From positions 62,001 through 126,000 of the forward strand of contig NZ_JABMKV010000002.1 in NCBI RefSeq assembly GCF_013204825.1: a stretch of DNA of 64,000 bases, given 5' to 3'. This stretch comes from Pedobacter boryungensis. GTDB taxonomy: Bacteria > Bacteroidota > Bacteroidia > Sphingobacteriales > Sphingobacteriaceae. Under the pieces are notes generated by a model. The model was not told the origin of the DNA. It did not search any database and saw nothing but the letters and a program-made list of their open reading frames with translations. Of this stretch, positions 1 through 64,000 are shown piece after piece (position 1 is the first letter of the stretch; every line of letters starts with the position of its first letter). The position numbers and the translations under genes were made by a program.

Positions 1-218
1 TTTACATAGTTAGGTTTCTTTTTTACAGTAACGGTTTTCTTTTTGACAATGACAGTTCTCCTTTTTACATTGTTAGTTTTCTTTTTGACATAGCTAGGTT
101 TCCTTTTGACATTGACAGTTTTCTTTTTTTCATCGCTGGGTTTCTTTTCAACATAGGGAGATTTCTTTTTTACATAAATAGGTTTTGAGCAAAGATAGAC
201 GACCTCATAGTAAGGCAT
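1..218 (-). CDS. Partial heptapeptide-repeat, lysine-rich protein (runs off left edge)
   Basis: An open frame on the minus strand starts at ATG 218-216 and continues without a stop to base 1, so only about 72 residues are visible. After a short head (MPYYEVVYLCS) the protein is a degenerate heptad repeat, roughly K-(P/T)-x-(Y/N/V)-V-K-(K/R), with about nine copies such as KPSYVKK, KTVTVKK and KPNYVK. At DNA level this is a 21-bp degenerate tandem repeat that keeps frame throughout. The segment is extremely basic. It lies 27 bp downstream of the SDR gene on the same strand, so it could be co-transcribed. No known family is recognised. It could be a cell-wall or nucleic-acid-binding basic repeat protein, or a fortuitously open minisatellite; constant 21-bp phase and absence of stops favour coding. 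Confidence 0.5.
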   Translation of the reverse strand, partial: MPYYEVVYLCSKPIYVKKKSPYVEKKPSDEKKKTVNVKRKPSYVKKKTNNVKRRTVIVKKKTVTVKKKPNYV

Positions 219-245
219 AATTGCCTAACCTTTGCGCTTTGATGT

Positions 246-1007
246 TTATATAAATTGTCCGCCGGATACCTCTAACCTTTGAGCGTTTACCCAACGCCCT
301 TCTTCAGAACAAAGAAAAGCTACTACGCCACCGATATCATCGGGCAAACCCACTCTTCCAAGTGCGGTGTTTGAAGCAATTACAGCATTTAATTGTTCAT
401 TATCACGTACAACACCCCCGCCAAAATCTGTTTCTATTGCGCCTGGTGCTACAACGTTTGCGGCAATACCTCTTGGTCCTAATTCTTTTGCTAAATATTT
501 TGTGAATACTTCAATAGCACCTTTCATGGCTGCATAGGCACTATATCCTGGCAGGGCAAAACGAGTTAAACCAGTAGCCAAATTTATAATTCTTCCACCA
601 TCAGCGATAATTGGTAAGGATTTTTGGGTTAAAAAGTAAACTCCTTTAAATTGAATGTTGCTCAACAAATCGAAGTCTTCTTCTGTTGTTTCTGCGAAGT
701 TTTTGTGAATGCCTATTCCTGCATTGTTAATTAAGAAATCGAAGCTGTCTCTTCCCCATTTTTCAGTTAAAGCATTTTTTACTTGAGTGATAAAGCCATC
801 GAATGATTTCACGTTTCCTGCATCGAATTGAAGCGAAACTGCTTTTTGGCCTAGAGCTGTTATCGAATTAACAACTTCATCAGCCTCTGCTTGTTTGCTA
901 TTATAGGTTAAGATAACATCGATTCCTTTTTTGGCAAGTGCTAAAGCCATGTTTTTTCCTAGTCCGCGGCTACCGCCAGTTACTAGTGCTATTTTTTGTG
1001 TTTGCAT
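246..1007 (-). CDS. SDR-family NAD(P)-dependent oxidoreductase
   Basis: A classical short-chain dehydrogenase of 253 residues, the usual length. The Rossmann nucleotide-binding motif TGGSRGLG is at residues 10-17, the structural NNAG motif at 94-97 and the catalytic Tyr158-x3-Lys162 in YAAMK. The position normally held by the catalytic serine, 13 residues before the tyrosine, is Thr145 (INLATG), a tolerated but less common substitution. The C-terminal VSGGQFI is typical of the family. Substrate cannot be told from sequence. The gene follows an AraC-type regulator by 45 bp on the same strand, an arrangement common for inducible SDR genes, so that regulator probably controls it. The protein is expected to be cytoplasmic. 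Confidence 0.9.
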   Translation of the reverse strand: MQTQKIALVTGGSRGLGKNMALALAKKGIDVILTYNSKQAEADEVVNSITALGQKAVSLQFDAGNVKSFDGFITQVKNALTEKWGRDSFDFLINNAGIGIHKNFAETTEEDFDLLSNIQFKGVYFLTQKSLPIIADGGRIINLATGLTRFALPGYSAYAAMKGAIEVFTKYLAKELGPRGIAANVVAPGAIETDFGGGVVRDNEQLNAVIASNTALGRVGLPDDIGGVVAFLCSEEGRWVNAQRLEVSGGQFI

Positions 1008-1052
1008 ATATTTAATGTTTAAATTATATACAAATATCTAGGTAAATAGTGC

Positions 1053-1472
1053 TTAAAAAATGGTGCTAGTTTCCGAATTAATGGTGTTAGTTTCCGATTC
1101 TATAATTTGTTTTCGGTATTGTTTTGGTGTGATGCCTTCGAATGATTTAAAGAACTTAGTGAAGTTTGTGGGTTCATTGAATGTTAGCTTGTAACTAATT
1201 TCTGCTATCGACATTGGCGTTTCGCTTAGCATTTTACGTGCTTCGTCCATTGTTCTTTCTTCTGCAAAATGGCATGGAGAATGACCGGTAGTTAATTTAA
1301 TGGTGTTGCTAAAATGTGTTGGATGGATAAATAATAAAGCGGCAAAATCTTTAATGTGAAACATTTTATCTACTCTGCCCGTCATAATATCTTGGATGTG
1401 TTTTTCTAACAGCTCGAAGAATTTTGCTGTGATTTCATCTTTTCGGGTGAGGATTTTATGGGGGATTGCCAT
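1053..1472 (-). CDS. AraC-family DNA-binding protein (HTH domain only)
   Basis: At 139 residues this is little more than the two-helix-turn-helix AraC DNA-binding domain. The first HTH lies around residues 40-62 (FHIKDFAALLFIHPTHFSNT) and the second around 88-110 (SIAEISYKLTFNEPTNFTKF), ending in the usual GITPKQYRK signature. No ligand-binding domain is present, unlike full-length AraC regulators of 250-300 residues, so any signal sensing must be external or absent. Its start codon overlaps the stop of the upstream nucleoid-associated gene by one base, which implies translational coupling, and it is followed by the SDR gene that it probably regulates. Confidence 0.85.
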   Translation of the reverse strand: MAIPHKILTRKDEITAKFFELLEKHIQDIMTGRVDKMFHIKDFAALLFIHPTHFSNTIKLTTGHSPCHFAEERTMDEARKMLSETPMSIAEISYKLTFNEPTNFTKFFKSFEGITPKQYRKQIIESETNTINSETSTIF

Positions 1473-2527
1473 TACTGTTCTTCTTTAAAATAGACTTTAT
1501 AGTAATTCATGTATTTATCGTCATCAAATCCTTTTTCGATGAGTTCTTTATTTCCATGTATGTAAATGTGGAAGTTTTTATCGAGTTTTAAAATACTTTT
1601 AAAGGCTTTTGCTTGTTTTTTGACAGCGGCATCAGAAATATCGAAGTTATCTGCTATTGATGTATCGAACTCTTCTTCGTAACTTTTTTTGTAGTTTTTA
1701 AATGATTCTATTCCTTCTTTATTGGCAATAACTTCATTCGAAAACTCATCCATATCAAAGGTTTCTTTTTCCTTAAAATATTTCATAGAACGATTTAACA
1801 AATCGATTTTATCTGTTTTTGATATCTCAAAGTCATCGTCTAATTTTTGGGTGACAAAGTTTTTGTAAACGCCTAAAACGTTTTGCGTTTGGTTATAATT
1901 ATCGTTCCTAACTTTAAGTTTTAAGAACTCATCTTTCCAATATACTGCTTCTGTGGAGCGATTTGTTTGGTCAATTACAGCTACTTTAAATCCTTCTTCT
2001 TTGTCGGTATTAAATATTAAACAGCCTTTATCTAGTTTATTAATGTTTATGCCTTCTTGCTCGTAACTTAAACCGAAGCCATTTTGCTCGGGATAAACTT
2101 TTAAATAGCTTTCTTTTGTTTCTGATTTAAAAATGCCAATTGTGTCGTGTAAATCGCCTTCTATTTGTACGTTTTCGAAGTAGGCTACATATAATTCTCC
2201 TGATTTGATTTTAGGGTGATTGGAGATTTCGAATAAATAGGTGGCCAATTTCTTTGTATTATCATGGAAGACTTCGCCATTTGCAAAAATTTCTTCTGCG
2301 AAATGATACACTTCGTTTAAGTTGAGATCATTATTTGGGTGTGTAAACCGATAAATCTCATTTGTTTTTTCATAAGGAGAAAGAAAATATTGCAACAAAA
2401 GCTGGTTCAGCATTTCATCTTGAATATGCATTGATTTTTCTGAGAGCACATAAAATTCATCTTGCAGTTTGTTGCCAATTCTATGGATAGAAAGTTCGGC
2501 CAAGGTGGCTTCGGAAAAAGTGATCAT
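1472..2527 (-). CDS. Nucleoid-associated protein, NdpA/YejK family
   Basis: A 351-residue cytoplasmic protein that resembles the NdpA/YejK nucleoid-associated family (37-kDa nucleoid-associated protein), in its usual length range. Features typical of the family include the N-terminal ELSIHRIGNK segment and a hydrophilic, lysine-rich C-terminal half. There is no signal peptide or membrane segment. Family members bind the bacterial nucleoid; the precise biochemical role is not established. It is the first gene of an apparent minus-strand run with the AraC-type regulator (1-base overlap) and the SDR gene, although a functional link between the three is not evident. Confidence 0.8.
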   Translation of the reverse strand: MITFSEATLAELSIHRIGNKLQDEFYVLSEKSMHIQDEMLNQLLLQYFLSPYEKTNEIYRFTHPNNDLNLNEVYHFAEEIFANGEVFHDNTKKLATYLFEISNHPKIKSGELYVAYFENVQIEGDLHDTIGIFKSETKESYLKVYPEQNGFGLSYEQEGININKLDKGCLIFNTDKEEGFKVAVIDQTNRSTEAVYWKDEFLKLKVRNDNYNQTQNVLGVYKNFVTQKLDDDFEISKTDKIDLLNRSMKYFKEKETFDMDEFSNEVIANKEGIESFKNYKKSYEEEFDTSIADNFDISDAAVKKQAKAFKSILKLDKNFHIYIHGNKELIEKGFDDDKYMNYYKVYFKEEQ

Positions 2528-2642
2528 ATTTTTAAATTGAGGCGTAAAGAAACGAAGATTTTATGAAATTGAATTAAGAATTACTGTCTTTGTGATATAA
2601 ACCTTATTGGAGTGAACACGTAGCGAAGCGAAGTAAAACGAA

Positions 2643-2673
2643 AAGAAGGGATATCGTTACCGACGCCCTTCTT
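2643..2673 (-). terminator. Stem-loop terminator downstream of the TerC-type gene
   Basis: AAGAAGGG at 2643-2650 pairs with CCCTTCTT at 2666-2673. Read on the minus strand the hairpin is followed by a T-rich stretch, as expected for termination of the gene that ends at 2695. The adjacent bases 2613-2640 contain a GTAGCGAAGCGAAGT-like stretch of the kind found in dispersed intergenic repeats. Confidence 0.6.
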
Positions 2674-2694
2674 GCTTAGTTTTTCTAAAAATTC

Positions 2695-3480
2695 TTATTT
2701 TTCTTTATCGTCAATTCGTGGGTCATTTAACTCTACTAAATGTTGTTTTTGACGTTTTCTGAAAATCATATTTAAAACTTCTACGCCAACTGAGAATGCC
2801 ATACCGAAATAGATGTAATTTTTAAGGTGCATTTCGTGTGCCGCAGCTGCATCCCAACCTTCGATGATTAGACTTAAACCTATCATTACTAAAAAAGATA
2901 AAGCCAACATTTTTAGTGTAGGATGTTTGTGTATAAAGCCAGCTATTTTTGGGCTAAATGTGAACATGATTATCATAGCGATTACTACTGCAATAATCAT
3001 TACTTCTAAATGTTTTGCTGTTCCACCGGCGGTGATAATGCTATCGAATGAGAACACTGCATCTATGAGCATAATTTGAAAAATTGCTGCGCCAAATGCT
3101 AATGGTTTTTTATTTTTTTGGTCTAAACTTGGGTCTTCACCTTCTAATTTGTGGTGAATTTCCATAACAGATTTGTACAGTAAAAACAATCCGCCGAATA
3201 GCATTACTAAGCTTGCTAAGTCGAAGCCTTTTCCAAACCAACTTTCTGGAATGATGTAATTTCCTTTTTGTTGTAATAACCAACTTAAGCCAAATAGCAT
3301 TAAACAACGAGAGGTGATTCCTGTAATCATCCAAATGATACGTGCTTTCTTTTGGGAAGCAACATTTACTCGGTTTAAAATAATGCTTACGAAGATTACA
3401 TTATCGATGCCTAAAACAATTTCTAATAGCGTTAGGGTAAAAAGTGAAATCCACGCTTCTGGACTGGTTAGTAATTCCAT
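2695..3480 (-). CDS. TerC-family integral membrane protein
   Basis: A 261-residue polytopic membrane protein of the TerC family, whose members are linked to tellurite resistance and, in the Alx/MeeF branches, to manganese export. Two characteristic acidic intramembrane motifs are visible: LEIVLGIDNVIFVS at residues 19-32 and MLIDAVFSFDSIITAGG around 137-153, which form the internal repeat typical of the family. About seven transmembrane segments are predicted by eye, with a charged cytoplasmic loop (EIHHKLEGEDPSLDQKNKK) between the two halves. It ends with a charged cytoplasmic tail. It sits alone between two terminators, so it is probably monocistronic. Metal specificity is inference only. 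Confidence 0.85.
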   Translation of the reverse strand: MELLTSPEAWISLFTLTLLEIVLGIDNVIFVSIILNRVNVASQKKARIIWMITGITSRCLMLFGLSWLLQQKGNYIIPESWFGKGFDLASLVMLFGGLFLLYKSVMEIHHKLEGEDPSLDQKNKKPLAFGAAIFQIMLIDAVFSFDSIITAGGTAKHLEVMIIAVVIAMIIMFTFSPKIAGFIHKHPTLKMLALSFLVMIGLSLIIEGWDAAAAHEMHLKNYIYFGMAFSVGVEVLNMIFRKRQKQHLVELNDPRIDDKEK

Positions 3481-3509
3481 AGTTAATTTATCTTGGCACG
3501 AATATAAAA

Positions 3510-3539
3510 AAAGCCTATTGATTTATATCAACAGGCTTT
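3510..3539 (-). terminator. Rho-independent terminator of the sigma/anti-sigma/DUF4097 operon
   Basis: AAAGCCT-A-TTGAT (3510-3522) pairs with ATCAA-C-AGGCTTT (3527-3539) with one internal mismatch and a 4-base loop. On the minus strand the stem is followed by a run of T, matching the end of the gene that stops at 3561. Confidence 0.8.
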
Positions 3540-3560
3540 GGTATTATTTGTTTGGTTTGT

Positions 3561-4886
3561 TTATTTAAAAGTTACTGCACCGTATTCGGCATTTATTTTA
3601 ACATCGGCAACGCCACCGTTACCAATTTTACCACTGTATTTTTTTGTTTCATCATCTGAAGAAACCATTTTAGAGGTTACATCAGCACCATATTTGAATG
3701 AGCCATATGTTTTGCTGACTTCGAAATTAGCATTGTATCCGTTTGCAAAGCCTAAGTTAACATCTGCATACTCGGATTTTATTGTTAAAATTTTGCATCC
3801 TGAGCTAATATTACCAATGTTTAAGTTGTTATACTCCATATCAAAATATCCATCTCCTTTTAAACTACCAATTGTTGCGCCTGTATATTGAGCATCTAGT
3901 TTTAATTTGCCTACACTACCGATAGCGAGTTTATTATATTGTTGTTTGATGGAAGCATTACCATTAATTGTTGTTACGTTCACGTTGGTATATTGTGCAT
4001 CTAATTCTAAATTGTCTACTGCTCCGATAATCAAGCCGCTACCATATTGTTGTTTAACAACTGCATTGCCTTTTATATTAGTAATGTTCGCACCAGCGTA
4101 TTGTACGTCTAGATCTAATGTTTCTACCGTGCCTATAGTTAAGCCTTTACCATACTGTTGCTTTACTACCGCCTTATTTAGTTCTTGTATATTCGCATTA
4201 CCGTATTGTACAGAAATATAATTGTTATTGCTGCTTAAGTTGCCTGCTGTAAAGTTACCATATTGTACTTTAGCATATAATGCAGCAGACAGATTTCCCA
4301 TGTTAACATTTCCATACATGTTTGAAAGTGTTAGTGCATTATTTGCAGGCATATATACTATATAATTTACTTTAACTTCTTTGCGCCAAAGCACTTTTCC
4401 GTTTCTAATACTCTTTCCCCAGTTGCCATTTTTCTCGCCCATGCTTGTTTTATAGGTAACTAAATCTCCGGTTTTAGTTGCAATAATTGAAACATCGTCT
4501 AACAATTTTTGTGCATCATTATCGCTTGTGCTATAGGCTTTAATATCAACATCTACTTTAATTTCATTTCTATCCCAAACTTTAATAACCATTTCTCCGT
4601 ATCGGTTACTTAAATTTATTTTATCGCTTTTATCCACGCTGAATGTTTTTGAAAACGTTTTGGCTTTCATTGGTCCATCAGCTTGATCTTGAATATTTGT
4701 TGATGTTGTTACATTAACTTCAGGATGCACCTGAACATTTGTATTAACAGCATATGATCTATTTGATGAGGTACTAACAGAAACTGTTGGATTTGCATTA
4801 ATATTAACTGTTACTTCTGGTTGCTGCTGTGCGTTTACTTGTATAGCGAGCAATAGCATACTCGAAATACTTAATAGTGGTTTCAT
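3561..4886 (-). CDS. Secreted repeat protein with DUF4097-like beta-solenoid
   Basis: A 441-residue exported protein. Residues 1-19 form a signal peptide ending VNAQ. After a low-complexity Asn/Thr/Val region (20-65) comes a DUF4097-like part (FSVDKSDKINLSNRYGEMVIKVWDRNEIKVDVDIKA is the family-like entry, around residues 80-115), then a series of repeats of about 21 residues built on (K/L)xQYGxxxIGxVxxLxLDxQY, consistent with a right-handed beta-solenoid of the adhesin type. Cell location is periplasm or outer surface. It is the last gene of a three-gene operon behind an ECF sigma factor and its anti-sigma (4-base overlap), so it is probably an output, or the signal source, of that sigma system. 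Ligand unknown. Confidence 0.75.
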   Translation of the reverse strand: MKPLLSISSMLLLAIQVNAQQQPEVTVNINANPTVSVSTSSNRSYAVNTNVQVHPEVNVTTSTNIQDQADGPMKAKTFSKTFSVDKSDKINLSNRYGEMVIKVWDRNEIKVDVDIKAYSTSDNDAQKLLDDVSIIATKTGDLVTYKTSMGEKNGNWGKSIRNGKVLWRKEVKVNYIVYMPANNALTLSNMYGNVNMGNLSAALYAKVQYGNFTAGNLSSNNNYISVQYGNANIQELNKAVVKQQYGKGLTIGTVETLDLDVQYAGANITNIKGNAVVKQQYGSGLIIGAVDNLELDAQYTNVNVTTINGNASIKQQYNKLAIGSVGKLKLDAQYTGATIGSLKGDGYFDMEYNNLNIGNISSGCKILTIKSEYADVNLGFANGYNANFEVSKTYGSFKYGADVTSKMVSSDDETKKYSGKIGNGGVADVKINAEYGAVTFK

Positions 4887-5413
4887 ATTGTATTCTCCTT
4901 TTTATATTGATTGACTTGGTTTATAATGGATAATTGTTGGCTTAACACACTTGCTTGTATTTCTAGATTTTTCATCATTGCTCTTACAATTATATCAGGA
5001 TTTGGACTGGTTTGTAATTGCTTTTTAAGCTTCTGATAATCGTTGTCTAGCTTGTTCATGTCATCGAGAAATTTGCGATATAACTCGGGATTTTGTTTTG
5101 CATAAATTTGTAAGCTATCCTTTTTTTCCTCTATTAAACTCGCAAATCGCATTTCCTTTTTCCCAAATGCCGGATTTACATCTGCAACATCAATTGTGGT
5201 GTTTGCTTTGTTATAGTTATACGTAAAATAGATACCCAAACTAATGACCAACATAGCGGCAATACTGAGCCATTTATATAGTTCAATTTTTTTTTTCGGT
5301 TGTTGTTTTTTATCCAACTCTGCAGAAATTCGTTCCCATAATTGGTCTGATGGACCTTTTACTTCAAATGCTTTCTTGTTTTCTTTTACAAACTCTTCTA
5401 ATTTATTGTTCAT
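4883..5413 (-). CDS. Putative membrane anti-sigma factor
   Basis: A 176-residue protein with a hydrophilic N-terminal domain (residues 1-44), one transmembrane helix (about 45-65, YKWLSIAAMLVISLGIYFTY) and an extracytoplasmic, coiled-coil-rich tail (95-176). The layout is that of Bacteroidota anti-sigma factors, but no zinc-binding HxxxCxxC motif of the ZAS type is present. It overlaps the upstream ECF sigma gene by 4 bases and the downstream DUF4097-like gene by 4 bases, which implies translational coupling across the operon. Function is assigned from position and topology rather than from a diagnostic motif. Confidence 0.75.
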   Translation of the reverse strand: MNNKLEEFVKENKKAFEVKGPSDQLWERISAELDKKQQPKKKIELYKWLSIAAMLVISLGIYFTYNYNKANTTIDVADVNPAFGKKEMRFASLIEEKKDSLQIYAKQNPELYRKFLDDMNKLDNDYQKLKKQLQTSPNPDIIVRAMMKNLEIQASVLSQQLSIINQVNQYKKENTI

Positions 5414-5961
5414 CTTGCTACTCCTTTCATTTCTAATAAACTATTCAACTTTCTTTTTGCTCGCATGTACTGGGAGCGTGATGTATTTTCTGTTATTTTT
5501 AATATGTGTGCTATTTCTTCGTGATCGTATCCTTCAAATAAATAAAGAGTAAGCACCACTCTATATCCATCTGGCAATTCGTTCATTGCGGCTTTTATAG
5601 CTTCCACTTTTAGCGTTGTTTCTTCGTAATCGAAACTTGGCTCATCGGCGATTTCTACTTCTTCAATAGATACAAATTCTGCTTTGCGTTTTCTTAAATA
5701 ATTAATTGATCTATTAATTACAATCTGCTTTAGCCATAAACCAAAAGTTGTTTCTTGTCTAAAATCCGCAATGCGATTAAATGCATCTAAAAATGCTTCT
5801 TGTAGAACGTCTTCGGCTTCTGCATCATCATTCACAATTCTTAGCGCTACATTATACATCGCGTTAGCATACAATTTGTAAATTTCAAATTGTGCTTTGC
5901 GACTACCATGTCGGCAATCATTTACGAGCTCTACGTGCTTATCTATGTATACTGTTTCCAA
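5410..5961 (-). CDS. ECF-type RNA polymerase sigma factor
   Basis: A 183-residue sigma-70 family protein of the extracytoplasmic-function class. Region 2 is at about residues 22-90 with the hallmark DDAEAEDVLQEAFLDAFNRI, and region 4 at about 120-175 with LPDGYRVVLTLYLFEGYDHEEIA followed by the recognition helix (ILKITENTSRSQYMRAKRKL). Regions 1.1 and 3 are absent, as expected. It heads an operon with an anti-sigma factor and a secreted DUF4097-like protein. Immediately upstream on the minus strand lies a TGCAACG...TGTC element of the kind ECF factors recognise, which suggests autoregulation. Confidence 0.92.
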   Translation of the reverse strand: METVYIDKHVELVNDCRHGSRKAQFEIYKLYANAMYNVALRIVNDDAEAEDVLQEAFLDAFNRIADFRQETTFGLWLKQIVINRSINYLRKRKAEFVSIEEVEIADEPSFDYEETTLKVEAIKAAMNELPDGYRVVLTLYLFEGYDHEEIAHILKITENTSRSQYMRAKRKLNSLLEMKGVAR

Positions 5962-5984
5962 GTTCTAAAGCGTTCTGATTAAAA

Positions 5985-6010
5985 GACATTGTATTTTTAA
6001 AAACGTTGCA
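5985..6010 (-). promoter_or_regulatory. Putative ECF-type promoter of the sigma operon
   Basis: On the minus strand, GCAACG (6004-6009) is followed after 15 bases by TGTC (5985-5988), 24 bases before the sigma-factor start codon. The AAC...GTC pattern resembles ECF promoters and is close to the better-conserved GTAACC-N16-(C/T)GTC boxes elsewhere in the window. Autoregulation is an inference. Confidence 0.45.
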
Positions 6011-6107
6011 TCAAGGTAGAAAAAAAATTAGATGGTTAGTTAATTTGTTCTTTAGTTGGTTGGCACGAACAAACCAAACAACTACTTACTAATTAAAATA
6101 AAATCGG

Positions 6108-6115
6108 TATTTTTG
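6108..6115 (+). promoter_or_regulatory. Bacteroidota -7 promoter box for aspS
   Basis: TATTTTTG matches the Bacteroidota primary-sigma -7 consensus TAnnTTTG and lies 22 bases before the aspS ATG. No clear -33 TTTG is visible. Confidence 0.5.
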
Positions 6116-6137
6116 CGGCTCAAAATTTAATTTAAAG

Positions 6138-7883
6138 ATGTTAAGAACAACAACTTGCGGTGCGTTAACACTGCAAAATTTAGGCGAAAATGTAACACTC
6201 TGCGGTTGGATGCAGAATTCTAGAGATTTAGGCGGGATGACTTTTATAGATATCCGCGATCGTTACGGTATAACCCAATTGGTTTTTAACATGAATGATA
6301 ATGCAGATTTATGTGCTGGCGCTCGTAGCCTTGGTCGTGAATTTGTAATTAAGGTTAGCGGAACCGTTGTAGAGCGTTCAAATAAAAATAAAGAAATTCC
6401 AACTGGAGAAATTGAAATTAAAGTAACCGAATTAGAGATTTTAAATGCAGCTAAATTACCTCCTTTCCTTATAGATGATAAAACTGATGGTGGTGACGAT
6501 TTACGCATGAAATATCGTTACCTAGATTTACGCCGTAACCCGATTAGAAATAACATGATTTTGCGTCATAGAATGGCTCAATCGGTTCGTCGTTATTTAG
6601 ATGCATTGGATTTTATAGAAGTAGAAACACCTGTTTTAATTAAATCTACACCAGAAGGCGCAAGAGATTTCGTGGTGCCAAGCCGCATGAACGCAGGCGA
6701 ATTTTATGCTTTGCCACAATCGCCACAAACATTTAAACAGTTGTTAATGGTTTCTGGTTTCGACCGCTATTTTCAGATTGTAAAATGTTTTAGAGATGAA
6801 GATTTACGTGCAGATAGACAACCAGAATTTACACAGATTGACTGTGAAATGTCTTTCATAGAGCAAGAGGATATCTTAAATACTTTTGAAGGTTTAATTC
6901 GTACTTTGTTTAAGGAAGTCCGCAATTATGATTTACCAGAAGTACCTCGCATGCAATATGCGGATGCCATGAAATTTTATGGTTCTGACAAACCAGATAC
7001 TCGTTTTGAGATGAAATTCGTTGAAATGAATGACATCGTTAAAGGCAAGGATTTCCCTGTATTTGATAATGCAGAATTAGTGATTGCTATTAATGCAAAA
7101 GGTTGTGCGCATTATACACGTAAACAATTAGACGAGTTAACTGACTTTATAAAACGTCCTCAAATTGGTGGAACTGGTTTAATTTATTTGCGCCACAATG
7201 AAGATGGTTCGCTAAAATCATCTGTAGATAAGTTTTATAACGAAGAAGAATTAGCAAAATGGTCGGCTGCATGCCAAACCGAGCCAGGCGATTTAGTTTT
7301 AGTAATGGCGGGTGGAACAGATAAAGTTCGTAAACAATTAAGTGAGCTACGTTTAGAAATGGGTTCACGTTTAGGTTTACGTGATAAAGATAAATTCTCT
7401 GCACTTTGGGTTTTAGACTTTCCATTGTTAGAATGGGACGAGGAAACTGAGCGTTACCACGCTATGCACCATCCATTTACTTCTCCAAAACCAGAAGATA
7501 TTGCACTGTTAGATACAGACCCTAAAAACGTTCGTGCTAACGCTTACGATATGGTAGTAAATGGAACTGAAATTGGCGGTGGATCTATTCGTATTCACGA
7601 TAGAGCGTTACAAGCTTTAATGTTTAAACATTTAGGTTTTAGCAATGAAGAGGCTCAAAAACAATTTGGCTTTTTAATGGATGCATTTGAATTTGGCGCT
7701 CCACCACATGGCGGTATTGCTTTCGGATTTGATAGATTATGTTCAATTTTTGCAGGTTTAGATTCAATTAGAGATGTAATTGCATTCCCTAAAAATAATT
7801 CGGGCAGAGATGTCATGATTGATAGTCCAAGTACAATTGATGACAAGCAATTAAAAGAGCTGAAAATAAAAACTGATTTATAA
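6138..7883 (+). CDS. aspS: Aspartate--tRNA ligase
   Basis: A full-length bacterial-type class II aspartyl-tRNA synthetase (581 residues), which charges tRNA-Asp with aspartate in the cytoplasm. It has an N-terminal OB-fold anticodon-binding domain (about 1-105), class II motif 1 after [13 protein letters not shown], motif 2 [14 protein letters not shown] around 218-231, the bacterial GAD insertion in the middle (about 290-420), and motif 3 GIAFGFDRL around 527-535. The C-terminus, with [16 protein letters not shown], is the usual bacterial tail. It is transcribed alone from a TAnnTTTG promoter. Whether it also charges tRNA-Asn cannot be judged from this window; the genome carries its own GlnS, so at least glutamine uses a direct route. 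Confidence 0.97.
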
Positions 7884-7890
7884 ACAAATT

Positions 7891-7965
7891 TCGTCATTGC
7901 GAGGTACGAAGCAATCTCCTTTAGGTATTACGCTTTAAGGTTGCTTCGTGCCTCGCAATGACGAA
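7891..7965. repeat. REP-like inverted repeat, family A copy 1
   Basis: Left arm TCGTCATTGCGAGGTACGAA (from 7891) and right arm ending GCCTCGCAATGACGA (7965) are inverted copies of about 27 bp separated by about 21 bp. The same element recurs at 39474, 41781, 44429, 46363 and 55674, with a deleted form at 32848. It lies just after aspS and before a terminator. Confidence 0.85.
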
Positions 7966-7973
7966 CAGCAACA

Positions 7974-8008
7974 AAAAAGGTCTTGCCAAATTGCCAAGAC
8001 CTTTTTTG
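7974..8008. terminator. Bidirectional terminator between aspS and the convergent operon
   Basis: AAAAAAGGTCTTG (7974-7986) pairs with CAAGACCTTTTTT (7996-8008) around a 9-base loop. It carries A- and T-runs on both sides and so serves aspS on the plus strand and the gene ending at 8065 on the minus strand. Confidence 0.85.
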
Positions 8009-8064
8009 TTAGATTGAGTTCGCTGTTCTAACTAATAAACAAGTGAACTAATTAAGCCAATGAA

Positions 8065-8505
8065 CTAATAAGTTTCGCTATCAGGCGGAATGCCATAATC
8101 TACAAAAGCAACATCTTTCTTTTTACCTTTCTTATTAAATAAAGATTTCACCATATTAAAAATTCCAGATAAATTTTCTGCATCTAAGGATTTACCGACT
8201 TTACCAGAAACTAATGCTCCAAGTGCTTTAGTAATTATTCCAGATCCTTTAAAAATAGTACTATTTAAAAGCATTGGCAATGCGATTGACATGATCTTGC
8301 TTATTATATGTGTATTCTCATCTAGTTTTAGAAGACCGTTGGGTGTAGCAAATTTTTTAATCATGTTGCCTAAAGAAAATTGCTTTATATAATTTTTAGA
8401 ATCTTCTTTAAGCATTACCCCTCTATGCTTGTAATCAGCTTTTAACAACTGCACTTGAGCATGCAGATCGTCTAGAGTATTTATATTGTTATAATTTATC
8501 TTCAT
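8065..8505 (-). CDS. Conserved hypothetical protein in the YtxH/holin-like operon
   Basis: About 146 residues, not recognised. I chose the ATG at 8505 (MKINYNN) rather than the longer frame beginning at 8535, because the longer start overlaps the upstream gene by 47 bases while the ATG at 8505 is preceded by AAAGAAGAA, a plausible ribosome-binding stretch. The protein has an N-terminal helical part and a glycine/alanine-rich amphipathic middle (SIALPMLLNSTIFKGSGIITKALGALVSGKVG) that could associate with membranes, then a lysine-rich patch (NKKGKKKD). It overlaps the holin-like gene by 17 bases and follows YtxH, which suggests a joint role in envelope stress or membrane organisation. Function unknown. 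Confidence 0.6.
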   Translation of the reverse strand: MKINYNNINTLDDLHAQVQLLKADYKHRGVMLKEDSKNYIKQFSLGNMIKKFATPNGLLKLDENTHIISKIMSIALPMLLNSTIFKGSGIITKALGALVSGKVGKSLDAENLSGIFNMVKSLFNKKGKKKDVAFVDYGIPPDSETY

Positions 8506-8872
8506 CGAATTCTTCTTTATCGGCCACTTTATCAAAATACTTTCTGATAAATAGATTTATCAAATGTTTTTCAATGTGTTTGTCCTTAGTTATATAAACA
8601 ATAATAGATAACAATAGATAAATGCCAGCAACACAACCAAATCCTGCAGCGTAACTACCAAACACAGTAGATAAATAAAGTGCTAAGGTAAATGATGCAA
8701 ATAAAAATGCTAATACAAAGCAAATGATTACAGCCGCATTAGTGATTAAATCTGCAAATATTTTAGAGCCCTTTTCAACTGCTGATAGTTTTGTATATTC
8801 AATTCTAGTATCGATATACGCTTTAGCATCTAAAAAAATCTCCTCAAGATCTTTTTCTTTTTTTTCTTCCAT
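8489..8872 (-). CDS. Phage-holin-family-like (holin superfamily III) two-TM membrane protein
   Basis: A 127-residue protein with an acidic N-terminus (MEEKKEKDLEE), a helix of the form AKAYIDTRIEYTKLSAVEKGSKI, two transmembrane helices (about 44-68 and 72-94) separated by a tight GSYAAGFG turn, and a charged C-terminal tail. This is the architecture of the small Holin-X/phage_holin_3_6 proteins found in non-phage chromosomal loci. No other phage gene is nearby, and the neighbours (YtxH 20 bases upstream) suggest a stress-related membrane operon rather than lysis. Whether it forms holes is unknown. Confidence 0.7.
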   Translation of the reverse strand: MEEKKEKDLEEIFLDAKAYIDTRIEYTKLSAVEKGSKIFADLITNAAVIICFVLAFLFASFTLALYLSTVFGSYAAGFGCVAGIYLLLSIIVYITKDKHIEKHLINLFIRKYFDKVADKEEFDEDKL

Positions 8873-8892
8873 TATCTGTTAGTTTAAATAGC

Positions 8893-9159
8893 TCAAACGT
8901 TTTCTACTTCTGAAGAATATTCATCTTCTACATCACGAAGTTTACTTTTAATAGAATCTATAACTTTATCTTTTAAGCTAGTTAAATTATTAATTTCATC
9001 TGCTGCTTTATCTTTAATAGAATCGCCGAAGTCTTTCAATGATTGGCTTAACTTATCGCGAGTTTCGCTTCCTTTATCTGGAGCAAATAACAAACCTAAT
9101 GCTACACCTGCAGCTAAACCTGCTAATAGTCCTACTACTACTTTTGAATTATCACTCAT
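8893..9159 (-). CDS. YtxH-domain general-stress protein
   Basis: An 88-residue protein that begins with a glycine/alanine-rich hydrophobic helix (VVVGLLAGLAAGVALGLLFAP, residues 7-27), followed directly by DKGSETRDKL and a long amphipathic helix rich in K/D (LKDFGDSIKDKAADEINN). The LFAPxKGxxTR junction is diagnostic of the YtxH family of small stress proteins. It is first in a three-gene operon with a holin-like and an unknown protein, read from a TAnnTTTG promoter. The protein probably anchors in the inner membrane. Confidence 0.85.
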   Translation of the reverse strand: MSDNSKVVVGLLAGLAAGVALGLLFAPDKGSETRDKLSQSLKDFGDSIKDKAADEINNLTSLKDKVIDSIKSKLRDVEDEYSSEVENV

Positions 9160-9195
9160 GATCTTTAATTTTTAAATGTTTAACAATTTGTATTT

Positions 9196-9203
9196 CAAAT
9201 ATA
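9196..9203 (-). promoter_or_regulatory. Bacteroidota -7 promoter box for the YtxH operon
   Basis: On the minus strand TATATTTG matches TAnnTTTG and lies 36 bases before the YtxH start codon. The -33 element is not clear. Confidence 0.5.
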
Positions 9204-9236
9204 GCACTGCTGATGTTATGCTATTGTTATCTTATT

Positions 9237-10289
9237 TTATAACTCATCCTCACCATCAATTGTTTTAATTCTTTCTAATCTTTCTGATGCCATTGAACTG
9301 GTTTCATAAATTTTTATGAGCAAGAAAAAATACGATAATAACAATGGCCCGAATACCAGCCCTAATATACCAAATAAAGGAATACCAATAACTACGCCAA
9401 TTACTGTGATTATTGGGTGAATATTTCCAACTTTTTTCGCAATCATAAATCTGAGTACATTATCTATATTGATAATCACAACAAACCCGAAAATTATCAT
9501 TGCCCAACCGGCAAAGTTGTGTCCATCTGCCAACTGTAATAAAGCGGCAGGTACAAATATTACAGGAGGTCCCAATACTGGTACAAGAGAAATAAAAGAG
9601 GTTACCACCCCCCAAAAAAGTGGGTCTTTATAACCCAAAACATAAAATGACAAGCTAACCAATGACCCTTGAACAATTGCAATAAATCCTTGTCCTACAA
9701 CATTTGCATAAGTAGTGTTTCGCATTTCTTCTGCAAAGCGATAGGCATTCTGTTCTCTAAAAGGCGCATATTTTACTAATGCATTTTCAAAAGCTTCTCG
9801 CTCTACCAACATAAAATAGAGCAAAAAATACATCAGTAATAATCCAAGTACTATATTAAATACTCCCGAAATTAACGATGGGAATAAACCTGTTGCCCAA
9901 GTTCCGATGTTTTTTAAACCGTCTTCTATAATTTTCTGTACATTACCACCAACCGGCAATAGGTGCTGTAACTTATAAAGGAGGTTTTTAAAATATATTT
10001 CATCATTTTTAAGTTCTGTAATTTTTTCAATTACCATACTACTTAGCCCATAAAATGGAAGAACTAATACAATAATTGAAATAAATAAAAGTAGTACTGC
10101 CGTAAACCTACGATTCCAGTTTTTTACCTCAGTTAAGTAAATATAACTTGGACGTAAAATAGTATATAAAACAAGTGTACTTAGTAAAGAGCCAAAAATT
10201 CCCGTTAAGGAATAGGCAATTAAACAACCTAATGCTATGATAATAACAAGATTGATGTAGTTGCGCTGTTTATAAGTAAATAGAGACAT
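9237..10289 (-). CDS. AI-2E family transporter (PerM/TqsA-like permease)
   Basis: A 350-residue polytopic membrane protein with the AI-2E transporter layout: an N-terminal pair of helices (residues 11-45 and 62-83), a periplasmic/cytosolic helical domain (LSSMVIEKITELKNDEIYFKN...), and a C-terminal block of hydrophobic helices containing PVLGPPVIFVPAALLQL and IIGVVIGIPLFGILGLVFGPLLLS, the signature glycine/proline-rich family segments. Members export autoinducer-2 or act as Na+/H+ antiporters; substrate here is not predictable. It sits alone between the YtxH operon and an NtrC-type regulator. Confidence 0.88.
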   Translation of the reverse strand: MSLFTYKQRNYINLVIIIALGCLIAYSLTGIFGSLLSTLVLYTILRPSYIYLTEVKNWNRRFTAVLLLFISIIVLVLPFYGLSSMVIEKITELKNDEIYFKNLLYKLQHLLPVGGNVQKIIEDGLKNIGTWATGLFPSLISGVFNIVLGLLLMYFLLYFMLVEREAFENALVKYAPFREQNAYRFAEEMRNTTYANVVGQGFIAIVQGSLVSLSFYVLGYKDPLFWGVVTSFISLVPVLGPPVIFVPAALLQLADGHNFAGWAMIIFGFVVIINIDNVLRFMIAKKVGNIHPIITVIGVVIGIPLFGILGLVFGPLLLSYFFLLIKIYETSSMASERLERIKTIDGEDEL

Positions 10290-10376
10290 ATAGAGCTTTA
10301 GATATATACTATATTACACAAAAGCTCTCAAATTGTTTTAGTCAGTACTATTTTTAATTACGAGTTTAAAAACTGA

Positions 10377-11810
10377 TTATTCATTCTCTGCATCTATTGC
10401 CTTCATTTTATTATAGAGTGTTTTTCGATCTATATTTAAAATTTTAGCGGCTTTAGTTTTATTGAAGTTTACTTCTCTTAATACATTTAAAATTGCTTCA
10501 TACTCGGCTTCAAGTGCAGCTTCTTTTAAGTTTTTTGGTTTATTTGAGGGAGTACTTCTTGTAATAGAATTACCAACTGCATTCTCTATCGCTGCTGCCT
10601 TTGCATAAGTAGAAATTTCTAATGGTAAAGCTTTTAGTTGAATTTCTTCCGTTTCGGTTGATAATGCTGCTCTTCTTACTACGTTTTTAAGTTCGCGAAC
10701 ATTTCCCGGCCAATTATAGGTTAAAAAACAGTCTTCTACTTCTGCGGAAAAACCTTTTACGTTTCTATTTAATTCTTGATTTGCCATCACTAAAAAAGTT
10801 GAAGCAAAAACCATAATATCTCTTCCTCTTTCACTAATTGGTGGTAAGTGAATAGAGAATTCATTAAATCTGTGGTATAAATCTTCTCTAAATCTACCCT
10901 TTTGAATAGATTCCCCTAAATTTTCATTGGTTGCAACAATAATCCTTACATCTAAATCAATTTCTTTAGTGCTACCTATACGTTTAATCTTTCTCTCTTG
11001 TACAGTTCTCAATAAAGCCGCTTGAATATCATATGATAAATTGCCTACTTCATCTAAAAATAGTGTACCTCCATTTGCCATTTCAAAATGACCAATTTTG
11101 GTGTACAGAGCTCCAGTGAATGATCCTTTTTCATGACCGAAAAATTCACTACCAGCAAGTTCTTTAGTTAAAGAACCGCAATCCATTGCAATAAAGGGTT
11201 TATCTTTTCTAGGGCTGTTTAAATGAATAGTTTTAGCTACTGATTCTTTTCCTGTACCACTTTCTCCTGTTAAAATTACACTATATGATGTTGGTGCAAC
11301 AAGCATAATTTGCTTCATTAATTCTCTTGAGGCACTACTTTGTCCAACTACAAATTCACCAGTTTCCGCTTGTACCTGTTTTGCTGCCTTATCTTTTTTA
11401 TTTTCTGAAGTTCCTGCTTCTGAATTGTATTGATTTAGCGCAATTTGAGTTTCAATTGCTTTATTAATTGTATTTAAAATCTCATCTGGGTAAAGTGGTT
11501 TTGTAATATAATCATATGCACCTAATTTAATTAGCTCTACTGCTAATTTAATATCAGAATACCCTGTAATTATAATTACACCAGTACTTGGATAACTCTC
11601 TTTAATTTTGATTAGCATTTCCTTTCCATCAGTATCCTCTAAACGGTAGTCACATAAAACTAAATCAAATTTTTGTTTAGAAAGATACTCCATTGCGGAA
11701 CTTCCACTTGTAGTTGTTTCAACGATAAACGAGTTTCTAATTAGAAATTTTGACAACAATAATCCTATATTAACTTCATCGTCAACTATTAATATTTTCT
11801 TCATAAGCAT
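10377..11810 (-). CDS. Sigma-54-dependent response regulator (NtrC family)
   Basis: A 477-residue transcriptional activator. Residues 1-125 form a receiver domain with the acidic pair in IVDDE and the phospho-acceptor Asp in LVLCDYRLED. The AAA+ domain follows (about 150-385) with Walker A GESGTGKE, and the sigma-54 contact loop reads GSFTGA, a common variant of GAFTGA. A Fis-type HTH closes the protein (AKILNIDRKTLYNKMKAI). The frame begins MLMKK; Met3 is the alternative start. No partner kinase is adjacent. It indicates that the organism has RpoN; targets are not visible here. Confidence 0.95.
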   Translation of the reverse strand: MLMKKILIVDDEVNIGLLLSKFLIRNSFIVETTTSGSSAMEYLSKQKFDLVLCDYRLEDTDGKEMLIKIKESYPSTGVIIITGYSDIKLAVELIKLGAYDYITKPLYPDEILNTINKAIETQIALNQYNSEAGTSENKKDKAAKQVQAETGEFVVGQSSASRELMKQIMLVAPTSYSVILTGESGTGKESVAKTIHLNSPRKDKPFIAMDCGSLTKELAGSEFFGHEKGSFTGALYTKIGHFEMANGGTLFLDEVGNLSYDIQAALLRTVQERKIKRIGSTKEIDLDVRIIVATNENLGESIQKGRFREDLYHRFNEFSIHLPPISERGRDIMVFASTFLVMANQELNRNVKGFSAEVEDCFLTYNWPGNVRELKNVVRRAALSTETEEIQLKALPLEISTYAKAAAIENAVGNSITRSTPSNKPKNLKEAALEAEYEAILNVLREVNFNKTKAAKILNIDRKTLYNKMKAIDAENE

Positions 11811-11913
11811 ATTATTTGGTTACAAATAATAGCTAAATATAAGAAATTTTTGATATGGGAAATATTTTCTACACTATTTTTTAATAAAATTCACCTAATT
11901 TTTGTTAAAATAA

Positions 11914-11941
11914 AAAAGCATCAAAATGTTTTGATGCTTTT
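11914..11941. terminator. Bidirectional terminator
   Basis: AAAAGCATCAAAA (11914-11926) pairs perfectly with TTTTGATGCTTTT (11929-11941) around a TG loop. On the minus strand it follows the beta-barrel gene ending at 11964. Confidence 0.85.
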
Positions 11942-11963
11942 AAAGAAATTATTTTCTTTTGAG

Positions 11964-12509
11964 TTAAAAATCGTAACCTAATCTTAAACCCATAAATCCA
12001 CCGCCATCAAGACCTTCATATCTTACACCAATATCAAATCCACCAAAACGAGCACCAATAGATGGGGCATAGGTAAAGCTTGAGCTGCTTACAAAACCAT
12101 AAGTTGGAGTGGTTCCATTAAAACTTTTAACAGTATATGTTTTAGCAATAGTCATCCCCGCTTCGGCCATTCCATAAAAATTTTCCGAGAACATGTAACG
12201 TCCACCTAATTTAATAGGAATAAAGATTGAGGCTTTAGTATTGGTATTTGCGCCGCTAAAACTTTTTGGGAAAAATGCCATTCCACCCGAGGTAAGTGTA
12301 GCATCAAAGTTTTCTGCAATTCCCTGGCTAAATCTTAAAGTTAACCCAGCTCCTGCATCATAAACTTTTAATCCACCTGATGGCAATGCGCCTTCTAAGC
12401 CAATACCAAATTTAAATCCATTTACACCTCCTTTAGAGTCTTGTGCTTTTAAATTTACACTAGCAAGCAACATAGCGCCAGCCAATAATGTGAGTACTAA
12501 TTTTTTCAT
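11964..12509 (-). CDS. Outer-membrane beta-barrel protein
   Basis: A 181-residue exported protein. The signal peptide is residues 1-22 (MKKLVLTLLAGAMLLASVNLKA, cleaved before Q). The mature part alternates hydrophobic and polar residues in the way of an eight-stranded beta-barrel, with glycine-rich turns, and ends in LGYDF with a terminal phenylalanine, the recognition signal for outer-membrane assembly. It fits the porin-family/OMP_b-brl group of small Bacteroidota outer-membrane proteins. It stands alone with its own terminator. Function beyond outer-membrane location is not predictable. Confidence 0.8.
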   Translation of the reverse strand: MKKLVLTLLAGAMLLASVNLKAQDSKGGVNGFKFGIGLEGALPSGGLKVYDAGAGLTLRFSQGIAENFDATLTSGGMAFFPKSFSGANTNTKASIFIPIKLGGRYMFSENFYGMAEAGMTIAKTYTVKSFNGTTPTYGFVSSSSFTYAPSIGARFGGFDIGVRYEGLDGGGFMGLRLGYDF

Positions 12510-12620
12510 GTTTGTTGGTTTTTAGTTTATTATTTGTTTAAGCAAATATTGCAACAAACGCAACTTCATAAAATACCCTCACATTGGTATATTTACCTAC
12601 CCAACAGTACTTACAAAACA

Positions 12621-12651
12621 AAACCCATTGATAATCAATATCAATGGGTTT
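12621..12651 (-). terminator. Terminator of the crotonase/B12-binding operon
   Basis: AAACCCATTGATA (12621-12633) pairs with TATCAATGGGTTT (12639-12651) in a perfect 13-bp stem with a 5-base loop, 21 bases after the crotonase stop codon on the minus strand. Confidence 0.8.
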
Positions 12652-12672
12652 AAAAACTTAAAATATCAAAAC

Positions 12673-13455
12673 TTATTTCCCTTTAAAAATCGCTTTTCTT
12701 TTTTCTAAAAATGCGCCAACACCTTCTTTAAAATCTTCCGTTTGAAAACATTTTGCAAACTCTTCAATCTCTACATCAAATCCCTTTACATCATTTTTTA
12801 AAGATGAATTAACCGCTTTTATAGCACTTGCTATTGCTAGTGGCGCTCTAAGTTTAATTCTGTTTAAAATTTCTTCTGCCTTGTTTATCAGCTCTGCTTG
12901 TGGTACAACTTCATTTACCAAACCTATTTTGTAAGCTTTATCTGCGGTAATCATATCTGCAGTTGTAATCATTTCAATTGCTCGCCCTTTACCAACCAAC
13001 TGTGTTAAGCGTTGAGTTCCGCCATAACCAGGTATTAAACCTAAAGTCACCTCTGGTAAACCTAATTTTGCATTTTCACTAGCAATGCGGATGTGACATG
13101 CCATCGCTAATTCTAATCCGCCACCAAGAGCAAAACCATTGATAGCTGCAACTACAGGTTTTGGACAATTTTCTATGGCATCAAAAACATTAGTTTGACC
13201 AACTTTTGCTAATTCTTTTCCTTCTTCTAAATTGTAATTTTGAAATTCAGAAATATCAGCGCCAGCTACAAAAGCTTTCTCGCCAGCGCCTGTCAACAAC
13301 ACGCCAAGAATTTCATCGTTTTGCGCAGCAAATTTAATTGCATCTGCTAATTCTGTTAAAACATCTTTGTTTAATGCGTTAAGTTTTTGTTCTCTATTTA
13401 TAGTGATGTAAAAAATATTTTCTTTTACTTCGGTTAAAATTTGCTGATACATCAT
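12673..13455 (-). CDS. Enoyl-CoA hydratase/isomerase (crotonase family)
   Basis: A 260-residue crotonase-superfamily enzyme of normal length, expected to hydrate trans-2-enoyl-CoA in fatty-acid or amino-acid degradation. The oxyanion-hole segment is AGADISEF (about 65-72) and the family signature NGFALGGGLELAMACHIRIA lies around 105-124. Both catalytic glutamates appear present, one in GGGLELAMAC and one in LGLPEVTLGLIPGYGGTQRL. The frame begins MMYQQ, so Met2 is an alternative start. It directly abuts (0-base gap) a standalone B12-binding-domain protein, suggesting a shared role in branched-chain or propionate-type acyl-CoA metabolism. Confidence 0.9.
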   Translation of the reverse strand: MMYQQILTEVKENIFYITINREQKLNALNKDVLTELADAIKFAAQNDEILGVLLTGAGEKAFVAGADISEFQNYNLEEGKELAKVGQTNVFDAIENCPKPVVAAINGFALGGGLELAMACHIRIASENAKLGLPEVTLGLIPGYGGTQRLTQLVGKGRAIEMITTADMITADKAYKIGLVNEVVPQAELINKAEEILNRIKLRAPLAIASAIKAVNSSLKNDVKGFDVEIEEFAKCFQTEDFKEGVGAFLEKRKAIFKGK

Positions 13456-13875
13456 TTAAAAATTTCTATTTGTAATTACCCATTTCTCTATATACTCAAC
13501 AATACTAGCCATTGGTGTCCCTGGCGGAAAAAGTTCTCCAACACCTATTTCTTGTAGCTTTTTCATATCTCCTTCTGGAATTATGCCTCCACCAGTTAAC
13601 AAAACATCTGTGAGTTGTTTTTCTTTCATAATAGCCACAATTTTTGGGAAAACCGTCATGTGTGCGCCCGAAAGAATTGAAACCCCAATCGCATCTACAT
13701 CTTCTTGTAGCGCAGTATTTACTACCATTTCTGGAGTTTGACGCAAACCTGTGTAAATTACTTCCATGCCGGCATCACGTAAAGAGGTTGCAATTACTTT
13801 TGCCCCACGATCATGCCCATCTAAACCCACTTTTGCCACCAAAACTCTAATTGGTCTATTTAATGTTTTGTTCAT
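13456..13875 (-). CDS. Standalone cobalamin-binding domain protein (methylmalonyl-CoA mutase C-domain type)
   Basis: A 139-residue protein that consists of a single B12-binding domain. It has the base-off/His-on cobalamin motif DGHDRG (residues 19-24, within [13 protein letters not shown]), the SxL motif (SILSGAH, around 83-89) and the GG motif (TGGGIIP, around 113-119), matching the C-terminal domain of methylmalonyl-CoA mutase and related mutase small subunits. No catalytic TIM-barrel partner is encoded in this window; it could pair with a separate large subunit (as in McmA2 or IcmB-type systems) or act as a cobalamin carrier. It is co-transcribed with the crotonase gene. Confidence 0.88.
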
Positions 13876-13968
13876 ATTTTGATACTAAAATAGGATGTAA
13901 ATGTAATTAAATTAGCTGTTTTATTAATCAACCCACTAAAAACAACCTTAAAATACCCTTAATCTTCT

Positions 13969-13976
13969 TAACTTTG
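13969..13976 (+). promoter_or_regulatory. Bacteroidota -7 promoter box for glnS
   Basis: TAACTTTG matches TAnnTTTG exactly and lies 22 bases before the glnS ATG; no convincing -33 TTTG is visible. Confidence 0.55.
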
Positions 13977-13998
13977 GTGTCTATAATTTATAATTTTT

Positions 13999-15657
13999 AT
14001 GAGTGAAGAAAAATCATTGAACTTTATTGAAGAGCTAATAGAGAATGATTTAAGTAGTGGAAAAACGAAAACTTTGGTTACGCGTTTTCCGCCAGAGCCT
14101 AACGGATACTTACATATTGGCCATGCAAAAGCAATATGCCTTAACTTTGGATTAACCCAAAAATATGGTGGTTATACCAATTTGCGTTTTGATGATACTA
14201 ATCCGATTACGGAAAAAACTGAATATGTAAATAGCCAGCAAGAAGATATTCATTGGTTGGGTTTTGAGTGGAAAAACGAATTATATGCGTCAGATTATTT
14301 TGATCAATTACATGGTTTTGCCGTAAAACTGATTGAAAAGGGCTTGGCCTATGTAGATCATAGCACAGCCGAAGAAATTGCAGAACAAAAAGGAACACCA
14401 ACAGAGCCCGGAAAAGAAAGCGCCTATAGAAGTCGTAGCATAGCTGAAAATTTAGCTTTATTTGCGAGCATGAAAAATGGTGAATTTGAGGACGGTGTTT
14501 GCACATTACGTGCTAAAATTGATTTATCAAGTTCTAATATGTTGATGCGTGATCCGATTATTTACAGAATTAAACACGCTCATCACCATAGAACTGGAAA
14601 TGCTTGGTGTATTTACCCAATGTATGATTTTGCACATGGACAAAGTGATAGTATTGAAAATATCACACATTCCATTTGCACATTAGAATATGTTTCACAC
14701 CGTGAATTGTACGATTGGTTTATCGAAAAGTTAGATATTTTCCCTTCAAAACAATATGAATTTGCCCGCTTAAACCTTACGTATACGGTAATGAGCAAAC
14801 GCAAATTAATGCAGTTGGTGAACGAAAATTTAGTTAGCGGATGGGATGACCCGCGTATGCCTACAATTAGCGGGTTGCGCAGAAGAGGCTATACGCCAGA
14901 AAGTATTAAAGAATTTTGCGAACGTATCGGCATTGCCAAAAGAGAAAATCTAATTGAATTAAGTTTATTAGAATTTTGCATACGAGAAGATTTGAACAAA
15001 AGAGCTACTCGTGTAATGGCAGTTTTAGATCCAATTAAATTAGTAATTACCAATTATCCGGCAGGAAAAGAAGAAATCTTAATTGGAGAAAACAATCCAG
15101 AAGCTGAAGATAAAGGCGGAACACGTGAAATTCCTTTCAGTAATGAATTGTGGATAGAGCGTGAGGATTTTATGGAAGAACCTGCTAAAAAATGGTTCAG
15201 ATTAGCACCTGGCGCAACTGTAAGATTAAAACATGCTTACATAGTAAAATGCGAAGACTTTAAGAAAGATGAAAACGGAAATGTAACCGAAATTCAGTGT
15301 ACATATATTCCAGAATCAAAAAGTGGAGAAGATACAAGTGGTATAAATGTAAAAGGAACTATTCATTGGGTAAGTGCTAAACATGCACAAACAGCAGAAG
15401 TTCGTTTGTATGATCGCTTATTTACAGTAGAATCTCCAGATAGCGAAGAGGGTGATTTTAAAGATTATCTAAATTCAGAAAGCATGGAAGTAATTAAACA
15501 AGCATACATTGAACCGTATTTAATAAATGCAGAACAAGGTGTAGGTTATCAATTTATTCGTAAGGGTTATTTCTGTGTAGATAAAGATTCGAAACCTGGT
15601 CAATTAGTTTTTAATAGAACCGTTTCGTTGAAAGAAGCTTGGAAACCTAAAGCGTAA
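13999..15657 (+). CDS. glnS: Glutamine--tRNA ligase
   Basis: A 552-residue class I glutaminyl-tRNA synthetase, which charges tRNA-Gln directly. The catalytic start is TRFPPEPNGYLHIGHAKAI with the HIGH motif at residues 39-42, and the second signature is YTVMSKRKL (KMSKS region, near residue 268). The GlnS-specific NLRFDDTNP and the C-terminal two-barrel anticodon-binding domain (about 340-550, ending VFNRTVSLKEAW) are present, which separates it from the GltX at 29 kb. Having both GlnS and a discriminating GltX implies that Gln-tRNA need not be made by amidation in this organism. Confidence 0.97.
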   Translation: MSEEKSLNFIEELIENDLSSGKTKTLVTRFPPEPNGYLHIGHAKAICLNFGLTQKYGGYTNLRFDDTNPITEKTEYVNSQQEDIHWLGFEWKNELYASDYFDQLHGFAVKLIEKGLAYVDHSTAEEIAEQKGTPTEPGKESAYRSRSIAENLALFASMKNGEFEDGVCTLRAKIDLSSSNMLMRDPIIYRIKHAHHHRTGNAWCIYPMYDFAHGQSDSIENITHSICTLEYVSHRELYDWFIEKLDIFPSKQYEFARLNLTYTVMSKRKLMQLVNENLVSGWDDPRMPTISGLRRRGYTPESIKEFCERIGIAKRENLIELSLLEFCIREDLNKRATRVMAVLDPIKLVITNYPAGKEEILIGENNPEAEDKGGTREIPFSNELWIEREDFMEEPAKKWFRLAPGATVRLKHAYIVKCEDFKKDENGNVTEIQCTYIPESKSGEDTSGINVKGTIHWVSAKHAQTAEVRLYDRLFTVESPDSEEGDFKDYLNSESMEVIKQAYIEPYLINAEQGVGYQFIRKGYFCVDKDSKPGQLVFNRTVSLKEAWKPKA

Positions 15658-15673
15658 TTTTCATTATATTATT

Positions 15674-15716
15674 AAGCCGCAGATGCGAAGGTTTTAAATC
15701 TACACATCTGCGGCTT
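15674..15716. terminator. Terminator after glnS; family B palindrome copy 1
   Basis: AAGCCGCAGATG (15674-15685) pairs perfectly with CATCTGCGGCTT (15705-15716) and is followed by TTTT. The same kind of palindrome (CCGC...CAGAT...) recurs at 34698, 46088 and 55785, so this is a dispersed repeat used as a terminator. Confidence 0.8.
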
Positions 15717-15758
15717 TTTTGTTTCGTAAAACACGGGTATGTTTTTATTGGTTATTAT

Positions 15759-16592
15759 TTACATATATTTCTTGTACAGATTGTATAAAATCAACTTATC
15801 TGGATCTGTCAATGTTGGTGTAATATCTGTTCCTACAAAGTGACGTTTAAATGCTGTAATCGCAGCAGGTAAATTACGCACATCATATCCAATAATTCTA
15901 AGCGCTATTGTAGTATCAAAATCTGCTGGGGGCATTTGCAAAACATCATCATACCACAATCCAAAACCTCTTTTGGCTAAAGTTTTCCAAGGGAAATTAT
16001 TTGGATCTGGTTTACGTGTTGGGGCAATATCTGCATGTCCAATAAAATTAGCTGTTGGAATACTATACTTCTTTTTTAATGTAGCTAGTAATGAACAAAG
16101 GCTATTAATTTGGGCATCTGTCCAAGGATCTGTTGTACCATTATTATCTAATTCTATACCGATTGAAGAAGAGTTTAAATCTGTATCATTTCCCCAACGA
16201 CCTACGCCAGCATGTTGAGCTCTTAAATAATCATTCACCATGTGATATACTTTCCCGTCTCTACCAACAACATAATGTGCACTAACAGCGGTTCTGGCAA
16301 TAGTGAAGGTTTTTAGCGTTTGTGCAGTTGAATCTTGTGCCGTATGATGTATAATTACAAAATTAGGCTTACGGATTCCCATATTTACAGTTCCCACAAA
16401 GTATTGTTCATTATTTAACGAATCAATAGTTTGACCTTCAGGAGGAGTGGCTTTAATAATTTTAGAAAAGCCTTTTGCCATATTTTTATATACCTTATCT
16501 GTAGCGGCATATTTACTAGTGCTACAATTGGTTAACAAGAATACGCAAGAAAGTAAGAGAATGCTTTTTAATGTTATTTTGTTTACTAACAT
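15759..16592 (-). CDS. N-acetylmuramoyl-L-alanine amidase lipoprotein (Amidase_2/AmpD-like)
   Basis: A 277-residue lipoprotein: the signal segment ends in the lipobox LLTNC (Cys23). The amidase_2 domain (about residues 75-225) shows the zinc ligands in FVIIHHTAQDS and IGHADIAPTRKPDP, plus the typical SAHYVVGRDGKVYHMV and SSIGIELDN stretches. It should cleave the bond between N-acetylmuramic acid and L-alanine in peptidoglycan or muropeptides at the periplasmic face of a membrane. It is divergently oriented to the M49-like lipoprotein gene and shares the 112-bp intergenic region with it. Confidence 0.9.
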   Translation of the reverse strand: MLVNKITLKSILLLSCVFLLTNCSTSKYAATDKVYKNMAKGFSKIIKATPPEGQTIDSLNNEQYFVGTVNMGIRKPNFVIIHHTAQDSTAQTLKTFTIARTAVSAHYVVGRDGKVYHMVNDYLRAQHAGVGRWGNDTDLNSSSIGIELDNNGTTDPWTDAQINSLCSLLATLKKKYSIPTANFIGHADIAPTRKPDPNNFPWKTLAKRGFGLWYDDVLQMPPADFDTTIALRIIGYDVRNLPAAITAFKRHFVGTDITPTLTDPDKLILYNLYKKYM

Positions 16593-16704
16593 GATTTATA
16601 TTTAGGAATAAGAGGTTGAGCATGCAATATATTAAATTATACATGCTTATATTTTTTGCTAATTTAGTGCATTGAAACAAAATGAAAAACAATTTCTTAA
16701 CTAA

Positions 16705-18375
16705 ATGAAAAACATTCAGAAAATAGCAACTTTATTTATAGGATTTTCAATTACAGCATGCCTATTTGCATGTAGTAATTCGGGGCAAACAACCGATAAG
16801 AAAGAGAAAATAACAAAAGATTCGCTACAAGATTATGTAGCTCAGCGCTTACCAATTTACGAGAAAGTAAGATTAAGTACCAATCTTAATCAGTTAACCG
16901 TAAGCGAACGAAAAGTTTTGCCGTTGCTGATAGAGGCAGCGAAAATAATGGATGATTTATTTTGGAAACAAGCATATCCACAACGTGATAGCCTGTTAAA
17001 TACAATAAAAGATGAAAATACTAAAGAGTTTATTAAAATAAATTATGGTCCTTGGGATAGATTAAATGGAGATAAACCTTTTGTAACAGGTATAGGTCCA
17101 AAATCAGAAACTGGAACTTTTTATCCTGCCGGGATGACAAAAGAAGCTTTAGAAAAATCGGATGTAAAAGATAAATATGGCTTATACTCTGTCATTAGAA
17201 CTGAAAAAGGCAAATTGATTTCTGTTCCATATCATGTGCTGTATGCTACAGAATTACAAAAAGCAAGTAGCTTACTTAAACAAGCAGCTTTATTAGCGGA
17301 TGATGCAGGACTAAAAAAATACTTAAATCTTAGAGCCGATGCTTTAGTTACCGACGATTATTCTGCTAGTGATTATGCTTGGCTAGATATGAAAACTAAC
17401 GGATTAGACATTATTATTGGCCCAATTGAAAACTATGAGGATAAGCTATTTAATGCTCGTGCTGCTTTCGAATCATATGTTTTAGTTAAAGATAAAGTGT
17501 GGAGTAAACGTTTGGCCAAATATGTAGCCATGTTACCCGAACTACAAAAAGGATTACCAGTTGCTGCTCAATATAAAAAAGAAGTGCCTGGAACAGATTC
17601 TGAATTAAATGCTTACGACGTAGTTTATTATGCTGGAGATTGTAATGCAGGATCGAAAACAATTGCGGTAAATTTACCAAATGACGAAGCTATTCAACAG
17701 AAAAAAGGAACACGCCGTTCCCAGTTAAAAAATGCGATGCAGGCTAAATTTGATAAAATCTTAGTTCCAATAGCAAAAGAATTGATTGATAAAGACCAAC
17801 AGCAGTATATTAAATTTGATGCATTTTTTGCCAATGTAATGTTTCATGAAGTTGCCCATGGTTTAGGTATTAAAAATACCATTTCAGGCAAAGGAACAGT
17901 TCGCTCTGCATTAAAAGAGCAATATTCTTGGTTAGAAGAAGGTAAAGCCGATATTTTAGGATTGTACATGGTTACTGGCTTACTTAAAAAAGGCGAATTA
18001 ACTGGCGATATTAAAGAGTACTACACCACTTTTATGGCAGGTTTATTGAGATCTGTGCGTTTTGGCGCATCAGAAGCACACGGAAAAGCAAACATGCAAT
18101 GCTTTAACTTCTTTAAAGAAAAAGGGGCTTTCGAAAGAACTGCAAATGGAACTTATAAGGTTGACTTTGATAAATTTGCCGTAGCAATGAACGAGCTAAG
18201 CAGTTTCATTATTACGTTGCAAGGTAATGGTGATAAAGCTGCAGTAGAAAAAGCACAAAAAGAAAAAGGCATTATCCACCCAGAATTACAAACAGATTTA
18301 GATCGTTTAAGTAAAAAAGGTATTCCAGTTGATATTGTTTTTGAACAAGGCGTTGATGTTTTAGGAATGAAATAA
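16705..18375 (+). CDS. M49-like (dipeptidyl-peptidase III family) zinc peptidase lipoprotein
   Basis: A 556-residue lipoprotein with lipobox LFAC (Cys23). Two zinc-site motifs are seen: HEVAHGLG near residue 381 and EEGKADILG near 412. Typical M49 enzymes have a longer HExxGH motif plus EECRA(D/E); here the first motif is the shorter HExxH and the second EEGKAD, the form found in a Bacteroidota branch often annotated as dipeptidyl-peptidase 3 family or Zn-dependent hydrolase. The surrounding WLEEGKADILGLYMV segment agrees. It is expected to degrade short peptides in the periplasm, but substrate is inference. No operon partner. Confidence 0.8.
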   Translation: MKNIQKIATLFIGFSITACLFACSNSGQTTDKKEKITKDSLQDYVAQRLPIYEKVRLSTNLNQLTVSERKVLPLLIEAAKIMDDLFWKQAYPQRDSLLNTIKDENTKEFIKINYGPWDRLNGDKPFVTGIGPKSETGTFYPAGMTKEALEKSDVKDKYGLYSVIRTEKGKLISVPYHVLYATELQKASSLLKQAALLADDAGLKKYLNLRADALVTDDYSASDYAWLDMKTNGLDIIIGPIENYEDKLFNARAAFESYVLVKDKVWSKRLAKYVAMLPELQKGLPVAAQYKKEVPGTDSELNAYDVVYYAGDCNAGSKTIAVNLPNDEAIQQKKGTRRSQLKNAMQAKFDKILVPIAKELIDKDQQQYIKFDAFFANVMFHEVAHGLGIKNTISGKGTVRSALKEQYSWLEEGKADILGLYMVTGLLKKGELTGDIKEYYTTFMAGLLRSVRFGASEAHGKANMQCFNFFKEKGAFERTANGTYKVDFDKFAVAMNELSSFIITLQGNGDKAAVEKAQKEKGIIHPELQTDLDRLSKKGIPVDIVFEQGVDVLGMK

Positions 18376-18392
18376 TCAATATCCATCTTTAG

Positions 18393-18425
18393 AAGAGCTC
18401 ATTTAATTAGTTTAAATGGGCTCTT
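18393..18425 (+). terminator. Terminator after the M49-like gene
   Basis: AAGAGCTCATTTAA (18393-18406) pairs with TTAAATGGGCTCTT (18412-18425) with one G-T type mismatch, then TTTT. It ends the gene that stops at 18375. Confidence 0.75.
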
Positions 18426-18469
18426 TTATTTTAAAAAACATCGGGCAAGAAAAAAAGAAAAAATTTTCT

Positions 18470-18495
18470 GTAACCTTTTTTAGGTTACGCTCGTC
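18470..18495 (+). promoter_or_regulatory. ECF-type promoter, GTAACC-N16-CGTC
   Basis: GTAACC (18470-18475) and CGTC (18492-18495, in CGTCTATA) are separated by exactly 16 bases, the same spacing and sequence as upstream of the ECF sigma gene at 33621. GTAACC and GGTTAC also form a small inverted repeat (18470-18488). The likely target is the beta-barrel gene at 18626, with a leader of roughly 120 bases. Confidence 0.65.
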
Positions 18496-18556
18496 TATAC
18501 AATACAAACTAATAAAAAGGCTTCCGGTCTTTTAACTAAACTTAAAATTTTTGGAA

Positions 18557-18609
18557 ATGAAAAAAATTTGCGTGCGAACGCTATGAAATTTTTATGCCCT
18601 ATTTTTTAA
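18557..18609 (+). other. Two short overlapping upstream reading frames in the leader
   Basis: ATG 18557 opens a 9-codon frame (MKKICVRTL) ending in TGA at 18586, and ATG 18583 overlaps that stop (ATGA) and opens an 8-codon frame (MKFLCPIF) ending at 18609. Both lie in the long leader of the beta-barrel gene. They may be regulatory leader peptides or a decayed remnant of an older N-terminus; translation is unproven. Confidence 0.25.
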
Positions 18610-18625
18610 ACCAAACAAACACACA

Positions 18626-21055
18626 ATGAAAACTATTTACTTTTTACTATTTGTATTATTAACTGGAAACATCGCCCTTGCGAACACAAAGCAAGGAACC
18701 ATAAGTGGCGTTGTAGTAGACGAGCAAAGCAAGCCAATTGATTTTGTAACGATTGGCCTTTTTAAATCATCCGATTCGTCCTTAGTTAAAACCGCCTTAA
18801 CCACAGTTGATGGAAAATTTGAATTTGCAAACATCAATACTGGTTCTTACTTCGTGAAAGCAAATATGATGGGTTATGTAATATACAAAGGAAACCCATT
18901 TCAACTAACTGAAAATAATTTATCACTGAACTTAGAAGAAATCCGTCTAAAGCCTAATAGCAAAACGTTAAACACAGTGAGTATAACTGCTATTAAACCA
19001 CTTATTGAACGTAAAACCGATAAGTTGGTAATGAATGTAGAAAATAGCAGTGTAGCTATTGGCTCATCTGCACTAGAGGTTTTGCAAAAAGCACCTGGTG
19101 TAACAGTAGATCAAAACGATAACATTTCTATGCAGGGCAAACAAGGTGTTTTGATAATGTTAGATGGAAAACAAACCTATATGAGTAATGCTGATGTTGC
19201 CAATTTATTGAGAAATATGCAGAGTTCAGAGCTTGAAACAATTGAATTAATTACTAATCCTTCTTCAAAATACCCTGCATCTGGTAATTCTGGAATTATC
19301 AATATTAAAACTAAAAAGAGCAAAAATGGAGGCACCAATGGAAGCGTTTCATTGACCGCAGCGCAAGGCAAAAATTTTAGAGGAAATGCAGGTCTAACGC
19401 TAAACCATCGTTCTAAAAAACTAAATGTATTTGGGAACTATAACTACGGCAATTTTAGAAATAATAACTTATTAGAAATTAACCGGATTTCCAATGGTAG
19501 TCCAAAAACCTATTTTATGCAAGTAGGTGAAAATTATAGAAAACGTGAGAACAATAACTTTAAAACGGGCTTAGACTATTTTATTGACAAGAAAAACACG
19601 ATTGGGTTTTTAGTTAATGGCTACTTAAACACAGGTAAAGAAACAACTGATAATAAAACCCTGATCGGAAAATCTTATACAGAAACAGATTCTTTACTTA
19701 ATACTAATTCGCAATCAATTGATAAGTATAATAACCTTGCGTACAATTTAAATTATAAATCAATTTTAGACACAGCTGGTTCCGAAATTTCTGCAGACTT
19801 AGACTATTCTTGTTATAATGGAAAGGATATTGCAGATTACTATAATGATTATCTCTTTGCCAATGGAAGTAAAATTAGACCATTGAGTGTAATCAGAAAT
19901 ACTACACCAACCCAAATCGATATTAAAGCATTTAAAGTAGATTATAACGTATCACTAAGCAAAACTATAAAATTAGAAGCTGGTGTAAAAAGTAGCTGGG
20001 TTAAAACAGATAATAATTTGAGAGCTGAAGAATTGATTAACTCTACTTGGCAAAATGATGTTAGAAGAAGTAACCAGTTTGTTTACGATGAAAATGTAAA
20101 TGCTATTTATACAAACATTAATAAACAGTTTAAAAGTACTAGTATACAATTTGGATTAAGGGTAGAACAAACAAACTCTACAGGGAATCTAATCACAAAC
20201 AACGAGGTGGTTAAAAGGAGTTACTGGGACTTTTTCCCAACTTTCTTTTTGCAACAAACTTTATCTAAGGATAATCAAATTGGATTTTCTTACAGCCGTA
20301 GAATTGATAGACCAAGTTATGATGCATTAAATCCTTTTGTTTATTATTTGGATGAATATACTTACAATAAAGGAAATCCTTTCTTAAATCCTCAATACAC
20401 TAACAATTTTGAAGTTTCTTACACTTTTAAACAGAAATATTTATTATCAGTTAATTATAGCAGAGTAAATGATGTAATAACACAGGTTTTATTGCCTGAT
20501 GAATCTAAAAAAGCGTTATATCAAACCAATGCCAACCTGACTAAAAATGTAAGTTATGGAGCCAATCTAAACGTACCAATTAAACCATTCAAATTGTGGG
20601 ATATGAATAATAATTTTAATGTTTTTCACTTAAGTTTTGAAGCACCAAATTTAGCCGGTCAAAAATTAAAAACCGGTAAAACATCATTCCAATATAAAAT
20701 GCAAAATACTTTTATAATCATCCCAGGATTAACTGCAGAATTAAGTGGAAATTACGAATCTCCAATAGATTATGGAACGCTTAGTATAGGGAATAGATAC
20801 TATGTAGATATGGGGTTAAGTAAATCTTTATTGAACAAAAAAGCTAGTTTAAAACTTGCACTTAGTGATGTATTTAATACAAATGAGCAAAATATTACGA
20901 GTGCTTATCCGGGCTTAACATATGATCTATATCAAAAGAACGATACCCAAATTGGAAGAATCAGTTTCACTTATCGTTTTGGTAAAAATGAAATTAAACC
21001 TGCACGTCGTCGTGCAACGGGAACAGAAGATGAGCAAGGAAGAATGAAGAATTAA
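18626..21055 (+). CDS. Outer-membrane beta-barrel protein, TonB-receptor-like (OMP_b-brl_3 type)
   Basis: An 809-residue outer-membrane protein. Residues 1-19 are a signal peptide (cleaved near ALAN). Residues about 24-105 are a carboxypeptidase-regulatory-like Ig domain (TISGVVVDEQSKPIDFVTIGLF), followed by a TonB plug-like domain (about 115-230, LEVLQKAPGVTVDQNDNISMQGK and ITNPSSKYPASGNSGIINIKT) and a C-terminal beta-barrel (about 240-790) that is asparagine/tyrosine rich and contains FSYSRRIDRPSYDALNPF. This is the outer membrane beta-barrel family of Bacteroidota rather than a SusC protein, since no SusD partner follows. It may import or bind a small molecule or peptide. An ECF-type promoter lies upstream. 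Confidence 0.88.
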   Translation: MKTIYFLLFVLLTGNIALANTKQGTISGVVVDEQSKPIDFVTIGLFKSSDSSLVKTALTTVDGKFEFANINTGSYFVKANMMGYVIYKGNPFQLTENNLSLNLEEIRLKPNSKTLNTVSITAIKPLIERKTDKLVMNVENSSVAIGSSALEVLQKAPGVTVDQNDNISMQGKQGVLIMLDGKQTYMSNADVANLLRNMQSSELETIELITNPSSKYPASGNSGIINIKTKKSKNGGTNGSVSLTAAQGKNFRGNAGLTLNHRSKKLNVFGNYNYGNFRNNNLLEINRISNGSPKTYFMQVGENYRKRENNNFKTGLDYFIDKKNTIGFLVNGYLNTGKETTDNKTLIGKSYTETDSLLNTNSQSIDKYNNLAYNLNYKSILDTAGSEISADLDYSCYNGKDIADYYNDYLFANGSKIRPLSVIRNTTPTQIDIKAFKVDYNVSLSKTIKLEAGVKSSWVKTDNNLRAEELINSTWQNDVRRSNQFVYDENVNAIYTNINKQFKSTSIQFGLRVEQTNSTGNLITNNEVVKRSYWDFFPTFFLQQTLSKDNQIGFSYSRRIDRPSYDALNPFVYYLDEYTYNKGNPFLNPQYTNNFEVSYTFKQKYLLSVNYSRVNDVITQVLLPDESKKALYQTNANLTKNVSYGANLNVPIKPFKLWDMNNNFNVFHLSFEAPNLAGQKLKTGKTSFQYKMQNTFIIIPGLTAELSGNYESPIDYGTLSIGNRYYVDMGLSKSLLNKKASLKLALSDVFNTNEQNITSAYPGLTYDLYQKNDTQIGRISFTYRFGKNEIKPARRRATGTEDEQGRMKN

Positions 21056-21121
21056 TTAATACCTTTCATTCTCATTTTCAGTGGAATGACGATACTTTGT
21101 TAGAAGCCAAACAACATATTT

Positions 21122-21153
21122 ATGCCTTATATAGTTTAAACTATGTAAGGCAT
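21122..21153. terminator. Bidirectional palindromic terminator
   Basis: ATGCCTTATATAGTTT (21122-21137) is followed directly by AAACTATGTAAGGCAT (21138-21153); the 32-bp palindrome has one T-G pair. It separates the plus-strand beta-barrel gene from the minus-strand signalling cluster and is flanked by T-runs for minus and plus transcripts. Confidence 0.75.
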
Positions 21154-21154
21154 T

Positions 21155-21517
21155 TTATTTTCCAATGTAAGTGTTTACAATTTCTTCAAGCTCCTGAATA
21201 TCAAAAGGCTTAGGCAAAAAACTATCAGCACCTGCTTTTTGTGCTAACATACTTACATCATTATTTGCTGAAAAATATATTACCGGAATATGCTTCAACT
21301 CTTCGTGGCTTTTTAATTCTTGAGTTGCTTCGATTCCACCAACATCTGGCAACCAATTGTCCATAAAAATCAAATCGGGCATATACGCCGATACCTGATC
21401 TACAATGTGATTTGATGTTGCAGAAGTTTTAATTTCATAACCAGCATCTTCCAAAATTAAAGTGCACAATTCTAAAATATCTTCATTATCATCAAAAATA
21501 AACACCTTTTTATTCAT
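21155..21517 (-). CDS. Single-domain response regulator
   Basis: A 120-residue stand-alone receiver domain: acidic pair in IFDDNED (residues 8-12), phospho-acceptor Asp in DLIFMDNWLPD (near residue 52), the Thr/Ser switch in VIYFSANND and the conserved Lys in FLPKPFDI. It lacks an output domain, so it probably passes phosphate on or interacts with a partner protein. It is the last gene of a minus-strand signalling cluster and lies 6 bases after the CheB-like gene. Confidence 0.9.
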   Translation of the reverse strand: MNKKVFIFDDNEDILELCTLILEDAGYEIKTSATSNHIVDQVSAYMPDLIFMDNWLPDVGGIEATQELKSHEELKHIPVIYFSANNDVSMLAQKAGADSFLPKPFDIQELEEIVNTYIGK

Positions 21518-21523
21518 ACTTCT

Positions 21524-22087
21524 TTAGCTTAATGAATTTATATAGTCTGACATTTCATCTATTTTTAAAACCTTATCTATATTGGCCTTTAAAATTGCTT
21601 GTGCTGGCATGTAATTTACTTGCGCAGTAAGCGGATCTTGTACTGCTGTTTCTCCACCATAATTCTTAACTGTAATTAAACCATTTACACCATCAGAATT
21701 CGAGCCAGAAAGTAATAAACATACCAATTTATCTCCATATACTTCTGCAGCAGATTGAAAAGTTACATCAATTGATGGTCTTGAATAATTTACCTTCTCT
21801 GAGTAATCTAAAGAAAAAGTTAAATTCTTTTCTATCAATAAATGATAATCTGAAGGCACAATATAAATAGTTCCTGGTAAAACGCTTTCTTTTTCTTCTA
21901 TTTCTTTAACTATTAATGCTGTTTTAGTAGATAAAAGCTCTGATAATAATGAATCTGTACCTTGTTTACGGTGCACTACAATAATAATTGGAAAAGGAAT
22001 GTTAATATCGATTTTTGGTAATACCTTAATCAGTACCTCTAAACTTCCGGCAGAGCCGCCAATAACCAAAGCATTACAGTTTTTCAT
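21524..22087 (-). CDS. CheB-type methylesterase domain protein (no receiver)
   Basis: A 187-residue protein containing only the CheB catalytic domain. The catalytic triad is recognisable: Ser12 in GGSAGS, His39 in VVHRKQG and Asp in LSGSNSDGVNGL (near 134). The N-terminal receiver domain of classical CheB (about 350 residues) is missing; a separate receiver is encoded next to it. It should hydrolyse glutamyl-methyl esters or deamidate glutamines. It overlaps the CheR-like gene by 14 bases. No methyl-accepting chemotaxis protein, CheA or CheW is in the window, so its substrate may be the neighbouring hybrid kinase rather than a chemoreceptor. Confidence 0.88.
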   Translation of the reverse strand: MKNCNALVIGGSAGSLEVLIKVLPKIDINIPFPIIIVVHRKQGTDSLLSELLSTKTALIVKEIEEKESVLPGTIYIVPSDYHLLIEKNLTFSLDYSEKVNYSRPSIDVTFQSAAEVYGDKLVCLLLSGSNSDGVNGLITVKNYGGETAVQDPLTAQVNYMPAQAILKANIDKVLKIDEMSDYINSLS

Positions 22088-22910
22088 CGCTTAATTTCCT
22101 CCAAATTTTTTCAGTTTCTAACCTTTTATAGCGTTTACTAATTGGTGAAAAATCGGTTGTTTCTTTTGTTCCTAATGCTAAATAGCCTAACTTTTCTAAG
22201 CTATTATCAAAAAGTTGTAACACTTTAAACTGTAAATCTCTATCAAAATAAATTAGCACATTACGGCATAATATTAATTGGAACTCGTTAAAAGAATGAT
22301 CTGAAACTAAATTATGTGTAGAGAAAATCATTTTAGCTTTAAGTTCATTATCAAATTTAGCTAAAGAATAATTTGCACTATAATATGACGAAAAATCTTT
22401 TGTTCCACCAGATCCAATATAATTTTCTGAATATTGCTTCATTTGACTAAGCGGGAACATGCCTTGTGCTGCTTTTTCTAATACAGTAGGATTTATATCT
22501 GTAGCATAAATAAGAGATTTATTCAGCAAGTTTAATTCTTTTAGCAATATGGCCATTGAGTACGCTTCTTCGCCAGTTGAGCATCCCGCCAGCCAAATTC
22601 TAATAAATGGATAAGTACCCAAATTTGGAAAGACCTTTTCTCTTAATGCTTTGTAAAATACAGGATCTCGAAACATCTCTGTAACATTCACTGTAATTTG
22701 TTCTACAAAGCGTTTAAAATAAGTACTATCGTTTGCTATTTTATAACGAAATTCTGCAAAACTAACCTGTTTATCTAAGCTAAATAATCGCAGTAGTCTT
22801 CGTTTAAAGGACGCTCTTGAATAACCAGTAAAATCATATCCATATTGCTCTAAAACATCTGTAATTAATGTTTCTACTTGTTCGTCATTTATAGAGGATG
22901 AGTTTGGCAC
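22074..22910 (-). CDS. CheR-type protein-glutamate methyltransferase
   Basis: A 278-residue CheR-family enzyme. The N-terminal all-helical domain (about 1-75) is followed by the SAM-binding domain with FIRIWLAGCSTGEEAYSMAI (about 100-118), the YATDIN motif (about 140), and LILCRNVLIYFD (about 215-226). These match methyltransferases that modify glutamate side chains of receptors. The gene overlaps its CheB partner by 14 bases and begins where the upstream receiver gene ends (1-base overlap), consistent with coordinated expression of an adaptation module. Confidence 0.92.
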   Translation of the reverse strand: MPNSSSINDEQVETLITDVLEQYGYDFTGYSRASFKRRLLRLFSLDKQVSFAEFRYKIANDSTYFKRFVEQITVNVTEMFRDPVFYKALREKVFPNLGTYPFIRIWLAGCSTGEEAYSMAILLKELNLLNKSLIYATDINPTVLEKAAQGMFPLSQMKQYSENYIGSGGTKDFSSYYSANYSLAKFDNELKAKMIFSTHNLVSDHSFNEFQLILCRNVLIYFDRDLQFKVLQLFDNSLEKLGYLALGTKETTDFSPISKRYKRLETEKIWRKLSDEKL

Positions 22911-23284
22911 TATATATAATTTTTTAGTTGAAGAACCAATTCGTCAACATTAACTGGTTTAGAGATATAACCTACTGCACCAGCATTTATGCAACGTTCT
23001 TTATCACCAACCATGGCTTGTGCGGTCACTGCAATTACAGGTACCGATTTCATTTCTGGGTGTTTTTTCATTTCAGACATAGCTTGATATCCATCCATAT
23101 CTGGCATCATCATATCCATTAAAACAACTGCTATATCTTTGTCGCTTGCTAGGATATCAAAACCTTGTTGAGCACTACTTGCAGATAAACAAGTAAATTT
23201 TTTAGCTTTCAAAACTGCTTTTAGTGCAAATATATTCCTACTGTCGTCGTCTATTATTAATATTTTTTTTGTCTTAACTTCCAT
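22910..23284 (-). CDS. Single-domain response regulator
   Basis: A 124-residue receiver-only protein: acidic pair in ILIIDDDSRN (8-17), phospho-acceptor Asp in VVLMDMMMPDMDG (near 56), VIAVTAQAM and conserved Lys in GYISKPVNVD. It closely resembles the third receiver domain of the hybrid kinase encoded 18 bases upstream (shared VVLMDMMMP, VTAKAM/VTAQAM and GDxxxCIxAG), so it probably arose by duplication of that domain or competes with it for phosphate. Confidence 0.92.
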   Translation of the reverse strand: MEVKTKKILIIDDDSRNIFALKAVLKAKKFTCLSASSAQQGFDILASDKDIAVVLMDMMMPDMDGYQAMSEMKKHPEMKSVPVIAVTAQAMVGDKERCINAGAVGYISKPVNVDELVLQLKNYI

Positions 23285-23302
23285 AAATTCTTAAAACAAT
23301 CT

Positions 23303-26300
23303 TTAAACTTTATCATATAACCAAACCCTTAATAAAGAAACTAATTGATCAATATCAACAGGTTTAGAGATATAATCTGATGCTCCAGCAGCTATGCATT
23401 TTTCTCTATCTCCCATCATTGCCTTTGCAGTAACAGCTAAAATGGGTAATTGTTTGTAAGCAGGCATTGTCCTTATTTCTTTTGTAGTTTGATAGCCATC
23501 TAATTCAGGCATCATCATGTCCATTAAAACCACATCAACTTTAGGATTTTCATTTAACACTTTTAAGGCTTCTTTACCATCTACAGCAGCTAAAACCTTC
23601 ATTTTATGCTGCTCTAAGGCTTTTGTTAAGGAGAAAATATTACGAACATCATCATCTGCAATTAATACTACTTTATCTTTTAATACTTCATTTAACCCAC
23701 CTAAATTAGATCTCAAAGGAGTAGTCTGCTTACCTTTTTCCTCTACCAAATGCAAAAATAATCCTGCTTCATCTAAAATACGTTGATAGGAATGAGCAGT
23801 TTTTAAAACAATAGAATCTGCATATTGCTTAATACGACTTTCTTCTCCTTTTGATAAATTTTTGCCTGTAAAAATTATAATCGGGAGGTTTTCTAATCCT
23901 TCACTTTTCTTAATTGTTTCTAAAGTTTCATAAGCATTTTTATCAGGAACACCCATATCTAAAATGACACATTCTATTTCTTTTTTCCGAAGTGCTTCAA
24001 TGCTTTCCTTCACATTCTTCGAAACAACATTTTGAATATTAGAAGTACCTAAAAAGTAACTTAATGCTTTGGCGTGTTGCTCATTTTCTTCAACAATTAA
24101 TACTTTTTTAGGATATCTGCTTAAGGCATCTTCTAATTTTTCGAAAATCTGTTTCATTTGCTCTAAAGCCACAGGTTTATCGATAAAATCTACTGCTCCT
24201 TTTAGTAAGCTTTCTTTTTTTACAGAAAGCGATGACATAATATGAACTGGAATAGGTCGTGTATTAGGATTGGCCTTTAGTTCTTCCATTACTTGCCATC
24301 CATCTTTTACTGGTAGTTGAATATCCAGTAAAATAGCTAAAGGATTATATTCATTTGCCAATTCTAAGCCTACGTCTCCACGCACTGCAACTATACCTTT
24401 ATAATTTCTTTTTCGCGTAAAATCAAGTAAGGTTTTAGCAAAAATTGTATCATCTTCAATAATCAAAATCACTTTGTCAGATGGTCCGATGCTAGCTCTA
24501 TCATCTTCAACATCACCAGGAATATGCTCAACTGTAAATCTCTCTTCAGGAATTGGTTCCGTATAGGTAGATGAATATTGGGTTTCAAAATTAATTAATT
24601 GCTCTCCTAAAACGCCATTTTTATACTGCATTGGAACAATCAATGAAAACTCACTTCCAACATTTTCTTCACTTTCTAATTGAATATCTCCACCCAGTAG
24701 TTTGGCTAATTCCCTACTAATAGATAATCCTAAGCCTGTCCCTCCAAACTTACGTCTAGTAGATCCATCTGCTTGTTGGAAGGCTTCAAATACCATGTGT
24801 ACTTTGTTTTGAGCAATTCCAATTCCCGAATCTTTAACTTTAAAAATTAGAGCTTTACGGCTAGGATCAGCTAATACTTGTAGGCTTACTTTCCCCTCTG
24901 AAGTGAATTTAAAAGCATTAGATAACAGATTTTTTAAGATTTGTTCTAATCTCATTTTATCTGTACTCATATGTGCGGGTACATCCTTATTTATTACAAC
25001 TTCGAATTCTAATCGCCTTTCTTTAGCAATTGGATTAAATAAAGAATGCATATCTGTTGTTACTTCTTCTAATTTAATTTCTTCTATTTCCAAGCTCATT
25101 TTACCAGCTTCTATTTTGGAAAGATCTAAAATCTCATCAATTAGATTAAGCAAACCCTGACCAGAACTTTGAATTACAGAAGCATATTCTGTGTATTCTT
25201 TATCCAATTCTTCATTATCTGCCATTAATTTAGACAATAATAAAATTGAATTTAGCGGAGTTCTTAATTCATGCGACATATTTGCTAAAAACTCAGATTT
25301 GTAGCGAGTACTTTGCTCTAATTGTTCTGCCTTCTGCTGAATATCAATATTCCTTTCTTGAATAAGCTGATTTTTTTCTTCAAGCAAACTTGTTCTTTCT
25401 TCTAATTCCTGATTACTCTGTAAAAGTTCCTCTTGTTGTACGCGAAGTTCCTCCTCAGAAGCTTGAATTTTTTGTGTTTGAGCTTCAAGCTCAGCATTCA
25501 ATCCTTCAAGTTCGCTATGTTGCGCCTGTAATTCTTCCGCTTGGGCTTGGGTTTCTTCCAAAAATTCTTGAAGTTTTTTTCTGTTCTGAGCTACGTGAAT
25601 AGCGATACCTATATTTCCAGCAATAGCATTAAAGAAATCTATTTTTCTAGGAGTGTAATCGTTTAGTGTCGCCAATTCAATCACACCAATCATAACTCCA
25701 TCTCTATGTACTGGAAATGCAACTATATTTTTTGGTTTTGTTTGCCCAGTCGCATAGCTTATTGTTATTTCTTCATCTGGAATTTTATCTAATAAAATAA
25801 GCTTCTCCGATTTTAAACATTGCCCAATTAGGCCTTCACCAATTGCTATTTTTCTGCTTTTGTCCTTTGCTGATAAAGCATATCCACCGGTTAAATATAA
25901 ATTTTTATCTTCTTCTAAAATATAAAGGGCTGCAACATGACTTTTTGAATGTTCCACAATGTGGATTAACATATCATTTGCCAATGTATTCAGATCTTTT
26001 TCACCCACCATTTGATCGTTTAGCTTGGCTATCCCAGATTGTAACCATTCTTTATCTTCCAACAAGCCAAATGAATATTGCAATGATTCTGCCATTGCAT
26101 TTAATGAACCAACCAAGCTACCTAATCCATCTTTTGCAACTTCATCTAATCTAATCTTATAATCTCCGTTTGAAATTTGCTTAGCAATATCTTGAATTAC
26201 CTGTATTCTTTTCTCAGTTTCTTCATTTATCATTTGCAATTTTTGCTGCAATTTTATACGGTGGTCAAAATCAGAAGCAACTTTTCTATAAAAGAAAATA

Positions 26301-26881
26301 GTGATGAGTAGAGAAAGAACCGCCGCTAAGATAATTAGCAGGGGTGTGTAGCCAGACAAGGTATTCATTTCAGTTGTACGATTGGCTAACAACCTTCTCT
26401 CTTCATTTTGCATGTCTTTTATAATCAACCTCAACTTATCCATGTACACTTTCCCGTCAAATAAGTTAGATTCCGACACAGCTCCATTGTTTTCCTTTAT
26501 CACAATGGTTTTTTCAATAATCCCTAACCTTTTATCTAATATTTCTTTTATTTCATCTAATTTTCGTTGCTGAAAAGGATTGTCTTGAGTTTCTGCATTT
26601 ATCTTGTTATATAGCATGTTCACTTTCTCTTTAGCACCAACATACGGTTCTAAGAAAACTTTTTTGCCTGTTAACAAATATCCTCTCTGCCCAGTTTCTG
26701 CATCTTTTAAGGTAGAAATTACATTTTCTAAACCCTCCATTACTTGGTTACTATGACTAACCAAATCTGAAGTTTTAATTAAATTTCTAATACTTACATA
26801 AGATGCTAATGAGCTTATGATCAATATGATTAATGATAAACCAAGCCCTAAACGGAGGTTAGTTTTTAGAGATAATTTCAT
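23303..26881 (-). CDS. Large hybrid sensor histidine kinase (CHASE3-HAMP-GAF-HisKA-HATPase-REC3)
   Basis: A 1192-residue membrane hybrid kinase. In order: transmembrane helix 13-33; CHASE3-type periplasmic sensor about 38-175 (DAETGQRGYLLTG); transmembrane helix about 180-200; HAMP about 205-272; GAF domain about 290-430; long coiled coil about 435-530 with Glu/Gln-rich heptads; HisKA with the phospho-acceptor in SHELRTPLNS; HATPase with G boxes (GTGLGLSISR); then three receiver domains, with acceptor Asp residues in ILLDIQLPVKDG, VILDMGVPDKN and VLMDMMMPELDG. The multi-receiver end suggests a phosphorelay. Its neighbours are CheR, CheB and receiver proteins, so it is a candidate substrate of methylation. 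Confidence 0.93.
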   Translation of the reverse strand: MKLSLKTNLRLGLGLSLIILIISSLASYVSIRNLIKTSDLVSHSNQVMEGLENVISTLKDAETGQRGYLLTGKKVFLEPYVGAKEKVNMLYNKINAETQDNPFQQRKLDEIKEILDKRLGIIEKTIVIKENNGAVSESNLFDGKVYMDKLRLIIKDMQNEERRLLANRTTEMNTLSGYTPLLIILAAVLSLLITIFFYRKVASDFDHRIKLQQKLQMINEETEKRIQVIQDIAKQISNGDYKIRLDEVAKDGLGSLVGSLNAMAESLQYSFGLLEDKEWLQSGIAKLNDQMVGEKDLNTLANDMLIHIVEHSKSHVAALYILEEDKNLYLTGGYALSAKDKSRKIAIGEGLIGQCLKSEKLILLDKIPDEEITISYATGQTKPKNIVAFPVHRDGVMIGVIELATLNDYTPRKIDFFNAIAGNIGIAIHVAQNRKKLQEFLEETQAQAEELQAQHSELEGLNAELEAQTQKIQASEEELRVQQEELLQSNQELEERTSLLEEKNQLIQERNIDIQQKAEQLEQSTRYKSEFLANMSHELRTPLNSILLLSKLMADNEELDKEYTEYASVIQSSGQGLLNLIDEILDLSKIEAGKMSLEIEEIKLEEVTTDMHSLFNPIAKERRLEFEVVINKDVPAHMSTDKMRLEQILKNLLSNAFKFTSEGKVSLQVLADPSRKALIFKVKDSGIGIAQNKVHMVFEAFQQADGSTRRKFGGTGLGLSISRELAKLLGGDIQLESEENVGSEFSLIVPMQYKNGVLGEQLINFETQYSSTYTEPIPEERFTVEHIPGDVEDDRASIGPSDKVILIIEDDTIFAKTLLDFTRKRNYKGIVAVRGDVGLELANEYNPLAILLDIQLPVKDGWQVMEELKANPNTRPIPVHIMSSLSVKKESLLKGAVDFIDKPVALEQMKQIFEKLEDALSRYPKKVLIVEENEQHAKALSYFLGTSNIQNVVSKNVKESIEALRKKEIECVILDMGVPDKNAYETLETIKKSEGLENLPIIIFTGKNLSKGEESRIKQYADSIVLKTAHSYQRILDEAGLFLHLVEEKGKQTTPLRSNLGGLNEVLKDKVVLIADDDVRNIFSLTKALEQHKMKVLAAVDGKEALKVLNENPKVDVVLMDMMMPELDGYQTTKEIRTMPAYKQLPILAVTAKAMMGDREKCIAAGASDYISKPVDIDQLVSLLRVWLYDKV

Positions 26882-26894
26882 TTAGAAGTATTTT

Positions 26895-28022
26895 TTAAGC
26901 ATTAAATTCCGTTTTTAAATTAATTGGCATAGTGAAGTAAAATTCCGAACCTTCACCATATATACTGTTTACACCAATTTGTCCACCATGTCTTTTAATA
27001 ATTTCTGCAGAAATATATAAGCCAATTCCCAAGCCTTGAAAACGTTGAGAAGTTTCTTCTACACGATAAAATTTATCGAACACATGATCTAATTGTTCGG
27101 GCGACATACCAATTCCATAATCTTTTACAGCTACATAAAGTTCATCATTTGATACATTAATGGTAAGCAGGATTTCACTAGTTCCAGGTGAATATTTTAT
27201 TGCATTTGTTAAAAAATTAACAATCACCTGTTCAATACGCATCTCATCACCATAGATTTCACAATTGGCCAATCCTTTTTTATGTATTTTAAATTCAGGA
27301 TTAGACTGTGTCATCACTTCAATTACATTATCTAAAAGAATATCAATAGGAAAATTTTGTTTATTAAACTTAAGTTTTCCGCTTTCAATTTTAGAAATAT
27401 CTAACAGATCAGCAATTAAACTATTGAGCTTCTCTAGCTGCGATTGCGCTTTATTTAAATGTTTTTTTACAGTTTCGCTATCTCCTTTGCTTACACTTCT
27501 TTCTAGCAATTGCACATATCCTTTAACGCTTGTTAGTGGCGTTTTCAATTCGTGGCTAGCAATGCTGATGAATTCATCTTTTTTCCGCTCGGCTTCTTTA
27601 CGAAATTCAATTTCTTCAAGCAAAGATTTCTGCATTTCATTTAGCTTTCTGTTTTGTTCGTAAATGCGGTAAAATGTTTTTACTTTAAGGAGTAAGATAT
27701 TCATATCAACAGGTTTAGTAATATAATCTAAACCTCCAGATGAATAACCTTTTGCTATGAATTTAAATTCAGTATTTGCTGCAGATAAAAATATGATGGC
27801 AGTTTCTTTTGCTTTACTATATCCAGAAATGGCTTCTGCTACTTCAAAGCCATCCATGCCAGGCATTTGAACATCAAGAATGATTAATACGTAAGAGTTT
27901 TTTAGAACTTTTTTTAAAGCCTCTTCTCCAGATGAGGCTGTATCTACTTCAAAATCATGTTTTTCGAAAACCTTTTTTAAAGAAATTAGATTTTCTGGTG
28001 TATCATCTACAATAAGAATCAT
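26895..28022 (-). CDS. Hybrid response regulator / histidine kinase (REC-HisKA-HATPase)
   Basis: A 375-residue soluble kinase. An N-terminal receiver domain (about 1-118, ILIVDDTPEN and acceptor Asp in VLIILDVQMPGMDG) is followed by a short coiled coil, HisKA (SHELKTPLTS, near residue 156) and a HATPase domain (about 255-370, GLGIGLYISAEII). No transmembrane helix is present, so it reads a signal by phosphorylation of its own receiver or by protein contacts. It is the promoter-proximal gene of the six-gene cluster and lies 13 bases upstream of the large hybrid kinase. Confidence 0.92.
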   Translation of the reverse strand: MILIVDDTPENLISLKKVFEKHDFEVDTASSGEEALKKVLKNSYVLIILDVQMPGMDGFEVAEAISGYSKAKETAIIFLSAANTEFKFIAKGYSSGGLDYITKPVDMNILLLKVKTFYRIYEQNRKLNEMQKSLLEEIEFRKEAERKKDEFISIASHELKTPLTSVKGYVQLLERSVSKGDSETVKKHLNKAQSQLEKLNSLIADLLDISKIESGKLKFNKQNFPIDILLDNVIEVMTQSNPEFKIHKKGLANCEIYGDEMRIEQVIVNFLTNAIKYSPGTSEILLTINVSNDELYVAVKDYGIGMSPEQLDHVFDKFYRVEETSQRFQGLGIGLYISAEIIKRHGGQIGVNSIYGEGSEFYFTMPINLKTEFNA

Positions 28023-28138
28023 TCAAAAAATATTAAAACTTGGCGTTAAATATAGATGATTTTTACGGGTTAAATCACTATAAAGAAATGAAACAAAAAT
28101 TAAACTGAATTGTTTGAAAAATTTAAGATAATAAAGAG

Positions 28139-28975
28139 TTACAACTTTGTGGTATTAAACGTATCCCCTTGTCTTATATCTCCTGTTTCAAATCCTTTTT
28201 TAAACCAATACATTCTTTGAGCAGAAGTACCATGGGTAAAAGCGTCTGGAACTACTTCTCCTTGACTTTGCTGTTGGAGTTTATCATCACCTATAGCATT
28301 AGCAGCAGTTAAAGCCTCTTCTATATCCCCTGCATCTAGTTTAAAATCTTTAAGATTTTGTGCGTGGTTCGCCCATAAACCAGCATAAAAATCGGCTTGT
28401 AGTTCTAATTTTACTGATAATTTATTGTATTCAACCTCACTCAATCTTCCGCGGGCTTCTTCCATTTTAGCCGAAATTCCCAATAAGTTTTGCACATGGT
28501 GACCAACTTCATGGGCAATTACATAGGCTTGTGCAAAATCACCAGCAGCACCAAAACGGTTTTTTAATTCGTCGTAAAATGATAAATCGATATAAACTTT
28601 ATGATCTCCTGGACAATAAAATGGGCCAACTGAAGAACTTGCATTACCACAAGCAGACTGTACGCCATCTCTAAATAACCTTAAAACTGGCTGCTCATAT
28701 TGTTCGCCTAGAGCATTAAATTGCTCTTCCCAAACTTGTTCAGTAGATTGGAGAACGCCTGCTACAAATTTACCTTGGGCATCTGTTGGTGTGCCTTTCT
28801 TAACCTCTCCTTGTTCAACAGCTGGCATCTGACCAACTAAACCGGTTAAATCTTTGCCGAATAACAAACCAACAATAACCACAATTATCCCAACACCGCC
28901 ACCTAAGGCAACACGACCGCCACCACCACTTCTTCCATCTTCAACATTTTGACTTCCTTTTCCGAACCACTGCAT
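28139..28975 (-). CDS. Neutral zinc metallopeptidase, YpfJ family
   Basis: A 278-residue membrane-anchored protein of the putative neutral zinc metallopeptidase family (YpfJ-like). Its N-terminus has the typical MQWFGKGSQNVEDGRSGGGG head, then a transmembrane helix at about residues 24-43. The domain carries GPFYCPGDHKVYIDLSFY and the zinc motif HEVGHHVQ, with the C-terminal family signature TSAQRMYWFKKGFETG. Family members are conserved, but their substrates are not established. The gene is followed on the same strand by nothing until the cluster terminus and has gltX upstream, 63 bases away. Confidence 0.92.
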   Translation of the reverse strand: MQWFGKGSQNVEDGRSGGGGRVALGGGVGIIVVIVGLLFGKDLTGLVGQMPAVEQGEVKKGTPTDAQGKFVAGVLQSTEQVWEEQFNALGEQYEQPVLRLFRDGVQSACGNASSSVGPFYCPGDHKVYIDLSFYDELKNRFGAAGDFAQAYVIAHEVGHHVQNLLGISAKMEEARGRLSEVEYNKLSVKLELQADFYAGLWANHAQNLKDFKLDAGDIEEALTAANAIGDDKLQQQSQGEVVPDAFTHGTSAQRMYWFKKGFETGDIRQGDTFNTTKL

Positions 28976-29038
28976 AGCTTTTTGATTTACATTTTTAAAT
29001 TGGTCGACAATTCTTATACCAATTTAGAAAATGAGCTC

Positions 29039-30547
29039 TTAGTTAAAAGCTGCAATGCCTTTCTCTATTCTACTTTGTGTTTCAGCCTTACCTAATAAAG
29101 CAGCAATATCAAAAACGCCAGGGCCAAATTTACCGCCTACTAGCATAATTCGGAAAGGTAGCATCAACTCTCCCGGTTTAAATCCTTTTGTTTCTGCTAA
29201 CGATTTAAATTTTTCTTCTTGTTGTAAAGCAGAAGCATCATCTGTTAAATTTTGACCAAACTCTTGAAAGAATGCAGCTTTTTCAGGACTCCATTTTGGT
29301 TTAACGGCAGCTAAATCATATTCGGCTGGTGAAGAGAAAAAGTAAATGCTTTGATCAACAAAATCACCCAATAAATTACAGCGATCTTTAACCAAGTCGA
29401 TTACTTTTAACAATAAACTCTCGTCTTTAATATCAATATTTTTTTGAGTTAGTAAACTTTGAACTGATGGCTGCAAACTGCTCGCTGAAGATTTTTTTAT
29501 CCATTCGTGATTGTACCATTTGGCTTTTTCAAAATCGAATTTTGCACCAGCTTTACTAATACGTTCTATCGAGAACAAATCTATCAGTTCTGCTAATGAG
29601 AAAATTTCCTTATCCGTTCCATCATTCCAACCTAACATTGCTAAAAGATTAACAAAAGCTTCGGGCATAAAACCCAATTCTTTAAATCCTTTAGTAATAT
29701 CTCCAGTCTTTGGGTCTGTCCAATTCATAGCGTACACAGGAAAACCTAACCGATCTCCATCACGTTTACTTAGTTTTCCATTTCCATCTGGTTTTAAGAT
29801 CAATGGTAAATGCGCCCATTGTGGCATTTCATCTTCCCATCCTAAATATTTCCATAGTAAAATATGAATTGGTGAAGATGGCAACCATTCTTCTCCTCTA
29901 AAAGCATGACTAATTTCCATTGCTTTATCATCTACAACTACTGCTAAATGATAAGTAGGCATACCATCAGCTTTTAGTAAAACCTTATCATCTACCAAAT
30001 TGGTATCAAAACTTACCAGGCCTCTAATCATATCAGAAAAAGAAACATTTTCGTTTTCAGGAATTTTAATTCGCACTACGTAAGGTGTATTTTCTGACAA
30101 TAATTTAGCAACTTCATCTTGTGGTAATGTTAAAGAATTGCGCATTTCCATACGGCTTTTCTGTCCGTACAAAAAGTTAGGCTGATCATTTCTCTTAGCC
30201 GTTAATTCTTCAGGTGTATCAAATGCATAATAGGCATAACCATCGGCAATTAACTGCTCTGCATATTGTTTATAACTAGCTTTACGTTCGCTTTGGCGAT
30301 ATGGCCCAAAAGCACCTGGTTTTTGTGGGCTCTCATCTGGTGTTAATCCACACCAATTTAAGCAATCAACAATGTATTCTTCTGCGCCAGCAACAAAACG
30401 GTTTTGATCTGTATCTTCTACACGTAAAACGAAAGTTCCGTTGTGTTTTTTAGCAAATAAATAATTAAATAATGCGGTACGAACGCCGCCTAAGTGTAAG
30501 CCCCCAGTTGGACTTGGAGCAAATCTTACTCTAATTTTCTTTTCCAT
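29039..30547 (-). CDS. gltX: Glutamate--tRNA ligase
   Basis: A class I glutamyl-tRNA synthetase of 502 residues. The HIGH-type motif reads FAPSPTGGLHLGGVRTAL at the N-terminus and the KMSKS-type motif KLSKRDGDRL lies around residue 260. The C-terminal anticodon-binding domain contains KAKWYNHEWI. I set the start at ATG 30547 (MEKKIRVRF) rather than at 30571: the longer start lies upstream of a perfect TAnnTTTG promoter box on the same strand and adds eight residues (MKSYLCAV) that are not part of the conserved protein. Charges tRNA-Glu in the cytoplasm. Confidence 0.95.
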   Translation of the reverse strand: MEKKIRVRFAPSPTGGLHLGGVRTALFNYLFAKKHNGTFVLRVEDTDQNRFVAGAEEYIVDCLNWCGLTPDESPQKPGAFGPYRQSERKASYKQYAEQLIADGYAYYAFDTPEELTAKRNDQPNFLYGQKSRMEMRNSLTLPQDEVAKLLSENTPYVVRIKIPENENVSFSDMIRGLVSFDTNLVDDKVLLKADGMPTYHLAVVVDDKAMEISHAFRGEEWLPSSPIHILLWKYLGWEDEMPQWAHLPLILKPDGNGKLSKRDGDRLGFPVYAMNWTDPKTGDITKGFKELGFMPEAFVNLLAMLGWNDGTDKEIFSLAELIDLFSIERISKAGAKFDFEKAKWYNHEWIKKSSASSLQPSVQSLLTQKNIDIKDESLLLKVIDLVKDRCNLLGDFVDQSIYFFSSPAEYDLAAVKPKWSPEKAAFFQEFGQNLTDDASALQQEEKFKSLAETKGFKPGELMLPFRIMLVGGKFGPGVFDIAALLGKAETQSRIEKGIAAFN

Positions 30548-30554
30548 TACGGCA

Positions 30555-30562
30555 CAAAGATA
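30555..30562 (-). promoter_or_regulatory. Bacteroidota -7 promoter box for gltX
   Basis: On the minus strand TATCTTTG matches TAnnTTTG and sits only 7 bases before the gltX ATG at 30547, so the transcript has an extremely short leader or none. It decides the gltX start. Confidence 0.6.
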
Positions 30563-30579
30563 TGATTTCAATGCAAGAT

Positions 30580-30650
30580 GTAAGGTGGAAAATGGAAAAG
30601 GTAACGTTAGGCAGACTAAGTTTGTCGGTTACATACATTTTCCATCTTAC
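30580..30650. repeat. Imperfect inverted repeat between gltX and the divergent kinase gene
   Basis: GTAAGGTGGAAAATG (30580-30594) is repeated inverted as CATTTTCCATCTTAC (30636-30650), 14 of 15 matching. Inside, GTAAC (30601-30605) and GTTAC (30628-30632) are also inverted. The element may act in regulation of the divergent genes or be a dispersed repeat. Confidence 0.6.
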
Positions 30651-30684
30651 CTTTTACATTTTTTTGTAATTTGCCATCACCGTT

Positions 30685-31911
30685 ATGAACCCATACCAAA
30701 AAAAGCGTCGCTGGAAGATATTTTTACTTGTTTTTGCTATCGTTATTGGTAGCGCTTCTGTTTTCTATTCTGGCTTCTTTGTAAAAAAAATGGAACGAGA
30801 AGAGGCAGCTCAGTTTCAACTTCGTGTTAAAGTTTTGGAAGCACAAATGAAAATGTATGATAATGAACAGTTAACTGGTGTTTTCGATTTGATTAAGAAA
30901 AACACCAAAATGGGTATTATCATTGTTAGACCCGATAGTTCAATTTTATGGGATGGATTAGATAGTACCAAAACTATGTATAAGGACGATGAGAAAAGAG
31001 TTTATGATTCTCTTTATTTTGTTCGCCAGCTTGCTAAAATGAAAGAACAGCATCCGCCCGCTAGGATGATTGGTAGTGAAGGAGAGCCTTTAATCGCATA
31101 CTATAAAGACTCATTCATTTTAACTCAGTTACGATATTTCCCATATATACAACTTGGGGTAGTAGCTTTATTTGTTCTGGCCGCATATGTAGCTTTCAGT
31201 CAGGCTCGTAAAGCAGAACAAGATCAGGTTTGGGTAGGTATGGCAAAAGAAACTGCACACCAATTGGGCACACCCATTTCATCGCTTATGGCCTGGGTAG
31301 AACTCATAAAATCCAGATTCGATGCAGAAGATGATCCCTTAGTTGCAGAAATGGAAAATGATATTCATCGATTAGAAATTATTACAGATCGTTTTTCTAA
31401 AGTTGGCTCTAAGCCTATACTTGAGGATCATATTGTTTATGTAGTTATTCAAAATTTTGTTGATTATTTTAAAGTTAGAACCTCTGATAAAATCAACTTT
31501 AGCATAACAGGAGACAATCAGGTAAGAGCTTTATTAAGTGTTCCATTATTTGATTGGGTAATTGAAAATCTATTAAAAAATGCTGCAAACGCCATAGAAA
31601 ATGAAGGAACTATTACCATTAACATTATAGAAAATTTAGCCAAAGAAGAAGTATTTATAGATGTAAGCGATACTGGAAAAGGTATTCCTCGCTCTAAATT
31701 CGATACCGTTTTTCAGCCTGGTTATACCACACGTAAACGAGGTTGGGGTTTAGGTTTATCCTTAACCAAGAGAATAGTAGAAAATTACCATAAAGGCCAA
31801 ATATTTGTAAAAGACTCTGAATTAGGAAAAGGCACAACCTTTAGAATTATATTAAAAAGTAGTATTACATATGAACCGACCACAAACACAGGAGTACCCA
31901 GAATGGGGTAA
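30685..31911 (+). CDS. Sensor histidine kinase
   Basis: A 408-residue membrane sensor kinase. Two transmembrane helices (about 12-32 and 150-170) bracket a periplasmic sensor domain with no recognised fold; the kinase core follows with the phospho-acceptor His in ETAHQLGTPISSLMAW (near residue 193) and the HATPase domain with NLLKNAANAI, DTGKGIP and GWGLGLSLTKRI. No response regulator is adjacent. Its 3' end overlaps the DinB-like gene by 41 bases, so the three plus-strand genes (kinase, DinB-like, thioesterase) form an operon; how the partners relate functionally is unclear. Confidence 0.9.
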   Translation: MNPYQKKRRWKIFLLVFAIVIGSASVFYSGFFVKKMEREEAAQFQLRVKVLEAQMKMYDNEQLTGVFDLIKKNTKMGIIIVRPDSSILWDGLDSTKTMYKDDEKRVYDSLYFVRQLAKMKEQHPPARMIGSEGEPLIAYYKDSFILTQLRYFPYIQLGVVALFVLAAYVAFSQARKAEQDQVWVGMAKETAHQLGTPISSLMAWVELIKSRFDAEDDPLVAEMENDIHRLEIITDRFSKVGSKPILEDHIVYVVIQNFVDYFKVRTSDKINFSITGDNQVRALLSVPLFDWVIENLLKNAANAIENEGTITINIIENLAKEEVFIDVSDTGKGIPRSKFDTVFQPGYTTRKRGWGLGLSLTKRIVENYHKGQIFVKDSELGKGTTFRIILKSSITYEPTTNTGVPRMG

Positions 31912-32374
31912 CACATACATTCGCCTTGTTGAAGGTGATGTGATTGAAATACTAACGAAACAAGCTACAGATTTTGCTGAGTTCATTAATAGTTTAGTCG
32001 AGAAGGCTGATTATGCTTATGCTCCAGGGAAATGGACGATTAAAGAATTGATTGGGCATATTGTTGATACTGAACGTATTTTAGTATTTAGATTATTATG
32101 TTTTGCTAGAGGCGAAAAAGCGCCATTGCCAGGCTTTGAGGAAGATGATTATGTAGCCGCTGCAAACTTTGCAGATCTCAGTTTATTCAGTTTTGCCGAA
32201 GAATTTATTTTGTTAAGAAAAGCTAATTTATACCTCATTAATTCTCTAAATGAGGATGAACTTAATCGTATAGGAAATGCAAACGGCAAACAAATGAGTG
32301 TACGATCTTTAGTTTATATACTTGCTGGCCATATCATTCATCATACAAATGTGATTAAAGAAAGATACTTATGA
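31871..32374 (+). CDS. DinB-family (four-helix) metal-binding protein
   Basis: A 167-residue protein of the DinB/YfiT-like superfamily, a four-helix bundle that usually binds a metal through three histidines. The candidate ligands are in GKWTIKELIGHIVDTERI and AGHIIHHTNVIKERY at the C-terminus. Members include thiol transferases and uncharacterised stress proteins. The start overlaps the kinase gene by 41 bases and the next gene by 4, so it is translationally coupled on both sides. A later start cannot be excluded, but the WGNTYIRLVEGDV segment is typical of the family and argues for the full frame. Confidence 0.85.
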   Translation: MNRPQTQEYPEWGNTYIRLVEGDVIEILTKQATDFAEFINSLVEKADYAYAPGKWTIKELIGHIVDTERILVFRLLCFARGEKAPLPGFEEDDYVAAANFADLSLFSFAEEFILLRKANLYLINSLNEDELNRIGNANGKQMSVRSLVYILAGHIIHHTNVIKERYL

Positions 32375-32796
32375 TTTGGTTTAAGGAGTTTACTCCAGCA
32401 ATGCTGAATGATAGACCAAAAAATCATATTGGCGCATTATTGGGAATTGAGTTTACAGAGGTGGGTGAAGATTATGTGTGTGCAACCATGCCTGTTGATG
32501 AAAGAACACATCAACCTGCAGGAATTTTACATGGCGGGGCATCTGTAGTTTTAGCCGAAACTTTAGGTAGCATTGCATCATATATGTGCATCAATCCAGA
32601 GAAACACATAGCAGTTGGTTTAGAAGTAAACGCTAATCACATTCGTCCTGTAAGTTCTGGCTTTGTAAAAGGCATTTGTAAACCATTACACATTGGTGGA
32701 AAAACTCAAGTTTGGGAGATTAAAATGTATAACGATAAAGGAAAAATGAATTGCGTGAGCAGATTAACAGTTGCTATTTTGCCGAAATCAATTTAA
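32371..32796 (+). CDS. Hotdog-fold acyl-CoA thioesterase (MenI/PaaI-like)
   Basis: A 141-residue hotdog thioesterase. The family motif HQPAGILHGGASVVLAETLGSIAS (about residues 47-70; the conserved part is LHGGASVVLAETLGS) is diagnostic of the YdiI/MenI-PaaI group, which hydrolyses aryl- or dihydroxynaphthoyl-CoA. Candidate catalytic Glu lies in LAETLG. A menaquinone role (1,4-dihydroxy-2-naphthoyl-CoA hydrolase) is plausible because Bacteroidota use menaquinone, but no men genes are in the window. It is last in an operon with a sensor kinase and a DinB-like gene (4-base overlap). Confidence 0.85.
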   Translation: MIWFKEFTPAMLNDRPKNHIGALLGIEFTEVGEDYVCATMPVDERTHQPAGILHGGASVVLAETLGSIASYMCINPEKHIAVGLEVNANHIRPVSSGFVKGICKPLHIGGKTQVWEIKMYNDKGKMNCVSRLTVAILPKSI

Positions 32797-32847
32797 AGTC
32801 AGAAAGACCGGAAGTCCGGTAGACAATGATATGAACTAAAAGTTTGC

Positions 32848-32876
32848 CGTCATTGCAAGGCACGAAGCAATGACGA
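32848..32876. repeat. Family A REP element, internally deleted copy
   Basis: The left arm GTCATTGCAAGGCACGAAG runs directly into CAATGACGA, the outer end of the right arm. The central ~55 bases of a full element are missing, joined at a GCAAT microhomology. Confidence 0.7.
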
Positions 32877-32887
32877 TAGTGTAAAAT

Positions 32888-32925
32888 AAAAAAGTCCAGA
32901 GCTGTTTCCAACTCCGGACTTTTTT
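32888..32925. terminator. Bidirectional terminator
   Basis: AAAAAAGTCCAGAG (32888-32901) pairs with CTCCGGACTTTTTT (32912-32925) with one A-C mismatch. It separates the plus-strand kinase operon from the convergent DUF6249-type gene. Confidence 0.85.
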
Positions 32926-32947
32926 ATTTTCTGTCTTTAAATTCCGA

Positions 32948-33307
32948 CTAACTATGTTTATCTAACCAGCTTTTCTCAATAATATAAGAAACGATTAAGC
33001 CAATTCCGCCAAATACACCAAGGCAACCGAAGTAAATCGCTACAGATTGTCCTTCTTCAGCGTCAGTCATGTTGCCACCAAATACACCTCTTACTGTAAA
33101 CAAAGCAACTAAAAGACCAACACCTAGGCCAACTAATAATAAACCGAATTTTAAACTTAAAAATGGTTGCGGTGTAGATTTACGAACGCCAGGATCTATT
33201 CCGCGTTCAATCATTGCCATTTTTTCTTTGTTGTTAAAATATCTTATTCCGAATATCATTGCAAATGTGCAGATGAAAAATGTGATGGGTACTAATATTC
33301 CTTCCAT
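32948..33307 (-). CDS. DUF6249-like membrane protein
   Basis: A 119-residue membrane protein with three predicted transmembrane helices (about 3-23, 52-75 and 87-110). The first helix is followed by YFNNKEKMAMIERGIDPG, the feature by which I recognise the DUF6249 group of Bacteroidota small membrane proteins. It is divergent from the ECF sigma gene at 33621 and carries its own GTAACC-N16-TGTC promoter box, so it is probably a member of that sigma factor's regulon. Molecular function is unknown. Confidence 0.75.
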   Translation of the reverse strand: MEGILVPITFFICTFAMIFGIRYFNNKEKMAMIERGIDPGVRKSTPQPFLSLKFGLLLVGLGVGLLVALFTVRGVFGGNMTDAEEGQSVAIYFGCLGVFGGIGLIVSYIIEKSWLDKHS

Positions 33308-33368
33308 GATCTTATTTTTTTAATGTTAAACTTTCTTTTTCGTTTATGAACCGTGTTCTGAAATCTAT

Positions 33369-33394
33369 GACAACAAGAAAAAAAATTAGGTTAC
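33369..33394 (-). promoter_or_regulatory. ECF-type promoter, GTAACC-N16-TGTC
   Basis: On the minus strand GTAACC (33389-33394) and TGTC (33369-33372) are separated by exactly 16 bases, as in the sigma gene's own promoter. It points to the DUF6249-like gene, whose start codon is about 62 bases downstream. Confidence 0.65.
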
Positions 33395-33440
33395 ACCCCA
33401 TTAAAGAAAAAAATAATTTTGTGGTTTTAACTTGTTGACC

Positions 33441-33522
33441 TGCTCGTCTTTCCCGTGAAACGGCAATCAACGCATAAAAGCTTTATTGTATTACGATTCC
33501 CAATCGAGTTGGGAATGAATAG
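33441..33522 (-). repeat. Composite dispersed repeat, family C copy 1
   Basis: Read on the minus strand it has the half CCCAACTCGATTGGGAATCG, a variable spacer, and the half GTTTCACGGGAAAGACGA. The same two halves in the same order occur at 38164, 39566 and 46216. It lies inside the divergent sigma/DUF6249 promoter region (33308-33620), which otherwise holds only the two ECF promoter boxes. Confidence 0.7.
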
Positions 33523-33581
33523 CATAAAGAAATCCGTTGTGTTTAAATAATAGTATTAAGTATAATTACTTTTAAATTAGT

Positions 33582-33607
33582 GTAACCTGTTTTAAAACGT
33601 AGGCGTC
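33582..33607 (+). promoter_or_regulatory. ECF-type promoter of the sigma gene, GTAACC-N16-CGTC
   Basis: GTAACC (33582-33587) and CGTC (33604-33607) are 16 bases apart, immediately upstream of the sigma factor ATG at 33621. The leader is therefore only a few bases long. Autoregulation is the obvious inference. Confidence 0.7.
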
Positions 33608-33620
33608 TTAGTTCTATCTT

Positions 33621-34202
33621 ATGCAGCTAAAAGAAACAGATTTAGATTTAATTACAGCAGTGCTAAATGGCAATACCGCAGACTATGCGGTGTTAGTTAA
33701 ACGCCATCAGCGCTTTGTATTTACGCTAGCGCTACGTTTCGCTAAAAACAGAGAAGATGCTGAAGAAGTTGCACAAGATGTTTTTGTAAAAGCATATAGA
33801 GCGTTAGGAACGTTTAAACAAACTTCTAAATTTTCTACTTGGCTATATACAATAACGTATACTACTGCAATGACTTTTTTACGCAAAAAAAGGTTGGATA
33901 CCCAATCTATTAATGATGATGAGAACGTTTTACAAATTGCAAATAGTGGTACTGATTTTGATGCCAACATAGTAGAAAAAAAATCGAACTATGCATATTT
34001 AAACCAGGCAATCGATTTGCTTTTGCCAGACGATGCCGCAATTATTACCTTATTTTATAAGGGTGAGCAAAGTTTAGAAGAAATTGGCGAAGCCTTAAGT
34101 ATGGAGCCAAATACCGTGAAGGTAAAACTGCATAGAGCAAGGCAACGCCTAAAAGATAAATTACAGTATTTGTTAAAGGATGAAGTTAAGGAATTGATAT
34201 GA
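33621..34202 (+). CDS. ECF-type RNA polymerase sigma factor
   Basis: A 193-residue ECF sigma factor. Region 2 lies at about residues 25-95 with RFAKNREDAEEVAQDVFVKAYRAL, region 4 at about 130-185 with LPDDAAIITLFYKGEQSLEEIGEAL and the recognition helix EPNTVKVKLHRARQRLKDKL. It overlaps its anti-sigma gene by 4 bases. Its promoter (GTAACC-N16-CGTC) matches two other boxes in the window, at 18470 and, inverted, at 33369, which indicates a small regulon controlling the DUF6249-like protein and an outer-membrane beta-barrel. Confidence 0.93.
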   Translation: MQLKETDLDLITAVLNGNTADYAVLVKRHQRFVFTLALRFAKNREDAEEVAQDVFVKAYRALGTFKQTSKFSTWLYTITYTTAMTFLRKKRLDTQSINDDENVLQIANSGTDFDANIVEKKSNYAYLNQAIDLLLPDDAAIITLFYKGEQSLEEIGEALSMEPNTVKVKLHRARQRLKDKLQYLLKDEVKELI

Positions 34203-34687
34203 ACACGATAGAAGAACAACTTTGGAACTACATCGACGGTAATTGTACTGCCGAAGAAAAAATTGAAATTGAAACTAAAATAGCTGTCAATATTCAATAT
34301 CATAGCATTTATAAAGAATTACTGGCTGTGCATAACGAGCTTAACACACTTGATTTTGAAGAACCATCTATGTCTTTTACACGTAATGTAATGGAAAAGG
34401 TAAATTTAGAATTAAAGCCTGTTGCCTTAAAAACGAAAATAGACAATCGAATTATTTATAGCATTGGCGCATTCTTTTTCCTGTCTATTTTAGGCTTATT
34501 TATATATGCAGTCGTTAAAAGTAATGTTACTTTCGATTTCAAAATGCCAGCTCTAAATTTCGACATCGCAAAACACATTAATGCAACAACCATTCAAATT
34601 TTCATATTTGTTGATGTAGCCTTGGGTTTACTTTACTTAGATAGTTTTTTAAGGAAAAGAAAAGGATTAAAGCAAAAAGAAAGTTAG
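34199..34687 (+). CDS. Putative anti-sigma factor (one or two transmembrane helices)
   Basis: A 162-residue protein with a short N-terminal helical domain (MNTIEEQLWNYIDGNCTAEE, then EIETKI...), typical of Bacteroidota anti-sigma factors, one transmembrane helix at about 84-106 (IYSIGAFFFLSILGLFIYAVV) and a second hydrophobic helix at about 132-150. It overlaps the ECF sigma gene by 4 bases. No CHCC zinc motif is present. It ends in a lysine-rich tail. The role is inferred from partner and topology. Confidence 0.8.
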   Translation: MNTIEEQLWNYIDGNCTAEEKIEIETKIAVNIQYHSIYKELLAVHNELNTLDFEEPSMSFTRNVMEKVNLELKPVALKTKIDNRIIYSIGAFFFLSILGLFIYAVVKSNVTFDFKMPALNFDIAKHINATTIQIFIFVDVALGLLYLDSFLRKRKGLKQKES

Positions 34688-34697
34688 TTATACATAC

Positions 34698-34743
34698 AAA
34701 AGCCGCTGATTAACAGATTTAGTTCTGTACATCAGCGGCTTTA
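34698..34743 (+). terminator. Terminator of the sigma/anti-sigma operon; family B palindrome copy 2
   Basis: AAAGCCGCTGAT (34699-34710) pairs with ATCAGCGGCTTT (34731-34742); inside, ACAG and CTGT pair as well. It is a member of the dispersed CCGC-CAGAT family and ends transcription 11 bases after the anti-sigma stop. Confidence 0.75.
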
Positions 34744-34759
34744 TTATTTAAACAGATTA

Positions 34760-35332
34760 CTATTTCTTAAAATGTATGGGTAAAGCTACCTGAGTAAAAT
34801 CCCATGCGATAACCAAATTTGCACCATCAGCTAAATCTGTAAATGTCATAGAGAGTGCCTCAATAGGTTTTTCTAATTTAGTTACGGGAACCTCAACTCT
34901 TACCAAATCTTTGGCTTCATCGTAAGTAAGTCCCCATCTGCTAGTTTGCTTATTTACAATAATTGTCCATTTATCTTTACTCGGAATAGCAAATAAACTA
35001 TAAGTACCAGCTTTAATTTTCTTATCGCCAATAGTTACTTTTCTATCGAAGTAAATCTCTGTGCTTTCATTTGCACCTAAACGCCACACTTTATCAAACT
35101 GCTCTAAAACACCAAAAATCTCTCTGCCTTTTCTTTGTGGGCGAGAATATAATACCTTGATGATAGGCAATGATGTATCTTCTTTTTTAACTTTTGTTGC
35201 ATTAAGTGGATAATAAAGTGCATCTAGTGGACTAGCGTCCAAACCTGGAAACTTAATAACAGCGGGTGCATTTTGTGCAGTTGCTGCAAGACAAAATAAT
35301 GCCAAAACAAGGCATATGCTTAATTTCTTCAT
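34760..35332 (-). CDS. DUF2911-containing secreted protein
   Basis: A 190-residue exported protein with a signal peptide (residues 1-19, cleaved after ATAQ). It belongs to the DUF2911 family: the YSRPQRKGREIFGVLEQFDKVWRLGANEST block (within it, VWRLGANEST) and TWTIIVNKQTSRWG-like segment (KWTIIVNKQTSRWG) are conserved in the family. Function is unknown; family members are periplasmic or outer-membrane-associated proteins of Bacteroidota. A small membrane protein gene lies 31 bases upstream on the same strand, so the two may be co-transcribed. Confidence 0.85.
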   Translation of the reverse strand: MKKLSICLVLALFCLAATAQNAPAVIKFPGLDASPLDALYYPLNATKVKKEDTSLPIIKVLYSRPQRKGREIFGVLEQFDKVWRLGANESTEIYFDRKVTIGDKKIKAGTYSLFAIPSKDKWTIIVNKQTSRWGLTYDEAKDLVRVEVPVTKLEKPIEALSMTFTDLADGANLVIAWDFTQVALPIHFKK

Positions 35333-35363
35333 ATCAACAAAATTAAAAGGAACAGTTGAAGAT

Positions 35364-35543
35364 CTAGTATTCGCGACCTTTTACAATTTTATTTAAAAAT
35401 ACTCCCGCGAAGATTAGGCCCAAGATACCACCTAAAACAACCCATCCAAAATTAGTTGTTACTGATAAAATTGATGCCATACCCGCTAAAAGGCCTATTA
35501 CGTACCAAACCCACTCAAAGCTATTTTTATTTTCTGTACTCAT
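35364..35543 (-). CDS. Small membrane protein, two transmembrane helices
   Basis: About 59 residues (MSTENKNSFEW...). The longer frame from 35564 would use a TTG codon that lies inside a TAnnTTTG promoter box, so I place the start at ATG 35543. Two hydrophobic helices are visible (about residues 11-28 and 33-50), separated by TTNFG, and a basic tail (IVKGREY). Likely an inner-membrane protein. No family recognised. It lies 31 bases upstream of the DUF2911 gene and may be in an operon with it. Confidence 0.7.
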   Translation of the reverse strand: MSTENKNSFEWVWYVIGLLAGMASILSVTTNFGWVVLGGILGLIFAGVFLNKIVKGREY

Positions 35544-35561
35544 TTTTGTATAATTTTGTGC

Positions 35562-35569
35562 CAAAGGTA
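35562..35569 (-). promoter_or_regulatory. Bacteroidota -7 promoter box
   Basis: On the minus strand TACCTTTG matches TAnnTTTG and lies 18 bases before the ATG at 35543. It decides the start of the small membrane protein. Confidence 0.5.
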
Positions 35570-35597
35570 AATATTTATTTTAAAAAAGTTTAGGCAT

Positions 35598-38123
35598 TTA
35601 ACCCTCCTCTTTCAATAAATTATTAATTGTGACTAACTCATAACCAGCATTTTTTAATTGTTTAATTAATTCTGGCAATCGATTATAAAATTTATCTGTT
35701 CGTCTTGGATCTGTTCCTATATGGAGCAAAAGTATAAAGCCATTTAATCCATTAGGATTACTTTTATCATAATCTAATATAGACTTGTAAATCTCATCAC
35801 TACTACGATAGGCTTTGCCCATTTCTGGATAAGTATAATCTGCATTTGAACGGGTTCCTGAAGTGAAATTGACTAATTGCTTATCCATTTGACTAGTCCA
35901 ATTTGCAATTTGTTGGTTGTACCATTCGTAAGGAGGTAAAAAATATTTTGCATCTCCCATTTTAATCCCAAACTTTTCCATTGCACTATAGTTCGCTATC
36001 AAATCCGATTTAAACTGCAATTCTGTTACAAGTAAACTATCCCTTTTAGTCCAATCATTATATAACAAATGACCATTAGAGTGTGGTCCTAAATAATTAC
36101 CATTTGCCTTTAAAGTTTTAATTAGTGATGCAAACTTAGCCTTACTATAAAATCTTCCTGTTAAAAAAAAAGATGCCTTTACATTTTCATTCACCAATGT
36201 TTTGTTAATGCTTTCACCACCATCTGCAAATTCATCACCCGTAAAAACTAATGCGATTTTCTTTTCGGTGGTTTTACCTCTAATAATTGCGCCTTGCAAA
36301 CTTTGAAACTCTTTCGGAATTGTTTTTACGCTGCTATCATACGCAGCTAATAAATAAATTAAAGATGCAGTTCCATCCATAGTCGGTTCGTTGGTGCTGT
36401 AATCTCCATAATCATCATGGTACACCGCCAAATCACTTTGAAATTCTGCATATTCATCAGGTTCACCTAATTGAATACCAATTAAGTTTTTATAAATATT
36501 AGTGTACACAGGTCCATCAACCAAACCACCATCTATTGGGTATTTTTTTAAATGGGTAAAAGCAGAGTGTGGATCAGTGGGCGTATCTGCACCATTTGGT
36601 AAACCATACACCATGCTCGTCCCCCATGGGTTGCAACCAAAAATCCAATCGAAGTTTGCTTGCTCTAGTTCTGTAAAACTTTTATCGCCGCTTAGGTTTT
36701 TATACCACATACATTGTTGTGTAAAAGCGACTGTTAAATTGTTACTGCACCATATAAAAGGAACTCCTCTGTAAAAGGCATTCTTTTTGGCTCTATCCCA
36801 AACCTGTTCAATACCTTGTTTATAATATTGAGTTAATTGTTGGCGCATTAGCGGATTTAGCTTCGACAATTCGTAATGTCCAATATTTACAAATGGATAA
36901 TACTGATAATGGTTAGCTGTGTCCCTTGTTAACCAAGGTGTAATAGGCTCCATTTTCGCATAACTTAACGCTTCTTTCGCATTCTTTTTCCAAGATTTCG
37001 AATCAACTAAAGGAATAGAGGCATAAGCTAGTTCCATATCATCTACCCAATTATCTTCTGCATATATATAAGGAGATTTTACAGAAACGGTTTGGGTAAC
37101 TCCCTTTTTAATGTTTGCGTAAGCCAAAGCGCTCATTGCCTTTTTAGCCAATGTTTGTGCATAGTTTTCATCCGCCGATGCGAAAATCTTAGACCCTAAT
37201 GCAAAAGCACTTGTAAATTTAGCGGCAGTAGAACTTGTACCTTTGGTATTGTTCATAAACTTGCCACGTTGTTGTGGTTCGCCGTCTATATAATACAATG
37301 GGCGTTCAAAACCTTTACCATACTGACTATCTTCTTTAGGAATTCTCATTGAGAGATGATCACGATCATCTGCCAATTGGTTAAACATGATGTTCTCTTT
37401 TGGATGCATTTTTAACAGCCAATCTAAACCCCACTTTGCCTCATCTAAAACATCGGCTCTACCATTTTTACCTTCCAAACCGTTTGCTTGTTTTTCATCA
37501 CCAAAAGCTTGTGGGAAATCACGGTAAGCCATTAATAAATGATAGGTTGCATTTGCAGAAGTGGTAGAATATTGCAAATAATCACTTGCATCATGCCATC
37601 CGCCAGAGGCATCCATATAGGTGCTGTCTTTAATACCAGCTTTTGCTCCATACAACACATAGCCATCATGTGTGTGGCAACTATCTCTTAAATAAGGATT
37701 AAATCCGCTGCGTTGTTGTCGCATGTAACGCAGTGCGAAATCTGCCGTGTGGCGATACACTTCATCATTAATATTAATTTCTGGAGATTTAATTTCCGCA
37801 ATGCGAATGAAATATTTACCTGGTGTTTTAAAGTCTGAGAAATTTAATCGGGCCGTTGCGGTAAACGGGCCATAAGCACCAAAAGATTTAATATTGGTAG
37901 AAGTGTACACCACTTTTCCATTTTGATTAATAAGCTCGAACTTATCTGGAACCTGATTGGTTTTGCTTGCCCAAATGGCAACCTTGCTCGATGATGGTTG
38001 ATAACCTAATAGGTTTATTCTTATCCAACTATTACTTGAATCTGTTGCGGGTTTTGGAATAAAAGAAGTTAAGGTAAGTACTAATAAAACGGCTTTGAAT
38101 AAGGATAATTTTTTCATCTGCAT
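35598..38123 (-). CDS. Secreted glycoside hydrolase family 9 protein fused to a polysaccharide-deacetylase-like domain
   Basis: An 841-residue exported protein. Residues 1-26 are the signal segment (the frame begins MQMKKL, Met3 is an alternative start). Residues about 30-130 form the CelD N-terminal Ig-like domain (WIRINLLGYQPSSSKVAIW), about 135-600 the GH9 (alpha/alpha)6 barrel with the catalytic Asp pair in GGWHDASDYLQ (near 172-176) and the acid Glu in DYSTNEPTMDG, and about 610-840 a NodB/CE4-like deacetylase domain with FTGDEFADGG (near 625) and the zinc pair HSNGH (near 680). Canonical GH9 has DAGD; here it is DASD. The first deacetylase motif (usually TFDD) is divergent. A bifunctional attack on an amino-sugar polymer such as chitin/chitosan is an attractive but unproven reading. 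Confidence 0.85.
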   Translation of the reverse strand: MQMKKLSLFKAVLLVLTLTSFIPKPATDSSNSWIRINLLGYQPSSSKVAIWASKTNQVPDKFELINQNGKVVYTSTNIKSFGAYGPFTATARLNFSDFKTPGKYFIRIAEIKSPEININDEVYRHTADFALRYMRQQRSGFNPYLRDSCHTHDGYVLYGAKAGIKDSTYMDASGGWHDASDYLQYSTTSANATYHLLMAYRDFPQAFGDEKQANGLEGKNGRADVLDEAKWGLDWLLKMHPKENIMFNQLADDRDHLSMRIPKEDSQYGKGFERPLYYIDGEPQQRGKFMNNTKGTSSTAAKFTSAFALGSKIFASADENYAQTLAKKAMSALAYANIKKGVTQTVSVKSPYIYAEDNWVDDMELAYASIPLVDSKSWKKNAKEALSYAKMEPITPWLTRDTANHYQYYPFVNIGHYELSKLNPLMRQQLTQYYKQGIEQVWDRAKKNAFYRGVPFIWCSNNLTVAFTQQCMWYKNLSGDKSFTELEQANFDWIFGCNPWGTSMVYGLPNGADTPTDPHSAFTHLKKYPIDGGLVDGPVYTNIYKNLIGIQLGEPDEYAEFQSDLAVYHDDYGDYSTNEPTMDGTASLIYLLAAYDSSVKTIPKEFQSLQGAIIRGKTTEKKIALVFTGDEFADGGESINKTLVNENVKASFFLTGRFYSKAKFASLIKTLKANGNYLGPHSNGHLLYNDWTKRDSLLVTELQFKSDLIANYSAMEKFGIKMGDAKYFLPPYEWYNQQIANWTSQMDKQLVNFTSGTRSNADYTYPEMGKAYRSSDEIYKSILDYDKSNPNGLNGFILLLHIGTDPRRTDKFYNRLPELIKQLKNAGYELVTINNLLKEEG

Positions 38124-38163
38124 ATTTATATTTGGGTTGTCTTATACTTTGCTTAAAGCGCAT

Positions 38164-38252
38164 CCTCATGCTCAGCTTGGTTAGGCATCTTAATGCCATA
38201 ATCAGACTTTTCGCTTTACGGTTCCCGTTTTCACGGGAAAGACGAGGAAGCT
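38164..38252 (+). repeat. Composite dispersed repeat, family C copy 2
   Basis: The first half reads ATGCTCAGCTTGGTTAGGCA, the second GCTTTACGGTTCCCGTTTTC followed by ACGGGAAAGACGA, with a short AT-rich spacer between. It is the clearest copy of the family and lies in the 360-base gap (38124-38483) between the GH9-fusion gene and the next gene. That gap otherwise shows only AT-rich sequence and, at its end, a TAnnTTTG promoter box. Confidence 0.75.
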
Positions 38253-38462
38253 AAACACAGTACCAAATTACAATTTATTATTTAAGCTATTAAAAGTTAG
38301 CGTACCTTTTAAAAAAGATATCGTAGGGAATATAGGTAACCCAGCTGTATGGAGCACCACTCATTTTTCCAAAACAAGTCGAAATTATAATTTAAAACTC
38401 TATTTTTTCATTTGGATTACCAATGTTGATAATTCAGATATAACAAAGACATTAGCTCTATA

Positions 38463-38470
38463 TATATTTG
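38463..38470 (+). promoter_or_regulatory. Bacteroidota -7 promoter box
   Basis: TATATTTG matches TAnnTTTG, 13 bases before the ATG at 38484. No -33 TTTG at the expected distance. Confidence 0.45.
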
Positions 38471-38483
38471 TGACTGTAAATTA

Positions 38484-39368
38484 ATGAGTTACATGAGAGG
38501 AGTAAGATATAATAGGACAGTTGTACGTATTACAGAGACTAAACATCTACCAACAAAACCAAATTGGTTTGAAAGAAACCAGGGTTTCATTCAGTTCTTA
38601 ATGATGGTTTTAACGCTTGTTGCTTTGGGTGCTACAATATATTTTTCCCAACAATCTTTGAAGCAGAGTTCTGAGCAACTTAAACAAGGTAAGATACAGT
38701 TGAAGCAAGCTTCCGAACAATTAAATCTGGCTCAAAGCCAATTTAAAGAAAGTGTTAATCAAAGGAAAATCGATTCTGGAAAATCGGATGAAAACGAAAA
38801 AATTCAGAACAAGCGTTTTGATATACAAAACAATATTAATAAAAAGAATTTGAATGCGATTGAACTACAAGCTAAAATTGCTCAAAGCCAATTTGAAGCA
38901 CAATCCAAGACAACTGCCGAATTACTTTACCAAAATCGTCCCATCTTCATGATAGGCGATGCCAATTTTGACACCTTAGAAAATAGGGGGCATTTAATGA
39001 TACGTAATATTGGAAAGCGACCTGCTAAGATAATTAGAAGTAAACTATTTGCGTTTGATGCTAATACTTATAAAAGAGTTCGTGTAAGTTATACTCCATA
39101 TGACAATCTTGAATTAAACGAAAACTCATTAGGCAAATTTAGCATAGAAATGTATAAAGGAGAGTTTGACGATAATCGTACTTTATATTATCTTCATTTT
39201 GTATATGAAGATGTGATTAACGGTGAAAATAAACATTTTCAAAAATTTTTCACTTTGAATAAAACTGATGGCAAAACAGAATGGGCAGAACTAAGTCCTG
39301 ATGCTCAATCCTTTTTAACGAAGCAGATAATATATAGAAAATTCAATTTAGATTTAAAAACCAACTAG
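38484..39368 (+). CDS. Membrane-anchored coiled-coil protein, function unknown
   Basis: A 294-residue protein I do not recognise. A short N-terminal cytoplasmic part is followed by one transmembrane helix (about residues 34-54, FLMMVLTLVALGATIYF), then a long coiled coil (about 55-150) rich in Gln/Lys/Ser with repeats of the form SLKQSSEQLKQ and QSQFKE/QSQFEAQ. The C-terminal globular part (about 155-290) contains NRPIFMIGDANFDTLENRG and LHFVYEDVINGENKHF. The arrangement (helix, coiled coil, beta-rich domain) suggests an inner-membrane protein with an extracytoplasmic domain. Met4 is an alternative start. No partner gene is adjacent. Confidence 0.6.
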   Translation: MSYMRGVRYNRTVVRITETKHLPTKPNWFERNQGFIQFLMMVLTLVALGATIYFSQQSLKQSSEQLKQGKIQLKQASEQLNLAQSQFKESVNQRKIDSGKSDENEKIQNKRFDIQNNINKKNLNAIELQAKIAQSQFEAQSKTTAELLYQNRPIFMIGDANFDTLENRGHLMIRNIGKRPAKIIRSKLFAFDANTYKRVRVSYTPYDNLELNENSLGKFSIEMYKGEFDDNRTLYYLHFVYEDVINGENKHFQKFFTLNKTDGKTEWAELSPDAQSFLTKQIIYRKFNLDLKTN

Positions 39369-39473
39369 GAAGTTTAATGAAGTTGCAACATTGTTAAGAA
39401 GGTTGTTATTCTTTTTTAACGGACATTTCTCACCAATTGCTCGCTTCATCCACTGTCAGTTTAATTACAATTC

Positions 39474-39560
39474 TCGTCATTGCGAGGCCCAAAGCAATCT
39501 TACAACGTGAAAAAGTATATCCCTATATCTTTAAGATTGCTTCTTACCTCGCAATGACGA
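39474..39560. repeat. REP-like inverted repeat, family A copy
   Basis: Left arm TCGTCATTGCGAGGCCCAAA (from 39474) and right arm ending CCTCGCAATGACGA (39560), inverted, about 33 bases apart. It lies in the 412-base gap 39369-39780, which also holds a family C copy and, near 39716-39736, a TTGATTA/TAATCAA inverted repeat; no gene is seen there. Confidence 0.85.
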
Positions 39561-39565
39561 TTTAG

Positions 39566-39640
39566 ATGCTCAGCTTGACTGGGCGTCGTAATGGTATAAT
39601 TAGTTTTCGCTTTACGATTTCTTCTCTTAGCCGTTGTCTC
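39566..39640 (+). repeat. Composite dispersed repeat, family C copy 3 (right end degraded)
   Basis: Begins ATGCTCAGCTTGACTGGGCG and continues TCGTAATGGTATAATTAG, then TTTTCGCTTTACGATTTC; the ACGGGAA half is lost. It directly follows a family A copy. Confidence 0.6.
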
Positions 39641-39780
39641 TCCGATCATTTAAATGTTATATACTAATATAGTTTCGGCAGGTGAGACATCAGCCAATAG
39701 GAGAATTCAAAATTATTGATTACTTTTAATAATCAAAGTGTAATCCATAGGCAATTAATTACAAAATCTTTAAAAAATCC

Positions 39781-40859
39781 ATGAAGAAGTTCTCAAAATT
39801 AAATTTTTGCATAAGCTTGTTAAGTTTTGCGTTCACGGTGCTGGTTCTCCATTCTTGCAAAAAAGAAAACGTTGAATCTGGAAACGTTATTGCAGAGCAA
39901 AATCTTGGTACACATCTCCTACAAAAACTAGCGTTTCTGTTTTGAGGTCCAGCAAAGGGGAAACAATAAATCTCAAACAAGAACCCGTATGGAGCAGTGC
40001 ACAAACGTATAAATTAGAAAATGGTACAGATATAGTATCTATGCCTCTGAAAATTAGCCTCACTTCCCAAACCCCACTAACTGGTAGTATGGCGCTTTTA
40101 ATCTATAAAACCGATAAAGGCTTTAAATCCAAAATTGTATACAGCAAAGATTCGTCTTATAACACCATCCTTTCAAAATCAATTATTGAGAAGATGTATC
40201 AAAAAGCCCTCGAAAAAGAAAATTCGCTTGTACAAAACCTTTCCTCAAACGGGAGGGACAAAACTATGAGCGCCCCTATGGTGCGGGAAAAGGGAGAACA
40301 TTGCGTTGAGTGGTATCTACTCACAACATATTATGATGAAGACGGCTATTTTATAAGTGATGATGTTGAATATTTGTATACGATTTGCACATTTGTTGGC
40401 GATGGTTCAGGAGGCAACGCCGCAAATCCCAACAATTGTTCCGATCTTGCGAGCGCATTGACATACGAAAGCATTTCAGAAAATGGCTCTAGAAGTGTTA
40501 CCACCGAAGCCCCAGACCGTAAGAAAGCAATTTACCAGTGGAAATTCATACAAAACTCGCTTGGTCTGTGGAATTATGTTAGTACAGAAACTGGTTATTA
40601 TAAAAAAGTCGGTTCTGATTGGCGCTGGGACACTCTAACGCACACTAAATATACAAAGAACGGGACTTATATTGGCGTAGCATTACGGGTAGATCATATT
40701 AGTGATGTTGCAACGATTGGACTTTATAACGCTTCAATAACCATTTATTGGGAGTTTACTGGTTCATTGGTTTGTAATGGTTCTCCGATCAACACACATA
40801 CTACTTCCTCATCTGTTAGCCCTACATTTACTATAGTCCAAGACGTAGCAGAAGAATAA
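39781..40859 (+). pseudogene. Lipoprotein gene interrupted by a single-base frameshift
   Basis: A frame beginning at ATG 39781 gives a lipoprotein signal peptide with lipobox (LHSC, then KKENVESG) but stops at TGA 39943 after 54 codons. From about 39899 the neighbouring frame is open all the way to 40859 and reads as one protein (SWYTSPTKTSVSVLRSS...). Adding one A to the run at 39899-39902 (CAAAAT) restores an uninterrupted lipoprotein of about 359 residues: ...VIAEQ-K-SWYTSPT.... The 3' frame has no ATG start of its own and no signal peptide. The product lacks recognised domains; it has a Gly/Asn-rich stretch (GDGSGGNAANPNN). Either a recent loss-of-function deletion or a sequencing error; a programmed shift is unlikely, because the site is not slippery. 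Confidence 0.7.
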
Positions 40860-40860
40860 T

Positions 40861-41625
40861 ATGAAAAACAATATTTTTTTTTTATTTCTCTTGAGTATAA
40901 TACTTGCGTGTGGTTCAACAAATAAATCTTCTACTCTCAATGCTGTTGCTATAAGATGGTCCATTCCTCTAGTTAACCCGGCAGATGGATCTCTTCAAAA
41001 AATGGCAGATAGTTGTTATCTATATTATTTGGATAGTTTAGTATTAATTCGCGTGCCATATGCACATACCGAATATAGCTATGGCAAAATTAATGACACT
41101 AAAACTAACCGAGATACTACTAGTGTTATAAAAAAGGAAACAAAGTTTAAAAACTACATTTTTAAAAAAGATAACCCTTTCGGACTTCAGTTCGAAACTA
41201 TTACGAGCATCTCCTTCCAAAGATTTAACGTCGATTCATTATTAAAGGCAAAAACCTTCAAGGGGGTGCGCTTTTATAATGAGGTAAATGATACATTAGT
41301 CGAAAGCATCAAAATATCAGATGAAATTCTATTGGAAAAGTATATTCCAAAGACTAAAATTGATGAGAGTTATTCCGACTCGACCTATTTGTACTTAAAC
41401 TCTGACCTTAACGGTATTAATTATACCTTATCCAAACAGATAGACAGTTTGAAAAAAAAGAAGCTTTATCAAGTAAAATATATTTACAATGAAATTCCCA
41501 ACGGGATTAGTGGCCATGTCACTCTTCCAAAAAGGGAATTCATCTTTAGTTTTACTGAGATGAGAGTAGAGAACCAAATAGAGATTATCAATTTTTTTAA
41601 CCGCTTTAAAAAGTACTCAAAATAA
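40861..41625 (+). CDS. Lipoprotein, function unknown
   Basis: A 254-residue lipoprotein with a hydrophobic signal (MKNNIFFLFLLSIILAC) and lipobox Cys17 followed by GSTNKSS. The mature part has a few acidic and lysine-rich helices (SKQIDSLKKKKLYQVKY) and no recognised domain. It starts one base after the stop of the frameshifted lipoprotein gene, so the two form an operon and probably work together. Both lie in the accessory region where each gene pair is flanked by REP-like palindromes. Confidence 0.65.
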   Translation: MKNNIFFLFLLSIILACGSTNKSSTLNAVAIRWSIPLVNPADGSLQKMADSCYLYYLDSLVLIRVPYAHTEYSYGKINDTKTNRDTTSVIKKETKFKNYIFKKDNPFGLQFETITSISFQRFNVDSLLKAKTFKGVRFYNEVNDTLVESIKISDEILLEKYIPKTKIDESYSDSTYLYLNSDLNGINYTLSKQIDSLKKKKLYQVKYIYNEIPNGISGHVTLPKREFIFSFTEMRVENQIEIINFFNRFKKYSK

Positions 41626-41780
41626 TTTTTTAACTAAATGTTTAATAACATACAATTATAGGCAGTAGAATCTAAGATAAAAAAGCCATTCTAGTTGATT
41701 GGCTTTCACATTTAACAATTCTTTATGCTACAAAGCTTCTCACCAGTACCTTTTACAGAAATGCACACATAACAATTGTT

Positions 41781-41863
41781 GTCATTTCGAGTCACATAGC
41801 AAATCTACCTCGTGTAAAATATCACCTATTTCCTTAAGATTGCTTCGTACCTCGCAATGACGA
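41781..41863. repeat. REP-like inverted repeat, family A copy with diverged left arm
   Basis: The right arm ends ACCTCGCAATGACGA (41863); the left arm GTCATTTCGAGTCACATAGC (41781) has accumulated several changes. It lies in the 427-base gap 41626-42052, which carries no other feature I can name apart from AT-rich sequence. Confidence 0.75.
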
Positions 41864-42052
41864 CTCAATAAAAAGCCATTAATATCATAAAGTTTTGATA
41901 TAGTTCGCCAACCCTGCAATATTATTAGTGGTATGCTTATGTATTTGCATTACAACGTTTTACTTAAGTAGATTATTCTTATAATTAGTTTGATTTTAAC
42001 TTTAAATATTTTGATATTTAATATAGATAAATAACCAAGTAAAACTAGCTAT

Positions 42053-43666
42053 ATGAAAAAAAATTACATTCTAGAAAAGCGGAACAGTTACGCTTTAATC
42101 TTATTCATTTTTATTGCCTTGTGTACTAATTCTTGTAAGAAGGAGATTTATGACGTTGAAAAATTAGACCCTGCAAGAAAAAAAGAAATGCTTGCCCATA
42201 TGAATGGGCCTAAAGTAGAAACCATCAATTTTGCTCAATTTAAAAGTAAGGTCAATATCAACGCTTTAGGTACATTGAAAAGTTCCTTCATTACTGGTCC
42301 ATCCTCAAAATCAAAGTTAATGGCAGTAAATACTGAAGAAACTTATAACGGCTTTGCGATAACAACAGATAGCATAAAAGTAATCAAAGCCAATGGGCAT
42401 ACCAGTTATGTATTTCCAGTAAAACTGTCGAGCAAAAGAGCAGTTTCATTTCAAAATTTAACAATTGAGGAAAGTCCAACGGGTACTATAGCGTTTGTAA
42501 ATACCTATACTCCATCAAAAAAATGGATAGCAGATTGGAAAGCGGGCCATGCAGGCAAATTCGATGGAGATATTGGTGTTACCTATCTTAATCTAAACAC
42601 TGGAAATCTACCTAGCACTCTTTCGAATAGTAAAACAAACACTCAAGGAAAAATAAGTTCCACTAAAGATCATAATGCCATTTCACTAGCGCAAGTGTGT
42701 AATACAACAACCTATTATTATGCTATCCCTTATAGTTGCGGTTCTGGCCAACATGGTCCTGGCGACAGCCGTTGTGCGCTAACTGGTTCTGATGCGGCCG
42801 GTTACGTGTATATAACAAGTGAAATTACAACTTGTTATGATATTCCTGATGGAGGTGGTGGTGGTGGCGGAGGAACTACGCCAACTCCACCGGGAGATTA
42901 TGATCCTTGTAGTGGAAATCCACCTCCTCCAATAACTTATGACAATAATGCATTTAGAGGTGGAAAATTAGCTAAACTTCCAGTAAGTCCATGCGATGAA
43001 GAACCTTTGCCTCAAGATCCACCTGTTACAAAAGAAATAATCAATAATATTACAGACCCTTGCTTAAAGACTACAATTAGCGAAGCATTAGCAACAAACA
43101 AAGATGTTAAAGGATTTTTAAGTGACCTAATAAACAAATATGCTGGTTTAAATAATGGCATTAAAATTAATCTTTCTAATGGGAACATTAGTATGCCAGC
43201 ACAGACAAATCCAAGTTTTGAATCAAATGGAACATTTAAAGCAGATATTACATTTCAAAATGGTTATTACAATGATGTTTCTAAAGAGGCGGTGATTGCT
43301 GCTTTAATCCATGAAGTTGTACATGCTTACCTTTACCAAACAAACAGTACATATAAAAATCAGACAAAAGCAGAGCAGCATAATTTTCTATTTACTAATT
43401 TTGTACAAGACATAGCGACATATTTAACGAATAAATACAATATGCCTGCTCAAGATGCTTATGGTTTGGCTTGGAGCGGAATGGGAGATATTTATAACAA
43501 TGCAAGTGATAATGACACATTCGTCACAACTCCAGCAGTACCAGCTACGGCTACAACTCCAGCAATACCTGCAAAAACAATGACAAAAACAGAATTAGGT
43601 AGTGCTGTTGCCCCTTACAAGCATACTGATACAGGCTCAAAGGGGACACCAAATTGTCCTAAGTAA
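42053..43666 (+). CDS. Lipoprotein with a HEXXH metallopeptidase-like C-terminal domain
   Basis: A 537-residue lipoprotein with lipobox TNSC (Cys27) followed by KKE. The N-terminal half (about 30-260) is unrecognised and contains four to six cysteines (CNTT, SCGSGQ, RCALTG, TCYD), possibly disulfide-bonded. A poly-Gly/Pro linker (GGGGGGG, then TPTPPGD) at about 265-285 precedes a C-terminal domain with a zinc-peptidase motif HEVVH near residue 420 (AALIHEVVHAYLYQT), typical of SprT-like/M-family metallopeptidases found in secreted effector proteins. The gene is followed 9 bases later by a small secreted protein and may form a two-gene cassette with it. Catalytic activity is inferred from the motif alone. 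Confidence 0.65.
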   Translation: MKKNYILEKRNSYALILFIFIALCTNSCKKEIYDVEKLDPARKKEMLAHMNGPKVETINFAQFKSKVNINALGTLKSSFITGPSSKSKLMAVNTEETYNGFAITTDSIKVIKANGHTSYVFPVKLSSKRAVSFQNLTIEESPTGTIAFVNTYTPSKKWIADWKAGHAGKFDGDIGVTYLNLNTGNLPSTLSNSKTNTQGKISSTKDHNAISLAQVCNTTTYYYAIPYSCGSGQHGPGDSRCALTGSDAAGYVYITSEITTCYDIPDGGGGGGGGTTPTPPGDYDPCSGNPPPPITYDNNAFRGGKLAKLPVSPCDEEPLPQDPPVTKEIINNITDPCLKTTISEALATNKDVKGFLSDLINKYAGLNNGIKINLSNGNISMPAQTNPSFESNGTFKADITFQNGYYNDVSKEAVIAALIHEVVHAYLYQTNSTYKNQTKAEQHNFLFTNFVQDIATYLTNKYNMPAQDAYGLAWSGMGDIYNNASDNDTFVTTPAVPATATTPAIPAKTMTKTELGSAVAPYKHTDTGSKGTPNCPK

Positions 43667-43675
43667 TAATATCGT

Positions 43676-44311
43676 ATGAAAAATAAATTATTGTTGAAAA
43701 TTGTATTGGTCTCTTTGATCCTATTTCAGGGTGCTGTTTCTGCACAGGAAAATAAAAAAAATATTCCTCCATTGTATAATTATCTTCAAAATAATGCAGA
43801 CAGCACTATAATTTTAACATATCAACAAGACTTCCTGTATCCAGCTGTACATTTTATTTTAAGTAAGCAGTCTGGTAATGTCGCATTGTATTTATACGGT
43901 TCTCCTTATGACAGACGAGGGCTAGATGCGATACCTAGAAACATTAGAGGTTTTTTTCAAAAAAGAGATATCGAAATTAGTCGGTTAAAGGTTGACACCA
44001 ATTCTTATTTTAATCCAAAATATGTTAAACCCAAAAAAGCAGTAAAATTATGGAGGAAGACTATGTCTTATCAACCATGGCAAATAAGCGACGATGCTAT
44101 TGATGGAGAGGGTTGTGCTAAAAGTGGGAATAATGATAACGACATTTATGATGGAGGAAGCATTAGTTTATTTTTAATAACAAAGGGCAATATAAAACGA
44201 TTGTACTTCTATGCTCCAGCATTTTATGATAAAAAATGTCCTAAAAGAAATGGCAGAAGAAGTATTTTAGCAATTGAACGACTATTTAAAGCCTATTTTG
44301 GAAAGGTATAA
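43676..44311 (+). CDS. Small secreted protein paired with the HEXXH lipoprotein
   Basis: A 211-residue exported protein: signal peptide about residues 1-23 (ending GAVSAQ). The mature part has no recognised domain. Its C-terminus is basic (KRNGRRSILAIERLFKAYFGKV). It begins 9 bases after the HEXXH lipoprotein gene and shares its strand, so it is presumably co-expressed; it could be an inhibitor, accessory or immunity partner, but nothing in the sequence proves it. Confidence 0.55.
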   Translation: MKNKLLLKIVLVSLILFQGAVSAQENKKNIPPLYNYLQNNADSTIILTYQQDFLYPAVHFILSKQSGNVALYLYGSPYDRRGLDAIPRNIRGFFQKRDIEISRLKVDTNSYFNPKYVKPKKAVKLWRKTMSYQPWQISDDAIDGEGCAKSGNNDNDIYDGGSISLFLITKGNIKRLYFYAPAFYDKKCPKRNGRRSILAIERLFKAYFGKV

Positions 44312-44428
44312 AGCATTGCCATGTTGATATGACGGTTTAAGATCGGAAATGACGTTTTCGGCATATTTTAGAAAATAAGAAACATTTATTTTTCAGTACA
44401 ACAAAAAAACTGGTCATGGAGAGGTTGC

Positions 44429-44515
44429 CGTCATTGCGAGGCACGAAGCAATCTTAAAGCGATAGGTGATATATTTTTTCACATTGTAAGATTGCTTCGT
44501 GCCTCGCAATGACGA
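44429..44515. repeat. REP-like inverted repeat, family A copy
   Basis: Left arm CGTCATTGCGAGGCACGAAG (from 44429) and right arm ending TGCCTCGCAATGACGA (44515). It is one of the best-conserved copies and lies downstream of the HEXXH cassette, before a terminator. Confidence 0.88.
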
Positions 44516-44526
44516 ATCTTCTCAAC

Positions 44527-44555
44527 AAAAAAGCCACTCTGTGAGTGGCTTTTTT
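44527..44555. terminator. Bidirectional terminator
   Basis: AAAAAAGCCACTC (44527-44539) and GAGTGGCTTTTTT (44543-44555) form a perfect 13-bp stem with a TGT loop, between the plus-strand cassette and the minus-strand FN3 gene. Confidence 0.88.
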
Positions 44556-44574
44556 ACATTTACAAATAACGTTC

Positions 44575-45183
44575 TTATAACACAAAGCTTTTCACTTCAT
44601 CACTATAAATTCGATCTGTGACGCTCCCTATTGCAGTTACTCTAAACTCGTATTGAGCACCACTCTGTAAATTAGTTAAAGCCAAAGAACTTTTAGATTG
44701 CACATTAACAACCCAAGTTTCTTCGCCTAAAATGCGATACTCAAACTGATAACTGATAGCGCCACGAATGCTACTCAATTTTAAATTAACAGTACCTTTT
44801 TCTTTAGGCTGTACTGTAAAGTTTTCGGGTTTTGGTAAAATACCAACTGGAGTAGTTGTTTTTGCTAAGCTAAATCCCGAACTCAACAAAACAACTTCGT
44901 TGCTTTGTCCATAGGCTTCAACATAAAGTGCTAACTTTTCTAACAGTCCCTCTAACTGTAATCGAGTTTGGTTTTTGATGGCAATTTGAGATTTTCCCCC
45001 TGCTTCAGCATTACTTAATGCTTCGATGTAACTGTTAGTTGCTGCAGTAATCTCAGTCAACGCTGGAATAGGAGTTGAAAAATTTGCATTAGCTGTCATA
45101 CTATCCACTATAAATTTTGCTTTAACATCTAGCTCTGTGTCGCGATAACGGCTAAAGCCTGTTATAATTCTTGGTCTTGTCAT
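44575..45183 (-). CDS. Fibronectin type III domain protein
   Basis: A 202-residue protein without a signal peptide. The N-terminal half (about 1-110) is alpha-helical (TRPRIITGFSRYRDTELDVK, ITAATNSYIEAL, KNQTRLQLEGLLEKLALYVEAY). The C-terminal part (about 120-202) is a fibronectin type III fold with LPKPENFTVQPKEKGTVNL, ISYQFEYRILGEETW and LQSGAQYEFRVTAIG. The combination of a helical domain with one FN3 is seen in some Bacteroidota proteins of unknown function. It could be carried by a mobile or phage-derived element, but no such element is visible here. It is read toward the terminator at 44527. Confidence 0.7.
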   Translation of the reverse strand: MTRPRIITGFSRYRDTELDVKAKFIVDSMTANANFSTPIPALTEITAATNSYIEALSNAEAGGKSQIAIKNQTRLQLEGLLEKLALYVEAYGQSNEVVLLSSGFSLAKTTTPVGILPKPENFTVQPKEKGTVNLKLSSIRGAISYQFEYRILGEETWVVNVQSKSSLALTNLQSGAQYEFRVTAIGSVTDRIYSDEVKSFVL

Positions 45184-45334
45184 TGGTTTGTGTGTTTAAC
45201 CCCACGTATTCTTATTCACATAAAAATGAACTATAAATAGGTGACTGGGTATGAAATTAATAGATAAATTGCTTTTTAATAAATGATTTGAATTGTTTTA
45301 GATTTTATAATCAGTTATAAACGAGTATCAGTAG

Positions 45335-45628
45335 TTCATCTTCATATGAAGATTGATTAAAAGCATATTACAATTATTCATCTTCATATGAAGATTGGTC
45401 AAAAGCATATTACAATTGTTCATCTTCACATGAAGATTGATTAAAAGCATATTACAATTGTTCATCTTCATATGAAGATTGGTCAAAAGCATATTACAAT
45501 TGTCCATCTTCACATGAATATTCGTTAAAAGCATATTACAATTGTTCACCTTCATATGAAGATTGGTTAAAAGCATATGACAATTGTTCATCTTCACATG
45601 AAGATTGGCTAAAAGCATATGACAATTG
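45335..45628. repeat. Tandem array of seven 42-bp units
   Basis: Exactly seven units of 42 bases (starts 45335, 45377, 45419, 45461, 45503, 45545, 45587), no spacers. Each unit carries the 16-bp palindrome ATCTTCATATGAAGAT or its variant with CACATG, then AAAAGCATATTACAATTG-like sequence. Units with CATATG and CACATG alternate over most of the array (a possible 84-bp higher-order period). The minus strand is open through the whole array with a 14-residue period (NMLLTNLHMKMNNC); no stop falls within the units in this frame, but coding is uncertain. Confidence 0.9.
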
Positions 45629-45653
45629 CTCGTTTCAAATCTTCTACTCTTCT

Positions 45654-45749
45654 TTAGCTGTTGTTGCGCTTTGGCGGTAGTCGCCCTCTTCTTTCTGGTA
45701 AAGCACCAAACGAAGAGAACTGCATTGTTTTTAAAGAGAGTTTAATCAT
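45654..45749 (-). CDS. Possible small peptide upstream of the tandem array
   Basis: A 31-codon frame from ATG 45749 to TAA 45654 (MIKLSLKTMQFSS..., ending PPKRNNS). The C-terminal half is strongly basic and Pro-rich. It lies 35 bases from the minus-strand frame that covers the 42-bp array and has the same orientation. No ribosome-binding site or promoter is clear. It may be a real small peptide, a gene remnant or chance. Confidence 0.25.
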   Translation of the reverse strand: MIKLSLKTMQFSSFGALPERRGRLPPKRNNS

Positions 45750-46087
45750 TATATCTGTTTTCAAGTTTACTGGTTATTCTTGTTGTTGAGTTTAGCGCAT
45801 CAAGCGAACTTAGCTGTTGCTATTGAGACTGATTGTTTCCCAAAAATCATCCATTTCTGCTATTCCTAAACTAGTGATAAAGAAAATACTAGACAAGTAA
45901 TTTATAAGTTAATTTGTTAATTATCAGTTAATTATATAAACAATTGCGATAATATTTTAAGAACAAATTAATTTTAATGCAAGAGAGGTCAAAACACATA
46001 TTCTCTATGAACGAAAGTGTATAGGTTAGGGTTGACAAACTTTTATTTTGGTGTATGGGTGTGTTATAGATAAAGCATTTAAAATTA

Positions 46088-46137
46088 GCCGCAGATATGT
46101 AGATTTTAGACGAATTATCTATCTGCACATATGCGGC
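46088..46137. repeat. Family B palindrome, imperfect copy 3
   Basis: GCCGCAGATATGTAGAT (46088-46104) and ATCTGCACATATGCGGC (46121-46137) are imperfect inverted copies, related to the terminator palindromes at 15674, 34698 and 55785. Confidence 0.6.
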
Positions 46138-46215
46138 AAAAAAAAATTTCAGCAACTGAAAGGCGCTGTATCAGAATTAATTTTTAATTTTTTTAACAAC
46201 ATCATGTTTCGGAAA

Positions 46216-46312
46216 GTCGTCATTCCCGTTTTCACGGGAATCTTAATGCGGTAAAAAGGCTACGAAATTTTCCTTTAGTAGAGCATTACGATGCCCAGTC
46301 GAGCTGAGCATG
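46216..46312 (-). repeat. Composite dispersed repeat, family C copy 4
   Basis: On the minus strand the order is ATGCTCAGCTCGACTGGGCA, TCGTAATGC, spacer, then TTCCCGTGAAAACGGGAATG and ACGAC, matching the copies at 38164 and (other strand) 33441. Confidence 0.75.
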
Positions 46313-46362
46313 ACAATACCGCCAAATATAATTCATCTGCAATTTCTAAATTATAAATACTT

Positions 46363-46448
46363 TTCATTGCGAGGCACGAAGCAATTCTAAAGGGATAAAT
46401 TATATCGCTTGCATCGTTGTAAGATTGCTTCGTGCCTCGCAATGACGA
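46363..46448. repeat. REP-like inverted repeat, family A copy
   Basis: TTCATTGCGAGGCACGAAGC at the left and CGTGCCTCGCAATGACGA at the right, in inverted orientation, about 32 bases apart. It lies between the family C copy and the TetR promoter. Confidence 0.85.
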
Positions 46449-46549
46449 AAAAAAATTTGTAGAAAAGAAAGTCCTGTACTTTAAGTGCATAACTAACTAA
46501 TAAATGAAATCATGATTTATCATCTAATTGTAAAACCACAACGAACAAA

Positions 46550-46582
46550 TTTGGAAATTAATCAATCGATTGATTAACTTTG
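46550..46582 (+). promoter_or_regulatory. Promoter with palindromic operator, TetR efflux operon
   Basis: TTTG (46550-46553) and TAACTTTG (46575-46582) fit the Bacteroidota -33 and -7 elements with a 21-base spacer. A perfect 20-bp palindrome, TTAATCAATCGATTGATTAA (46558-46577), fills the spacer and overlaps the -7 box. It is the obvious operator for the TetR-type repressor whose gene follows. Together they imply autorepression and drug-induced release. Confidence 0.75.
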
Positions 46583-46599
46583 CCCTGTCAAAAAAGAAA

Positions 46600-47229
46600 A
46601 TGGAAAAAACTGATAAGAAAACTGATATCCTAAGGGCAGCAGAAATGTTGTTTTCTGAATTTGGCTTCGAGGGCACTTCTACCCGTCAAATCGCAAAGGA
46701 ATCGGGCGCCAACATGGCGATGATTAATTATTACTTCGGTAGTAAAGAAGGGGTTTTTTTAGAGATTATGGAAGGTAGAATTTCTGGACATAAAACAACT
46801 TTGAATGCTATAAGCGAACTTCAGGTATCACCCGTTGATAAGCTAATGCGGGTTATTGATCAATACACGCAAAAGATTTTCTCCAACGTTTGCTTTCACA
46901 GAATGATGCAAAGAGAACTTTCTTTAGGTCAGCGACCAGAAATATATGCTAAAATAAAAGATGCGATCAGAGAAAACCGCAAAGTAATAGAAAAGATATT
47001 TGAGGACGGCGTAAAAGAAGGATTTTTTAAAGAGGTAGATGGTAGAATGCTCGTTGCAACAATTTTTGGTGCAATTAGCTCTGTCTCTTCACAACCAGAT
47101 AAAGTGATAGATGATCCAAATTTTGATATTGATAACGATGAACAACGCGAAGAACTTCGACAACGCTTATCTGCTTTCTTACAACACCTCGTACAATCCT
47201 ATATAATAATTCCAAAAAATGATAACTAA
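46600..47229 (+). CDS. TetR-family transcriptional regulator
   Basis: A 209-residue TetR-type repressor. The N-terminal HTH (about residues 10-55) reads ILRAAEMLFSEFGFEGTSTRQIAKESG and ANMAMINYYFGSKEGVFLEI, the standard signature. The remaining helices form the ligand-binding and dimer domain. I place the start at ATG 46600 (MEKTDKK) instead of the ATG at 46570, which lies inside the operator palindrome and upstream of the -7 box. It heads an operon with TolC-, HlyD- and MFS-type genes (11-base overlap with the first), so it most likely controls a multidrug efflux system and itself. Confidence 0.92.
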   Translation: MEKTDKKTDILRAAEMLFSEFGFEGTSTRQIAKESGANMAMINYYFGSKEGVFLEIMEGRISGHKTTLNAISELQVSPVDKLMRVIDQYTQKIFSNVCFHRMMQRELSLGQRPEIYAKIKDAIRENRKVIEKIFEDGVKEGFFKEVDGRMLVATIFGAISSVSSQPDKVIDDPNFDIDNDEQREELRQRLSAFLQHLVQSYIIIPKNDN

Positions 47230-48535
47230 TAAACTCAAAACACTCTTCATCGCTTTACTGCTCCCTGTAGCTTTACAAGCGCAATCTGTTAAAAAATTAA
47301 GTTTACAGGAAGCTATAGATTTAGGTGTAGCCAATAGCAAAAACCTGAAGCTATCACAAAATAAAATTGATGAGGCAGTAGCAAGACTTGCCGTAGTAAA
47401 AGATAATGTTTTGCCAAGCGCTTCTGCCAGTTTTTTATACAACCATGCCGAAATTCCTACAAATACCTTAACAATTGGTGGTGGCAACCCAATACATTTA
47501 CCTAACAGAGCCGATGCTTTTGTTGGCACCGCAGCTGTTCAAGAAGTAATTTATGGTGGCGGCAAATACAAATACGCACAAGAAAGTACCAAGCTATTAA
47601 CAGATGTTGCTCGTTTAGATGCTGATAAAAACAAAGAAGAAATTAGCTATGCGATTATCAATACGTATTTCTCTCTATTTAAAGTGATGCAAAGCAAAAA
47701 AGTAGTGGCGCAAAATTTAGAAGCCATTGCAAGTCAGTTGAAACAAGCGCAACGCTTTTTTGATCAAGGCATTGTTACTAAAAATGATGTGTTGAGATTT
47801 CAACTACAACAAGCTAATGTTTCCTTAACGGATTTAGAGATTGAAAATAATCGCAAAATCATCAATTACAATTTAGATATCCTTTTAGGTCTACCTGAAG
47901 ATACTGAAGTGGCTATTACTGAAAGCGATTTACCTTTAAAACCTGTTGAGCCTTTAAGTGCTTACATCAGCACTGCGTTTAGCAACAGACAAGAATTACA
48001 GCAATTAGACTTGCAAAATAAAGTGGCCGATTTTAATATCAAATCTATTAAAGCAAATACAAGACCTACGGTTGGTATTGGTGCTAATCTATATTACATC
48101 AATCCGAGTGGTAATTTTATTCCACCGTCAGAACAATATATTATGCCAATTACACTTGGCGCAACAGTTTCGTGGAACATCGCTTCTTTATGGAACAACA
48201 AAAATAAAGTTGCCGAAGCAAAAATTCAGCAAAAGGAAATTGTTTTGCAGAAAGATGTGGTAGCTGATAATGTAAAAACAGAGTTGAATAAAAACTATCA
48301 GAATTACAATCTGGCTGTACAAAGAATAAACATTTTAGAAACTTCAATTGCTCAAGCTACAGAGAACGATAGGTTATTGGAATCGAAATATAAAAACAAC
48401 ATTGCTTCTGCTACAGATAGAATTGATGCGGAAACTCTTTTATACCAAGCTAAAATTAATTTAGAATTGGCAAAGGCCGATGCAAAATTGGCGTACTATA
48501 CTTTATTAAAATCAACAGGAAAAATTTCTCAATAA
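47219..48535 (+). CDS. TolC-family outer-membrane efflux protein
   Basis: A 438-residue outer-membrane efflux duct of the TolC family, with a signal peptide (residues 1-21, LLPVALQAQ). Two repeats of alpha-helical coiled coil and short beta strands are typical (LSLQEAIDLGVANSKNLKLSQNKI and, in the second half, the AKIQQKEIVLQKDVVADNVKTEL region). It forms the outer-membrane channel of a tripartite pump with the adjacent HlyD-type adaptor and MFS transporter. It overlaps the TetR gene by 11 bases, so the regulator and pump are translated from one transcript. Confidence 0.92.
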   Translation: MITNKLKTLFIALLLPVALQAQSVKKLSLQEAIDLGVANSKNLKLSQNKIDEAVARLAVVKDNVLPSASASFLYNHAEIPTNTLTIGGGNPIHLPNRADAFVGTAAVQEVIYGGGKYKYAQESTKLLTDVARLDADKNKEEISYAIINTYFSLFKVMQSKKVVAQNLEAIASQLKQAQRFFDQGIVTKNDVLRFQLQQANVSLTDLEIENNRKIINYNLDILLGLPEDTEVAITESDLPLKPVEPLSAYISTAFSNRQELQQLDLQNKVADFNIKSIKANTRPTVGIGANLYYINPSGNFIPPSEQYIMPITLGATVSWNIASLWNNKNKVAEAKIQQKEIVLQKDVVADNVKTELNKNYQNYNLAVQRINILETSIAQATENDRLLESKYKNNIASATDRIDAETLLYQAKINLELAKADAKLAYYTLLKSTGKISQ

Positions 48536-48558
48536 TATAACCATAACAACATATTACA

Positions 48559-49647
48559 ATGACAACAAAACCAGAAAAAAAGAAAAATAAAGTTTTACCT
48601 ATTATCCTAGCGGTATTAATTATTGCTGGTGCAACATTCGGTATTAGCGAATACATATATTCTACAAAACATGTTGATACGGATGATGCGCAAATCGACG
48701 GAGATATTAGTCCGGTTGTAGCTCGCGTAGGTGGCTATGTAAAGGATATTAATTTCGAAGAGAACACAAGAGTAAATCAAGATCAGGTTTTAGTAACCCT
48801 AGATGATAGTGATTACAAAATTAAATTAGAGCAAGCCCAAGCTGGTCAAGTTGGTGCAAATGCAGGTGTTGGTGTTACACAAGCACAAATTGTGGCAACA
48901 ACAGCAAATACAAGTACTGCAAAAGCAAATATTGCAGCTGCTCAATCTAATGTTCAAGCAGCAAATGTGAAATTAAGTTTAGCACAAAAAGATTTTAATC
49001 GCTATGCGAACTTAATTAAAGATGGTGCAATTACACAACAAGCGTTCGATCAAGCAAAGGCGAATAAAGAATCTGCAGAAGCAGCAAAAGCAGCAGCTCA
49101 GGCAGCTTATCAGGCAGCAGTTGATCAATATAATGCAGCTGTTAAACAAGTTGGAACAACTCAATCGCAACTCGGTGTGAGTAGTTCTGGTGTAAGTCAA
49201 CGTCAATCTGATGTAGATTTCGCTAAACTTCAATTATCATACACTCAAATTAAAGCGCCTGCAACAGGTATTGTTTCTAAAAAGAATGTTCAAAAAGGTC
49301 AGTTGGTACAACCAGGCCAATCCCTGTTCGCTATTGTAAACGAAAACAGCTTGTTCGTAACGGCTAACTTTAAAGAAACACAGTTAGAGGAAATTAAACC
49401 AGGTTCAAAAGTTAAAATTACCGTAGATGCTTATCCAGATGAGCCAATTGAAGGAGAAGTTTATAATTTTTCTCCAATTACTGGCGCAAAAGGCTCTTTA
49501 TTGCCTCCAGATAATGCAACAGGTAACTTTGTGAAAGTAGTACAACGTGTACCTGTAAAAATTAAATTTTCAGGTAAAGACAAAGAATTATTAGAAAGAC
49601 TACGTCCAGGAATGAGCGTTAAAGTTTCTGTATCTATAAATAACTAA
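48559..49647 (+). CDS. HlyD/EmrA-type membrane fusion protein
   Basis: A 362-residue periplasmic adaptor. A short cytoplasmic N-terminus rich in lysine is followed by one transmembrane helix (about 13-33, VLPIILAVLIIAGATFGISE), then a biotinyl-lipoyl-like domain (about 45-90, VDTDDAQIDGDISPVVARVGG), an alanine/glutamine-rich coiled-coil hairpin (about 95-210) and a beta-barrel domain. This EmrA-like layout links the inner-membrane MFS transporter to the TolC-type channel. It starts 23 bases after the TolC gene and is followed two bases later by the transporter. Confidence 0.93.
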   Translation: MTTKPEKKKNKVLPIILAVLIIAGATFGISEYIYSTKHVDTDDAQIDGDISPVVARVGGYVKDINFEENTRVNQDQVLVTLDDSDYKIKLEQAQAGQVGANAGVGVTQAQIVATTANTSTAKANIAAAQSNVQAANVKLSLAQKDFNRYANLIKDGAITQQAFDQAKANKESAEAAKAAAQAAYQAAVDQYNAAVKQVGTTQSQLGVSSSGVSQRQSDVDFAKLQLSYTQIKAPATGIVSKKNVQKGQLVQPGQSLFAIVNENSLFVTANFKETQLEEIKPGSKVKITVDAYPDEPIEGEVYNFSPITGAKGSLLPPDNATGNFVKVVQRVPVKIKFSGKDKELLERLRPGMSVKVSVSINN

Positions 49648-49649
49648 CA

Positions 49650-51197
49650 ATGGCCGAAGTAGGTTTTAAAAAATGGATTATTACGTTTACCGTAATCACT
49701 GCTTCATTATTGGAGCTGATTGATACAACGATTGTAAACGTAGCAATTCCTCAAATACAAGGTAACTTAGGCGCAACCCTCGAGGATATTGCTTGGTTAT
49801 CTACAGGATATGCTGTTGCGAACGTAATCATCCTTCCTATGTCGGGTTGGTTGGGCAGTCGCTTTGGTCGTAAAAATTATTTCTTAACCTCCATCATCGT
49901 TTTTACAGTAGTTTCCTTTTTGTGTGGTAATGCAACATCCTTAAGTGAATTAATTTTGTTTAGGATTTTACAGGGATTAGCTGGCGGTGGATTAATTTCT
50001 ACGGCGCAAGCCATTCTTATCGAGACTTGGCCACGGGAAGATGTTGGTATTGCAACTGCTCTATTTGGTTTAGGTGCGGTTGTTGGTCCAACAGTAGGGC
50101 CCACAATTGGTGGTTATATTTTAGAGATTGCAGATTGGCCTTGGATTTTTTATGTAAACATTCCCGTTGGTATACTCGCCGCCTATTGTACCATAACGTT
50201 TATTCGAGAGACGCCAAAAGACGGAAAGGGAAAACCAGTAGATTGGTATGGTATCGGGTTACTAGCAATTGCTGTTGGTAGTTTGCAAACGCTCTTAGAA
50301 AAAGGAGAGAGTGAAGATTGGTTCTCTACGCCTTATATTACTGCGTTGGCCATAGCATCTGTTTTTGGTTTGTTATTGTTCATTTGGCGAGAGCTAAGTA
50401 CAGATCACCCTATTGTAAACCTCAAAATCATGAAGAAACGAAGTTTCTCTATCGGGATGTTTACTTCCTTCATTTTAGGGTTTGGTTTATATGGCTCTGT
50501 ATTCGTATTCCCAGTTTTTGCACAAAACTTATTAGGTTTTACACCTTTACAAACCGGAAAGTTATTTATTGCCGGTGGTATTTGTACTATTTCTATGATG
50601 CCATTTATAGGTATCATGTTAAAGAAAGGTGTTCCTGCACAATTTATGGCTACAGGCGGAATGTTCTTGTTCTTTGTTTTCTGTTGGATGTTAAGTAAAT
50701 CTACTTTAGCCTCAGGAACTGGCGATTTTTTCTGGCCACTAGTGATTAGAGGTTTTGGAATGGCCTTATTGTTTGTTCCATTAACTACATTGGCTATGCA
50801 AGATCTAACTGGTCCTGAAATTGGACAAGGATCTGGATTGAATAACATGAGTAGACAGTTAGGGGGCTCTTTCGGAATTGCAGCATTAACTACACTCATC
50901 CACGTTCGTATGGGTTTCCACAGAAGTAATTTATTAACGAATATTAACGACTATAATCCTTCATTTACTCAAAAGTTAAATGGCTTGATTAGTAATTTCA
51001 TGGCAAAAGGCGCTTCTTATTTAGATGCGAAACTAATGACAATGAAAGCAATTGAAGGGTCTGTAATTAAGCAAACGATGCTGCTTACTTACAACGATGC
51101 GTATTGGGTAGCCGGACTGATTATGTTATGTTCTATTCCTTTGCTGTACCTGCAAAAGTTTAAAAAGAATACGAATATACCAGTAGACGCCCATTAA
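49650..51197 (+). CDS. MFS multidrug efflux transporter, DHA2 (EmrB/QacA) type
   Basis: A 515-residue integral membrane protein with about 14 transmembrane helices, the DHA2 family arrangement. Signature motifs include LDTTIVNVAIPQI-like (ELIDTTIVNVAIPQI, helix 1), GWLGSRFGRKNYFL (loop 2-3 motif A) and GLGAVVGPTVGPTIGGYI (motif C for antiporters). It expels drugs or toxic organics in exchange for protons. It completes the TetR-TolC-HlyD-MFS operon, which ends at the terminator at 51201. Confidence 0.94.
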   Translation: MAEVGFKKWIITFTVITASLLELIDTTIVNVAIPQIQGNLGATLEDIAWLSTGYAVANVIILPMSGWLGSRFGRKNYFLTSIIVFTVVSFLCGNATSLSELILFRILQGLAGGGLISTAQAILIETWPREDVGIATALFGLGAVVGPTVGPTIGGYILEIADWPWIFYVNIPVGILAAYCTITFIRETPKDGKGKPVDWYGIGLLAIAVGSLQTLLEKGESEDWFSTPYITALAIASVFGLLLFIWRELSTDHPIVNLKIMKKRSFSIGMFTSFILGFGLYGSVFVFPVFAQNLLGFTPLQTGKLFIAGGICTISMMPFIGIMLKKGVPAQFMATGGMFLFFVFCWMLSKSTLASGTGDFFWPLVIRGFGMALLFVPLTTLAMQDLTGPEIGQGSGLNNMSRQLGGSFGIAALTTLIHVRMGFHRSNLLTNINDYNPSFTQKLNGLISNFMAKGASYLDAKLMTMKAIEGSVIKQTMLLTYNDAYWVAGLIMLCSIPLLYLQKFKKNTNIPVDAH

Positions 51198-51200
51198 ATA

Positions 51201-51231
51201 AAAAAGTCCCGACATAATGCCGGGACTTTTT
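51201..51231 (+). terminator. Terminator of the efflux operon
   Basis: AAAAAGTCCCG (51201-51211) pairs with CGGGACTTTTT (51221-51231) around a 9-base loop; T-run follows, four bases after the transporter stop codon. It opens the 340-base gap 51198-51537, which otherwise holds AT-rich sequence and the ppc promoter box. Confidence 0.85.
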
Positions 51232-51497
51232 TTTCCCAAAAAATTAACAATTGTTACAAGAATTCTCTTACAAAACCTTGCGGATACTTTTAAAAGATTT
51301 GTTTAACCTTTAATAAAATCCAAGATATGACTTATTTGCAAAAGTTCAAAATTTATATTCCTAATATTTACCTCTTTTTGGTGTAAGAAATATCAATTTC
51401 ATAATGATTAGGTTCTAATTAAACCCTTAAAGCCTCAATCAGCTTGAGAATTTTCGAATATTACAATAATTACTCTTATTACTAATTGATTTTGTAA

Positions 51498-51505
51498 TAA
51501 TTTTG
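51498..51505 (+). promoter_or_regulatory. Bacteroidota -7 promoter box for ppc
   Basis: TAATTTTG matches TAnnTTTG, 32 bases before the ATG at 51538. A -33 element is not evident. Confidence 0.45.
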
Positions 51506-51537
51506 TGATCTAAATACAAATTCCTTATCTTTTCGCC

Positions 51538-54123
51538 ATGCAAGCACATCAACCCACTAGTCAGCGAGAATCGATTTTTAATAACGAGGTCATCTCTCGT
51601 TTCGAGTTATACAATAGCCTTTTTTTAACCTTACCATTTTATAAGGTAAAAGACACTGGAACTTTGCTTCCTTTGTTTATTAAAAGTTGCGAAGAAGGAG
51701 TAAAGCAGCATGAAACTCCAGCAAAGTTGATTGAAGACTTTTTTGAGAAATATACTCCAAATACCGACCCAAAGGATATTATTGATTTACTTTTTAGGTT
51801 TATTCAATACATAGAAAGACAAGTGGTATTGTTTGATGCTGTTGAAGACGCTTCATTTAATAAGTTAAATATTACGGATGAACAGAGTTCATTAAGGGCA
51901 TTGTTTTTAAAGGCTAACGACAATAAAAAACTACACCATAAGGTTGATCAACTTATAGAAGATTTTTCTTTACGCTTGGTTTTAACCGCTCACCCAACAC
52001 AGTTTTATCCTGGTAGTGTATTGGCTATTATCAACGATTTAACATTAGCCATTAAGAAAAACGACATTACCACCATTAATCAGTTATTGCAACAACTGGG
52101 TAAAACACCTTTTTTCAATAAAAAATCTCCAACACCTGTTGATGAAGCATTAAGTTTAGCATGGTATTTAGAAAACGTGTTTTATTTCGCCGCAGCAAAT
52201 ATCCAATCAGGGTTAAATCAGCTTTTAAGCGAATACCATATCGATCCTAAAAAGATAATCGAACTAGGTTTTTGGCCAGGGGGCGATAGAGATGGAAATC
52301 CAAATGTACATCCGGAAACAACTTTGCAAGTTTCTAAAATGCTACGTCAAATTTTATTTAGATGTTACTACCGTGATTTTAGAAATATAAAACGACGTAT
52401 TACATTTAGAGGGGTTGAAGGTGCTATTGCTGTTTTACAAGACGTACTGTATAAAAATGCATTCGATAGCAATCTCGAACCAACAGATATTTCGGACTTC
52501 TTGCTAGAAAACCTACAACAAATTAAAGATATTTTAACTAATGATCATGATGGGCTTTTTGCTGATTTAGTTGATGACTTGTTGCGTAAAGTTGAATTGT
52601 ACAGAAGTTATTTTGCCACTTTAGATATTAGACAAGACAGTAGAATTTTAAGAGACGTGCATGCCTATTGCCGTCAACAAAAACCTATTAACGCTTTATT
52701 TAGTGAAGACTACGACAAATTAACTGAGTCAGAAAAACTAAAAGCACTTTCTTTTAAAAACGCCAAAATAATTTATACGGGTGAGCAGGACGGTTTGATT
52801 GAAGATACTTTACAGACTATTGCTCAAATTAAAGACATGCAGAAAAGCAATGGCGAATTGGCTTGTCACCGTTTTATAATTAGTAATTGTCAACAAGCGA
52901 GTGATATTTTACAGTTAATAGAATTGTTTTTATGGAACGGTTGGGAAGCAGATCAATTAACTATTGACTTTGTGCCTTTGTTTGAAACGGTAAATGATTT
53001 ATCTGGCGCAGCCGAAATCATGAAAACTTTATATACTCATCCTTTTTATCAAAAACACTTGGCTAGCAGAGGCGGAAAACAAGATATTATGCTTGGTTTT
53101 TCTGATAGCACAAAAGATGGTGGTTATTTAATGGCCAACTGGTCTATTTTTAAAGCGAAAGTTGAGTTAACAGAAGTTGCCGAAAAGCACAACATCAAAC
53201 TAGCTTTTTTTGATGGTCGTGGTGGTCCGCCCGCACGTGGAGGAGGTAAAACACATCGTTTTTATGCCTCAATGGGTAAAGAGATTGCGAACAAAAACAT
53301 TCAATTAACTATACAGGGTCAAACCATTAGCTCACAATATGGATCTATTGAGAGTGCTGCTTTTAATATTGAACAGTTAATTAATGCGGGTATTTCTGCT
53401 GGAGTAAAGGAGAAACACAATGTGTTGTTAGATCCAGAAAACTATGACACATTAGAAGTAATGGCAAATGATAGCTATGAATCGTTTTTAGCTTTGCGCA
53501 AACATCCTTTGTTTTTACCTTACTTAGAAACCTTATCGCCCTTAACCTTACTTTCTAAAATTACAATTAGTAGTCGCCCGGTAAAAAGAAATTCTGGCGA
53601 AGCTTTAAAGTTAGAAGATTTAAGAGCCATTAGCTTTGTAACTTCTTGGAGTCAGTTGAAACAGAATATTCCAGGGTTCTATGGAATTGGAACAGCTTTA
53701 AAAAACCAAGAAAAGGCTGATAATTGGGAACAGGTAGTAAAGACTTATCAGGACTCTGGTTATTTCAAAACTATTATCGACAATTGTATGATGTCTATGA
53801 GTAAATCTGATTTTACTATTACAGCTTATTTAGCGCAAGATAAAACGTATGGTGAATTCTGGAAGACCTTATATGATGAATTCGAGCTTTCTAGGGCCAT
53901 GTTATTAAAGTTGGCTGGTCATCAGAGTTTAATGGAAAATTATCCTGTAGAGAAGAGATCTATTGCTGTACGTGAGAAAATAATTTTACCTCTAGTTCTT
54001 ATTCAGCATTATGCTTTAGAAAGATTACAGCACAAATTGAATGCTGAGCAACAGCAGGCTTATGAAAAATTAGCCATCAGAACAGTTTATGGTATTGTTA
54101 ACGCTGGGCGAAATTTAGCTTAA
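51538..54123 (+). CDS. ppc: Phosphoenolpyruvate carboxylase (divergent, Bacteroidota type)
   Basis: An 861-residue PEP carboxylase, close to the family's usual 880-970. It makes oxaloacetate from PEP and bicarbonate to replenish the TCA cycle. Signatures present: LTAHPTQF (catalytic His, near residue 152), GFWPGGDRDGNPNV (about 244-257), LGFSDSTKDGGYLMA (near 519) and GRGGPPARGGG (near 560, usually GRGGTVGRGGGP). The usual C-terminal QNTG is replaced by GIVNAGRNLA. The protein lacks the N-terminal phosphorylation serine of plant enzymes. The divergent motifs occur in Bacteroidota homologues as far as I know, so it is probably active but with altered allosteric control. Confidence 0.88.
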   Translation: MQAHQPTSQRESIFNNEVISRFELYNSLFLTLPFYKVKDTGTLLPLFIKSCEEGVKQHETPAKLIEDFFEKYTPNTDPKDIIDLLFRFIQYIERQVVLFDAVEDASFNKLNITDEQSSLRALFLKANDNKKLHHKVDQLIEDFSLRLVLTAHPTQFYPGSVLAIINDLTLAIKKNDITTINQLLQQLGKTPFFNKKSPTPVDEALSLAWYLENVFYFAAANIQSGLNQLLSEYHIDPKKIIELGFWPGGDRDGNPNVHPETTLQVSKMLRQILFRCYYRDFRNIKRRITFRGVEGAIAVLQDVLYKNAFDSNLEPTDISDFLLENLQQIKDILTNDHDGLFADLVDDLLRKVELYRSYFATLDIRQDSRILRDVHAYCRQQKPINALFSEDYDKLTESEKLKALSFKNAKIIYTGEQDGLIEDTLQTIAQIKDMQKSNGELACHRFIISNCQQASDILQLIELFLWNGWEADQLTIDFVPLFETVNDLSGAAEIMKTLYTHPFYQKHLASRGGKQDIMLGFSDSTKDGGYLMANWSIFKAKVELTEVAEKHNIKLAFFDGRGGPPARGGGKTHRFYASMGKEIANKNIQLTIQGQTISSQYGSIESAAFNIEQLINAGISAGVKEKHNVLLDPENYDTLEVMANDSYESFLALRKHPLFLPYLETLSPLTLLSKITISSRPVKRNSGEALKLEDLRAISFVTSWSQLKQNIPGFYGIGTALKNQEKADNWEQVVKTYQDSGYFKTIIDNCMMSMSKSDFTITAYLAQDKTYGEFWKTLYDEFELSRAMLLKLAGHQSLMENYPVEKRSIAVREKIILPLVLIQHYALERLQHKLNAEQQQAYEKLAIRTVYGIVNAGRNLA

Positions 54124-54250
54124 TCTCATTCTTGGAAGTTATATTATTCCCGAGCAGATAAATATCCTAATTCAATAGGAATGTATTTCGTAAGTGGAGG
54201 TTGTTTTGGAAAGACTTTATATACTTAAAGTCATTACGACGAAATGACCT

Positions 54251-54292
54251 AAAACAAAAGTGGCTCACAAATTTGTGAGCCACTTTTGTTTT
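54251..54292. terminator. Perfect 42-bp palindromic bidirectional terminator
   Basis: AAAACAAAAGTGGCTCACAA (from 54251) continues A, then its exact inverted copy to 54292 without a spacer: a perfect 42-bp palindrome. It lies between the plus-strand ppc gene and the convergent redox operon and ends both. Confidence 0.85.
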
Positions 54293-54310
54293 AAATATAA
54301 TCTAAGAATT

Positions 54311-54559
54311 TTAACGATCAATAGATCCCATTACTCTTTGTCCAAAAGCATTCAATGCATCTTTTTCAACTGCACCTTCTTTTACCATTTGGTGAACCTC
54401 TAGCGCTCCACAAATATTGGTAATCATTTCGCCTGCAACATCCACTTCAGTTTCACTTACGCCTCTAAACTCACAAAACGCTTCTAAAACTTCTAATGTT
54501 GCTTCCAATTTTTCTGGAGTGCTATTTTGAAATAACTGTCTTATAACTGGAATTTTCAT
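54311..54559 (-). CDS. DUF6952-family small protein
   Basis: An 82-residue soluble, acidic helical protein (MKIPVIRQLFQNSTPEKLEA..., with ALEVHQMVKEGAVEKDALNAFGQRVMGSIDR). It resembles the small proteins annotated DUF6952 that follow thioredoxin and peroxiredoxin genes in Bacteroidota. It contains two cysteines, one in FCEFRG and one in ITNICGALE, not in a CxxC pair. Its start overlaps the stop of the thioredoxin gene by one base, so it is part of the redox operon. Role unknown. Confidence 0.7.
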   Translation of the reverse strand: MKIPVIRQLFQNSTPEKLEATLEVLEAFCEFRGVSETEVDVAGEMITNICGALEVHQMVKEGAVEKDALNAFGQRVMGSIDR

Positions 54560-54867
54560 TACTTTATTTTTGTAAATAATACTGCTAATCCTTCGGCTTT
54601 ATTCGTTTGAACTTGATCAACCAATTGGCCGTTTTCAAAAGCTGCAAAAGTTGGTAAATTGTCAACGTTGGCAAACTTTCTTGAGTTAGGATATTTTTCT
54701 GCATCAACAATTAAGAAAGCTACTTCCTCATTTTCAGATGCCATTTTTTTAAACTTCGGCTTCATAATTCTACAATTGCCACACCAAGATGCTGCGTATT
54801 TCACCATTACCTTGCTGTTTTCGGTCAAATGTTGCTGAAGATTATCTTCTGTTAATTCTAAAAACAT
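54559..54867 (-). CDS. Thioredoxin-family protein (CGNC active site)
   Basis: A 102-residue cytoplasmic thioredoxin-fold protein. The active site reads ASWCGNCRIMKPKF (Cys29/Cys32), a CGNC variant of the usual CGPC, which may shift redox potential. The cis-Pro loop is DNLPTFAAF. It lies 12 bases downstream of the peroxiredoxin gene and probably regenerates it, reducing the disulfide formed during peroxide breakdown. Length is typical. Confidence 0.88.
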   Translation of the reverse strand: MFLELTEDNLQQHLTENSKVMVKYAASWCGNCRIMKPKFKKMASENEEVAFLIVDAEKYPNSRKFANVDNLPTFAAFENGQLVDQVQTNKAEGLAVLFTKIK

Positions 54868-54879
54868 AGGATTTATTAA

Positions 54880-55512
54880 TTAATTAGCACTTAGGTATTC
54901 TGCAACTCCAGTTCTGTTTGCATTCATTGCTTCTTTACCTTCTTCCCAGTTTGCTGGACAAACCTCACCATGTTTTTGTACGTGGCTGTAAGCATCAATT
55001 AAACGTAAATATTCTTTAACGTTTCTACCTAATGGCATATCATTTACACTTTCGTGGAAAACCTTACCAGTTTCGTCAATTAAATAAGTTGCTCTGTATG
55101 TTACATTAGATCCTGAGAATACTTCTTCTCCTGCTTCATTATATTCAACATCTTGATCTAAAATACCTAAGATATTAGCTAAATGTCTGTGTGTATCTGC
55201 TAATAAGGGGTAGGTTACACCTTCAATACCACCATTATCTTTTGCTGTATTTAACCATGCAAAATGAACTTCATTTGTATCACATGAGGCACCAATTACG
55301 ATGGTATTTCTTTTTTCAAAATCAGGTAATGCTGCTTGGAATGCGTGTAATTCTGTTGGGCAAACAAAAGTAAAATCTTTTGGATACCAGAATAACAACA
55401 CTTTAGAATTTTTACTTACTGCTTCTTCAAATATATTGATTTTCAAATCATCGCCCATTTCGGACATTGCATCAATACTAACACTCGGAAATTTTTTACC
55501 TACTATAGCCAT
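54880..55512 (-). CDS. Peroxiredoxin (AhpC/2-Cys Prx type)
   Basis: A 210-residue 2-Cys peroxiredoxin. The peroxidatic Cys is in FTFVCPTEL (about residue 49) and the resolving Cys in HGEVCPANWEEG near the C-terminus. It reduces H2O2 and organic peroxides. I set the start at ATG 55512 (MAIVGKKFPSV) because the longer frame from 55563 would begin upstream of a TAnnTTTG promoter box. It heads the operon prx-trx-DUF6952. Confidence 0.93.
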   Translation of the reverse strand: MAIVGKKFPSVSIDAMSEMGDDLKINIFEEAVSKNSKVLLFWYPKDFTFVCPTELHAFQAALPDFEKRNTIVIGASCDTNEVHFAWLNTAKDNGGIEGVTYPLLADTHRHLANILGILDQDVEYNEAGEEVFSGSNVTYRATYLIDETGKVFHESVNDMPLGRNVKEYLRLIDAYSHVQKHGEVCPANWEEGKEAMNANRTGVAEYLSAN

Positions 55513-55532
55513 ATATAAATTAATTTTTTTTG

Positions 55533-55540
55533 CAAAGATA
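55533..55540 (-). promoter_or_regulatory. Bacteroidota -7 promoter box for the redox operon
   Basis: On the minus strand TATCTTTG matches TAnnTTTG, 20 bases before the ATG at 55512, with an ATTG about 21 bases upstream as a weak -33. It decides the peroxiredoxin start. Confidence 0.6.
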
Positions 55541-55673
55541 CGGCAATATAAGGTCGAAAGCAATGCTTAAGAACTTATAGAAGATACTTAATCTTGATAT
55601 AGTTATAGACAAAAACTATATATTGTTTTTATAAATTAGTTATTATCTATTTAGATTATTGGTCGGTATTTTG

Positions 55674-55754
55674 TTCATTGCGAGGCATGAGGTGATCTTA
55701 TTGAAGAGCAAAATAGACTTTCGCCATAAGATTGCTTCATGGCTCGCAATGACG
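55674..55754. repeat. REP-like inverted repeat, family A copy
   Basis: TTCATTGCGAGGCATGAGGT at the left and CATGGCTCGCAATGACG at the right, inverted. It lies in the 334-base gap between the redox operon and the S9 peptidase gene, together with a family B palindrome; no gene is seen there. Confidence 0.8.
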
Positions 55755-55784
55755 CATTGTTTAATTTGTTATTTAATAGAAAAA

Positions 55785-55826
55785 CCGCTGATTTGCAGAT
55801 TGTTAATTTACTCTGCAAATCAGCGG
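55785..55826. terminator. Perfect palindrome, family B copy 4, likely terminator
   Basis: CCGCTGATTTGCAGA (55785-55799) pairs perfectly with TCTGCAAATCAGCGG (55812-55826) around a 12-base loop. On the minus strand it lies 20 bases beyond the S9 peptidase stop codon. Confidence 0.75.
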
Positions 55827-55846
55827 CTATAATTATTTATGTTTAT

Positions 55847-58222
55847 CTATTTCTTAAGCGTTGTTTCAAACAATTTAAAAATACGTTTATACTCATCTGT
55901 CCAGCTGCTCGGCTCTACAAAACCGTGATCTTCCACTGGGTAAACAGCTAGTTCCCAATTATCTTTCCCTAACTCGATGAAACGCTGAGTCAATCTCACA
56001 ATATCTTGGAAATGTACATTTTCATCTACCATACCATGCAACATTAATAAGTTTCCTTTTAGTTTATCGGCATAATAAATTGGAGAACTCCGTTTATAGG
56101 CAATTGGATCATTGAACGGCTCGTTTAAAATATTTGCTGTATAACCATGATTATAATGTGCCCAATCGGTAACAGAGCGTAAGGCCGCCCCTGCCGCAAA
56201 AACTTCTGGCTCCTTAAACATACCCATCAATGTGATAAACCCGCCGTAAGAGCCGCCATATAAGCCTACATGCTTAGGATTTACGCCATATTTCTCTACC
56301 AACATTTTAACACCATCTACTTGATCCGTTAAGTCTTTTCCACCCATGTCTCTATAAATTCCTGTGCGATGGTTTCTACCATAGCCAGAGCTTGCTGTGT
56401 AATCAATATCAATTACGGTATATCCATTATCCGCTAGTAGATTATTAAACATGTATTCTCTAAAATACTGACTCCACCAGTAATGAACGTTTTGCAAATA
56501 ACCAGCACCATGTACAAACACTACCGCTGGCTTATTAGGGTGAGGATTTGATGTTGGATAAATTCTTGCATACACATCATCACCATAACGATTTTTAAAT
56601 GACAATAGGTCTGGTTGACGCCATTTATAACTATCAAATTCTGCAGTAGTAGATTTTGTAATTTGCACCGCTTTTGCACCTGGTTTGTTTGCTTGGATAT
56701 AGAGCTCCCAAGGTTTATCCATATATGAATAATTGATGGCTAACCATTTTTCGTCTGGGGATAATGTAATTTCATTTCCGCCTTTCATAGCAGTGATTTG
56801 AACTAATTCACCGCCGTTTACACCAACCTTATAAAAATGGGTAATGCCTGGGTGCTCCTTATTTGCAGAGATATAAAAAGTAGTTTTATCTTTTGATAAT
56901 TGTACTCTTTGCACTTCCCATTTACCTGAGGTGATCTGTTTTTTATCGTTTGTTGCAACATTGAAAACATACAGATGGGAATAGCCTGTTGCTTCACTTT
57001 GGAAACAAAAACGATTATTATCAATCCATTCGATACCTCGGCCAACTCCTGGGCCACCTACCCATGCTTCATCACGCTGACGATCTAAGACAGATACATT
57101 ACCTGTTGCAGCATCTAACTTTAAAATCCAAATGTCTTTATTGTCTTGCGCATCAGCAGTAATAATTGCAGTAGTTCCGTTTTCATTCCATTCTGGACTT
57201 CCCAAGTTTACTTTACGATCTTCGTTTTTCTTAGTCCGTTCTTCTAATTCTTTAGGATAGTCTTTTACATAATCTGGTAAGTCTTTTATGCCTGAAATTT
57301 GAGCAATTTTAATGGTGTAGACACTGTCCTTTTCCCCATCGTATAAAAAGCTTTCTGATATAGTCAGGTTTTCGCCAACTTTAGTTCTTCCAGTAATATC
57401 TTCTGTATACCCAGATGCTGTTACGTAATTAGGAACAATAGTATTGTGGTTAGTTGTTATTGGCGTTGTTAAACGATAACTCACAAATCTTCCATCTGGG
57501 CTTGTCACTAATCCTGATAAAAACTTGTCTTCAAGATATATAGGTTTTATTGTTTTTTGATTTGGATCAAAAGCAGCACCAAAACGTCCACGACCTGCAA
57601 AACCTTGAGCTCTTCCACCTGTTTTATTGCGTTTTTTAATAATATCGAAAAGTTCGGTTTGTTCTGTTTTTAACCAAGTATCTTGTAATGAAGGAAGAGG
57701 TCTTTCTGGAGCATTTGGTCTTTTACCTTTTACAAAATTGGTTAATTGTTTAAGTTCATTTGTGGTTAAATTTAGCTGGAATAAATTATCGCCACGTTGA
57801 AAAACAACATCGTTATTATATAAAAATCGAGCTCCATTTTCACGATCAACCGTATTTGTTAACCTAGATTCTTTTTTGCTTTTAACATTGTAAAAGTAAA
57901 TATCGCCTCCTTTTTCATACAAGGCTAAAGATCTGTCTTTATTGTAGGTATAATTATTTCCAGCAGCCTTTGTTGCTTCATTTTCTGTTGCAACTTCTGG
58001 TTTGTTAGTTATAACACTCACTTTGTAAGGTTGGTCCTTTTCCTTGTTTTCAGGATTCCATGTAAAGAAAACAGTTTTACTATCCTCAGACCATCTGTAA
58101 TTTGTTGGAGAAACACCCATCCATTTTGGGTCACGCATTATTTTTTGAACTGATAAAGGAGCAAGCTGTTGTGCTTGCGCATAAGCAGATATTAGTAAAA
58201 AGCCTAATAGATATTTTTTCAT
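55847..58222 (-). CDS. S9-family serine peptidase (prolyl oligopeptidase/DPP IV-like)
   Basis: A 791-residue exported peptidase with a signal peptide (about 1-17, ending AQAQ). An N-terminal beta-propeller (about 30-540) with WSEDSKTVFFTWNPE, YNKDRSLALYEKG and SPDGRFVSY blades precedes the alpha/beta-hydrolase domain (about 550-790). The catalytic triad is clear: Ser in GLYGGSYGG (near 656), Asp in HGMVDENVHF (near 730) and His in VEDHGFVEP (near 763). Such enzymes remove N-terminal dipeptides, often X-Pro, from peptides in the periplasm. It stands at the end of a minus-strand run with two M14-type genes and a secreted FAD-type gene. Confidence 0.92.
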   Translation of the reverse strand: MKKYLLGFLLISAYAQAQQLAPLSVQKIMRDPKWMGVSPTNYRWSEDSKTVFFTWNPENKEKDQPYKVSVITNKPEVATENEATKAAGNNYTYNKDRSLALYEKGGDIYFYNVKSKKESRLTNTVDRENGARFLYNNDVVFQRGDNLFQLNLTTNELKQLTNFVKGKRPNAPERPLPSLQDTWLKTEQTELFDIIKKRNKTGGRAQGFAGRGRFGAAFDPNQKTIKPIYLEDKFLSGLVTSPDGRFVSYRLTTPITTNHNTIVPNYVTASGYTEDITGRTKVGENLTISESFLYDGEKDSVYTIKIAQISGIKDLPDYVKDYPKELEERTKKNEDRKVNLGSPEWNENGTTAIITADAQDNKDIWILKLDAATGNVSVLDRQRDEAWVGGPGVGRGIEWIDNNRFCFQSEATGYSHLYVFNVATNDKKQITSGKWEVQRVQLSKDKTTFYISANKEHPGITHFYKVGVNGGELVQITAMKGGNEITLSPDEKWLAINYSYMDKPWELYIQANKPGAKAVQITKSTTAEFDSYKWRQPDLLSFKNRYGDDVYARIYPTSNPHPNKPAVVFVHGAGYLQNVHYWWSQYFREYMFNNLLADNGYTVIDIDYTASSGYGRNHRTGIYRDMGGKDLTDQVDGVKMLVEKYGVNPKHVGLYGGSYGGFITLMGMFKEPEVFAAGAALRSVTDWAHYNHGYTANILNEPFNDPIAYKRSSPIYYADKLKGNLLMLHGMVDENVHFQDIVRLTQRFIELGKDNWELAVYPVEDHGFVEPSSWTDEYKRIFKLFETTLKK

Positions 58223-58240
58223 TTAATAATATTTTAAAGA

Positions 58241-58263
58241 TCCTTCGACAGGCTCAGTATGAC
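58241..58263. repeat. Short dispersed motif CTTCGACAGGCTCAG
   Basis: TCCTTCGACAGGCTCAGTAT followed by GAC, a fragment of an intergenic repeat type that recurs in many bacterial genomes; only one copy here, between the S9 and M14 genes. Confidence 0.4.
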
Positions 58264-58270
58264 AAATTTG

Positions 58271-60004
58271 TTAATTAGTTTTGCTGGCAACACCACCCTT
58301 TTTGCTACTTACATTTACAGTAAATCTATTTCCTCCTTTTACTAACCAGCGAACAGTTACAAAAGAATTACCTGCAATATTATTTACTTTAATATTTGCT
58401 GGATCCATTTTTTGTTCAGTTGTAAAATTCATATCACGGTTATTTACAATCATCCCTGCAACCACATTTCCACCAGTTAAGGAGATAATATCTGGTGTTT
58501 CAATGTTATTTTTTACATCCTGACTTGAGTGTGTAGGAATCATTCTGTCGTTGGTTACTACCGCCGTTACTTGTGTTAATCCACCACCTATTTCTTTCAC
58601 TTCAATTTCTCCTACGTTTAATTTTGGAGTGTTATACGCATGATAAATACTAAAGGCCATGTTTCTGTGAGCATCGCTTTCTAACAAAAATCCCGGATGT
58701 AAACGTGTATATGTTTTCTTAAATCCACCAATTTCGATATCGCCATAAGTTGGATGTTTATACGGATGCCAATCTACAAATGCATCTTTCATCAAGAGGT
58801 CCTTATCAAAAGTATATATCTGTGTTTGGCTATCTTCACCATCAGCTTTATTATACATCGAATAGCCAGTCCACAATTCGTTAGAGAATGTATAAATTCC
58901 TCTTCCACCATAAAACCAATCTAATTCTCCACCAAAAACAGAATACAAATCTTTATAAACCACTAAATATTTATATCCTGGAAGCATTTCTTCTCCTTTT
59001 TTACCTAGCGCATCGTACACTCTTACATCTTGTGCATTGTATGTGTCTAAATCTTCTAAAGCGCCGGGGCCTCTTAAAATCATCCCGCCATTGTTATGGT
59101 AAGATTGAGCTGCCGCGATGTTGGGATGTTTCATTACAAAATCTAAAATTGCTCTGTTTTCTGGGATGGAGAAAGGATATTTATAAGCACCTCCTTGAAT
59201 ATAATTTGGTTGCCAATTCCATCCCCAATCGCGGTTAGGATCATAAGCGCCTTCACCATCTTCATTTACGAAACCATCGCCATCATTATCAATTCCCTCT
59301 GATCCTAATAATTCATATTCTCCTTTTTCATCATTCCCTACCATAATCATTCTTCTAGAATCTGTTGGATCGACTTTGTAACGACCAGTTGCGCTTTTAC
59401 GGCGCATCATTACGATGTTTCCATCTCCATCTAAATCATCAAAGCCGTCTTCGTTTGTTGCTCCATCTCTATCGTTATCAATGGGTATTAATCCTGTACG
59501 AGGAGAATGTGCTGTATTTGCTTGATGAATAAAACTATCTCTCGCATCTGGGTTAATGGTTGGAGCGATATAGAAAGTTTTTTCCGCTAGTAAAGATTGG
59601 ATTGCTTTATTACCCGCATCGTACATTTCTGCTAAATACCATGCTGTATATAAGGCGAATTCGCTTCCTTGTATTTCGTTAGAGTGGATATTACCATCGA
59701 TATACATGGCAGGTTTTTTATCGGCATTACCAACTTTTGTATCTGTAATGGTCATTACCCAGAGTTCTTTCCCCTGAAAAGATTTACCCATCGATTCAAG
59801 CTTTACCAAGTTTGGATGAGCTGCGGCCAATTTTTTACAGATTTCTGTAATTGCCGTATGATCGTTGTAACGGTTCCAACTAATTTGAACTTTAGGATTT
59901 GGTGGTGTACCAACTGCTGCTAATAGATTTTCGGGTTTTTGAGCTTTTAAATTTCCGGCACACAAAAATAGTACAGCCAGAAGAATAGTATGTTTGATTC
60001 TCAT
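58271..60004 (-). CDS. Secreted M14-family zinc carboxypeptidase
   Basis: A 577-residue exported metallopeptidase. I place the start at ATG 60004 (MRIKHTILLAVL, a clean signal peptide to residue 22), 13 bases after the upstream paralogue's stop; the longer frame from 60067 overlaps it. The zinc ligands of M14 enzymes are visible: His107-x2-Glu110 in DGNIHSNEIQG, His in QSYHNNGGM and the catalytic Glu in TFSNELWTG. Between the first two ligands lies an acidic insertion rich in DxDxDG motifs (DNDRDGATNEDG, DLDGDGN, DNDGDGFVNEDG) that probably binds calcium. A C-terminal beta-domain follows. It should trim C-terminal residues from peptides in the periplasm. A tandem paralogue sits upstream. Confidence 0.9.
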   Translation of the reverse strand: MRIKHTILLAVLFLCAGNLKAQKPENLLAAVGTPPNPKVQISWNRYNDHTAITEICKKLAAAHPNLVKLESMGKSFQGKELWVMTITDTKVGNADKKPAMYIDGNIHSNEIQGSEFALYTAWYLAEMYDAGNKAIQSLLAEKTFYIAPTINPDARDSFIHQANTAHSPRTGLIPIDNDRDGATNEDGFDDLDGDGNIVMMRRKSATGRYKVDPTDSRRMIMVGNDEKGEYELLGSEGIDNDGDGFVNEDGEGAYDPNRDWGWNWQPNYIQGGAYKYPFSIPENRAILDFVMKHPNIAAAQSYHNNGGMILRGPGALEDLDTYNAQDVRVYDALGKKGEEMLPGYKYLVVYKDLYSVFGGELDWFYGGRGIYTFSNELWTGYSMYNKADGEDSQTQIYTFDKDLLMKDAFVDWHPYKHPTYGDIEIGGFKKTYTRLHPGFLLESDAHRNMAFSIYHAYNTPKLNVGEIEVKEIGGGLTQVTAVVTNDRMIPTHSSQDVKNNIETPDIISLTGGNVVAGMIVNNRDMNFTTEQKMDPANIKVNNIAGNSFVTVRWLVKGGNRFTVNVSSKKGGVASKTN

Positions 60005-60017
60005 TGTCTTGTCTGAT

Positions 60018-61661
60018 TTATAGTGATACCTCAATAGATTTACTTCCTGTGGTTGGGCTGCCAGCATCGATAGTTATTTTACCGGTACCTTTTATCAACC
60101 ACGTTAATTCTTTATATTCTTTACCTTGAATACCCTCTAATGACTGGGTCTTCCTTCCGCTCACTACGATTTGGTTCGCATTAGTATTTACTTTTACTGT
60201 AATCTTTTTTAAGAAATAACTACGGTCTCCAATTTTTGTGTACGTTGGCAAATCACCACGATTTAAAACACTTAGCGTAACACGAGTTAATCCGTCAGCA
60301 ACTTTTTCAGTTTTCACATTTACCATATCTATTTGAGGAGCCATCGCTGCTAATCCTACAATAAAATCTGTGTGTTTCGCTACAATTCCATCTACCATTT
60401 TATAAGGTGGATTGATTAACACAAAAGGATCAACACCGCCAACTTCCACAGTTTTTCCTGGAAAATCTGGATGAGAAACGGCTTTCCAAGGGGTGAAAGT
60501 GTCTGTAATTCCCTGACTTGCAGCCCAACGTAAATAAGAGGCTGTTTGATCTTCATTTGTAAATTTCTTTTCTTTTTTAGCCGAATCTGGTGCAGTTTTA
60601 GGTACCCACCAACCTGGTGTGCTAAAGCTTAATCTTCCGTAATGGAAATATGCCCATTGTGAAAAATCGCCACTTTCTGCTTGAGTTTTTGGTGCGTCTT
60701 TTGTTTTGGTGATTTTATTATATCGTTCAGAAACTAAAGCATTTGTTTTTGCATCCGTATCGAACCAACCCGTAATAACTCGCTTAGAAATTGCCGCGGG
60801 ATTAAAAGTAACTGGTGTAGATAAGTTATTCGTAGGACCAAAAGTAACTACGGCATATACATTAAAGGCATCAAATAAGAAATCAAAAAGTGCTCTGTTT
60901 TCTTTTTCTGAAACTGCATAATCTCCAGTTCCGGGCATAAATCCTTTAAAATTATAACTTGAGTTTTTATTGAAATGAATTCCTCCATCACCGTCTTCAT
61001 TGAAATCACCGTCTTTATCATCATCTATTCCCTCAGACAATAAAATATATTTTCCAGTTTCTCCTTTACTGGCATCGGCTAGTAATAAAGAGCGGGGATC
61101 ATCGGTATTTAATTTATATTTTCCTGTTGGATCAAGAATGCGCATCCAAGTAATTTTTCCATTTCCATCCAAATCGTCTACATCATCTTCATTTACTTTG
61201 CCATCTCTATCGTCATCCGTTTTCATTGCATTTCCACTACGCTCAGATTTAACTTTAGCGAAATATTGTTCAGTAGCATCTGGGCTCATGTTCGGAAATA
61301 CATAAAATGTTTGTTTGTTGAGGAGATTTTTAATGCTATCTACATTAGAGGAAGCCATTAATTTTTCCGCAAAGCCGATAGCCATTTCTACACCTAAAAG
61401 ATGTTTTCCTTCTACACCACCAACAACTGCAATAGCTGGTTTTTGTTCCGTTTTACCAGAACCCATGGTCAGCATCCAAATGTCTTTTCCACCTACGGTT
61501 TGCGTTAAAGATTTAGTTTTTACCCATTGTGGGTATTTGTCTGAAAGCGCTTTAACTCGTTGAGCTAAGCGGATATTGTTACTATAATCTTGTTGATTTT
61601 GTGCGAAAGCATTACATAGCATTAGCAGAAAGAACAGATTAAAAAGGTAAAGTTTCTTCAT
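60018..61661 (-). CDS. M14-like secreted paralogue lacking the canonical zinc site
   Basis: A 547-residue exported protein with a signal peptide (about 1-20, CNAFAQ). It is clearly homologous along its length to the next gene: KPAIAVVGGVEGKHLLGVE aligns with KPAMYIDGNIHSNEIQGSE, and it has the same acidic DxDxDG inserts (TDDDRDGKVNEDDVDDLDG, DDDKDGDFNEDGDGG). But at the zinc-binding HxxE it has Glu84-Gly-Lys-His87 (order reversed), at the third ligand it has FGPTNN instead of YHNNGG, and the catalytic Glu region reads SFSTPGWW instead of TFSNELW. Every catalytic position is therefore altered, and it is probably a pseudo-enzyme or has a different activity. It could bind peptides or assist the active paralogue. 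Confidence 0.85.
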   Translation of the reverse strand: MKKLYLFNLFFLLMLCNAFAQNQQDYSNNIRLAQRVKALSDKYPQWVKTKSLTQTVGGKDIWMLTMGSGKTEQKPAIAVVGGVEGKHLLGVEMAIGFAEKLMASSNVDSIKNLLNKQTFYVFPNMSPDATEQYFAKVKSERSGNAMKTDDDRDGKVNEDDVDDLDGNGKITWMRILDPTGKYKLNTDDPRSLLLADASKGETGKYILLSEGIDDDKDGDFNEDGDGGIHFNKNSSYNFKGFMPGTGDYAVSEKENRALFDFLFDAFNVYAVVTFGPTNNLSTPVTFNPAAISKRVITGWFDTDAKTNALVSERYNKITKTKDAPKTQAESGDFSQWAYFHYGRLSFSTPGWWVPKTAPDSAKKEKKFTNEDQTASYLRWAASQGITDTFTPWKAVSHPDFPGKTVEVGGVDPFVLINPPYKMVDGIVAKHTDFIVGLAAMAPQIDMVNVKTEKVADGLTRVTLSVLNRGDLPTYTKIGDRSYFLKKITVKVNTNANQIVVSGRKTQSLEGIQGKEYKELTWLIKGTGKITIDAGSPTTGSKSIEVSL

Positions 61662-61767
61662 GTTTGTTTAGGTTATGCATGCAATTTATATAAAAAAGCA
61701 GTTACATAATCTAAAGCAATACAAGATTTTATAAATGTTACACATCTTAAAACGATGTAAACAAACT

Positions 61768-62970
61768 TTATCTAACCACTTTACCGTTTTGGTCTATATT
61801 CACATTAAATGGCGGCATATAATCTTGTAATAAAACAGCAAACTCCCTACGCGTTATTTGTCTCTTTAAATCTAACTCCGTTTTAAATTGATATGTTGTT
61901 TTCCACTTTTTCTCTAATCCTTTTTTTGTATCGTCTAATGATTTATTACCTACGTAACACACTAAATCTATAGCAGATCCGATTGTTATTTGTGGCGCTT
62001 TATAGTCATCAAACCAAATTTGAGCTTTGTAATAGAAATCTTTTAAAGGTTGTTTAATTTCTTCGGTAGTTACCAGTTTATCTGGAGAAAAATTTGCAAT
62101 CTTTTCTTTAATATCTGCTTTTAATAACCCTGTTATACCTACCATCTGAATTGCTTTCCAATTCGTATCTGCAGTTTTGATATCGGCAAAAGGCATTAAA
62201 TTTAACCTATAGTTAATTAGTTCTCCTTGTATTTTTTTTAAATTAGAAAGTGAGGTTTTAGTATCATAAAAAGCTGAATAGGCTGCAGTAGCTCCTGCGG
62301 CTTGACCAAGCAACATACTATTTGGGTTCTCTATCCACACCAAATTCTCTTGTTCAGGAACAAAAAAACTATACAATGAAAAGAAGGTAGCGTTTGTTCC
62401 GTTAACTGATTTTCCAGATGAAACACTTGTTCTGTAAATCGTAGGTGTATAGTTCAATTCTGCCCAGTTTGCAATTGATTTTATAACTATTTTTAAAGTT
62501 TCATTCAATTTTGCATCACCTGGATTAATGAATACTTTTGGTTTTAGTGTACTTCCATCACTTAATTTAAAATTCCAATTATTTCCTGATCGCTCTGCTT
62601 TAACCCATAATATATTTCGAATAATGGTTAAATTTTTAATACTATCAGCCCAAATGGTTAATACATTGTTGGCTGCTTGTTTGTCGAGGCTGGATAACTT
62701 TTTATCACCGTTTTTACTAACAAACTCCTTGTATTTTTTTAAGAATGTTTCTTGTATTCCCGAATTTAAATCATTTTCAATTGGCGAAATATCGAAGCCT
62801 CCAGCTTGCAATAAAATTGTCGTCTTTACCCCAGAAATGGCCGACTGAAACCCTGCGGCAACTGCTGCATTTCCGTTTCCGATCACCAATACTCCTGGCT
62901 TCAATGTTTGTGCGTTTGCATAATCAAAGAAGATTATTAAGACCAAAGCAAAAAATAAATTTTTTCTCAT
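61768..62970 (-). CDS. Secreted FAD-dependent-oxidoreductase-like protein
   Basis: A 400-residue exported protein with a signal peptide (about 1-20, DYANAQ). The mature N-terminus has a Rossmann-like nucleotide-binding segment GVLVIGNGNAAVAAG (about 26-40), and a conserved GQAAGATAAY segment lies near residue 225. It fits the FAD-dependent oxidoreductases (PF12831-like) that Bacteroidota export, but the dinucleotide motif is GxGxAA rather than the classic GxGxxG, so cofactor binding is not certain. The C-terminus (RQITRREFAVLLQDY) resembles the last part of such proteins. It is at the promoter-proximal end of the minus-strand peptidase run, 106 bases upstream of the M14-like gene. Confidence 0.6.
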   Translation of the reverse strand: MRKNLFFALVLIIFFDYANAQTLKPGVLVIGNGNAAVAAGFQSAISGVKTTILLQAGGFDISPIENDLNSGIQETFLKKYKEFVSKNGDKKLSSLDKQAANNVLTIWADSIKNLTIIRNILWVKAERSGNNWNFKLSDGSTLKPKVFINPGDAKLNETLKIVIKSIANWAELNYTPTIYRTSVSSGKSVNGTNATFFSLYSFFVPEQENLVWIENPNSMLLGQAAGATAAYSAFYDTKTSLSNLKKIQGELINYRLNLMPFADIKTADTNWKAIQMVGITGLLKADIKEKIANFSPDKLVTTEEIKQPLKDFYYKAQIWFDDYKAPQITIGSAIDLVCYVGNKSLDDTKKGLEKKWKTTYQFKTELDLKRQITRREFAVLLQDYMPPFNVNIDQNGKVVR

Positions 62971-63085
62971 TTTATACTGTTATCAAATAATATACGCAAT
63001 ATGCTTTAATTGAATGTGCTTTTGATGAATTTCATCGCCATTTAACTATATTTAACAATTCCCAAACACATTAGTTCTCAATAAT

Positions 63086-64000
63086 ATGGAACAAAAGATT
63101 GACGTTGTTTTTAAAACTCAACAAGCATACAAATATACGCTTAGAAAAAATAATGCGGCACAACGTATTGTTAAGTTAAAAACGCTAAAGGATACCATTA
63201 AAAAGTATGAGAGCGCCCTATATAAAGCCTTAAAAAGCGATTTACGCAAAAGTGTTTTTGAGACTTCCGTTACTGAGTTGTTTTTTATTTATGGAGAATT
63301 AGATTTTGCCATCAAGAATTTAAATGGGTGGATGTCTCCAAAACGTGTTGGTAAAACACTAACAACGCCTTTTGCAAAAAACAGATTGTATTATGAACCA
63401 AAAGGAGTTTGTTTAATTATTGCCCCTTGGAATTATCCTTTTCAGCTCATCATGAGTCCATTAATTTCTGCAATTGCTGCGGGAAATTGTGCTATAGTTA
63501 AACCATCAGAACTCAGTCCAGCTACCAGCAAAGTAATTAGTAAAATTATAGAAACTGCATTTGAGGCACAAGAAGTGGCTTGTTTTGAAGGAAATGCAAG
63601 TTTATCTACATCATTATTAAAATTGCCTTTTGATCATATCTTTTTTACTGGAAGTACGGCTGTAGGAAAAATAGTTATGGAAGCTGCTGCTAAAAATTTG
63701 ACTTCTGTTACGCTAGAACTCGGCGGAAAATCTCCAACAATTGTTGATAAGGCCGCTGATTTGGCAAAAGCGGCAGAAAAAATTGCCTGGGGAAAATTAG
63801 TTAACGCTGGACAAACCTGTATTGCGCCAGATTATGTTTTTGTACATGAGCAACACCTGGATGAATTTATTGGACTTTACAAAGCTGCTGTAAACAAAAT
63901 GTATTTTAAAACTGATAAGGTAGACTTGAAAGCTTATGGGAAAATTATTAGTCCTAAACATTACAAAAGATTAAAAAGCTTAGTAGATGAAGCTGTAGAA
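63086..64000 (+). CDS. Aldehyde dehydrogenase, class 3 type (partial, runs off right edge)
   Basis: 305 codons from ATG 63086 to the window end. The sequence shows the class 3-like family pattern: RVGKTLTTPFAKNRLYYEPKG, the cofactor-binding APWNYPF (near residue 115), FTGSTAVG (near 188), catalytic Glu in TLELGGKSP (near 211) and catalytic Cys in NAGQTCIAPDY (near 245). It oxidises aldehydes to acids with NAD(P)+. It is divergent from the secreted FAD-type gene. The C-terminal ~150 residues are beyond the window. Confidence 0.95.
   Translation, partial: MEQKIDVVFKTQQAYKYTLRKNNAAQRIVKLKTLKDTIKKYESALYKALKSDLRKSVFETSVTELFFIYGELDFAIKNLNGWMSPKRVGKTLTTPFAKNRLYYEPKGVCLIIAPWNYPFQLIMSPLISAIAAGNCAIVKPSELSPATSKVISKIIETAFEAQEVACFEGNASLSTSLLKLPFDHIFFTGSTAVGKIVMEAAAKNLTSVTLELGGKSPTIVDKAADLAKAAEKIAWGKLVNAGQTCIAPDYVFVHEQHLDEFIGLYKAAVNKMYFKTDKVDLKAYGKIISPKHYKRLKSLVDEAVE

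Follow-up and report, generated by a model that had tools for sequence, protein, structure and literature searches.

A conserved M14 pseudopeptidase encoded beside its active sister in Pedobacter boryungensis, a candidate non-catalytic partner of an exported carboxypeptidase

A gene of Pedobacter boryungensis, here called PSEUDO, encodes a protein of the M14 carboxypeptidase family in which the zinc ligands and the catalytic glutamate have been replaced, and it is directly followed by a gene for an intact M14 carboxypeptidase, here called ACTIVE. By analogy with α-MPP of family M16, we propose that PSEUDO serves as a non-catalytic partner of the probably exported ACTIVE enzyme, with a probability of about 0.55. 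Both genes lie in the window, that is, the whole stretch of DNA that was analysed (64,000 nucleotides, positions 62,001 to 126,000 of contig NZ_JABMKV010000002.1). On its minus strand the gene order is the gene at 61768-62970, PSEUDO, ACTIVE and an S9 peptidase (Table 1).

Table 1 Features of the PSEUDO-ACTIVE pair and its downstream neighbour, in window coordinates. Residue numbers are those of PSEUDO, or of CPA where a CPA equivalent is named.
Feature	Position	Strand	Basis or description
PSEUDO, pseudo-M14 gene, ORF of 547 aa	60018-61661	-	M14 fold; hydrophobic N-terminal helix; beta-rich C-terminal part
EGKH (E84-H87), replacing zinc-binding HxxE (CPA H69, E72)	61401-61412	-	Sequence alignments and carboxypeptidase T profile alignment
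Acidic DxDxDG-type insertion, D149-D223	60993-61217	-	Calcium-loop-like; contains R174 and I175 (likely R127 equivalent)
N231-K232, equivalent of substrate-carboxylate-binding N144-R145	60966-60971	-	
FGPTNNL (274-280), replacing the segment with third zinc ligand H196	60822-60842	-	
YFHYGRLSFSTPGW (338-351), replacing the segment with catalytic E270	60609-60650	-	Includes H340 and P349
ACTIVE, active M14 sister, ORF of 598 aa, probable start 60004	58271-60067	-	Two Pfam M14 stretches
HSNE zinc motif of ACTIVE	59675-59686	-	
Third zinc ligand His of ACTIVE (H196 equivalent)	59096-59098	-	
Catalytic Glu of ACTIVE (E270 equivalent)	58877-58879	-	
S9 (DPP IV-like) peptidase, downstream of ACTIVE	55847-58222	-	Context only

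PSEUDO is an M14 protein by both fold and sequence family. It matches Pfam PF00246 with an E-value of 1e-16 and aligns with ACTIVE at 26% identity over 553 columns (E 1e-42 in a single comparison), far past chance, as the original prediction of homology to the adjacent intact carboxypeptidase had it. The structure predicted by AlphaFold2 from 61 rows has a mean pLDDT of 90.8 and a pTM of 0.89. Among solved structures it comes closest to carboxypeptidase T entries (Z up to 31.1, rmsd 2.9 over 292 residues, 18% identity), and a Foldseek list likewise consists of M14 carboxypeptidases; profile search and structure prediction, two of the checks proposed at the outset, both place PSEUDO in M14. In the model, the replaced residues come directly after strands 76-81, 268-274 and 344-348, and the C-terminal 100 residues are β-rich. 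The genome of the window has seven M14-matching places above the family cut-off, of which PSEUDO accounts for one and ACTIVE for two.

A scan of 61 members of the PSEUDO family finds the PF00246 match in every one, and an NCBIfam model match in none of the 61, nor in PSEUDO itself. PSEUDO-type proteins are thus likely to be annotated automatically as carboxypeptidases. At the thresholds used PF00246 was the only match, and none to family M16 was found in PSEUDO, ACTIVE or the 61 scanned members.

The catalytic site of PSEUDO has been rewritten. Residues are referred to in CPA numbering, in agreement with the numbers listed in Table 2 of PMC11266112. In sequence alignments, the zinc ligands H69, E72 and H196 correspond to E84, H87 and G275, catalytic E270 to P349, and R127 likely to I175. 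The anchor N144-R145 is found as N231-K232. A second, profile-based alignment to carboxypeptidase T agrees at the first zinc motif, at the third ligand and at the N-R pair; as it ends two residues short of the catalytic glutamate, the match of E270 to P349 comes from the sequence alignments alone, as do the equivalents of R127 and Y248, the latter probably gone. The motif changes first read by eye (HSNE to EGKH, YHNNGG to FGPTNN and SNELW to STPGW) are confirmed by alignment and their coordinates verified. The accompanying statement that all active-site positions differ went slightly too far: it stands for the zinc ligands and E270, but N144 is kept and R145 is conservatively lysine. The acidic DxDxDG insertion, also part of the original prediction, is common to both proteins and conserved in both families.

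The same losses extend through the family. We compared 144 PSEUDO with 97 ACTIVE sequences, non-identical sets from which PSEUDO ORFs below 480 aa, ACTIVE ORFs below 560 aa and same-core duplicates had been dropped. Each sequence was labelled by the better of two profiles built from members, and a tree of 80 rows with three outgroup rows agrees with this division. Of the 144 PSEUDO sequences, 1 retains H69, 2 retain E72 and none has H196 or E270; the corresponding counts for ACTIVE are 96, 96, 97 and 97 of 97. The likely R127 equivalent is V or I in 143/144 PSEUDO members (V, I or Y in all 144) and R in 95/97 ACTIVE members. Even PSEUDO members only 30-40% identical to the window protein share the losses. 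Beyond the 144, three deep pseudo branches (L214, L216 and L218) are also without HxxE, H196 and E270; they have E at the H69 place and N-R-N at 144-146.

What replaces the lost residues is itself conserved to varying degrees. E or D occurs at position 84 in 122/144 members, H87 in 118, G or S at 275 in 140 and P349 in 133, while H340 and R174 are invariant (144/144) and N279 nearly so (140/144). The N144 equivalent is N in 123/144, and the R145 equivalent is K in 96 and R in 31 (K or R in 127/144). This N-(K/R) pair, retained at the old carboxylate-binding place, suggests that PSEUDO may keep some residual binding of peptide C-termini. Judged by its aligned residues, PSEUDO lacks the HxxE, H196, E270 and R127 of an active M14 metallocarboxypeptidase. 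With an M14 fold, evolutionary conservation and the loss of residues for zinc binding, base and oxyanion function, it is an M14 pseudopeptidase whose inactivity is predicted.

ACTIVE, in contrast, keeps all the residues altered in the catalytic site of PSEUDO, and matches the Pfam M14 family with an E-value of 2.4e-37. The first ATG of its ORF would give an overlap of 50 bases with the PSEUDO gene. Translation probably begins with the ATG at 60004 and yields a signal-like N-terminus, so the two genes need not overlap. ACTIVE was also modelled by AlphaFold2 from an alignment of 19 rows; the poor result (pLDDT 67.9) was set aside. By a simple hydropathy test, a hydrophobic N-terminal stretch is present in 98% of the 144 PSEUDO and 93% of the 97 ACTIVE sequences, and export of both proteins is likely on this ground. 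A separate partial loss is seen at another locus, L212 (508-2232, plus strand), where two active-type genes stand in tandem: the first keeps HANE and the catalytic Glu and has Leu for the third His (LYLNTGG).

The two genes form a stable unit. Among the named loci, which are the best 80 of at least 255 confirmed PSEUDO candidates, 75 have ACTIVE following PSEUDO on the same strand. Four of the five remaining loci (L135, L148, L162 and L171) end at or near a contig edge, and L165 is a real exception. The gap between the genes in these best 80 of at least 255 has a median of 10 bp, 10th and 90th percentiles of about 1 and 68 bp and a maximum of 397 bp, values that are approximate because the first ATG of each ORF was used. 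L156 has its ACTIVE gene spread over two frames, and in L109 and L110 the listed ACTIVE ORF starts late. No natural PSEUDO-ACTIVE fusion was found among the named loci listed (the best 80 of at least 255). When 20 loci are viewed more widely, PSEUDO and ACTIVE are adjacent in 18; S9 and one additional gene cluster each reach 6/20, all remaining families 4/20 or fewer, and most flanks differ.

The hosts of these best 80 loci include Pedobacter, Sphingobacterium, Chitinophagaceae, Algoriphagus, Cellulophaga, Runella, Rufibacter and Saprospiraceae, together with Bacteroidales MAGs, one Balneolaceae MAG (Balneolota) and three Planctomycetota MAGs. The Planctomycetota loci are L165, L171 and L172; for L165, ACTIVE is found elsewhere in the genome. 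At one further locus, L213 (6233-7866, plus strand), the PSEUDO gene is broken into overlapping frames of 186 and 365 aa, with two active-type genes in tandem downstream of it.

Relatives of PSEUDO turned up in 13 of the 60 genomes sampled within the genus (E up to 1e-30, all candidates scored), 34 of 201 of the family (1e-55, up to seven candidates scored per genome), 13 of 395 of the class (1e-55, at most three per genome) and 34 of 395 of the phylum (profile search, 1e-70, at most three per genome); each draw includes the genome of the window. ACTIVE is present in the same 13 genus genomes and in the same 34 family genomes (up to six ACTIVE candidates scored per genome), so the search for the pair in other Sphingobacteriaceae, suggested with the original prediction, recovers both genes together. 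In the phylum sample, with at most three candidates scored per genome, ACTIVE occurs in 37 of 395 genomes, namely all 34 with PSEUDO plus G727, G849 and G900. G849 has a divergent PSEUDO upstream of ACTIVE, just past the phylum cut-off (1.0e-69), and in G900 the contig start truncates PSEUDO to a fragment. In G727, where ACTIVE begins at the contig start, the search gave no PSEUDO match besides ACTIVE itself. Absences in the phylum search are soft, given the number of candidates scored.

For the phylum table, Fisher's test returns 5e-46, a value to which we give little weight, since the genomes are not independent by descent and adjacent genes can disappear at once. Loss of both neighbours in a single event accounts for much of the shared presence and absence, and only four unlinked cases are free of that explanation. 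In G419, G520, G775 and the genome of L165, an unlinked PSEUDO lies inside a contig; all four hold ACTIVE elsewhere, with HxNE, NR, HN and the catalytic Glu intact. These four genomes are more telling for the pairing than Fisher's test.

Both genes are under purifying selection. Compared with Pedobacter planticolens, PSEUDO has a dN/dS of 0.048 and ACTIVE one of 0.018; the respective values are 0.036 and 0.042 against L094 and 0.046 and 0.044 against L073, with dS above 1 in the latter two comparisons. In two more comparisons dS was saturated, and no value was obtained. A quick maximum-likelihood tree was built from 80 rows (13 from further loci, most others from the 144/97 set) and three outgroup rows, 83 in all. 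It separates 49 PSEUDO from 31 ACTIVE rows, each group by a single change. Support is 87 for the PSEUDO clade, below the starred level, and 99 for the ACTIVE clade. The two are likely sister clades, short of proof because the three outgroup rows sit on long branches. Over 25 matched row pairs, mean identity is 38% for PSEUDO and 51% for ACTIVE, consistent with a single ancient duplication after which PSEUDO evolved faster. The correlation of PSEUDO and ACTIVE distances over the same number of pairs (r 0.88, 25 pairs) was not counted as evidence of pairing, since shared descent explains it.

A decaying duplicate, kept only by its recency or its linkage to ACTIVE, would account for one split copy (L213) and one with an internal stop (L060). 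It is nevertheless extremely improbable: dN/dS is about 0.05, members at 30-40% identity share the losses, and the internal stop occurs in a single match among the genus, family, class and phylum matches listed. We rejected decay on the dN/dS value and the family-wide loss of the same residues. Together with adjacency in 75 of the best 80 of at least 255 loci and the co-occurrence, these findings uphold the central claim of the original prediction, a conserved pseudo-enzyme in a unit with its active sister. That prediction also allowed for a new metal or active site, and this branch has been weakened. A pocket rebuilt in this way, making PSEUDO an enzyme in its own right, would explain the conservation of H340, R174 (144/144 each), N279 (140/144), E/D84 (122/144) and H87 (118/144). 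However, E/D84 and H87 stand together in only 97/144 members, K, S, Q, Y, R and others being found at these places, and the H196 place is not regularly taken by a ligand-type residue in the 144 (G or S in 140). The joint count disfavours a strict ExxH metal site, which we did not retain, and an independent enzyme seems a very doubtful proposition.

PSEUDO might instead aid the folding or maturation of ACTIVE, or be a periplasmic peptide-binding chaperone, in either case outside the mature enzyme. Its place as first gene of the unit, the joint occurrence and the unlinked retention fit such a helper equally well. A full M14 fold and near-invariant putative pocket residues (H340 in 144/144, N279 in 140/144) seem more than a helper would need, which is a weak argument. 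We consider this explanation rather unlikely. The fixed pairing would also suit an inhibitor or regulator that fills the cleft of ACTIVE or competes for its substrate, and active cousins are sometimes regulated by pseudoenzymes, as stated in an excerpt of PMC11266112; we regard this role as distinctly unlikely. Docking, chaperone and inhibitor roles of PSEUDO are inseparable by sequence. At a similarly low probability we place a bolder version of the partnership, in which the emptied M14 pocket is rebuilt as a new site (H340, R174, N279, mostly E/D84 and H87, and N-K) and the pair makes a two-headed exported machine, one head cutting and the other binding or modifying peptide C-termini. Such a machine, if real, would be spread across Bacteroidota and beyond.

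In the preferred reading, PSEUDO as non-catalytic partner, the two exported proteins would assemble into a hetero-oligomer, a physical contact that we infer. The ACTIVE chain would remove C-terminal residues, and the PSEUDO chain would give stability, substrate docking or specificity; its N-(K/R) pair may hold peptide C-termini without cutting them. Labour would thus be divided as in α- and β-MPP of family M16, transposed to M14. According to excerpts of PMC11266112, α-MPP is an inactive homologue that helps to form the active centre and binds substrate, and its prokaryotic relatives come from a two-gene operon. Bacterial M16B peptidases are described in excerpts of PMC11266112 and PMC12731061 as homologous active and inactive chains from a two-gene operon. 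These heterodimers are analogues in the way they work, an inactive homologue being encoded beside an active one as in PSEUDO-ACTIVE; they belong to another peptidase family, and the complex of the window pair is hypothetical.

Compared with the M14 carboxypeptidases themselves (carboxypeptidase T, A/B), PSEUDO is alike in fold (Z 31.1), in Pfam family and, in most members, in N144 and a basic residue at 145. It differs in the equivalents of the zinc ligands, E270 and R127, and in a large acidic insertion that ACTIVE also has. Known M14 pseudopeptidases (AEBP1, CPXM1, CPXM2, CPD domain III and fungal Ecm14) have the M14 fold and have lost critical catalytic or substrate-binding residues, as reported in parts of PMC11266112. 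Table 2 of that article shows H69 kept in all five and E72 in four of the five, whereas PSEUDO is without any zinc ligand or base. They are animal or fungal proteins, for which the excerpts of PMC11266112 used here describe no gene pairing with an active M14 enzyme; the PSEUDO family is bacterial and paired. Among the matches listed in the open-licence PMC literature, we found no bacterial M14 pseudo/active pair. Should the two proteins form a heteromer, they would make up a carboxypeptidase of two subunits, one of them a dead paralogue. M16 peptidases are known to be built in this way; for M14 no case was found among those open-licence matches. The pair also offers a simple bacterial system for asking why dead enzymes persist beside live ones.

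S9 (DPP IV-like) genes like the one downstream of ACTIVE are present in 6 of the 20 wider loci (L073-L075 and L078-L080); they adjoin the pair in some and lie several genes off in L078. Their recurrence hints at a peptide-degradation setting. Upstream of PSEUDO, the gene at 61768-62970 (minus strand) scores 21.5 bits against FAD_oxidored, below the cut-off of 27, and its Rossmann-type motif is altered (GNGNAA). It is possibly a second degenerate enzyme of the same operon, and a gene of this type stands upstream of the pair in 12 of the 13 genus loci.
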